Origin: a virus
Length of the DNA: 30,601 nt
IMG/VR virus record: IMGVR_UViG_3300042561_001348
Span: 1 to 30,601 of that record
Reading direction: 5' to 3' (one strand)
Shown here: in pieces, positions 1-30,601 of the stretch
Numbering within the stretch: the first letter of the stretch is position 1
How the letters are laid out: each line of letters starts with the position of its first letter
Position numbers and translations under genes: made by a program
The notes under the pieces: model-generated
The model's input: the letters and a program-made list of their open reading frames with translations, nothing else
Databases searched by the model: none
What the model was told of the DNA's origin: nothing

Positions 1-1
1 T

Positions 2-565
2 GGTAGTTTGTTTTTTTCGGGTGCTAACCACCTCACCCTAGGTTCTGATTTTGTGTCTAATTTTGCTCCCTTTGCAGGGAGCAAAAAAACTATAGATTCT
101 TTGATCAAAATAACAGAACCAGCGACGGGTTGGATGTCAGGAATAATCGGGAATTATAAAGCTGTAGCAGCTAATGGTCGTTGGAGGATGGGTTATACTA
201 CTTCATCTCTATTAATAGAAAATCCCACGATATCCCTACACTTCACTTGGACTACAAGCCAAGGTACTGAGACTGAAGTAGTTTTTACTCAACCTTATGT
301 AAATGATTTCAATCATTTAGCCGCTTGCATAGATTCTACAATTCCTCAAGCAACTATTATCTATCTTTGCATTAATGGAGTAGTTCAAGCTTTCAACAAT
401 AATAACTTTGCAAGTCAAACAACTTTATTCCATGCCCATACTATTGGCGGAAGCATGGATTACACAACTGCCATAAAAGGTCATGTAAATGTTTTGAGGG
501 TTACTAAAAACGTCAGGTACACAGCCAACTTTAATGTTGAAACAGACACTTACCTAAATATTTAA
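2..565 (+). CDS. LamG/concanavalin-like adhesin domain protein, 5' partial
   Basis: The reading frame is open to the left edge (Gly-Ser precede the first possible TTG at position 8), so the gene probably starts outside the window. The visible 188 residues look like a jelly-roll lectin (LamG / concanavalin-like) domain as found at the ends of phage tail proteins. It opens with a SLFFSGANHLTLGSDF strand pattern and closes with LRVTKNVRYTANF, the usual last strands of this fold in tail fibres. It lies directly upstream of the tail tube gene, so a virion surface, possibly carbohydrate-binding, role is likely. No catalytic motif is seen. The family call rests on pattern recognition alone. Confidence 0.6.
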   Translation, partial: GSLFFSGANHLTLGSDFVSNFAPFAGSKKTIDSLIKITEPATGWMSGIIGNYKAVAANGRWRMGYTTSSLLIENPTISLHFTWTTSQGTETEVVFTQPYVNDFNHLAACIDSTIPQATIIYLCINGVVQAFNNNNFASQTTLFHAHTIGGSMDYTTAIKGHVNVLRVTKNVRYTANFNVETDTYLNI

Positions 566-575
566 AAAGGGAAAA

Positions 576-612
576 CTAAAGGCAGTCATATAAATACATC
601 CTATGCCTTTAG
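576..612 (+). promoter_or_regulatory. Inverted repeat enclosing the tail tube start codon
   Basis: CTAAAGGCA (576-584) and TGCCTTTAG (604-612) are perfect 9-bp arms with a 19-nt loop. The right arm covers the ATG at 603, and no Shine-Dalgarno sequence is visible. In mRNA the stem would bury the start codon, so translation may be limited or coupled to the upstream gene. The structure is seen; its role is inferred. Confidence 0.4.
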
Positions 613-1316
613 TTATTGCCCGCCCCTCAGTTGTTGAAACTACGCTGGGAATTACCTTCCAGATTGGTGAATTACCCACGCAAACAGTCGGCAACATTGT
701 TATCAGTTCTAGAACACCGCCCTCCTACACAATCACCACCTCTGCATCTGCACTATCTGGCGCGGAATCTATTAATGTGGCAGCCTTGCCAGTGGCGTTG
801 GATGCTGGGACTATCCTAACCTTCGGAAGTACCACAGTGACAGTCAGTAATCGCGCTGCCGCTGCTGCAACGTCAATCCAAACCTTGCCGCTATCAGCCT
901 CAGTTGCCAGCGCGGCAACTGCAACAACTAAAGCCCTTGTGTTCGTCGCAGGGTGCACAAACGCTACCATTACACCCCAGATAAAAAACTCCGACACCAC
1001 TAATTATTTAAGTGGCTTAGGCATGGAAAAAGTGACGGTAGGTAATGCCAAGACAATGGCTTTAGACTTCAACCTAGTCTATGGAGACCTAGGCGGTGGC
1101 ATTCTTCGGAAGATTGCTCATCAAGACGCTTTTGCTGGGCGTGAGTTTTATTTTAGGCTGGCATTCCCAAGCGGTGAAGCCCATGAGGGTGTAGCCTTAC
1201 TTGAATCGGCATCACCTCAAAACCCAGTTCAGGAAAAACGGGCTTTCAGTTGTAGCGCACAGATCCAAGGTGATAGCTATTTCTATACACCCCCGACAAC
1301 TGTAACTATTTCCTAA
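603..1316 (+). CDS. Major tail tube protein
   Basis: A 237-residue protein of about the size and position expected for a siphophage tail tube subunit: two small genes and the chaperone pair follow it, then the tape measure. The N-terminal and C-terminal parts (about 1-45 and 115-237) have the alternating strand pattern of a tube protein. Between them sits an Ala/Val/Thr-rich insert (about 46-110, with GAESINVAALP and AGTILTFG) of a kind common in phage capsid and tail proteins and probably exposed on the surface. The similar SIASVAA-type insert in the coat protein at 29068 suggests the module is reused. ATG at 603 is inside an inverted repeat. Identification rests on position and overall pattern. 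Confidence 0.65.
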   Translation: MPLVIARPSVVETTLGITFQIGELPTQTVGNIVISSRTPPSYTITTSASALSGAESINVAALPVALDAGTILTFGSTTVTVSNRAAAAATSIQTLPLSASVASAATATTKALVFVAGCTNATITPQIKNSDTTNYLSGLGMEKVTVGNAKTMALDFNLVYGDLGGGILRKIAHQDAFAGREFYFRLAFPSGEAHEGVALLESASPQNPVQEKRAFSCSAQIQGDSYFYTPPTTVTIS

Positions 1317-1319
1317 TAG

Positions 1320-1583
1320 ATGACATTGCATAAATGCCTCCACTCAACCGGACATACAGTAGCGTTGATTAATTGTAAGCTGCGCTCAGATCACTTGATT
1401 TGTGGTGCGGCTTATTTCACATCTGGACTACCTGTAAATATGCCTGTGTACAGTTTATCTGGTGAGAAAATCTGTTTAATTGTCGTACCAGAAGCCATTA
1501 GGAAAAATCCCACTTTTACCCGATTACTCTCACCACAAGACGATATAAGGATAGAATATGCAGAACCCCTGGGGAATCCCTGA
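1320..1583 (+). CDS. Small hypothetical protein between tail tube and tail chaperone
   Basis: An 87-residue protein not recognised. It starts 3 nt after the tail tube stop and its end overlaps the next start by 26 nt, so it is translationally coupled on both sides. It has three cysteines near the N-terminus and a hydrophobic stretch around KICLIVVPEAI, but no clear membrane segment. The position suggests a structural or tail-completion role in the same operon, but nothing in the protein proves it. Confidence 0.55.
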   Translation: MTLHKCLHSTGHTVALINCKLRSDHLICGAAYFTSGLPVNMPVYSLSGEKICLIVVPEAIRKNPTFTRLLSPQDDIRIEYAEPLGNP

Positions 1584-2346
1584 GATAGTTGTTATTGCTG
1601 GTTTTCCGCTGCCTAAAATGGGCGGATTAAACCCAGAAGAAAAAGATTATATGGCAGATAAAATCCGTAATGTGCAATTCCAAGAAATTGCTCCATTGGC
1701 GGAAATTGCAGATATTGTTGTTGAGAAAGAAAAAATTTCCCAACAAGAAGCAATTGGTTTAATTCGCAGAACTTTAGAAGGAAACACGGGTAAAACTGAG
1801 GAAGAAATAGACCGATTGCTTACATTTGCGATTGACTACCGCAACGAACTAGGTAGAATTAAAAAGCCTGAAATGATGGTTGAGCGACAATCTCAGGAAG
1901 TTGCAATCATGATTTTAAAATCACGACTTGCGCCTGATTGGATATTGGCTAATATTGATAATCTCAAAGCATCATTCCGCTGTTCGCCTGACAAGGAAAA
2001 ATGCTCTCAATTGATGGCAGTTCCCGAAGAAAGATGGATGTCTGATCAAAACAGAGATGATATTATCCGTCAAATTGTCCGCAAACTTCCCCAAAACTTA
2101 TACTCACAATTATTCTCATTCACGTTAGGCGAAGAGAGGGAATGGGCGGAATTGCCAATATTTACAGTTGAACAAGAACCAGAGGAAGTAACGCTGGGGG
2201 AGCAATCAAAAGGCTTCAAGAGTACCAAGAGCTCACGGAAAAAGAACGTGAGTTCTACCGAGAGTCCTATTACACCATCCAGTATTTTGGAGTCACAGAC
2301 CCCAGTTATCACAGAAAAAACTTCCACCGCGTCCCTTGTTGGGTAA
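1558..2346 (+). CDS. Tail assembly chaperone (gpG-like), zero-frame product
   Basis: A 262-residue protein placed between tail tube and tape measure, where siphophages encode the G/GT tail assembly chaperones. Residues 1-205 are helical and charged and look well folded. From about residue 216 on the protein turns into a Ser/Thr/Lys-rich low-complexity tail, while the -1 frame over the same bases reads as good aromatic-rich protein. This is typical of a gene whose longer product arises by -1 frameshifting. Start ATG 1558 has AAGGA about six bases upstream. Such chaperones coat the tape measure while the tube polymerises; here the role is inferred from position and architecture. Confidence 0.65.
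   Translation: MQNPWGIPEIVVIAGFPLPKMGGLNPEEKDYMADKIRNVQFQEIAPLAEIADIVVEKEKISQQEAIGLIRRTLEGNTGKTEEEIDRLLTFAIDYRNELGRIKKPEMMVERQSQEVAIMILKSRLAPDWILANIDNLKASFRCSPDKEKCSQLMAVPEERWMSDQNRDDIIRQIVRKLPQNLYSQLFSFTLGEEREWAELPIFTVEQEPEEVTLGEQSKGFKSTKSSRKKNVSSTESPITPSSILESQTPVITEKTSTASLVG
2206..2255 (+). promoter_or_regulatory. Candidate -1 programmed frameshift signal with hairpin
   Basis: The -1 frame is open from 2172 onward, so the slip must occur between 2172 and 2346. Best candidate: TCA-AAA-GGC at 2206-2214, where the AAA codon can re-pair one base back on AAAAG; this joins ...GEQSK to RLQEYQELTEK. A stem follows, GAGCTCACG (2229-2237) with CGTGAGTTC (2247-2255), nine pairs including one G-U, with a 9-nt loop. 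Alternatives are G-AAA-AAG at 2238-2244, inside the loop, and the G-run at 2196-2200. The spacing from 2212 to the stem (about 16 nt) is longer than usual. Confidence 0.5.
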
Positions 2347-2354
2347 TTCGGGAA

Positions 2355-2624
2355 ATGGTGGAAAGTTTGTACCGTCAGTACAAATTGCACACCAATTTAG
2401 AATCAAGTGCGATCGCTAAAATTGGCGCGTCGTTCTCTGAGAAAGCGACATTACAAGACTTCTTGCCATTTCCAGATACGGAACAGGGGCAAAAGCAGAA
2501 AATACCAATGTCGCGGGAAACAGCACAAATTTATATTGAGTTGCGCGACATTGGTGTTCTTCCTCCCCGTGTGCTTGGGGCATTTGCAGATATTGAGGGA
2601 GAGATTGAGAAATTAGTTAAATAG
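2355..2624 (+). CDS. Tail assembly chaperone T-domain, -1 frame extension
   Basis: The longest ATG-initiated form is 89 residues, but the frame is open from 2172 and the extra upstream codons read EYQELTEKEREFYRE and so on, clearly protein-like. I therefore interpret it as the C-terminal (T) domain of a G-T fusion of about 355 residues made by a -1 slip in the preceding gene. It is aromatic and charged at the start, then helical, ending IEGEIEKLVK. There is no Shine-Dalgarno before ATG 2355. In lambda-like phages the T domain binds the tape measure and recruits tube subunits; that role is inferred here. Confidence 0.6.
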   Translation: MVESLYRQYKLHTNLESSAIAKIGASFSEKATLQDFLPFPDTEQGQKQKIPMSRETAQIYIELRDIGVLPPRVLGAFADIEGEIEKLVK

Positions 2625-2639
2625 CGTGTTAGATTTATC

Positions 2640-2661
2640 TTTTATTTTGCGGATCACATTT
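2640..2661 (+). repeat. Leader repeat copy A
   Basis: Copy of a leader of the form TTTTATTTTGCG(G)ATC...ATGAC, here directly before ATG 2662 and more diverged than the copies at 3355 and 4024. No Shine-Dalgarno is present in any copy. Confidence 0.4.
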
Positions 2662-3342
2662 ATGACCAAATATTTTCTAGACACAGAATTTATAGAGGAC
2701 GGAACGACTATATCATTGATATCTATAGGGATTGTCTGCGAGGATGGCAGAGAATTTTATGCCGTCAATAGGGATTGTGATTTAACTAAAGCATCCCAAT
2801 GGGTAAAGAATAATGTAATTTCTAAGTTACCTCCCAAAGATCCGTTGCCTATTGAGGTTTCACCACGTCTTTGGGAGGAATCAAAAGCATGGAAAACGAA
2901 GGCTGAGATAGCGGAAGAAGTTGCTAATTTCTTCCATTGCTATGGTGAAGTAGAATCAGTAAAACCAACCGGATGGAATAAATTTCTACTAAAAATTCAA
3001 TCTCAATCTCCAATTTGGCTAATCAGGTTAATGCAAGCAACCCAGGTGTTTGCTTATCATTCAAAGACTAAAACAAAATACAGCTTAGGGATTGGTAGAG
3101 CAAAGCCTGAAATATGGGGTTACTATGCAGATTACGATCATGTCGTATTCTGCCAATTATTTGGGGCAATGATTGCATTGCCAAATGGATTTCCTATGTA
3201 CACAAAAGACATCAAGCAGTTGTGTGATGACTTAGGTAATCCTGAACTACCAAAACAAGAATCTGGTGAGCATAATGCTTTAGCTGACGCGAGACACAAT
3301 CAAGTCATGTATCAATTTTTGATGAATTTAAAGCAGGGTTAG
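2662..3342 (+). CDS. Rv2179c-like 3'-5' exoribonuclease (RNase H fold, DEDDh)
   Basis: A 226-residue protein when started at ATG 2662; an upstream in-frame GTG at 2626 would add 12 residues unlike the family. The N-terminus has FLDTEFIEDG, the exonuclease I motif with Asp7 and Glu9. The C-terminus has GEHNALADARHNQ, the DEDDh exonuclease III block with its His and Asp. A middle Asp (YADYDHVVF) fits motif II. This is the pattern of Rv2179c-like exoribonucleases, often found in phages as RNA-processing or host-takeover genes. The leader bases before the ATG (TTTTATTTTGCG) resemble those before the small ORF at 3375 and the gene at 4044. Not obviously part of tail assembly; probably an accessory gene. 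Confidence 0.8.
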   Translation: MTKYFLDTEFIEDGTTISLISIGIVCEDGREFYAVNRDCDLTKASQWVKNNVISKLPPKDPLPIEVSPRLWEESKAWKTKAEIAEEVANFFHCYGEVESVKPTGWNKFLLKIQSQSPIWLIRLMQATQVFAYHSKTKTKYSLGIGRAKPEIWGYYADYDHVVFCQLFGAMIALPNGFPMYTKDIKQLCDDLGNPELPKQESGEHNALADARHNQVMYQFLMNLKQG

Positions 3343-3354
3343 GTTACAATACTT

Positions 3355-3379
3355 CTTTTATTTTACGATCGCAGATGAC
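3355..3379 (+). repeat. Leader repeat copy B
   Basis: TTTTATTTTACGATCGCAG followed by ATGAC. It matches the copy at 4024 at almost every base, and both are preceded by GTTACAAT about 10 bases upstream, which could be a -10 element (TACAAT). Confidence 0.5.
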
Positions 3380-3449
3380 TTTTAGTTATGTGTTCGTTGA
3401 CGTGAAAATCCCTGTTAATTTGCGGTTTAGCTTCACATCACAAAAATAA
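3375..3449 (+). CDS. 24-residue ORF, possible decayed paralogue
   Basis: ATG 3375 follows leader copy B and encodes only 24 residues starting MTFSYVFVDVKIP, then stops. The gene after leader copy C starts MTFNIDIPHF, so this may be the broken start of a paralogue of the gene at 4044, or a true small peptide. A strong hairpin begins at its stop codon. Evidence for translation is only the shared leader. Confidence 0.3.
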   Translation: MTFSYVFVDVKIPVNLRFSFTSQK

Positions 3450-3473
3450 CCATTGGATTGATCCAACGGTTAT
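3446..3473 (+). terminator. Strong hairpin without T-run
   Basis: ATAACCATTGGAT (3446-3458) pairs with ATCCAACGGTTAT (3461-3473), 12 of 13 pairs. It overlaps the stop of the 24-residue ORF. No poly-T follows (CGGTAGTGG), so it could be a transcript-end stabiliser or processing signal rather than an intrinsic terminator. The rest of the gap to 3588 shows nothing I can name. Confidence 0.35.
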
Positions 3474-3588
3474 CGGTAGTGGTTTCGGCATATTCAGCCG
3501 CACGATTTACAAATCTTCTAGGTCATCTATAATTGATTTTGCTGCCGACTTTGCGAGACGCTGAGTTTCCCACTTACCACGAGGTCTT

Positions 3589-3876
3589 ATGAAAAGGCAA
3601 ATTCGCCGTAACCGACATCAGGCTAAACAGCGATTAAGAGAACTGGATGCCGTTGCTAAAAAGCAAATCCACAGAAGTTACAATCTTTTTATGGATTCAT
3701 GGGGTGGAACTCGCTGTCCTGGTTGTGGAATAAATATTAGACCACACCAACTACTTGATACTGACTTTAGTGGAACTGGTGTAGATGAGCAGGGTAAATT
3801 GGCTGTACACATTTCAGGTTATTTACTACCTTGTGAAAATGTTAAAAAATGCCCTGGCGAGAAAGATTGGTGCTGA
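3589..3876 (+). CDS. Small zinc-finger-like protein
   Basis: A 95-residue protein with a basic N-terminus (KRQIRRNRHQAKQRLR), then CPGCG at about residue 44 and CENVKKC near the end. The four cysteines could bind one zinc ion. A basic arm plus zinc knuckle suggests nucleic acid binding, but no family is recognised. ATG 3589 has GAGG seven to eleven bases upstream. It stands between two non-coding structured stretches and is followed by a candidate structured RNA and a terminator, so it may be its own short transcription unit. Confidence 0.6.
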   Translation: MKRQIRRNRHQAKQRLRELDAVAKKQIHRSYNLFMDSWGGTRCPGCGINIRPHQLLDTDFSGTGVDEQGKLAVHISGYLLPCENVKKCPGEKDWC

Positions 3877-3890
3877 CACCCAGCAAAGAT

Positions 3891-3962
3891 GTGATATATT
3901 GATTAATGAGGACTGCCTCGTAATGGGATAGTCGTATGACTGTTGATTAATGGCAATATCAC
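3891..3962 (+). ncRNA. Candidate compact three-way-junction RNA
   Basis: Closing stem GTGATAT (3891-3897) with ATATCAC (3956-3962); hairpin ATGAGG/CCTCGT around loop ACTG (3906-3921, one G-U); hairpin GATAGTC/GACTGTT around loop GTAT (3927-3944, G-U pairs). The 10-mer TTGATTAATG occurs twice, at 3899 and 3943, in the junction arms. There is no convincing ORF here and an intrinsic terminator follows at 3985. It has tRNA-like length and a 7-bp acceptor-like stem but no T-loop or anticodon arm, so I do not call it a tRNA. Confidence 0.35.
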
Positions 3963-3984
3963 GTCCTGCATTAACTGTCGCAAC

Positions 3985-4014
3985 AACCGCTACACAAGTG
4001 GCGGTTTTGTTGTT
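3985..4014 (+). terminator. Intrinsic terminator
   Basis: AACCGC (3985-3990) pairs with GCGGTT (4001-4006), with inner CAC/GTG pairing, followed by TTTTGTTGTT. It ends the unit with the 95-residue gene and the structured RNA candidate, just before leader copy C. Confidence 0.65.
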
Positions 4015-4023
4015 ACAATGGTG

Positions 4024-4048
4024 ATTTTATTTTGCGATCGCACATGAC
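4024..4048 (+). repeat. Leader repeat copy C
   Basis: TTTTATTTTGCGATCGCAC then ATGAC, with GTTACAAT upstream. Contains a perfect HIP1 octamer at 4034. Nearly identical to copy B 669 bases upstream. Confidence 0.5.
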
Positions 4049-4652
4049 CTTCAATATAGATATCCCCCACTTCAAATGTTTTATTAACAAGTCATTTCTT
4101 TATGATTGGGATTTACAGCAAACAGGATACGTACCCGTCCGGGTATTCGGCATGACTTCTATTCCTGGCCGGGCAGTTGGGTTTAATTTAGTTACTAACC
4201 AGGGAGCGCAATTTGCTAGAGTCCCAATTCATGCTCTCGCTTGGAGAGAAGATTGCGAGCAACTACCATTAGATTGGTTGCAATTGTGGGATTGCTTGAG
4301 TTATCAGCCATGTGCGATCGCCTATTCCTACCTTTCCGAACTACGTTGTAAAACCATTCTCAAAGATGGAAAATGGTATGACGGTGAGTATATGTTCACA
4401 ATTGATTGGGTTGGTGGAGATTGGGCGGAAGATCCAAGCGAACATAAATGTGGCCATGTTTTAAAACTTGATAACGGTTGTTTCGCCATTCAACCCAACA
4501 ACCGAATAATCTGGTTTGACCCCAGTTTTATTACTGAACCATTAACGAAAAATCCTGGCTACAAAATCCATGCTCACAGATACAATAGCGAATCTTCTGG
4601 ATGGATATCAGAAAATAATGGCAATTTTTTCTATGAGATAATTCGATTATAG
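4044..4652 (+). CDS. Hypothetical phage protein
   Basis: A 202-residue protein using ATG 4044, chosen over the in-frame TTG at 4032 because the ATG sits at the same place in the repeated leader as in the two other copies. It is rich in Trp and Tyr (LDWLQLWDCLSYQP, FTIDWVGGDWAEDP) and ends with GYKIHAHRYNSESSGW. The pattern suggests a compact beta-rich soluble protein. No motif that I can name. It precedes the tape measure gene but has its own leader, so it is likely an inserted accessory gene rather than a tail part. Confidence 0.55.
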   Translation: MTFNIDIPHFKCFINKSFLYDWDLQQTGYVPVRVFGMTSIPGRAVGFNLVTNQGAQFARVPIHALAWREDCEQLPLDWLQLWDCLSYQPCAIAYSYLSELRCKTILKDGKWYDGEYMFTIDWVGGDWAEDPSEHKCGHVLKLDNGCFAIQPNNRIIWFDPSFITEPLTKNPGYKIHAHRYNSESSGWISENNGNFFYEIIRL

Positions 4653-4731
4653 CAATTTTAGATGATCTAATCCTAGCTTTTTAAGGGAAAAATCATTCAA
4701 ATGCCTATAACATTGAGGCGGGTTTATTCCT

Positions 4732-7700
4732 ATGACTTCCCTTGGTACTCTTGAACTACAGCTAACGGCCAACCAAGCCGCACTATACCAACAATTGAAT
4801 CAAACCAAGGCTTACGCCACGCAGGTAGCCAAGGGTATTGAGAAGCAGATAAACCAAGCCTTTGGAAGTGTCGGAGGAAACAGGCTAGGAGGTTTAAACC
4901 AAGCAACTGCTCAAGCTGCGAGTGCCGGACAGGCCGCGGGGAGAACTTTCACGGATAGATTCAAGAACGCAGTTGAGCCGATTAAGGGCATTTTAAGCAA
5001 TGTCTTTAATGGTGTTTTTGTTGGGGCTGGGATTGGGGCGTTTAACTCAATTACTGGTGTAGTTGGTTCGGCACTGGGTGCGGTTCAACAATTCGCGGGT
5101 GAGATTTTCAATGTTACCAAAGACTTCCAAAACTTTGAATCTTCACTAAAAACCTTCCTCAAGGGCAATCAAAAAGAAATTGATGATTTTGTCGGCAAGT
5201 TAGAGAAGTTTGCAGCTACTACACCGTTTGAGCTAAAGGATTTACAGCAAGCAGCAATCCAAAACTTAGCAACCGGTGCAAAACCAGATCAGATTATCAA
5301 AGACCTCAAAACCATTGGTGATGTCGCCGCAGGTGCTAACGCCAGACTTGGCGACTTGATGGAAGTTTACGCCAAATCACGGACTGAGGGGAAATTACAG
5401 AATGAAGACATTGACCAATTTACAGGGCGCGGGGTGCAGCTTCGGGCTGAACTTGCCAAAATGCTAGGGGCAAAGGAATCTGAAATTAGACAACTGGCCA
5501 CAGACGGAAAACTAGAATTTCGTCACCTTGAGGAAGCTTTACGCCGCATGAGTGCTGAGGGCGGGGCGTATTTTGGGGCAATGGAGAATAAAGCCAAAAC
5601 CTTAGAAGGCCGTCTATCCAACGTCCAAGATACTTTTTATCAGTTCCAGAAATCTATCGGCGTGGCATTTGAGCCGATCATGAATTTCATTGTCCAGACA
5701 TTTGGTGATATTGTGTCTGGCTTGACATCTTCTAACGGAATCATGAAGGATGTCCGCAAAGAATCTGAGAAATTAGTCGAAACTTTTAAAGCTAATCCGC
5801 AGTTGGTTCAATCCCTAAATGAAGCTATTCAAGAGTTAGTAGCAGGTGGGTTTAAATTATTATTAGACGGGATAACAAGTTTCACTAAATATTTAGAAAC
5901 TAACCCGAATATTATCAGGGATATGTCTACTGCCTTTAATGATTTTTGGTCAGTAGTTAAGGGCGTTTTTGACGGATTAAAATTTATTTTTGATGGTATT
6001 AATTTTGTTGTTGGTGGCATCCAAGCAGGTGCTAGAGGTGCGGCGGATATTTGGGTTGCCAGTGAATCAACTTTAAGTAATCTCTGGGAAATAACAAAAG
6101 GCATAGCCAAAGCCGTAGGGGATTATTTAGTTTTTGAATGGAATGTAGTAACTGGCGTAATTAAAACCATAATTAAGTTAATTCAAGACTTATTTAATGG
6201 AGTTGTAAATCTCGCAACTAACGGGATTAATCTATTCACCAAAGGACTACAAAACGCAGTATCAATTACACAGAATATTGGTAAAAATATTAGCGGTTGG
6301 GCTTCAAGTATTGGTAGTGCTATTCAAAAAGCTGGGGAGTTTGCAAATCAGGGAATACCGGGAATTGGCAGTGCATTCGAGAAGGTAACTAAAAAGGCTG
6401 AGGAATTTTGGAAATGGGCGACGGGACAAAATCAGCAGGCAGTATCAACGCCACAGGCACAACCCCAACCAGGTAATAACAGTAGCGGAATTGTAGGTAA
6501 TATTGTTCAAGGTGTAGAGGGCTTTTTTAGCGGTGGCAATGCCATTAATCAGCGTAAATACAGAATTGTCGAAAGAGTTGGCAGCAGGATGGAGAATGTT
6601 GGAAAATATGAAGATTTAGCACCTCATCACCCTTCAGTAGTTGCCCGTGGGGGACACAAAGACAGACCCTATGGAATGGTCGAGGGCAGGAAAGAAGAAC
6701 TAAACCCGTTAAACAGAAGCTTGATCAAAAAGGATTTCGTTCTGATTGATTCCCAGGGTAAGCAGTACGGAGTTCCTGTTCCCAGTCCGGTCGCTGGCTA
6801 CGCTGGCAAAGTCGGACAGGGTTGGGGCGCGGTTAATCTGTATGCTGACAAGGGCATGACTAAACTGATAGCCCAGGTCGGACATATGATTGACTTACAG
6901 GTTAAGAATGGGCAATTAATCCAATACGGTCAAACCTTGGGGATGCAAGCGGGGATGGGGAAAAAGGGATCTCGTACTTACGGAACTCACGTTGATATGT
7001 CCGCAGATCCCGAAACCTACAGAAAATATATAAGGGATTTACAGGCTGGGGTTTTCAAAAGCGAGGGACAGAACCCTTTCCAACAAGGTGTCAATGCTGT
7101 AAAACAATTATTTACCCCAGTCCAAAATGCACTACCCACAGGCGCGGGTTTGTCATCTCGCACTGCCAATATTGTGCGTGGCAAGAATGAGGGGATTTTC
7201 GGTAAAGCAGGTATAACAGATAGTTTAGTGGAATTAGTTAAGCGGTCTGAAGATTTTGAAGCTACACCATATTTTGATCGCACTCAATACTCGGTTGGTT
7301 TCGGAACTAAGGCTAAATCAACAGGGGAGAGGTTGACGGTTGAAGAGGCGAACCAACGGCTATTGGAGGAGCTACTTTACAAACGCTCTCGCGTCTCCAA
7401 AATGGTCAAAGTGCCTATCAATAATAATCAACTAGATGCTTTGACCTCATTTGCTTTTAACGTCGGTGAAGGGGCATTAGGAGAAAGTACCCTACTCAAA
7501 AAACTAAACTCTGGGGATTATGCAGGGGCGGCTAAAGAGTTTCTGAGATGGAATAAAGGTGAGTATCGCGGAGTTAAGCAGGTTTTACCAGGGCTAACTA
7601 AGCGGCGTAATTCTGAGATGCAATTATTTCTGAGTCAGGGACAATCAGCGTCCTCCCCGTCTATTAGTCAACAATCAGAAGCCAGGAATCAGCAAGTTAC

Positions 7701-9876
7701 TGGCGCGGCTCAAGGTGGCAATGCTGAAGATCAACGGAATTTATTAGCAGCACGACGTAAACTTTCAGAAACCAAATACCGGGAAATTAAAGAAGAGATT
7801 GACGCAGCTACCAAACAATCTGACAACGCTCAAAAACAGCAGCGAGAATTAGATGCTAAAAAACGCGAACAAGCTGACAAGCAAAAACGACTAGAATTTG
7901 CAGCCTATGAGGCTTTAGCACCGGATGAAGAAGCTAAAAAGATTGTGCAAAAAAGAGCTAAATTGTACGAAATCAACAATAGATATGATGAGGATTTGAT
8001 CAAGAAAACTCAGGAATTGGAAGATTTAAAAGATGCTAGGGACAAGAAATTAAAGATTCTGGCGGAGGCTAAAAAACGTGGTGAAACTGTCACGCCGGAT
8101 GATGCTGGCGTGGATTACACCAAAGCAATTAATCAATTAGAGCAAGTCATACAAGAGCAAAAATATTCACGGGATTTAGAATTAGAAACTAATAAATTAA
8201 ACCTATTCAATGCGGATAAAGAAGTCGAGAAAAATAAGGATCGTCAGCGAGAAATTGAAAAGTTATCTCGCGCTCAAGAAGCGTACATCAATCAGTTAAA
8301 ATTGCAGCAATCGTTAGTAACAGATGAAGCGACAAAACAGGGTATTCAATTAACAATTGATAAGGCACAAATTGAATACGAAGCGAAAACCGCACTAATG
8401 CCGTTGCAAAATAAGCTTGATGATTTTCAAGATCAGAAAGTTTATTTACTGGGTGAAGGTGGTTTAAAAAATGATTCCGAGGAAGTTAAACGGCTTCAAA
8501 AAGATATTAATGATTTAGTTGCTCAAATTAATTCAATCGCCGATAAGGGCGGCGTAGATTTGAAATTATTCGAGAATCAGCGTAAACAAATTGAGTTACA
8601 GAATCAACGGTTAAGGGAGTCAGAAAAACAGGAAATTGAATACAGCAAACAAGTTCTTGAGCTTAATAAAGAAATTTCTACCTCACGGACTCAACAACAG
8701 AAAGCAGAGTTACAATTCCAGTTAGATAAAATAAATGCAATTCAACAAGAAAAACAAGCATTAACCACTCTTAAACAGCAATATGATGATTTAACCCAAG
8801 GACGCGAGAAGTTAATCAATGAGGGCAAAGTTGACGCTGCTAGTGCCGTAATTAAAGATTTAGACACTAAGATTGCTGACTTAAACGAAAAGATAAAAAC
8901 GCTTGGCGAACAGTCAAAATTAAGTTTTGAAACTCTCACCAAAGAAGGACAAAAAACCATTGAACAAGGTAGATTTGCGGATCTAGAATCTGCACTTTCT
9001 AGAGAGTCGGGGTTTGTAAATAGTCAAGCATCAATCTTGTCTGGGCAAGCTGGTTTAATTCGCGGGCGTGGTGGCAATGAATATCAAGCATCTGCATTAG
9101 AAGCTGAAGCCGCGACAATGCAAGAACAGATTAGATATAAACAGGAATTACTGCAAATCGAGCAACAAATAGCCGCAGTAAGAGGGAAGGCTAACGAGTA
9201 CACAGAACAGGAAATAGCCACATTACAAGCCAATGCCGAAACGATTAATAAAATTAATTTAGAGGGTATTTCTCAACAGGTACGGACACTTGGTAAAGAC
9301 TTATTAGACGTTGGTAAAAACGCCCTCGGTTCGTTCTTTGGTGACATCATTTCTGGTTCTAAATCTGCGGGGGATGCCTTCAAAGATTTGGTTGGCAACA
9401 TTGCTCAACAATTAACTCAATTAGCGGTTAATTCTCTCATTTCCAATATCTTCGGTGGAGGTGGTGGTATTCTCGGATTCTATCAAGGTGGTATAGTTCC
9501 AAATTACGCCAATGGGGGAAGTGTTGGGGCGGTAACTGATGCCTTGCACCGCGAAAGATCAATGTCGGGAGGCAAGAACCCGGTACTAGCAGCCCTAACA
9601 CCGGGCGAAATGGTGCTAACAATTCAACAAGCTAAACGATTCCAAGAACTGCGATTAGACAAAGTATTGAATTTTGCGAATGGTGGGGTTGTTGGAGGTG
9701 GTCAAAATTTAAGCAATGAAATCGGGTCTAAAAATATGACCATAAATATCCCCGTCACTGTAGAAGGCGGCGGGGATAGCTCGGTTAATGTTCCACAATT
9801 GCAAAATTCTCTAAGGTCGGTTGTGTTGGCGGAAATCCAAAAACAACAGCGTCCGGGCGGGGCGTTGAATAAATAG
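4732..9876 (+). CDS. Tape measure protein with M23-like and GH24 lysozyme domains
   Basis: At 1714 residues this is the longest gene here and sets the tail length. Order: N-terminal tape-measure domain (about 110-310, with KFAATTPFELKDLQQAA and FTGRGVQLRAELAKML); hydrophobic segments (about 90-115, 360-500); M23-like domain (about 630-765) with VGHMIDLQVKNGQLIQYGQ and GTHVDM, but no HxGxD ligand motif; GH24 lysozyme domain (about 825-970) with Glu840, Asp849 and Ser854 in place of the T4 E-D-T triad; long coiled coil (about 1005-1410); glycine-rich C-terminus with ALTPGEMVLT. The two wall-related domains suggest local peptidoglycan digestion during DNA entry. The stop directly abuts the stop of nblA on the other strand. 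GAGGCGGG lies upstream of the ATG. Confidence 0.92.
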   Translation: MTSLGTLELQLTANQAALYQQLNQTKAYATQVAKGIEKQINQAFGSVGGNRLGGLNQATAQAASAGQAAGRTFTDRFKNAVEPIKGILSNVFNGVFVGAGIGAFNSITGVVGSALGAVQQFAGEIFNVTKDFQNFESSLKTFLKGNQKEIDDFVGKLEKFAATTPFELKDLQQAAIQNLATGAKPDQIIKDLKTIGDVAAGANARLGDLMEVYAKSRTEGKLQNEDIDQFTGRGVQLRAELAKMLGAKESEIRQLATDGKLEFRHLEEALRRMSAEGGAYFGAMENKAKTLEGRLSNVQDTFYQFQKSIGVAFEPIMNFIVQTFGDIVSGLTSSNGIMKDVRKESEKLVETFKANPQLVQSLNEAIQELVAGGFKLLLDGITSFTKYLETNPNIIRDMSTAFNDFWSVVKGVFDGLKFIFDGINFVVGGIQAGARGAADIWVASESTLSNLWEITKGIAKAVGDYLVFEWNVVTGVIKTIIKLIQDLFNGVVNLATNGINLFTKGLQNAVSITQNIGKNISGWASSIGSAIQKAGEFANQGIPGIGSAFEKVTKKAEEFWKWATGQNQQAVSTPQAQPQPGNNSSGIVGNIVQGVEGFFSGGNAINQRKYRIVERVGSRMENVGKYEDLAPHHPSVVARGGHKDRPYGMVEGRKEELNPLNRSLIKKDFVLIDSQGKQYGVPVPSPVAGYAGKVGQGWGAVNLYADKGMTKLIAQVGHMIDLQVKNGQLIQYGQTLGMQAGMGKKGSRTYGTHVDMSADPETYRKYIRDLQAGVFKSEGQNPFQQGVNAVKQLFTPVQNALPTGAGLSSRTANIVRGKNEGIFGKAGITDSLVELVKRSEDFEATPYFDRTQYSVGFGTKAKSTGERLTVEEANQRLLEELLYKRSRVSKMVKVPINNNQLDALTSFAFNVGEGALGESTLLKKLNSGDYAGAAKEFLRWNKGEYRGVKQVLPGLTKRRNSEMQLFLSQGQSASSPSISQQSEARNQQVTGAAQGGNAEDQRNLLAARRKLSETKYREIKEEIDAATKQSDNAQKQQRELDAKKREQADKQKRLEFAAYEALAPDEEAKKIVQKRAKLYEINNRYDEDLIKKTQELEDLKDARDKKLKILAEAKKRGETVTPDDAGVDYTKAINQLEQVIQEQKYSRDLELETNKLNLFNADKEVEKNKDRQREIEKLSRAQEAYINQLKLQQSLVTDEATKQGIQLTIDKAQIEYEAKTALMPLQNKLDDFQDQKVYLLGEGGLKNDSEEVKRLQKDINDLVAQINSIADKGGVDLKLFENQRKQIELQNQRLRESEKQEIEYSKQVLELNKEISTSRTQQQKAELQFQLDKINAIQQEKQALTTLKQQYDDLTQGREKLINEGKVDAASAVIKDLDTKIADLNEKIKTLGEQSKLSFETLTKEGQKTIEQGRFADLESALSRESGFVNSQASILSGQAGLIRGRGGNEYQASALEAEAATMQEQIRYKQELLQIEQQIAAVRGKANEYTEQEIATLQANAETINKINLEGISQQVRTLGKDLLDVGKNALGSFFGDIISGSKSAGDAFKDLVGNIAQQLTQLAVNSLISNIFGGGGGILGFYQGGIVPNYANGGSVGAVTDALHRERSMSGGKNPVLAALTPGEMVLTIQQAKRFQELRLDKVLNFANGGVVGGGQNLSNEIGSKNMTINIPVTVEGGGDSSVNVPQLQNSLRSVVLAEIQKQQRPGGALNK

Positions 9877-10044
9877 CTACACCATACCCCACGCGTTGCC
9901 AATTTTCTGCAAGTATTCAGTGTCTTTCTTCAACATCTGCTCATAGTGCGCCACAAGTTGCTGCTTCACCTGTTCCGGTGACATCTGCTGTACTTGCATC
10001 TTAAAAGCGGCAATCTGAAACTGCTGCTCAGTAGTTAATTGCAT
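9877..10044 (-). CDS. nblA: NblA-type phycobilisome degradation protein
   Basis: A 55-residue protein, MQLTTEQQFQIAAFKMQVQQ through to AWGMV. It matches the whole NblA layout: LxxEQQFxI near the start, F-x(2)-QVQ-x-MS, then a second helix with YEQM and a C-terminal WG. NblA bridges phycobiliproteins to the Clp protease and drives breakdown of the phycobilisome antenna. The family occurs in cyanobacteria, red algal plastids and some cyanophages. The gene is on the minus strand, its stop touching the tape measure stop, and its start is 16 nt from an operator-like palindrome also found in the immunity region. No strong Shine-Dalgarno. Family call made by eye from known NblA sequences. Confidence 0.88.
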   Translation of the reverse strand: MQLTTEQQFQIAAFKMQVQQMSPEQVKQQLVAHYEQMLKKDTEYLQKIGNAWGMV

Positions 10045-10060
10045 ATAGTTACCGTAATTT

Positions 10061-10074
10061 CGATAACTTTATCG
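10061..10074 (-). promoter_or_regulatory. Operator between nblA and antirepressor
   Basis: Read on the minus strand it is CGATAAAGTTATCG, one base different from CGATAAAGGTATCG at 15227 in the repressor/Cro region. It lies 16 nt upstream of the nblA ATG in the same orientation as the immunity-region sites, and abuts the TATAAT at 10075 on the plus strand. Binding by the phage repressor is inferred. Confidence 0.6.
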
Positions 10075-10080
10075 TATAAT
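10075..10080 (+). promoter_or_regulatory. -10 element (TATAAT) for antirepressor gene
   Basis: A perfect TATAAT directly after the operator palindrome. The -35 region is poor (CCGTAA at 17-bp spacing), so the promoter may be weak or activated. The operator fills the spacer, a usual place for repression. Confidence 0.45.
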
Positions 10081-10104
10081 CAATAGGTAATGTCAGCACG
10101 GCGA

Positions 10105-10126
10105 GGGAAGCCATCTACTACTTCCC
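10105..10126 (+). other. Leader hairpin
   Basis: GGGAAG (10105-10110) pairs with CTTCCC (10121-10126) around a 10-nt loop in the untranslated leader of the antirepressor gene. No T-run follows; role unknown. Confidence 0.3.
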
Positions 10127-10169
10127 AGTCCGTTACAGCCGACAGTCCATGAACCGTGAGAAATGAACT

Positions 10170-10979
10170 ATGAACAGTTTAACAAAGATTGACGACAATG
10201 CAAGCCCATTTGACACTATCCGCCGGGTTGATGACAGTGGCGAATTTTGGTCAGCGCGTGAATTAATGACATTAATGGGTTATCCAAGATGGGCAAAATT
10301 TGAAAGCCCAATCATTCAAGCTATCGAAAACCTAGAACTTACTGGGGATAAGACTCCTGACCACTTTTTACCCTTGATGGTAAAAAGTCAGGGACGCAAC
10401 GGCAGTGATTACAGACTTTCACGGTATGCCTGTTACATGATTGCATTGTGCTGTGACGGCAGAAAAATTGAGGTAGCATCCGCCAAAAAATACTTTGCAA
10501 TCAAAGCCCGTGAAGCTGAAATTATTATCCCTCAGCAAAACGATAGAATCCGTGAACTAGAGTTACAGGTACAACTAGCACAAGCTGAAGCGCAAAAAGC
10601 ATTGGCGGAAAAATCCGTCCTTGACACGCGCCATTTAATTGTCGCAACCTGTCCTGAACCCATGCAGCAAAAAATACTGGGGTTTGAGGTTGTCAAAGAA
10701 ATTGAATACAGAGATCGCATAATCCAAGACAACCAAATTGTTAACGACGGGTCAACCGTCAACAAAACCGCACTATGCAAGCGTTACGGATTCATGACTA
10801 AAAGTGGTAAACCTGATTACGTCAAATTAAACAAGCATTTAGAATCGCTCAAAATCCCTGATTACGCCTGGGAGAATGTACCAAGCGTCCGCGACAATCA
10901 GGAGTTACGGCGTGATTATTTGGGTGAATTGGACAAGATGATTATGGATGATTCCCGTCAGCTTTGGTTTGGGGAGTAG
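10170..10979 (+). CDS. DinD/BRO-like phage antirepressor
   Basis: A 269-residue protein. Residues 13-115 follow the DinD / BRO-N antirepressor pattern: FDTIRRVDDSGEFWSARELM, then MGYPRWAKFE, then DYRLSRYACYMIAL and AKKYFAIKAREAE. A short coiled coil follows (about 118-145) and a C-terminal domain (about 180-265) including ALCKRYGFMTKSGKPDY, resembling the DNA-binding/KilAC-type tails of antirepressors. Such proteins inactivate CI-type repressors or act in the SOS response. The promoter region holds an operator like those controlling the lysogeny switch, which fits an antirepressor under repressor control. It diverges from nblA. Confidence 0.75.
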   Translation: MNSLTKIDDNASPFDTIRRVDDSGEFWSARELMTLMGYPRWAKFESPIIQAIENLELTGDKTPDHFLPLMVKSQGRNGSDYRLSRYACYMIALCCDGRKIEVASAKKYFAIKAREAEIIIPQQNDRIRELELQVQLAQAEAQKALAEKSVLDTRHLIVATCPEPMQQKILGFEVVKEIEYRDRIIQDNQIVNDGSTVNKTALCKRYGFMTKSGKPDYVKLNKHLESLKIPDYAWENVPSVRDNQELRRDYLGELDKMIMDDSRQLWFGE

Positions 10980-10981
10980 TT

Positions 10982-11680
10982 ATGACAGTAAGTGATTTGG
11001 TTTCATTTGTTGCTGGATGCAGAGACACCCGATTACTTCGGTGGCATGGGGTAAATACAAAAGTTACCTGTTGTTGCGGTAAATTGTGTTCTGATGACTC
11101 TACCGCACTGGCAGCGCGTAATCTATCTATACACTGGCGCGGGTGCATTAAAGCAATGGAAGTCTTAAAATCCCACTACCCTACTTGGTTTAATCACTAC
11201 AAGTATTTTTTTGAAAATACCAATCAAAATTCACGCAAAATGAGAGCTTTTTTCGCGGAGGAAAAAATGGAAATAACGCCTATAACATTTAATTGCCCTA
11301 GTGAATATATATCTGGACTGTTTAATGTTTCAAAAACAGCAGGCAAAACAATTCCAGAATATTTAGTTGAATGCGCTGCTGCTATAGCGCGGGCGGACAA
11401 TGATTTTATCCCCATAGCTAAAGAGCATATTGAGACGACAGGAAAACGGGCAACAAATAGCAACGCAATATCATTTGATCACGTGGCAGAACTGGCAAGG
11501 ATTCAAGTTGATATCGTGAAGCTAATGGTAGCTATTGAGGAATCAGGGGATTCAATCAGCGCGTCTGAACGCCTTACCAGCATTATTGACGATCTGTTAC
11601 GGGTGAAAATGATGATTATATTTTCGGAAACTATGGAAGGTTCTGGTTTCAGGATTTGTAACGACACACAAACCGAGTAG
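10982..11680 (+). CDS. Hypothetical protein with Cys-rich N-terminus and possible internal start
   Basis: A 232-residue protein starting at ATG 10982, with GGGGAG six bases upstream at the end of the antirepressor gene. Residues 1-60 carry CCCGKLC and a later WRGC, a possible zinc site. Residues 96-232 are mostly helical (EYLVECAAAIARADND, HVAELARIQVDIVKLMVAIEE). A strong GGAGG stands just before an in-frame ATG at 11267, so a separate 138-residue product is possible. The C-terminal part vaguely resembles MobC or ribbon-helix-helix companions, but I cannot assign it. The 3' end overlaps the minus-strand tail gene by 32 nt. Confidence 0.55.
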   Translation: MTVSDLVSFVAGCRDTRLLRWHGVNTKVTCCCGKLCSDDSTALAARNLSIHWRGCIKAMEVLKSHYPTWFNHYKYFFENTNQNSRKMRAFFAEEKMEITPITFNCPSEYISGLFNVSKTAGKTIPEYLVECAAAIARADNDFIPIAKEHIETTGKRATNSNAISFDHVAELARIQVDIVKLMVAIEESGDSISASERLTSIIDDLLRVKMMIIFSETMEGSGFRICNDTQTE

Positions 11681-12407
11681 CCGTCAACCAATACCCACCA
11701 TACATAAACAACTCACTCATCCGCCCTTCGCCTAAATTGTGGAGGGCTTTGCCATTTTTAGGGTCAAGCAAAATTGCGGAGTGATGGGTTTGAGTTCCAG
11801 AAATGCACATCAATATAATGTCATTAGCTTGCAGCGGCTCATCTTTATCCAGTTTCCTAAAACCCGCCTTCTCAAAATTACCCGCGAACATATCCCAATC
11901 GGGTGACGTGGTTTCCTCAATCCCATTACGCGGAAAGTCGGGTAAATCAATTCCTAGTATCCCTTTGTAATAAGACCGCACCAGCGTATAACAATCACTG
12001 CGGTTGTAATCAAATTTCCACCCCAAGTAATAAGCCAATTCCTTCGGCATCCAGGGGTTAGAGATTAACGGATAGGGGTAAATATCGTTAGGGTTGTAAT
12101 AGTCCCATTCCCCAAAATCTGTATGATACAAGACGTATGGCAATTTTAACGCCTTGCTATTGGCTATATCTTCACGGCTTAAAATGGCAGGTTGTGAGTC
12201 AAGGCAATGACTGTGATAAATTCCCACTGCCGAATCACGGACTAAATCAAACTCGCTTTGTTCAATGATGAAATTATGCTGTGGTTCATTTGCACAATTA
12301 TTCATTTGCACAATTTCGTCATTGTTCAGAATCACGCCACAGATTTCTACGTCCGGTGTTGCGATCGCTTGCTCAATAATTTGGCGTTTAATTTGGGTAG
12401 TCAGCAT
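11649..12407 (-). CDS. Tail-tip assembly protein, JAB + NlpC/P60 (lambda gpK-like)
   Basis: A 252-residue protein from ATG 12407; an in-frame TTG at 12440 would add 11 residues. N-terminal JAB/MPN metalloprotease: Glu21 (EICGVIL), His65 and His67 (HSH), Ser77, Asp80. The HSH to Ser spacing is 9 rather than the usual 7. C-terminal NlpC/P60 domain: Cys139 (RSDCYTLVRSYY), His208 or His209 (THHSAILLD), and His223. This exact pairing is that of lambda gpK, a tail-tip assembly component with predicted peptidase activities on processing partner and peptidoglycan. In this phage it runs opposite to the other tail genes. No clear Shine-Dalgarno. Confidence 0.85.
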   Translation of the reverse strand: MLTTQIKRQIIEQAIATPDVEICGVILNNDEIVQMNNCANEPQHNFIIEQSEFDLVRDSAVGIYHSHCLDSQPAILSREDIANSKALKLPYVLYHTDFGEWDYYNPNDIYPYPLISNPWMPKELAYYLGWKFDYNRSDCYTLVRSYYKGILGIDLPDFPRNGIEETTSPDWDMFAGNFEKAGFRKLDKDEPLQANDIILMCISGTQTHHSAILLDPKNGKALHNLGEGRMSELFMYGGYWLTATRFVCRYKS

Positions 12408-12442
12408 TTTTGATGAGATAATTTTTAATATTGTTGACAAAT

Positions 12443-12466
12443 AAAAAACTCCTAATTTCTTAGGAG
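12443..12466 (-). terminator. Intrinsic terminator, leftward
   Basis: On the minus strand CTCCTAA pairs with TTAGGAG around a 4-nt loop (12449-12466), followed by TTTTTT (12443-12448). It lies 23 nt beyond the tRNA-like element, so it would end a leftward transcript of that element before the K-like gene. Confidence 0.65.
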
Positions 12467-12488
12467 CAAAAGATTAGAATCCATCTAA

Positions 12489-12560
12489 CCGCAGGGGGAG
12501 GAATCGAACCATCCATAGAACGTAAACGCGCCGATGTCTTACCACTTAAACGACCCCGCG
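12489..12560 (-). tRNA. tRNA-like element, anticodon arm degenerate (possible pseudo-tRNA)
   Basis: On the minus strand a 72-nt stretch starts CGCGGGG, pairing fully (one G-U) with CCCTGCG at the 3' end. It has a D-arm GTTT/AGAC with loop AAGTGGTA and a T-loop GGTTCGATTCC. The anticodon stem (around TCGGC-GCGTTTA-CGTTC) and outer T-stem do not pair well, so the anticodon cannot be read. An intrinsic terminator follows 23 nt downstream. It may be a decayed phage tRNA, or a tRNA-mimic near the attachment site. Amino acid identity not assigned. Confidence 0.4.
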
Positions 12561-12708
12561 AAACACCATCCCTGATAACTTGCAAGGCATGAAGCCTATA
12601 TGAAGTTAAACGAGTTCCGGTGTAAAAACATAATAGCACAATTTTAGTTCAAAAACATTGAACTACTCCGAAAACCCCTGTTAGCGATGGATTACAAGAT
12701 TTTCTCTA

Positions 12709-12754
12709 CCGCCTTCTAAGCGGACGGTCGCTGGTTCGAGTCCAGCCGTACCCA
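12709..12754 (+). other. Probable attP: 3' half of tRNA-Arg(UCU)
   Basis: Anticodon arm CCGC-CTTCTAA-GCGG (anticodon TCT at 12715-12717), then T-arm GCTGG-TTCGAGT-CCAGC and acceptor 3' strand CGTACCC plus A at 12754. No matching 5' half (GGGTACG and D-arm) precedes it, so it is not a complete tRNA gene. It lies 126 nt before the integrase start. Phages that integrate into tRNA genes carry such a 3' half to restore the host gene. The crossover core is probably in or after the anticodon loop. Confidence 0.7.
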
Positions 12755-12761
12755 TCCCCTG

Positions 12762-12788
12762 AAAGTCTTGAGAAATCGAGACTTTTTT
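12762..12788 (+). terminator. Intrinsic terminator after tRNA-Arg 3' half
   Basis: AAAGTCT/AGACTTT with inner GA/TC pairs around GAAA, ending in six T. It would terminate the restored host tRNA-Arg after integration and keep its transcription out of the integrase gene. Confidence 0.7.
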
Positions 12789-12845
12789 ATTTATCTGTAG
12801 CACTTACACGCGCTTGGAATATTGTTTTATATTACTTTTTATCGC

Positions 12846-12873
12846 ATCCTGAATAAATAATTTAGTTCAGGAT
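12846..12873 (+). promoter_or_regulatory. Inverted repeat over integrase ribosome-binding site
   Basis: ATCCTGAA (12846-12853) and TTCAGGAT (12866-12873) are perfect 8-bp arms 12 nt apart. The right arm contains the AGGA used by ATG 12880. It may be a protein operator (for example autoregulation) or an mRNA stem that hides the ribosome-binding site. Confidence 0.45.
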
Positions 12874-12879
12874 TAGTTC

Positions 12880-13956
12880 ATGAAATGGACTTTGGAATCT
12901 GTCAACGAACGACTCAAAGCTGGAAGAATTGGCGTGAAAGTTTGTCAGAGAGGTGACAGGCTCTCGCTTCGGGCTACATTACCACCAAAACCCGGATCTA
13001 ATAAAACCGCACCCTACCAACAATATTTAGCATTGGGAATTTACGCCAATACCGCAGGACTACAACGGGCTGAAGCTGAAGCCAAAATTGTCGGGGGACT
13101 ATTGGCCACAAATTCATTTGATTGGGGGCGATACCTAGAACCCGAACCGACAAACGTGGGGACGTGCGGGTATTGGATTGATAAATTCAAGATTGAATAT
13201 TTTGCGGCCAACGGCAACAACATCACCACCCAGCAAACCTGGAAGAATCATTATCAATCTTGCTTTGACAGATTACCCCAAGATGAACCGCTTACCCGTG
13301 AAATTTTAATTGCAACTGCTATTCAGACAGAAGCCAACACATGGACCAGGCAGCGGACTTGTCAGAAATTTGAACAATTAGCCAAATTAGCCGATGTGGC
13401 GTGTGACCTGAAAAAATATCATGGCAACTACGGAAGTAACAACCAAGTCATCAAACAACTGCCGACAGAAGAGGAAATTATTGCCAATAGAGAGAAAATC
13501 ACAAACCCGTCTTGGCTGTGGGTATTTGGGGCGATCGCTTGCTACGGATTACGCCCCCATGAGGCGTTATTTTGTGAAATTGAGCAAACAGCACCCTATC
13601 GGTGCAAAATCTTGGATGGCAAAACCGGATCTAGGCTGGCTTACCCATTACCTACAGAATGGGTAGCAGACTGGCGACTATGGGAGATGAATAAGCCAAG
13701 CATCAAAACAGATGGCAGAACTTTTAAGGATATTGGCAACGTAATTTACAAAGCAATAAAACGATCTGGCGTAACTTTTGCACCCTATGATCTGCGCCAC
13801 GCTTGGGCTGTTCGTGCAGCACTAAAATATAAAATCCCTACATCTGTGGCGGCGAAGTGGATGGGGCATAGTGTAACCGTACACCTAAAAGAATACCAAC
13901 GGCATATTACTGATGCAGATCATTTAGAAATATTTGAGAAATTCACAAATAGATAA
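12880..13956 (+). CDS. int: Tyrosine-family site-specific integrase
   Basis: A 358-residue tyrosine recombinase. N-terminal arm-binding domain about 1-65, core-binding domain about 85-190, catalytic domain about 200-358. Active-site residues: Arg225 (YGLRPHEAL), Lys248 (DGKTGSR), Arg306 (PYDLRHAW, with Tyr in place of the first His of HxxR), His330 (WMGHS) and nucleophile Tyr339 (KEYQRH). The layout resembles cyanobacterial phage integrases. It faces away from the attP candidate just upstream. An inverted repeat overlaps its ribosome-binding site. It catalyses insertion into, and with an excisionase removal from, the host tRNA-Arg gene; the target is inferred from the neighbouring tRNA half. 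Confidence 0.92.
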   Translation: MKWTLESVNERLKAGRIGVKVCQRGDRLSLRATLPPKPGSNKTAPYQQYLALGIYANTAGLQRAEAEAKIVGGLLATNSFDWGRYLEPEPTNVGTCGYWIDKFKIEYFAANGNNITTQQTWKNHYQSCFDRLPQDEPLTREILIATAIQTEANTWTRQRTCQKFEQLAKLADVACDLKKYHGNYGSNNQVIKQLPTEEEIIANREKITNPSWLWVFGAIACYGLRPHEALFCEIEQTAPYRCKILDGKTGSRLAYPLPTEWVADWRLWEMNKPSIKTDGRTFKDIGNVIYKAIKRSGVTFAPYDLRHAWAVRAALKYKIPTSVAAKWMGHSVTVHLKEYQRHITDADHLEIFEKFTNR

Positions 13957-13959
13957 TTG

Positions 13960-13965
13960 TATAAT
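13960..13965 (+). promoter_or_regulatory. -10 element (TATAAT)
   Basis: A perfect TATAAT 26 bases upstream of ATG 13991, overlapping the end of the integrase region. A -35 candidate TTGAGA is 20 bases away, longer than ideal. Confidence 0.4.
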
Positions 13966-13990
13966 TAGAGACGATGCAAAAAAAAACGAC

Positions 13991-14605
13991 ATGATTGTGG
14001 ATATCACTCTTTTGCTGGCTAAATGCAAACAATTCCGCACAGAAGCCGAGATTCTAGTGGTGTGCGATACTGATGAAACATTATTTGAATTAGTAAAAAA
14101 ACAACATCAATTAATTCAGTCCCTAACTTCACCTGGAGAACGGTGGGAACGGATTGTTTTAAGATCGAACGAAGGAGGCGAGAAAACCACTCTCTACCCT
14201 CCCAAATTCAATCAGCCTATCGCAATCAAACCTATGGTGCATTCTAGCATACTGGTAATTCCTGAAGCGGAAATTATCAGTGAGATCATGGAATACCCTA
14301 ACCCCTCATCTTTGGTACGGCTTGAGGATGATAAGGGGATTTTCACCAATTCCCATACTCAGAAGAGTTCCGGGACTACCCCTAATAATTGGGTAGGAGC
14401 AAAAATGTCTAGCTACTGGATACCAGAAGAATTAGAACGGTACAAGCAACTGCTATTAAAAGAGAAAGAAGTAAGCAACTTTACCTATGCCGCTTACTTT
14501 TTTACTGGCGAGACGGCGCAATTTACCGTAGATGCTAAATTGGTAAATTTCAATGGCGACCTGTGCCGTTGGGTTCGCGTTGTTGATTGTCAGATAATCT
14601 CCTAG
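13991..14605 (+). CDS. Hypothetical protein, possible PAS-like C-terminus
   Basis: A 204-residue protein started at ATG 13991; the in-frame TTG at 13934 lies inside the integrase gene and is less likely. A promoter-like TATAAT lies between. The N-terminus is helical (MIVDITLLLAKCKQF), with a middle region containing a WERIVLRSNEGGEKTTLYP block. The C-terminus (about 140-204: WIPEELERYKQLLL, YFFTGETAQFTVDAKLV, WVRVVDCQIIS) looks like the end of a PAS-type fold, but this is weak. Its last 56 bases overlap the repressor gene on the other strand. Position between integrase and repressor suggests a lysogenic-state gene. Confidence 0.5.
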   Translation: MIVDITLLLAKCKQFRTEAEILVVCDTDETLFELVKKQHQLIQSLTSPGERWERIVLRSNEGGEKTTLYPPKFNQPIAIKPMVHSSILVIPEAEIISEIMEYPNPSSLVRLEDDKGIFTNSHTQKSSGTTPNNWVGAKMSSYWIPEELERYKQLLLKEKEVSNFTYAAYFFTGETAQFTVDAKLVNFNGDLCRWVRVVDCQIIS

Positions 14606-15179
14606 TATTGCAATAATCAATTAATTCCTCCCGACTATCGAACTTTTCTCCGGTAGTCGGATTTTTTAGTGCCATAGACAAAAGCGAAATCAATGCTTCC
14701 GTCTCTTCAATGGATGCGGGTAAAATACCGTGCATCAGCGCGGTAAATTGCCCCTCATCAATTTTTCTTTTTTGGCAAAATTTCTCCGGTGTGATCCCAG
14801 TCGCTTCTAAATGTTGAATTATTAGACTGATCAGGCAATTTACATCTATCATTCGCTGTGCCTCTAAGTATTCAGAGTATTTACCAGCTAGTAGGGAAAT
14901 TAGCCGCTGTTGCTGAATTGGGTCTAATCCCAATGCCATGCCCAGTAAATCCTCCGCCGTCTTGGGTTTTGCTCCGCCCAACCCCAAGTATTGATCTAAT
15001 TCAAAGCCTGGACGACAGCCCATAGCTAGACATAAATCAATGTATCTCTCTAACCCTGGGGAGACTTTTTCTGATTGCCATTCACTCAATGTCCCCTGAC
15101 TGATTCCAGACTTTTTAGCGGCTTGATTCATGCTAGATGCACGACTACAAACCGATTTTATTAATTCACCTAATCTCAT
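14550..15179 (-). CDS. Lysogeny repressor with two XRE-like HTH domains
   Basis: A 209-residue protein. Residues 5-55 form an XRE-type helix-turn-helix (MNQAAKKSGISQGTLSEWQ with KVSPGLERYIDLCLAMG). A helical middle part (about 75-112) includes QQQRLISLLAGKYSEYL. A second XRE-like unit appears at about 122-172 (LEATGITPEKFCQKRKIDEG, then ALMHG and EETEALISLLSMAL). No LexA-type protease Ser/Lys dyad is seen, so inactivation is probably by an antirepressor such as the gene at 10170. It diverges from the Cro/Xis-like gene across three operators, the classical switch layout. An AT-only 16-bp palindrome precedes the start. Confidence 0.7.
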   Translation of the reverse strand: MRLGELIKSVCSRASSMNQAAKKSGISQGTLSEWQSEKVSPGLERYIDLCLAMGCRPGFELDQYLGLGGAKPKTAEDLLGMALGLDPIQQQRLISLLAGKYSEYLEAQRMIDVNCLISLIIQHLEATGITPEKFCQKRKIDEGQFTALMHGILPASIEETEALISLLSMALKNPTTGEKFDSREELIDYCNTRRLSDNQQREPNGTGRH

Positions 15180-15180
15180 A

Positions 15181-15196
15181 TTTTTAAATTTAAAAA
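15181..15196. promoter_or_regulatory. AT-only palindrome before repressor start
   Basis: TTTTTAAATTTAAAAA is a perfect 16-bp palindrome immediately upstream of the repressor ATG. It may ease promoter melting or be a binding site; it could also simply be AT-rich leader. Confidence 0.25.
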
Positions 15197-15226
15197 ACTA
15201 CTTCCCATATTCCCACCACCAAGCTA

Positions 15227-15280
15227 CGATAAAGGTATCGAAAGTTTGATAAAGGCATAGAAAACACGATAAAGACATAT
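15227..15280 (+). promoter_or_regulatory. Three operator repeats, 20-bp period
   Basis: CGATAAAGGTATCG (15227-15240), TGATAAAGGCATAG (15247-15260) and CGATAAAGACATAT (15267-15280) start exactly 20 bp apart. The first is a palindrome (CGATA-N4-TATCG); the others keep the left half best. The last ends 5 nt before ATG 15286. The arrangement recalls the three-operator lambda switch, with graded affinity expected. A nearly identical single site lies at 10061. Confidence 0.7.
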
Positions 15281-15285
15281 AAACT

Positions 15286-15672
15286 ATGCAAAATAACAGT
15301 AACACAGCGGAAGGGGGAAAGCCTCTACCGCTAGACAGAGGGGAGGTTGTCACAATCTCAAGGGCTGATTTTGATGCAGTCGTTGAAACGGCTGTATCTA
15401 AGGCGGTTGCAGAGTTTGAGGCTATGTTCATCCGCGCTATGGGCAAAGGGACGGGGAAGGGAGAAAGATGGCTCAATACCGCAGCAGCAGCTGCGGTATT
15501 AGGGAAAAGACCAGACCAACTGCGGAGAATGGTCAGAGATGGAAGGCTTAGATTAAATTCTGAAGTACGGGACGACCGCCCCAAAAACGCCATCAATCCT
15601 GTTTATATTTTCGATGTCGAGAAATGCGAGAAACGACTTTTAACCCCTCCCGAAAAACGGGGGAATAAATGA
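15286..15672 (+). CDS. Cro/excisionase-like HTH protein
   Basis: A 128-residue protein. Residues 60-115 form a MerR/Xis-type winged helix: WLNTAAAAAVLGKRPDQLRR, then MVRDGRLRLN, then PVYIFDVEKCEKRL for the wing and closing helix. The first 55 residues are less conserved and include a short helix (DFDAVVETAVSKAVAEFEAM) that may allow dimerisation. It is the first gene right of the triple operator and opposite the repressor, so it is the likely early regulator (Cro-like) or an excisionase. The stop overlaps the next start by 4 nt. Confidence 0.6.
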   Translation: MQNNSNTAEGGKPLPLDRGEVVTISRADFDAVVETAVSKAVAEFEAMFIRAMGKGTGKGERWLNTAAAAAVLGKRPDQLRRMVRDGRLRLNSEVRDDRPKNAINPVYIFDVEKCEKRLLTPPEKRGNK

Positions 15673-15890
15673 AATCTGTAAATCAGGAGTTGAATAAAAA
15701 GCAAAAGCGGCTTGGCTTTCCGTCTGGTGATGCGCTGTTTGGGGACTATCCCGGAAATGATGGAATAGATCCAAATACTGACTACACAACATCATTGATC
15801 AGTGGGTTCTTGAGGTCTGTATCATCATTTTCTGATGCTCAAAAACGGCTGATTTATGAACAACTAATTAAATCAGGATTTACGCCATGA
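15669..15890 (+). CDS. Small hypothetical early protein
   Basis: A 73-residue protein not recognised. ATG overlaps the previous stop by 4 nt and its own stop overlaps the next ATG, so it is the second gene of a coupled early operon. Basic N-terminus (NQELNKKQKR), Gly/Asp-rich middle, and a C-terminal helix pair (SLISGFLRSVSSFSDAQ, RLIYEQLIKSG). Confidence 0.55.
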   Translation: MKSVNQELNKKQKRLGFPSGDALFGDYPGNDGIDPNTDYTTSLISGFLRSVSSFSDAQKRLIYEQLIKSGFTP

Positions 15891-16069
15891 ATCCTGAGAT
15901 TGAATGGGAACTTTTTGAGTTTGTCCAAACCGAAAAATCATGGAATGAGATTTGCCTCAAAATCAATGAGCCACTGCCATTAATTGCTATTGCACTCAAG
16001 CAATTAATGGACAACGGGAAGATAGTACAAACAGCGAAGGAAGACAATATTTATTATGCCAAGAAATAA
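15887..16069 (+). CDS. Small winged-helix protein
   Basis: A 60-residue protein that forms a single winged-helix unit: helix 1 WELFEFVQTEKSWNEICLK, recognition-type helix LPLIAIALKQLMDNGK, wing IVQTAKEDNIYYAKK. It probably binds DNA or another early regulator. Its 4-nt overlap with the previous gene and 14-nt overlap with the next indicate coupling. Domain call by eye from the helix-helix-wing pattern. Confidence 0.55.
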   Translation: MNPEIEWELFEFVQTEKSWNEICLKINEPLPLIAIALKQLMDNGKIVQTAKEDNIYYAKK

Positions 16070-16343
16070 CATGATTAACGACAGAATAATAACTGAATTA
16101 CGCAAGGGTGATATGTTTGCCCACGAAATTAAAGCAGCTCTGAATATTGGATACTCCGAACTTTGGGAAGCGATAAAGCAGCTAGAGTCAGAGGGGTTAA
16201 TCCGCCGATATTTCCGTGAGACTCCGCCAAGCGCGACACTGTGCTACTGCTTATCGAGTAATCGAGAAGTGCCTTTATCGGTTCGATGGAATCAGGGGAT
16301 AAAGCCTTGGACACCCGCAGCTAAACCAGCATTAAGACCATGA
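16056..16343 (+). CDS. Small winged-helix protein
   Basis: A 95-residue protein (90 if started at ATG 16071, which follows the previous stop). Winged-helix pattern: NDRIITELRKGDMFAHEIK, then LNIGYSELWEAIKQLESEG, then LIRRYF wing. The tail is Pro/Arg-rich. It is similar in layout to the preceding gene and to domains of the 376-residue protein at 16923, suggesting a small family of DNA-binding proteins that grew by duplication. The start is uncertain: neither ATG has a strong Shine-Dalgarno. Confidence 0.55.
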   Translation: MPRNNMINDRIITELRKGDMFAHEIKAALNIGYSELWEAIKQLESEGLIRRYFRETPPSATLCYCLSSNREVPLSVRWNQGIKPWTPAAKPALRP

Positions 16344-16450
16344 GTATAGGTGTTTATTTGTGGAGTTTAGGGATAACAGTTATTGCGATTGACGCAATAC
16401 TATTATTCATTCTAGGAATCTTGTTTTTAATGTTAAATAGGAGCAAATAA
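16340..16450 (+). CDS. 36-residue single-pass membrane protein
   Basis: ATG 16340 overlaps the previous stop in an ATGA junction and the frame runs 36 codons. Almost the whole peptide is one hydrophobic segment (ITVIAIDAILLFILGILFLM) ending in NRSK, so it should span the membrane with a basic tail. The gene's tight coupling and clean hydrophobic profile argue that it is real. Possible roles include holin-like or host-membrane effects, but nothing decides this. Confidence 0.5.
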   Translation: MSIGVYLWSLGITVIAIDAILLFILGILFLMLNRSK

Positions 16451-16747
16451 TGGGTGAGAAATCTGGGGACTTCTGCCACCGTCATTTAGTTGGGGAAAGT
16501 GAATGCTGGGCATTACGCAATTTACGGCGGCGACGTGGTGAAGATTGTCGGTGGTGACAAAAAGGGAGAGTGGCAATTAGAGCGATCGCCAAATGTGAAT
16601 CCGACTCACGATTTGCCTAATCATAAGCAATGGGTGAAAACATCGGCATTAACACAGCCACCTAAAGGACATGAAACATGGACGGATGCAGACTTTAAAA
16701 AGCAAGGAAGGCGAGTTAATGGAAACACCTATTACTTTAAGGATTAG
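16450..16747 (+). pseudogene. Small hypothetical protein, apparently split by a G-run frameshift
   Basis: ATG 16450 has a good AGGAG six bases upstream, but this frame stops at 16557 after 35 codons. The frame that holds the conserved-looking protein (HYAIYGGDVVKIVGGDKKG, then WQLER, ending VNGNTYYFKD) is open only from TTG 16490 (GTG 16499 also possible), without a Shine-Dalgarno. Removing one G from GGGG at 16492-16495 joins the two as ...HRHLVG-KVNAGHYAIYGG. So it is either a recent +1 frameshift, a sequence error, or programmed slippage. The main frame, 16490-16747 (85 residues), has a KOW/SH3-like beta pattern. Confidence 0.5.
16703..16719 (+). repeat. Duplicated translation start region, copy 1
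   Basis: CAAGGAAGGCGAGTTAA, exactly repeated at 16903. It contains the AAGGAAGG Shine-Dalgarno for ATG 16719. Confidence 0.6.
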
Positions 16748-16919
16748 CCGTAAACTTCAAGGCGGTATTTGCATTGAATGCCGTCAGTTTCGATGCTGCA
16801 AATATCAAACGGAATTGAATCAACTTGTCTGTGAAGGTTGCGTTCAGGCTTTAGGAAATCAATCTTTACTTACGCTTATGTTTCCATATCCGTCAAGAAA
16901 AACAAGGAAGGCGAGTTAA
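16719..16919 (+). CDS. Small zinc-ribbon protein
   Basis: A 66-residue protein from ATG 16719, chosen because AAGGAAGG lies just upstream; an upstream in-frame ATG at 16671 lies within the previous gene and has no such site. It has CIEC and CC, then CEGC about 20 residues later (CIECRQFRCC ... LVCEGC), a four-cysteine zinc ribbon. The C-terminus is basic (SRKTRKAS). Likely a nucleic-acid-binding accessory protein of the early operon. No family recognised. Confidence 0.55.
   Translation: METPITLRISRKLQGGICIECRQFRCCKYQTELNQLVCEGCVQALGNQSLLTLMFPYPSRKTRKAS
16903..16919 (+). repeat. Duplicated translation start region, copy 2
   Basis: Second exact copy of CAAGGAAGGCGAGTTAA, 200 bases after the first, serving ATG 16923. 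It also encodes the last residues of the zinc-ribbon protein. Confidence 0.6.
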
Positions 16920-16922
16920 ATT

Positions 16923-18053
16923 ATGTCAAGCCCGCAACAGGTTTTGGATTTTATCAAACGAAATAATGGTGTCGTCAAGTTGCGGGAATTAAGTCATTTC
17001 CCAGGACAATTACTTAATAGATTGGAGCGCAATCAATCTATTGAAGTAGTAAAACTTGATGGCGATTGGCAAGTACGTATTAATTCTGTATTTGACAAAA
17101 AGACAAGTGAATCACCTGCCACAATTAACGAAAAGAAACATCAATCTGAGTCGAAACATCAATCTGAGTCGAAACATCAATCTGAGTCGAAACATCAATC
17201 TAAGTCAACCCGTAAAGATTGCGCCCAAAAGCCAAGAACTCAGAAGAGGTTAACCAAAATCACTCCCCAGGTTGTTCCAAATCCGAAACCATTGCGACAA
17301 AGGAAGCCCATACAGAAGAAACCAACAACTTGTGCAAAACCCAAAAAAATAAGGATAAAACCAAAGCGTGGGTACGTATATTCTAGGGAGAAAATACTGA
17401 ATCTTCTTGCAACGTCAGAAAAAGCACTGACCGCAAGAGAGATAGGAGAAAGTGGATTATGTGGGTACAAAACATCTGTCTACAAAACACTAAATCGGTT
17501 AATAGAGCTTGGCGATATTGTCGCCTCTTCTGATAAGGCTAAAAACAGAGTATTCATTGACAAGGACCGAGTTCATTTATTGCAAATTAAACGAACTGTC
17601 AGAGGGCGTGAATTTGCCCAGATGAACCGAAACAGGGTTTTAAGCTACATAAAAAAAGAAGGCAGGATACTTGAAATTGCTGATGTAGTAACCGCAACAA
17701 ATATCACAAAGAAAACAGCAATCAGGATAGTGATTTTTTGGGGAGAGGCAGGGGATCTCACTCTAATTAGAGACTCCGAAAGGGGGAATAGATTACATTT
17801 TGTACCATCAGAGAATGCTGAATTGGTAACAAAACTGATGCAATTAAACGAATTATCTACCGCCAATCAAGTTAGGAAAATCCTAGAATCTACCAATAGG
17901 GGCGTGTCTATTGGCGATGTGTTGGTAGCAATCGGCAAAGGACGGAGAAATGGCGGTTGCTACAAATACATTAAGAAATTATTCAAGCAATGGGGATGTA
18001 AGACTTATCGGCAAGGCTGCGGACTTTATTATTATCTTGACGGGAAAATATGA
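16923..18053 (+). CDS. Multi-winged-helix protein with KHQSES repeats
   Basis: A 376-residue very basic protein. Apparent winged-helix units: about 3-48 (QQVLDFIKRNNGVVKLREL), 150-212 (REKILNLLATSEKALTAREI, VYKTLNRLIELGDIVAS), 232-290 (NRVLSYIKKEGRILEIADVV) and perhaps 305-376. Between the first and second lies a linker with four tandem copies of a six-residue SKHQSE unit (17135-17206) and a Lys/Pro/Arg-rich stretch. This looks like a DNA-binding protein with several modules on a flexible basic linker. The strong Shine-Dalgarno is in a duplicated 17-mer. Its stop overlaps the next ATG by 4 nt. Function unknown; transcription control or DNA packaging of early DNA is possible. Confidence 0.6.
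   Translation: MSSPQQVLDFIKRNNGVVKLRELSHFPGQLLNRLERNQSIEVVKLDGDWQVRINSVFDKKTSESPATINEKKHQSESKHQSESKHQSESKHQSKSTRKDCAQKPRTQKRLTKITPQVVPNPKPLRQRKPIQKKPTTCAKPKKIRIKPKRGYVYSREKILNLLATSEKALTAREIGESGLCGYKTSVYKTLNRLIELGDIVASSDKAKNRVFIDKDRVHLLQIKRTVRGREFAQMNRNRVLSYIKKEGRILEIADVVTATNITKKTAIRIVIFWGEAGDLTLIRDSERGNRLHFVPSENAELVTKLMQLNELSTANQVRKILESTNRGVSIGDVLVAIGKGRRNGGCYKYIKKLFKQWGCKTYRQGCGLYYYLDGKI
17135..17206 (+). repeat. 18-bp tandem repeat, four copies
   Basis: GAAACATCAATCTGAGTC repeats four times head to tail inside the gene at 16923, the last copy with one change (TAAGTC). In frame, so copy number can change without breaking the protein. Confidence 0.85.
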
Positions 18054-18289
18054 ATAAAAGTTGTTTAAGTTGCGTGTGGTCGCAATTTGTCATTGAAAAG
18101 TATGACGGATTGTACAGCTATGAAGGTGACTGCCACCATTACGAACGTGGGTTCAATCCTCCCAACCCCGTTCATCACATCCGCAGCGATGATCAAGGGG
18201 AACTCAGAGAATTGGTAAAGCCGATTTTTGAGACTACGGCTAATAATTGTGAATATTACGAGCAAGCGGGAATAGGACAACCAAATTGA
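18050..18289 (+). CDS. Small Cys-containing hypothetical protein
   Basis: A 79-residue protein with CLSC at residues 5-8, Cys28 and Cys67, a possible metal site. The middle reads ERGFNPPNPVHH and the rest is acidic. Small proteins of this shape are frequent in cyanobacterial phages and plasmids, but I know no function. It is the last gene of the first early operon: 4-nt overlap with the gene before, terminator right after. Confidence 0.55.
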   Translation: MNKSCLSCVWSQFVIEKYDGLYSYEGDCHHYERGFNPPNPVHHIRSDDQGELRELVKPIFETTANNCEYYEQAGIGQPN

Positions 18290-18296
18290 GTTCAGG

Positions 18297-18322
18297 AACG
18301 GGTTAACAGCCCGTTTTTTTAT
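18297..18322 (+). terminator. Intrinsic terminator ending early operon
   Basis: AACGGG (18297-18302) and CCCGTT (18310-18315) form the stem, followed by seven T. It separates the operon starting at 15286 from the replication operon. Confidence 0.8.
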
Positions 18323-18336
18323 TTCTATTTTAGGGG

Positions 18337-18365
18337 TTGACAGTCAAATCATTTTGTACAATACT
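18337..18365 (+). promoter_or_regulatory. Promoter of the replication operon
   Basis: TTGACA at 18337-18342 is a consensus -35. With a 17-bp spacer the -10 would be AATACT at 18360-18365; TACAAT at 18357 is an alternative with a short spacer. The 8-bp palindrome TTGTACAA (18354-18361) overlaps the -10 and could be an operator. Confidence 0.6.
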
Positions 18366-18391
18366 ATTTGATATGAACTAAATTAAGGACA

Positions 18392-18604
18392 GTGATAGCA
18401 AGCCTAAGAAAACAAGCGGGGTTAACCCAAAGACAACTGGCTAACGCGCTGGACGTAACGATAACAACTGTTTCCAACTGGGAAACCGGAGTTACACGCC
18501 CCCTGCTAAATCCAGCCAAGATGCTGAAACTATGCCAAACACTAAAATGCTCCCTTGAGCAATTAGTTGATGCAGTTGAAAATTGCGATCGCCAAATCGC
18601 CTAA
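18392..18604 (+). CDS. XRE-family HTH regulator
   Basis: A 70-residue single-domain regulator starting at GTG 18392 with AAGGA a few bases upstream; no ATG is available in frame. The helix-turn-helix is textbook: LRKQAGLTQRQLANAL, then VTITTVSNWETGVTRP, then AKMLKLCQTLKCSLEQLV. It lies directly behind a strong promoter and probably controls it (early operon timing). Length is that of minimal Cro-like proteins with no effector domain. A perfect 9-bp hairpin follows the stop. Confidence 0.85.
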   Translation: MIASLRKQAGLTQRQLANALDVTITTVSNWETGVTRPLLNPAKMLKLCQTLKCSLEQLVDAVENCDRQIA

Positions 18605-18618
18605 TTTTTTTTACCTCC

Positions 18619-18640
18619 ACTTATTGAAACCTCAATAAGT
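18619..18640 (+). promoter_or_regulatory. Perfect hairpin or operator between XRE and nuclease genes
   Basis: ACTTATTGA (18619-18627) and TCAATAAGT (18632-18640) are perfect arms around AACC. No T-run follows on the plus strand, so it is not a simple terminator. It may be a binding site for the XRE protein or an mRNA processing stem. Confidence 0.4.
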
Positions 18641-18668
18641 CCATAAATTACTCAATAGAAGAGGGCTA

Positions 18669-19214
18669 ATGGCTTCTGAATTAACAAGGTTTAAGTCACT
18701 CCTCCCTGTCCACATTGACATATACGACAAAGACCAGCAAATTCCAGTTGTATATACCGACATAGGATACGAGGATAGTTTGCTGACTCATCAAGAAGTT
18801 GACGAATTAATCGCTTTACTTAAACAGTACAAAAACACTTTCAGGAAAGAGGATGTTCAGGGTGCGCCAGGTATCCATGCCTCTAGCGCTCAACACATAC
18901 TCAGTAAATTTTTGCAACGCAAACGAAATCAAAAAGGCTGGGTGTATGTAATCCATGCGACGGATTTGGGGTTATTTAAAATTGGATGTAGTAAAAACCC
19001 AAGCGCAAGATTACGCCAGTTAGTAAAATCTCAAATCCCTTCTGAGTTGGTATTAGTCCATCTGCGTAAATCTGACTCCATGTATAGCGACGAAAAAACA
19101 ATTCATACTCGTTATGCGGTCAAAAGAGTGAACGGGGAATGGTTTCGCTTATCAGAGGAAGATATTTCTGAAATAAAAAGTTTTGCAGGGGTAAACGATG
19201 GGCAACTTTCGTAA
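18669..19214 (+). CDS. T5orf172/MUG113-type GIY-YIG-like nuclease domain protein
   Basis: A 181-residue protein. Residues 90-170 match the T5orf172 (MUG113) branch of the GIY-YIG fold: GWVYVIHATDLGLFKIGCSK with the VYVI and FKIG strands, then ARLRQLVKSQIP, then a helix with EKTIHTRYA and GEWFRL. This domain occurs in phage proteins and endonucleases. The N-terminal 85 residues are not recognised. It opens the replication operon after the XRE gene and overlaps the initiator gene by 17 nt. A role in DNA processing is likely; substrate unknown. Confidence 0.75.
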   Translation: MASELTRFKSLLPVHIDIYDKDQQIPVVYTDIGYEDSLLTHQEVDELIALLKQYKNTFRKEDVQGAPGIHASSAQHILSKFLQRKRNQKGWVYVIHATDLGLFKIGCSKNPSARLRQLVKSQIPSELVLVHLRKSDSMYSDEKTIHTRYAVKRVNGEWFRLSEEDISEIKSFAGVNDGQLS

Positions 19215-20247
19215 AACCACACCCCATAAATGCTTCACTAAATTACCGAACGATCTTATTAGGAATACAGAAATTAGTGATAGCACATTTCGCTTGATTT
19301 GCTGGATAAGCTCCCATAGCGAGGGGTTCAACATCTCATTCAACAGTATTAAGTCTCAACTAGGTTACGGGCGCGACAAAATGCGCGCAATCATAACTGA
19401 GGGGGAAAAAAATGATTACCTCGTCAGAATTAAGACCAGGAATGATAAGGGTCAAATTGACTGGGATTATTTTGTGTTTGCTGAACAGGAAGAATGCCGA
19501 GAGTTCAAGCGCACACTGCCACCGGAGGACAAGCCAGAGGTGGTTGACCCGTCGGTGGGTCAACCGTCGGTTGACGAACCGACGACGGAACAACCAGTAT
19601 ATGGGACAGCCGTCGGTGGGTTAGAACCCCCTCTTAAGAAGATTCAATTTAAAGAAGAACAAATTAAAGAAGAACAGGAGAGAGAAGAACCCCCTACTCC
19701 CAAAGTCGAAGTTCTAGCCCCAAAACCAATAAATCCGGAAACCCAAGAAAGTGCTTTAGAGCAAATCGGTTTTCCTGGTAATCAAAATCCAAAATCTTCG
19801 CAACCAACCGATAACCCCTCTTTAGGGCAAAAGTCCCCCGCGCCGCTTGCAAATGCTGAAACAACAGCAGATAGGGTTAGGCGCACATATCAAGAAACGG
19901 GAAATTTACCCCGTATACCAGCCGAATTAGAGGCATGGGTACAAATAGACCTTGGGAGTGAGATCGTTGCCTCCTACCGCAAATCTGGCAGGATTACGAC
20001 GATCAAACAGGGTGACATCCAACCCGACTTTGCCCGATATGTTTCCGCGCAAAACAAGGGAAAGGACATTGACTATGGATATTCGTATATCCGAAGCCTA
20101 GAGAAAGACCCTACTAGATGGGAAACACTGGCGGCCTTGGTCATCAAATGGCAAGCGTCCGGTGGCAACGACGCGCTAAACATCACCAAAGAAATTTCAA
20201 AACAAAATCAACCTGATTACAGTTGGCTCTTAAACGCTAGAATTTGA
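19198..20247 (+). CDS. Replication initiator (lambda O-like, winged-helix N-terminus)
   Basis: A 349-residue protein. Residues 10-100 form a winged-helix pattern typical of phage replication initiators (FTKLPNDLIRNTEISDSTFR, SFNSIKSQLGYGRDKMRAII, NDYLVRIKTR). Residues 105-220 are a Pro/Glu/Gln-rich linker whose DNA holds clustered palindromes and repeats (likely origin). The C-terminal domain (about 225-349) includes RVRRTYQETGNLPRIPAELE and YSYIRSLEKDPTRWETLA and may bind the helicase loader. Followed after 7 nt by the gene at 20255. The layout (initiator, internal origin, loader) mirrors lambda O and P; no sequence identity to O is claimed. Confidence 0.65.
   Translation: MGNFRKTTPHKCFTKLPNDLIRNTEISDSTFRLICWISSHSEGFNISFNSIKSQLGYGRDKMRAIITEGEKNDYLVRIKTRNDKGQIDWDYFVFAEQEECREFKRTLPPEDKPEVVDPSVGQPSVDEPTTEQPVYGTAVGGLEPPLKKIQFKEEQIKEEQEREEPPTPKVEVLAPKPINPETQESALEQIGFPGNQNPKSSQPTDNPSLGQKSPAPLANAETTADRVRRTYQETGNLPRIPAELEAWVQIDLGSEIVASYRKSGRITTIKQGDIQPDFARYVSAQNKGKDIDYGYSYIRSLEKDPTRWETLAALVIKWQASGGNDALNITKEISKQNQPDYSWLLNARI
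19543..19680 (+). other. Probable origin of replication inside initiator gene
   Basis: Three overlapping palindromes: GTTGACCC...GGGTCAAC (19543-19564), GTCAACCG-T-CGGTTGAC (19559-19575), and CGTCGGTT...AACCGACG (19565-19584). The 12-mer CCGTCGGTGGGT occurs at 19549 and again at 19610. An A-rich, purine-biased stretch with AAAGAAGAACAAATTAAAG follows to about 19680 and could be the unwinding region. This recalls lambda ori within gene O. Functional call is inferred. Confidence 0.6.
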
Positions 20248-20254
20248 GGCTTAT

Positions 20255-20950
20255 ATGTGCAACGAAACACTTCTAACATCTGTTCTTTCTGAATTAGAGG
20301 AACATTACGGCGGGCAAGTTTTAAACGGGAAAATACTTGAGAATACATGGCGGAATGGTCTAGCGAAACTGTCAGATCAGCAATTACAAATAGCAGTTGC
20401 CCGTTGTTTTCAAAAACACCCCAGAAAATACAACTATTTTCCTTGCGTTGACGACATTCTGGAGCTTGCCAGAGGTTCAATGCCAACCGAGAACGCTCAA
20501 GCCTACCAAATCGCTGACCTATCCAAACCAGCGTTACCAGTATCTTACGAGGGTGGCATTTCTCCAGAGGAAGCCGAGGTAAATAAAAAAGAGATTTTGA
20601 TTTCAAGGTTATTTCTCGCCAGTAAATCATCTTTATCTAAAGAAGAAATAGATGGTTTTTTCCCCAAGATGAGGGGGTTTCCGTTTGATGAATTGGAAAA
20701 AATGCTATTAGTTGCAAAATCCCCAGTTATCGCCAAAAGTAAGTTCCCATCCGCGCATAGTTCGGCGATAAGTATGTTTGAGTCTTTGGCGGCTAAAGCC
20801 AGCAATACAGTTCTTGATGATATGAGGAAATATCTTCGTTCTGGCATTGAGAATTATCGCCAAAAAGCAATTGATTGGGCGACAAATAACGGCTATCAAC
20901 TTGTTAAAAAAGGCGGACAAGTTGTAGATATTCGGGAGGTTGAATTTTAA
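20255..20950 (+). CDS. Candidate helicase loader / replication accessory protein
   Basis: A 231-residue mostly helical protein. The N-terminal 75 residues (LSELEEHYGGQVLNGKILEN, TWRNGLAKLSDQQLQIAVAR, KYNYFPCVDDILELARG) resemble the small helical domain of phage helicase-loader and replication proteins, in which each helix pair is followed by a FP..DILELA turn. No Walker motif is seen, so it is not a DnaC-type ATPase. The middle (about 110-150) has another helical unit. Its place right after the initiator supports a loader role. Distance to the previous stop is 7 nt. Confidence 0.45.
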   Translation: MCNETLLTSVLSELEEHYGGQVLNGKILENTWRNGLAKLSDQQLQIAVARCFQKHPRKYNYFPCVDDILELARGSMPTENAQAYQIADLSKPALPVSYEGGISPEEAEVNKKEILISRLFLASKSSLSKEEIDGFFPKMRGFPFDELEKMLLVAKSPVIAKSKFPSAHSSAISMFESLAAKASNTVLDDMRKYLRSGIENYRQKAIDWATNNGYQLVKKGGQVVDIREVEF

Positions 20951-20952
20951 CC

Positions 20953-21954
20953 ATGAATGCAGAGCAACTGAAGATTATCGCAGAAAATTCACCCCGTGAA
21001 GCTGCCAAAATCCTAAATATTCACATCAGAAATGTCCGATATCACAAGCAAAGAATGGAGGGGAAGAGCGTGAAACAGCTAAAACAACCCAAGACAAACT
21101 ATAAGAAATGGACGCAAGAAGAGGACAATTATTTACTTACTTTCGGGAATGATTCAACTTATCCAGAGTTAGAAGAAACACTTAAAGCGTCTCGCACTCA
21201 AATAGACCATAGATGCAAAGCATTAGGCGTTTCTCCAAAGAAACAGACAAACTATAAGAAATGGACGCAAGAAGAGGACAATTATTTACTTACTTTCGGG
21301 AATGATTCAACTTATCCAGAGTTAGAAGAAACACTTAAAGCGTCTCGCACTCAAATAGACCATAGATGCAAAGCATTAGGCGTTTCTCCAAAGAAACTAA
21401 AACATCATAAAATCTTCACAGAAGAGGAAAAGGAGATTTGCTTACAAGGCTATCTTCACCAAGCAGCGGAAAAGCTGGGAGTCTCCATTCCAACTGCTGG
21501 ACGACGTAGGAGGGAACTACTGAAAATAGATTTAGTGCCATTACCACTACCTACACCAACAAGATCGCTGATAAATTTTGTTGGTTTCAACGATGTCAAA
21601 CAACCCGTAGAACCAACAATAGAATCAAGCATAGAATCAAGCATGGAATCAATAACAGATCCAGTAGTAGAGCCAACATGGACACCTAAAAACGACATAC
21701 TTTTGATCAAGCGAATTAGCAATAATTCCATTGACAAAGTTGCCAAATTATTTGGACAACCTGAAGAACAAGTCAAGATTGGGATTAATGAAATTTTGTC
21801 GCAATTCCCAGAAATGACTGTCGGACAAATTCATCAAACGAAACTTATTCATTCCTATAGCCCTAAATCGGCTGTGAGATATTGCGAGGTAATTCGGGAA
21901 TATGCAAAGAACAGAGCCGCATATTCACCAGCAAGAATTAAGAACGACAGATGA
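20953..21954 (+). CDS. Myb/SANT-like DNA-binding protein with exact 51-residue duplication
   Basis: A 333-residue protein. Residues 48-98 and 99-149 are identical copies of a Myb/SANT-like unit (KKWTQEEDNYLLTFGND, ELEETLKASRTQIDHRCKAL). A third, diverged unit follows (FTEEEKEICLQGYLHQAAEK) and a helix-turn-helix (LGVSIPTAGRRRRELL). A short start domain also reads as HTH (REAAKILNIHIRNVRYHK). An SSIESSMES-type repeat linker (about 222-236) leads to a C-terminal Myb-like unit (ILLIKRISNNSIDKVAKLFG). Several DNA-contacting modules in a row suggest binding to repeated sites, perhaps at the origin. ATGA overlap with the methyltransferase gene. Confidence 0.6.
   Translation: MNAEQLKIIAENSPREAAKILNIHIRNVRYHKQRMEGKSVKQLKQPKTNYKKWTQEEDNYLLTFGNDSTYPELEETLKASRTQIDHRCKALGVSPKKQTNYKKWTQEEDNYLLTFGNDSTYPELEETLKASRTQIDHRCKALGVSPKKLKHHKIFTEEEKEICLQGYLHQAAEKLGVSIPTAGRRRRELLKIDLVPLPLPTPTRSLINFVGFNDVKQPVEPTIESSIESSMESITDPVVEPTWTPKNDILLIKRISNNSIDKVAKLFGQPEEQVKIGINEILSQFPEMTVGQIHQTKLIHSYSPKSAVRYCEVIREYAKNRAAYSPARIKNDR
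21092..21397 (+). repeat. Exact 153-bp tandem duplication
   Basis: Copy 1 (21092-21244) and copy 2 (21245-21397) look identical base for base when read by eye, in frame (51 codons). No synonymous change suggests a recent event or ongoing homogenisation. Confidence 0.9.
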
Positions 21955-22631
21955 ACCAATTAACTTTAGATTTTCCCGTAGAAGAAATCCCAAAACCAAT
22001 CATGAAACGTCATGATTTTGACCGTTACGATAGTCCCCACTGGTTTGTTACCCATTTACCCAATTACGTCAAATTAGAGGGCATCGTCGGCGAACCCTGT
22101 AAAGGTAGTGGGAATATATCAAATTTACTCCCCTACTTTGACCAGGTAGGCTATCACTGGACAAACGATCTAGACCCGTCGGTTGATGCAGATTTTAACC
22201 TTGACGCGGCTGATCCAAAGTCATGGGAACAACTGCCTGAAGCTGATTGGATTATCACAAATCCGCCATTTAATGCAGCTTTACCAATTCTCAAAAATAG
22301 TCTAAATCATGCGCGATTGGGCGTGGTTTTCTTCCTAAGACTATCGTTTGTCGAACCAACAGAAGAACGCGGACAATGGTTGTTTGCAAACCCTCGCAAT
22401 TTGGATTTAATTTACCCAAGATTCAAATTTAGAAAACGTAAGGATGGTAAGCAATGGCAGACGGATTCAGTGCCAATTATCGCTATGATTTGGCGCAAAG
22501 ATTCAGATGAAAGATTAGGATCAATCACCATTCCCCAATCACATATTTTGGGGTTTCACGACAACCCTGAGAATGCGCCAAGTTTTGATCGGCAAGTGGA
22601 AATTTTGCGACAAGTTCAGTCTAATACTTAG
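21951..22631 (+). CDS. DNA N6-adenine methyltransferase-like protein
   Basis: A 226-residue protein. Motif I for AdoMet binding is VGEPCKGSGNI (residues 46-56), an acidic turn TNDLDPS follows, and motif IV is ITNPPFN (102-108, NPPF at 104-107), the active-site loop of N6-adenine methyltransferases. The C-terminal part has LDLIYPRFKFRKRKDGKQW, likely DNA binding. The size and shape resemble phage Dam-like orphan methyltransferases that protect phage DNA from host restriction. No restriction partner is nearby. It is coupled to the preceding gene by an ATGA overlap. Confidence 0.75.
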   Translation: MNQLTLDFPVEEIPKPIMKRHDFDRYDSPHWFVTHLPNYVKLEGIVGEPCKGSGNISNLLPYFDQVGYHWTNDLDPSVDADFNLDAADPKSWEQLPEADWIITNPPFNAALPILKNSLNHARLGVVFFLRLSFVEPTEERGQWLFANPRNLDLIYPRFKFRKRKDGKQWQTDSVPIIAMIWRKDSDERLGSITIPQSHILGFHDNPENAPSFDRQVEILRQVQSNT

Positions 22632-22644
22632 GAGGCGATTAATC

Positions 22645-22692
22645 ATGGATACATTGCTAATCTCGCTACATCCGCGCCAAATTAGGAGTTAA
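22645..22692 (+). CDS. 15-residue ORF, possible ASCH-domain remnant
   Basis: ATG 22645 follows AGGAGGCG, one of the strongest Shine-Dalgarno sequences in the window, yet encodes only MDTLLISLHPRQIRS before a stop. LLISLHP is how many phage ASCH-domain proteins begin, so this may be the leftover start of a deleted ASCH gene or a short leader peptide for the next gene. Confidence 0.3.
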   Translation: MDTLLISLHPRQIRS

Positions 22693-22697
22693 ATTCA

Positions 22698-24086
22698 ATG
22701 GATGATGACGATCTAATCCCCTGGAATCCTGCCCATTTCGGACACACGGATTTTCAAAAAGAAACCGACGGGCAACTAACAATCTTCTTTGAAGACACGA
22801 ACGAACCACCAGACCCGGACGATTTCGCCAGTATTGCAGCTTACGAAATCGCCTGGACTGAATGGGAACAAACACAAACTTTACCACAAGAGGGCAAACA
22901 AATGACATTCAATATCACAACACCGTTTGACAGCGAAATCGAACAACTCAAAGCTAAATTAGCGGAACTGGAAACCCAAAAGCACCGCGTCTCTACCTGT
23001 GCGAATAGGATTGTTGAGCAGATTGGGGAATGTGTTGTTGAGATGAAAGAAGCGGGGGTAGGAAAGGATAGTTTATTTTCGTGGGCTGAAACAATTTTCA
23101 GTACAATCACCGGAGACTTTTTACCTCAAGAAAAATTAAATGAATCTCAAGATCAGATTGACAGCTTGATAGATCAAATTGACGATTTAACCAAAGAGCG
23201 TAATGAGGCACTACAAAAAATCACCGATTTAACTGCGGCCAGTTTACGAGTTTCTGAAGAATTGAAAGGTGTCCGCGACAGTTTAGCGATCGCCAATCAA
23301 GAATCTTTTGACGCTCGGAAGGAATTGGCGGATCTTGAACTAAAGCGGTTGGACATAAACCAAGAAACTTCTAGCAGCAATTTAATTGAAGGCTACAAAA
23401 AGACCATTGTAGAGTTAACTATCGCCAATCAAAAAATAACTGAAGAGTTGTTAAAACTACGCGGTGAATTACCATTAGTGGAATTGGTAAAGCACATGGA
23501 AGAAACTAGCGCTCAACCCGAAGAATCAGAGGAAGATCCGCGCCAAAACGCGGCATTTTTAGAGGCTACAAACAATCAAGAAATTGTCTCAGAATTTCTC
23601 AGAAAACTAGACAGAATCGCCCGTGTTGATAAGTTGGATTGGGTGAAAATCAAAGAACTCCCTCTCAATCTTGAAACCATGCGGGAGTTAGGATTGCAAG
23701 TAAGTTCTAAGTCCAAAACCCACAAATACCTATTGGAACAAATGCCCGTAATGTGCGCCAAGTACATTGAAGAGACTGGCGATAGTTCGGATTTAGATTG
23801 GTTGCCAGGACATTTTGTGGAGTCAGTTCGTGAGGCTTTAGTAGAGATTGACAGTGAATCAACAGGTGAGGAAGATGAGGAAGTAAAAAAGTCTCCTCGA
23901 TCTACGTCCCTTTCTGAAGTAAAACCAGTATTCCAGCGTGGTGATACTGTCCGCCACGTAATCACAAATCAACAATTCACGGTATTAGACGTTAATAACG
24001 AATGGTTGAACGTCCAGGACTCTGAGGGACTAACCGATATGTGGCAAGCCTCCAATCTTGAATTAGTTGCAGAATTAGCCGCATAA
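22698..24086 (+). CDS. Coiled-coil hypothetical protein with SH3-like C-terminus
   Basis: A 462-residue protein. The N-terminal 65 residues are acidic with Pro/Trp (FEDTNEPPDPDDFASIAAYE, AWTEWEQTQTLP). Residues 75-255 form long coiled coil (EIEQLKAKLAELETQKHR, KERNEALQKITDLTAA). Residues 285-375 are a compact helical part, and the last 60 residues (FQRGDTVRHVITNQQFTVLD, NEWLNVQDSEG) look like an SH3/KOW-type barrel. A scaffold or DNA-associated role in the replication operon is possible; no family recognised. A GGAG lies upstream of ATG 22698. It is the last gene before a terminator. Confidence 0.55.
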   Translation: MDDDDLIPWNPAHFGHTDFQKETDGQLTIFFEDTNEPPDPDDFASIAAYEIAWTEWEQTQTLPQEGKQMTFNITTPFDSEIEQLKAKLAELETQKHRVSTCANRIVEQIGECVVEMKEAGVGKDSLFSWAETIFSTITGDFLPQEKLNESQDQIDSLIDQIDDLTKERNEALQKITDLTAASLRVSEELKGVRDSLAIANQESFDARKELADLELKRLDINQETSSSNLIEGYKKTIVELTIANQKITEELLKLRGELPLVELVKHMEETSAQPEESEEDPRQNAAFLEATNNQEIVSEFLRKLDRIARVDKLDWVKIKELPLNLETMRELGLQVSSKSKTHKYLLEQMPVMCAKYIEETGDSSDLDWLPGHFVESVREALVEIDSESTGEEDEEVKKSPRSTSLSEVKPVFQRGDTVRHVITNQQFTVLDVNNEWLNVQDSEGLTDMWQASNLELVAELAA

Positions 24087-24096
24087 GGTATATTAT

Positions 24097-24126
24097 CGGT
24101 ATATCTATAGAAGAACTGATATACCG
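24097..24126. promoter_or_regulatory. Inverted repeat before the head operon
   Basis: CGGTATATC (24097-24105) and GATATACCG (24118-24126) are perfect 9-bp arms 12 nt apart; a further half-site GGTATATT lies at 24087. It may be an operator or an extra stem before the terminator at 24155. Confidence 0.4.
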
Positions 24127-24154
24127 AAACCCAGATTACACCCCAATCACTCCT

Positions 24155-24186
24155 AACCACCTCTGCGCGGGGGTGGTTTTTTTATT
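24155..24186 (+). terminator. Intrinsic terminator of replication operon
   Basis: AACCACC (24155-24161) pairs with GGTGGTT (24172-24178), followed by a run of T. It lies 23 nt before the portal gene, so late head transcription must start very close by or read through with an antiterminator. Confidence 0.8.
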
Positions 24187-24209
24187 GGGGAAATCTCAAA
24201 TAAAAAACT

Positions 24210-25694
24210 ATGCCAACACTAGAAGCACTTAAACGCCGTCATCCTGAACATATCCAATTTTGCGAGTATTGGGAATTGCTCACCGCAGTAGTTGAGGGTG
24301 GCGACTCAATAACCGATGCTATGAAACGGAAGTTACTCCCCAACCCTGACGGCAGGCCAGAGGAAGTCATGAAGGAGCGGGTCAAGCTGGCGACTTACTG
24401 CAATAAAATCTCGCCAATTTTGAGCCGCTTCAATTCTGAATTATTTAAAAATCCGGCTGTCCCAACTGGAAGCAATGACCCGTTTTGGAGTGATGAGTTT
24501 TTAAAGAATGGCGCATTATTAGAAGGTGACGACGACGGGCGGGCATCGTTCAATACTTTCTTGATGAATAGTATGTTTATGGCGTTAACGACTGGTAAAG
24601 CTATTGCACAAATAGATACTAAATCAGCGGTTGGGGCGGTTTCGCTTGCACAGCAAAAAGAGTCAGGAGAGTTAAATCCGTATGTAATTCTCCACCCTAG
24701 AACTGCTTTATGGGATTGGAAAAGCGGACGGGACGGGTTCAGTTTTTGCAAGTTACATCAGTTTCAACTAGTGCAGCAAACGTGGGATAGTGCGCCAGTT
24801 CCACAGCATATTTTTACTATTTTTTACCGTAGAGACGGGGCGGTTTTTACTTCTAAATATATTGCTAGGTTAATTCCCAAAGACAATAAACCCGTACCGC
24901 CAAATCCATTTATTAACACGGCAACTGATAAAGAAATAACGATTGAAACTGTTATCGAAGACCAGCCAATTTTCAATGTGCGAGGTAAGTTTGAATTTCC
25001 AATCGTTACTCTGACTTTACCTAAATCACTATGGATGGCGGCGCAATTGTTTGATTGTCAAAAGTCGTATTTCAATCAAACCGCAGCGATGGAATACGCG
25101 CTTTACACAAATAATTACGCAATGCCCGTGATTACGGGCGTGGACGATGAAGATGATGATCCACTGCAAAATCGGAAAATGGGAGACGGGTATTATCTGA
25201 CTCTGAAAACCGGACAATCAATAACATCATTTGAACGTAGCGGCGCAAATATTCAGACAGCTATCGGGTATCGCTCGGAAATTAAACGGGATATTTATGA
25301 TGTTTTGCAGCAAATAGCCATGAGTGCGTCTGATGGCGCGGCGATTATTGCCCGTTCTGGAGTCTCTAAGGCTGAGGATAGAAGGCCAGAAGAAATCCTG
25401 TTAGAGCGCTACGGACAATGTGTTAAGGAATTTGTTTTGCAAGTTTTGAAACCCGCAGCGATCGCCCACGGTGAAATTGTTGATTGGGAGATTACAGGCT
25501 ATGATGAGTTTCTGGGCTTTTCGCTGACGGAACTTTTAGAGGATATGGCTCTCATTGATACTGCAAATATTCCGTCCCCAATATTTAAAAAGGAAGTGCA
25601 AAAGCATTTTGTGAAACGGGCTGCCAGAAGTTATGACCTTGATCCGCAAGCCGTTCAATTGGCACTTGCGGAAATTGACGCAACGGATTTGTGA
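24210..25694 (+). CDS. Portal protein
   Basis: A 494-residue protein of the size and fold pattern of a phage portal, the dodecameric ring through which DNA enters and leaves the head. Visible blocks: N-terminal helices (TLEALKRRHPEHIQFCEYWE), a region with FMALTTGKAIAQIDT and YVILHPRTALWDWKSGRDG (clip/wing strands), then a helical stem (AAQLFDCQKSYFNQTAAMEY), and a C-terminal helical crown (KEFVLQVLKPAAIAHGEI). The pattern resembles DUF4055-type portals. The expected upstream neighbour, terminase, is not in the window. It is followed by a minus-strand cassette and then by scaffold and coat genes. Confidence 0.8.
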   Translation: MPTLEALKRRHPEHIQFCEYWELLTAVVEGGDSITDAMKRKLLPNPDGRPEEVMKERVKLATYCNKISPILSRFNSELFKNPAVPTGSNDPFWSDEFLKNGALLEGDDDGRASFNTFLMNSMFMALTTGKAIAQIDTKSAVGAVSLAQQKESGELNPYVILHPRTALWDWKSGRDGFSFCKLHQFQLVQQTWDSAPVPQHIFTIFYRRDGAVFTSKYIARLIPKDNKPVPPNPFINTATDKEITIETVIEDQPIFNVRGKFEFPIVTLTLPKSLWMAAQLFDCQKSYFNQTAAMEYALYTNNYAMPVITGVDDEDDDPLQNRKMGDGYYLTLKTGQSITSFERSGANIQTAIGYRSEIKRDIYDVLQQIAMSASDGAAIIARSGVSKAEDRRPEEILLERYGQCVKEFVLQVLKPAAIAHGEIVDWEITGYDEFLGFSLTELLEDMALIDTANIPSPIFKKEVQKHFVKRAARSYDLDPQAVQLALAEIDATDL

Positions 25695-25705
25695 TGCGAT
25701 CGCTA

Positions 25706-26140
25706 TTAGACCATTAATTCTTCCACATCACTCACCAAAATAGCTCCATATCCTGCCAATTCAGCAGGGCTTATTAATATTTGTGCTTGATAATTAGGGT
25801 CTAATTCAGTCCTTTGAAGTAATACTAAAATTGCATCATAACTTTCTTGACTTAATTTTCCACCACGTTTTAAAGTAGTAAGATTTCCAACAATCCAATC
25901 AAGTCTATTCTGATTAATTGCGTCAAGAATCTTATCGTAAATTGGACTCTCAGCTATAGCTAAAACTTCATCATCCGTAACTACATCCGATACTTCCTCT
26001 AAGGTAGTTGTCACAGGGACTTGTCCTATAGGAACTGGATTATTAACTAATACCTTATCGTTCAAATATGAAGTTAATTCCCTAGCAGACAATTCAGGGA
26101 ATTGTGCAATTTGAGTAAGCAGCCATTGTTGTTTTGTCAT
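25706..26140 (-). CDS. Hypothetical protein of adhesin cassette
   Basis: A 144-residue acidic, mostly helical protein. Visible features are ELSARELTSYLNDK near the start and LDWIVGNLTTLKRGGKLS and YDAILVLLQRTELDPNYQAQ in the second half. No known motif. It is the last gene of the leftward three-gene cassette (8 nt after the propeller gene) and ends 11 nt from the portal stop. Genes of this size after tail fibres often encode chaperones or virion-associated parts; that is a guess here. Confidence 0.5.
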   Translation of the reverse strand: MTKQQWLLTQIAQFPELSARELTSYLNDKVLVNNPVPIGQVPVTTTLEEVSDVVTDDEVLAIAESPIYDKILDAINQNRLDWIVGNLTTLKRGGKLSQESYDAILVLLQRTELDPNYQAQILISPAELAGYGAILVSDVEELMV

Positions 26141-26148
26141 GATTAGAT

Positions 26149-27249
26149 TTAAAATTTATTATCAAAAGCAGAATGCGTCCTGGACATTGGAAGAGACGCG
26201 CTTAAAAGCAACCCATATATTGTTGCTATAGTTGAATTGTAAGGTACACAAAAAACTCTTCCATCGGGTAACAATACTCCACCAACAAATGCAAGATTAC
26301 CAGAATAAGTGCCTGATGGAGTCGTTACTGTATCAGTAGCAGGATTGTATATTCTTGCTGTAGTTGAAATGAAAGGTACACAAAAAACTCTTCCATCGGG
26401 TAACAATACTCCACCAACAAATGCATTACTACCAGGATAAGTACCTGATGGAGTTGTTACTGTATCAGTAGCAGGATTGTATATTCTTGCTGTAGTTGAA
26501 TTGTAAGGTACACAAAAAACTCTTCCATCGGGTAACAATACTCCACCAAAAAATGCAAAATTACCAGGATAAGTACCTGATGGAGTTGTTACTGTATCAG
26601 TAGCAGGATTGTATATTCTTGCTGTAGTTGAAATGAAAGGTACACAAAAAACTCTTCCATCGGGTAACAATACTCCACCAACAAATGCATCATTACCAGG
26701 ATAAGTACCTGATGGAGTCGTTACTGTATCAGTAGCAGGATTGTATATTCTTGCTGTAGTTGAATTGTAAGGTACACAAAAAACTCTTCCATCGGGTAAC
26801 AATACTCCACCAGCAAATGCACCACTACCAGAATAAGTACCTGATGGAGTCGTTACTGTATCAGTAGCAGGATTGTATATTGTTGCTATAGTTGAATTGT
26901 AAGGTACACAAAAAACTCTTCCATCGGGTAACAATACTCCACCAACAAATGCACCACTACCAGAATAAGTACCTGATGGAGTCGTTACTGTATCAGTAGC
27001 AGGATTGTATATTCTTGCTGTAGTTGAATAGTAAGGTACACAAAAAACTCTTCCATCGGGTAACAATACTCCACTAAAAAATGCTCTACTACCAGGATAA
27101 GTACCTGATGGAGTCGTTACAATGTCGGACAAAGTTCCGTAATTGTAATTACGGGCTGCCATAAAATTAGCAACGGGTTCGAGAGGAAAATAGTAGTTTG
27201 GAAAAGAAGAGTTCTTCCCCAATACCACAACCTTAGTAGAAGTCCTCAT
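26149..27249 (-). CDS. Seven-repeat beta-propeller adhesin (Kelch-like)
   Basis: A 366-residue protein. After a 45-residue N-terminal part it holds seven copies of a 44-residue unit with IYNPATDTVTTPSGTY, GGVLLPDGRVFCVP and STTAR. Seven such units fit a seven-bladed beta-propeller of Kelch/galactose-oxidase type. The repeats are nearly identical except for two short patches (after GTY-x-G and after FCVP). Each unit contains one Cys. The protein is probably a virion surface or receptor-binding protein; no enzyme residues are evident. It overlaps the upstream gene by 4 nt and belongs to a leftward cassette set between portal and scaffold genes. Confidence 0.75.
   Translation of the reverse strand: MRTSTKVVVLGKNSSFPNYYFPLEPVANFMAARNYNYGTLSDIVTTPSGTYPGSRAFFSGVLLPDGRVFCVPYYSTTARIYNPATDTVTTPSGTYSGSGAFVGGVLLPDGRVFCVPYNSTIATIYNPATDTVTTPSGTYSGSGAFAGGVLLPDGRVFCVPYNSTTARIYNPATDTVTTPSGTYPGNDAFVGGVLLPDGRVFCVPFISTTARIYNPATDTVTTPSGTYPGNFAFFGGVLLPDGRVFCVPYNSTTARIYNPATDTVTTPSGTYPGSNAFVGGVLLPDGRVFCVPFISTTARIYNPATDTVTTPSGTYSGNLAFVGGVLLPDGRVFCVPYNSTIATIYGLLLSASLPMSRTHSAFDNKF
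26213..27119 (-). repeat. 132-bp tandem repeats, about seven units
   Basis: The motif AAGGTACACAAAAAACTC (plus strand) recurs every 132 bp, for example at 26241 and 26373. Units differ mainly at the two variable patches of the encoded blade, plus a few silent changes. Confidence 0.9.
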
Positions 27250-28196
27250 GGTGCAAAACTCCTAGCACGAATGGTAAAACTTTCACTATTGGCAGCAGGG
27301 GTAAATGCTCCATTAGTAACCACATATCCAAACAGAGAAGTACCTGTTAGTTTATAAAGTTGGTTCAAGTTTCTTGTTTCAGCAACTACACTACCACCAC
27401 CTTGAGCTAATAATGCAGATAAGGTTATTCCTCTAGGATTCATAATACTTGCTCTATCTTCTGAAGATATAGAAAATGCTAAGTTATCAGCTATAGCTGA
27501 TGGTGGAGTTACTGAATATAAGTACAGAGTAAAACTACTCATGCCTGATGGAACTGCTGTGATATTAAAGATAATATCTAAGCTTTCAATAAATACAAAT
27601 CCACCACTAGCACCAATATTTGTTAACTCAAATACACCGCCATAAACATCATTAGCCGTATACGGTGTAACGTTAGCAGGTCTTGTTACTAGCCTCGACG
27701 CAACATAAGCTAGTCCTGCTGGAACAGTCCCTATATTAAAAGTAGGTGTAGATGTAAATGCTGGTAATGTACCACTGATACCCACAGAGGTTGGTGGGGT
27801 AAGTGTGGTAATTTGTGCGGCTGGTAAAACAACTGGCACGCTTGCGGTAGCTAGAGCCTGCCCTAATACTGGAGTTTTGGTGTCAATATTAGATAAAGAT
27901 GTATTGGCGGTAGTTTGTAAACTACTAGTAGCAGCACCGCTTGGTAAAGGCAGGCTACTAGCACTTACAGGTTGTGTTGCTTGCCAGAATGTACCGTCTA
28001 CAGTAATACTACCGCCTGCATCGCTTATTGGAATAGGATTACCGACATCATTAGCGATCTCCAAAGAAGCATTGCCGACCGTGACATTTAAGCTACCAAC
28101 TTCTACAGGGATTTTGCCGTTGGACAATACAGGGATGCGATCTCTCGTTACCCCCCAAATAGCTGACAACAAATCTTTGATATCTGATAAAGCCAT
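27246..28196 (-). CDS. Virion surface / tail fibre-like structural protein
   Basis: A 316-residue protein. The N-terminus (MALSDIKDLLSAIWGVTRDR, then SNGKIPVEVGSLNVTVGN) and the LPLPSGAATSSLQTTANTSL block are typical of phage structural or fibre proteins with the 'ATSxLQTxxNxxL' heptad segment. The C-terminal half (about 165-316) is a beta-sandwich (YVASRLVTRPANVTPYTAND, GGFVFIESLDIIFNI, SSFTLYLYSVTPP). It is the first gene of the leftward cassette and is coupled to the propeller gene by a 4-nt overlap. I infer a particle-attached adhesin base for the propeller. Confidence 0.6.
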   Translation of the reverse strand: MALSDIKDLLSAIWGVTRDRIPVLSNGKIPVEVGSLNVTVGNASLEIANDVGNPIPISDAGGSITVDGTFWQATQPVSASSLPLPSGAATSSLQTTANTSLSNIDTKTPVLGQALATASVPVVLPAAQITTLTPPTSVGISGTLPAFTSTPTFNIGTVPAGLAYVASRLVTRPANVTPYTANDVYGGVFELTNIGASGGFVFIESLDIIFNITAVPSGMSSFTLYLYSVTPPSAIADNLAFSISSEDRASIMNPRGITLSALLAQGGGSVVAETRNLNQLYKLTGTSLFGYVVTNGAFTPAANSESFTIRARSFAP

Positions 28197-28219
28197 AAGT
28201 TTTTACATTTTAATTTATT

Positions 28220-28234
28220 TTTCCCAGTGGGAAA
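28220..28234. promoter_or_regulatory. Inverted repeat in divergent intergenic region
   Basis: TTTCCC-AGT-GGGAAA lies between the start of the leftward adhesin cassette (28196) and the scaffold gene (28261), where both promoters could be. Possible operator. Confidence 0.35.
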
Positions 28235-28260
28235 TATATTAAAAATTTTGATTCAACCTT

Positions 28261-29040
28261 ATGTCGCTAGAACCAGAAATCCTTGCAGCTATTCAAGAAG
28301 CCGTCAAAGGCACGATAACGGAAGTTGTTAAGCCCCTATCAGAACAGCTAGAAAAAGTCCAGTACGACAACGGGAAGTTGACTGAAGCATTAACAGGGTT
28401 ATCAACCTCAATCCCTAGCCAACTTGACGAACGGTTTGGGGCGATTAATCCGACCTTGGAATTTTTAAACGAACTCAGGAAAGAAGCCGAAGCGGAACAA
28501 CAGGAAAAACCCAAAAAACAATCTGAAATTGATGCAGCTTTAGTTAAAGCTAAACAGGAATACGAGGCTAAATTTAACCAGCTTCAACGAGAACTTGAGG
28601 AACGGGACAAAGAAGCTCAAGCCCTCAGAGAAGCGGATCGCAAATCTCGCATGAGAAATGATGTATTAGGGCAGATGAGAGCGCTTGGTACGGTACGTCC
28701 AAATACGGAAGAGGATTTACTGACTCTCCTAGAAAAACGCGGCTTGATTGTCGAAGATGGCGATAAATTTTTCGTTAAATCTCAGGATAAATTTGGCGGA
28801 CAAATTAACGCCGAATTTAAAGATATTCTACCCAAAATGCTGGAGTCAGATTTTGCTCACTTTGCCGTCCCGCGCGGTGGCACTGGAACAGATGGACAGC
28901 CGGGAAATCGTGCGCCTCAAACTTCTCAATATAACTTTGGTGGTATGACTGCTCAGGAAATTTACGACACTTACAGCAAAGATCCTGAAGCGATGAAAGC
29001 TTATAACCAACTACTCGAACAGCAGTTCGGGAAAGCTTAA
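28261..29040 (+). CDS. Head scaffolding protein
   Basis: A 259-residue, strongly charged protein lying directly before the coat gene. Residues 75-130 form a long coiled coil (KQEYEAKFNQLQRELEERDK, EAQALREADRKSRMR). An N-terminal helix (EILAAIQEAVKGTITEVVKP) and a C-terminal segment rich in Gly/Pro/Gln (GGTGTDGQPGNRAPQTSQYN) flank it, ending with a helix (AYNQLLEQQFGKA). Coiled-coil scaffolds guide coat assembly and are later released. The combination with the P22-type coat protein supports this. No Shine-Dalgarno close to the ATG is evident. Confidence 0.75.
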   Translation: MSLEPEILAAIQEAVKGTITEVVKPLSEQLEKVQYDNGKLTEALTGLSTSIPSQLDERFGAINPTLEFLNELRKEAEAEQQEKPKKQSEIDAALVKAKQEYEAKFNQLQRELEERDKEAQALREADRKSRMRNDVLGQMRALGTVRPNTEEDLLTLLEKRGLIVEDGDKFFVKSQDKFGGQINAEFKDILPKMLESDFAHFAVPRGGTGTDGQPGNRAPQTSQYNFGGMTAQEIYDTYSKDPEAMKAYNQLLEQQFGKA

Positions 29041-29067
29041 TTCAAATAATTCTTAAAAGGAATTTTT

Positions 29068-30387
29068 ATGCCACCAACCTTTACCGCTAATGATGCACTT
29101 TTAGAAACTCGCATTGCCCAAAGTGCATTAACCCAATTAAACCTGATGGCGATGTACCCCCGTGTCGCTGTCACTAACTACGAACCCGGGGCTTTTGAAG
29201 TTGGCAATGATGTTAAAATCCGTCGTCCCAAGCGTCGCCGTGCCACTGAATTAAATCCCCGTTCTGCGGCTGGTACTTTTAATGAAGCTGCGTTTTTCTC
29301 AGGTTCTATCACCTTAGAAAAACTTTGGTTTGATGGCTGGCAGACTTACGGAATTGATCCACGTCAAACCATTGAAAAATATTTAGCGGAAACTGGATCT
29401 CAAATGGCGGATGCGATCGCTACGCCAAATGATGAGTACATGAACTCATTATTCACTACTTGGACGGCAACGACTGGCACGGTGGCTTTAGGCGCTAACG
29501 CTCCGGTAGGTGTTGCGGCTTGTGTAGATTCCACTACTGGTGCATTGACCAATTTCAATAGTGCCGGGTTAGTTGGCGCGGGTGTAATTCTTGATAGAGA
29601 GAATGTTCCTAAAACTGACAGATTTGGGTTAATTTCCCCTGTTGCGGCTGGTGCATTCTTGCAGGATTCCGTAGCTATTACCGGATTTGCGGCTGCAACC
29701 ATTGGCGGTGGTCAAGCAATCCAAAATGGTTTTCAATCATTCCTACCCCGGTTTGGTTTCTTGGTTGGGCAAAGTAATGTCATTTCTAGCCAAGCTGGTG
29801 TTGCAGATTTAGACACTAACGCAGGTGTACAGGCAACTTTAGCGATCGCATCAGTTGCCGCTAATACTGATTTCACCTACGCTGACAACGCCGCGACTAC
29901 CTCCGTCGGTGCGGTTAATTTAACCCTAACTTGTACCACAGCCTTATCTACTAGCGTGGCAGTTGGGCAAATCATCAGAATTGGTACAAGTGGCGTAGCT
30001 AAAGCATTTGGCGTGATTTTGAGGCTGGATAAAACCACAGCCACCGCGCCCGTCGTTACTGTTGTGCCTTTCTCCCCCAATGGCGCAAAACTATTGGCAG
30101 CGCAAATCATTCCCGGTACTGACTTGTTTAGTGTGCCTAGTATCCCATCAATCAACACTGTCAACCACCGTGAAGGCTTATTGATGGCTACCCGTCGGAT
30201 TGCTGAACCATCCCCCGGTAGTGGTGCGGTAGCTGCTTCAATTACCGACCCCGACACAAACCTGACCATTCAGGTATTCCGGGGCAACTACGACACCGGA
30301 ACAGTAAGCGAGAAAAACGCTTACTATATGCTGACTGGTTCTAAAATCAGCGACTTCCGTAAATGTGCGTTAATCCTATCTCTGTAA
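29068..30387 (+). CDS. Major capsid protein (P22 coat-like)
   Basis: A 439-residue protein with the character of the P22 gene 5 coat family. N-terminal arm and long helix (ANDALLETRIAQSALTQLNL), then YEPGAFEVGNDVKIRRPKRR (E-loop region), then LWFDGWQTYGIDPRQTIEKY, then VPKTDRFGLISPVAAGAFLQD, a typical P22-family block, and the P-domain with YMLTGSKISDF at the end. An Ala/Thr-rich insert at about 250-310 resembles the insert in the tail tube protein. AAAGGA lies upstream of ATG 29068. Forms the icosahedral head with the scaffold from the preceding gene. Confidence 0.82.
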   Translation: MPPTFTANDALLETRIAQSALTQLNLMAMYPRVAVTNYEPGAFEVGNDVKIRRPKRRRATELNPRSAAGTFNEAAFFSGSITLEKLWFDGWQTYGIDPRQTIEKYLAETGSQMADAIATPNDEYMNSLFTTWTATTGTVALGANAPVGVAACVDSTTGALTNFNSAGLVGAGVILDRENVPKTDRFGLISPVAAGAFLQDSVAITGFAAATIGGGQAIQNGFQSFLPRFGFLVGQSNVISSQAGVADLDTNAGVQATLAIASVAANTDFTYADNAATTSVGAVNLTLTCTTALSTSVAVGQIIRIGTSGVAKAFGVILRLDKTTATAPVVTVVPFSPNGAKLLAAQIIPGTDLFSVPSIPSINTVNHREGLLMATRRIAEPSPGSGAVAASITDPDTNLTIQVFRGNYDTGTVSEKNAYYMLTGSKISDFRKCALILSL

Positions 30388-30390
30388 TTT

Positions 30391-30601
30391 ATGCCTATAC
30401 TTTTTGCGCCAGACGGTCAAGGGGTACAGGTTCATGAAATGCAGGTAAATAGCTTTTTGCAGCAGGGGTACAGGACGACTGACCCCACTGAAGTTAAACC
30501 CGCACCTAGACCAGTCACCCCGCCCAAAGAACCGGACACAAGCTTGATTTTGATTAATTCCGCATCCCTTAAAGATTTAACGGAAAAATTGGGATTGACA
30601 A
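30391..30601 (+). CDS. Head completion-region protein, 3' partial
   Basis: ATG 30391 starts 3 nt after the coat stop and the frame is open to the window end (70 residues visible). It begins MPILFAPDGQGVQVHEMQVN and continues FLQQGYRTTDP, then a Pro-rich linker, then LINSASLKDLTEKLGLT, which resembles a helix-hairpin-helix (LINSAS...L). Small proteins of this shape directly after coat genes are head-tail connectors or head decoration proteins. Only the N-terminal part is visible. Confidence 0.5.
   Translation, partial: MPILFAPDGQGVQVHEMQVNSFLQQGYRTTDPTEVKPAPRPVTPPKEPDTSLILINSASLKDLTEKLGLT

Follow-up and report, generated by a model that had tools for sequence, protein, structure and literature searches.

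Positions 19532-19690 of the virus sequence analysed here (an IMG/VR record of 30,601 bases, the whole of which we call the window) very probably form the replication origin of a probable cyanophage and lie within its own initiator gene, in the codons for the linker. The N-domain of the initiator would bind a set of iterons, the A-rich tract beside them would melt, and the C-domain together with a partner protein would bring in the helicase. This reading, drawn from sequence comparison, provides a concrete origin candidate for an uncultured virus whose host is probably cyanobacterial, and likewise for large Nostocales plasmids, the replication of which is mostly annotated as hypothetical. A limited literature search found no description of such an origin in a cyanophage or in Nostoc.

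The probable initiator gene and the repeats in its linker codons

The features that the argument uses are the following.

19198-20247, plus strand: probable replication initiator gene, 349 aa (winged-helix N-domain, linker, C-domain), from profile matches and homologs
19198-19521, plus strand: codons of the N-terminal DNA-binding domain, aa 1-108, about 50% identical to Nostocales plasmid proteins
19532-19632, plus strand: iteron array of imperfect 15-bp direct repeats and overlapping dyads, proposed initiator binding sites
19542-19565, unstranded: palindrome 1, perfect, GGTTGACCC-gtcggt-GGGTCAACC (9+9)
19559-19575, unstranded: palindrome 2, perfect, GTCAACCG-t-CGGTTGAC (8+8)
19565-19584, unstranded: palindrome 3, perfect, CGTCGGTT-gacg-AACCGACG (8+8)
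19549-19560, plus strand: 12-mer CCGTCGGTGGGT, copy 1, codon phase 0, translated PSVG
19610-19621, plus strand: 12-mer CCGTCGGTGGGT, copy 2, codon phase 1, translated AVGG
19631-19690, plus strand: A-rich tract, the gene's least stable 60 bp (from gene nt 434), proposed unwinding element
19849-20220, plus strand: C-terminal domain, type I, common to the relatives L002, L003, L005 and L043, two Cylindrospermopsis phages and some Nostocales plasmids
20255-20950, plus strand: next gene, 231 aa, conserved initiator partner and proposed helicase loader, with DnaB in its place in type II relatives

The N-domain of the window protein matches HTH_36 (PF13730) weakly, at 22.1 bits against a Pfam cut-off of 25, and the homologs L012, L014 and L005 match the same profile at 39.9, 29.0 and 29.8 bits, respectively. 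Among PHROGs the window protein matches phrog_1456, annotated DNA binding protein, and has a weak match to phrog_270, annotated replication initiation protein (E=0.0017). The matches of L003 and L005 are clearer: they reach replication-initiation PHROGs with values as low as 1.7e-21 and include 'O-like' ones. The top phage matches of the window N-domain are labelled RepA-like replication initiator (Gordonia phage Cafasso, E=2e-6), and the N-domain of L003 has relatives in 182 phage records, several of them labelled replication initiation protein, RepA-like initiator or DnaD. Homologs of the window initiator are also found on plasmids of Nostoc, Halotia and Scytonema. As its C-domain is common to Cylindrospermopsis phages and homologs lie on Nostocales plasmids, the host of the virus is probably a cyanobacterium. 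A T5orf172/MUG113 (GIY-YIG-like) gene at 18669-19214 overlaps the start of the initiator gene, and L005 and the Halotia plasmid L007 have similar genes immediately upstream of their initiators.

An earlier note on this DNA had described three overlapping palindromes, a repeated 12-mer and an adjacent A-rich stretch at 19543-19680, and each of these is present. The three palindromes are perfect, overlap and lie in linker codons, the first of them starting at 19542, one base before the noted 19543. The 12-mer stands at 19549 and 19610 in two codon phases, with no third exact copy anywhere in the 30.6-kb window, and the A-rich stretch is indeed the least stable 60 bp in the gene, with an A-rich 15-bp repeat detected by TRF at 19636-19676. 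Beneath the dyads runs a family of 15-nt direct repeats with starts at 19532, 19547, 19562, 19593 and 19608, and a weaker palindrome, GGGTT-ag-AACCC, can be read directly off the sequence at 19618-19629. Only the extent needed adjustment, the noted interval lying within a feature of about 19532-19690.

The window holds other repeats as well. A perfect 153-bp tandem duplication at 21092-21397, within ORF 20953-21954, doubles a DNA-binding-like domain, and the related L005 protein, shorter by 83 aa, would fit a single copy. At 26216-27120 a 132-bp unit is repeated in tandem about seven times (94% matches); it lies in the minus-strand ORF 26149-27249, the product of which may be a tail fibre or adhesin-like repeat protein. 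An 18-bp direct repeat occurs four times at 17135-17206 within ORF 16923-18053.

Selection on the DNA and layout in relatives

The palindromes and repeats are not a by-product of the protein sequence. When positions 19522-19641 were recoded with synonymous codons (1000 trials each, using genome codon usage or permuting the region's own codons), none of the 1000 genome-usage recodings came up to the real sequence in palindrome score, in the count of perfect palindromes or in that of repeats, and the permutations did so in 7, 0 and 4 of 1000 trials, respectively. Among 509 windows taken across the 30.6 kb, the highest palindrome scores were those of the linker region of the initiator gene. In L002 and in L043 the 15-mer ACGGTCAAAYAACCG is present six times, spaced by exactly 23 nt and in all three codon phases, its copies being translated as GQTTAE, TVKQPQ and RSNNRR, which indicates that the DNA is conserved rather than the peptide. 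L016 and L018 carry iteron copies at 22/23 nt in two frames, with one 44-nt interval in L018, and the last copy in L005 is out of frame by a one-base shift. With the 12-mer of the window in two frames and ACGGTCAAAYAACCG in three, peptide repetition cannot account for these copies. The synonymous null (0/1000, and at most 7/1000) bears out the earlier suggestion that protein coding alone would not create the palindromes and repeats. This null, the several codon phases and the way in which the repeats track the N-domain family give good support to the further suggestion of a function for the DNA itself. The occurrence of one site's copies in all three frames provides a simple test to find embedded origins elsewhere.

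Relatives on cyanophage contigs, in two Cylindrospermopsis phages and on Nostocales plasmids were gathered with protein and profile searches; a direct search of IMG/VR with the window N-domain and a single-sequence scan of genomes returned nothing, but profile searches did find relatives. Nearly all of them keep the order of winged-helix N-domain, short DNA repeats, A-rich tract and C-domain, and the Scytonema group has degenerate repeats only. In 26 of 29 genes, which are related and not independent samples, the 60 bp of lowest stability anywhere in the gene begin immediately 3' of the repeats, and in the remaining three the site 3' of the repeats ranks within the top 0.1-3.3% for instability. 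Repeat boundaries in this comparison were set by inspection and the stability minimum was computed blindly. Five initiators from phages of Firmicutes and Actinobacteria (Lactobacillus, Gordonia, Arthrobacter and Pontimonas) likewise have their 60-bp stability minimum in the linker, at gene nt 371-437, and the initiator gene of Pontimonas phage phiPsal1 contains palindromic repeats in two codon phases.

A search of all IMG/VR for an exact 17-mer iteron returned two contigs that lack the initiator; the 17-mer falls there in coding regions of no relation to it, and both were rejected as chance matches and not taken as further origins. The L002-type double motif, sought across IMG/VR, matched the two known relatives only. 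GC skew is weak and does not switch at the initiator gene, either in the window or in most of six related records; the sole case among the seven records is the L043 contig (IMGVR_UViG_3300045954_000073), in which the minimum of the detrended cumulative GC skew falls at 20270, inside the initiator gene (19209-20282).

Copies of the region were also seen outside an intact initiator gene. Cylindrospermopsis phage Cr-LKS4 (L080 2772-2856; phage 76772-76855) has in an unannotated gap an 84-bp stretch 87% identical to the in-gene iterons and A-rich tract, with an inverted copy at 98330-98247, and the stretch sits in a long inverted repeat. It may be another origin-like site or what is left of a decayed coding sequence, and because of the latter possibility it is not counted as independent evidence for a site like oriR. 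Nostoc sp. TCL26-01 plasmid NZ_CP040298.1 (78.7-79.1 kb; L050, L012) carries the initiator gene a second time. Over the iteron region this copy has 97.5% identity, and its reading frame is interrupted inside the iterons; the array of repeats is possibly a hotspot for mutation.

The N-domain with its iterons and the C-domain with its partner

The iterons go with the family of the N-domain. Against the repeat unit of the MSKVV-type Nostoc plasmids, which share the window's N-domain family, the window iterons score 15, a value reached by 0/150 usage recodings, 0/150 base shuffles and 2/150 codon permutations, and they found no match among the iterons of five other N-domain families, several of which share the window's C-domain. 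The DNA identity between the window and L002, L005 and L003 (79-82%) starts only at gene nt 458-549, inside or just past the A-rich tract, and the N-domains of these genes differ. The tracking of N-domain family by iterons and this late start of identity together indicate that N-domain, iterons and A-rich tract move together. They also qualify the expectation of the earlier note that palindromes should recur in phages with the same initiator: relatives by N-domain have similar repeats, and relatives by C-domain only have other repeats along with another N-domain.

The C-domain, in turn, goes with the gene that follows. Clustering of the C-domains gave four classes, and every type II C-domain with a visible neighbour (13/13, a count of mutually related members to which no p-value is attached) is followed by a gene of one cluster, the tested members of which are DnaB-type helicases. 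No DnaB-type helicase gene was found after type I or III C-domains; in type I members, the window included, the next gene encodes a smaller conserved protein, of which the three clusters may be distantly related. The partner gene is predicted by the C-domain and not by the N-domain, as is expected if the C-domain contacts the helicase or its loader, and we infer that it does. From its position the product of 20255-20950 is a candidate helicase loader, although searches of Pfam and PDB sequences gave it no family match to a known loader; PDB sequence searches with the initiator and the downstream protein yielded no convincing match.

By analogy with lambda, SPP1 and pSK41/pPR9, replication would start at this site through binding, melting and helicase recruitment. 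The winged-helix N-domain would bind the iterons of about 15 bp and their dyads, the nucleoprotein complex on the iterons would help to melt the adjacent A-rich tract, and the C-domain and the next gene's product would bring in the replicative helicase. As one specificity cassette, the N-domain, its iterons and the A-rich tract would travel together, and the C-domain would travel with its helicase or loader partner. We consider it reasonably likely that replication in these cyanobacterial phages and plasmids is organized in two slots, in which a cassette of wHTH domain, iterons and unwinding element is joined to a C-domain with a downstream loader or DnaB, and that recombination near the A-rich tract gives new combinations in one step. 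If this swap of N-domain/iteron and C-domain/helicase units is right, related replicons could become compatible in one recombination step, the single staphylococcal case of pPR9 would be extended, and compatible replicons might find use in cyanobacterial genetics.

The repeats could be initiator binding sites that serve autoregulation (as an operator or roadblock), partition or packaging, and not initiation. Iteron-bound initiators often regulate their own genes too, and a parA gene lies near some of the plasmid homologs; however, the sites are about 340 nt into the gene, away from its promoter, an A-rich, least stable tract directly follows the repeats (in 26/29 homologs, with five further phage initiators having theirs in the linker), and the adjoining gene encodes a helicase in one C-domain class. 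We regard such a role in place of initiation as unlikely; alongside an origin, autoregulation, partition or packaging would be compatible and not exclusive.

The repeats might instead have arisen at the level of coding, by slippage in a disordered linker rich in proline and glutamine, with incidental palindromes. Linkers tolerate changes in length, and L003 and most Nostoc plasmids have 15-nt repeats that all keep one codon phase, so that protein and DNA are not separable there. This reading is already disfavoured and seems quite improbable, as copies differ in codon phase in the window, L002, L043, L016, L018, L005 and Pontimonas phage phiPsal1, the synonymous-codon null argues against it, and the repeats track the N-domain family. 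Still harder to credit is a role of the dyads as hairpins, RNA or cruciform, in mRNA or single-stranded DNA (an attenuator, or a primase or single-strand initiation site) and not as protein-binding iterons: they are perfect over 8-9 bp with short loops, yet L005 and L003 have direct repeats with weak dyads only in an unchanged layout, and the identity of the repeats tracks the DNA-binding domain family.

Comparison with known origins

The earlier note had called the site a lambda-type origin, a description which comparison and published precedents support for the layout; in sequence, the window initiator is not a member of the lambda O family. The lambda ori lies in the middle of gene O and consists of four 18-bp iterons, each an inverted repeat, and a 38-bp AT-rich stretch (PMC3349717, PMC7466680). 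The likeness consists in iterons and an AT-rich stretch inside the initiator gene; the next gene in lambda brings the helicase, as is proposed for the next gene in the window. The window protein, in contrast, gave no Phage_rep_O (PF04492) match in a Pfam search, which returned HTH_36 only, and weakly; its wHTH family and C-domain are other than those of O, its iterons are about 15 bp with overlapping dyads, and its setting is cyanobacterial.

In SPP1, oriL lies in gene 38 with direct repeats and an AT-rich element, and the genes follow in the order initiator, loader (gp39) and DnaB-type helicase (gp40) (PMC6316719). The window resembles it in the placing of repeats and AT-rich element within the initiator gene, but an oriR-like second origin is not evident there, and none of the genes adjoining the initiator was recognized as a helicase gene. 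In Pfam and PDB-sequence searches the downstream protein gave no match to gp39. The RepA-like phages of Actinobacteria (Gordonia phage Cafasso, Pontimonas phage phiPsal1) have a homologous N-domain with the least stable tract in the linker after it, and Cafasso has a DnaB-like helicase two genes downstream of the initiator; the iterons and C-domain of the window differ from theirs. For mycobacteriophages, an origin inside repA has been proposed and not mapped (PMC7157519).

In the RepA_N plasmid pSK41, the wHTH N-domain binds Rep boxes that are central in rep, and the origin encodes the linker (PMC5703833). The Pfam search found no RepA_N (PF06970) match in the window protein or its relatives, and the window C-domain is unrelated in sequence. 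The nearest precedent for the cassette exchange is the hybrid Rep of pPR9, in which the N-domain (pfam13730, that is HTH_36) and the origin were replaced as a block of about 500 bp and the C-domain was kept (PMC5703833). The exchange described here differs from that case in spanning cyanobacterial phages and plasmids, and two of its members have iterons in all three frames.
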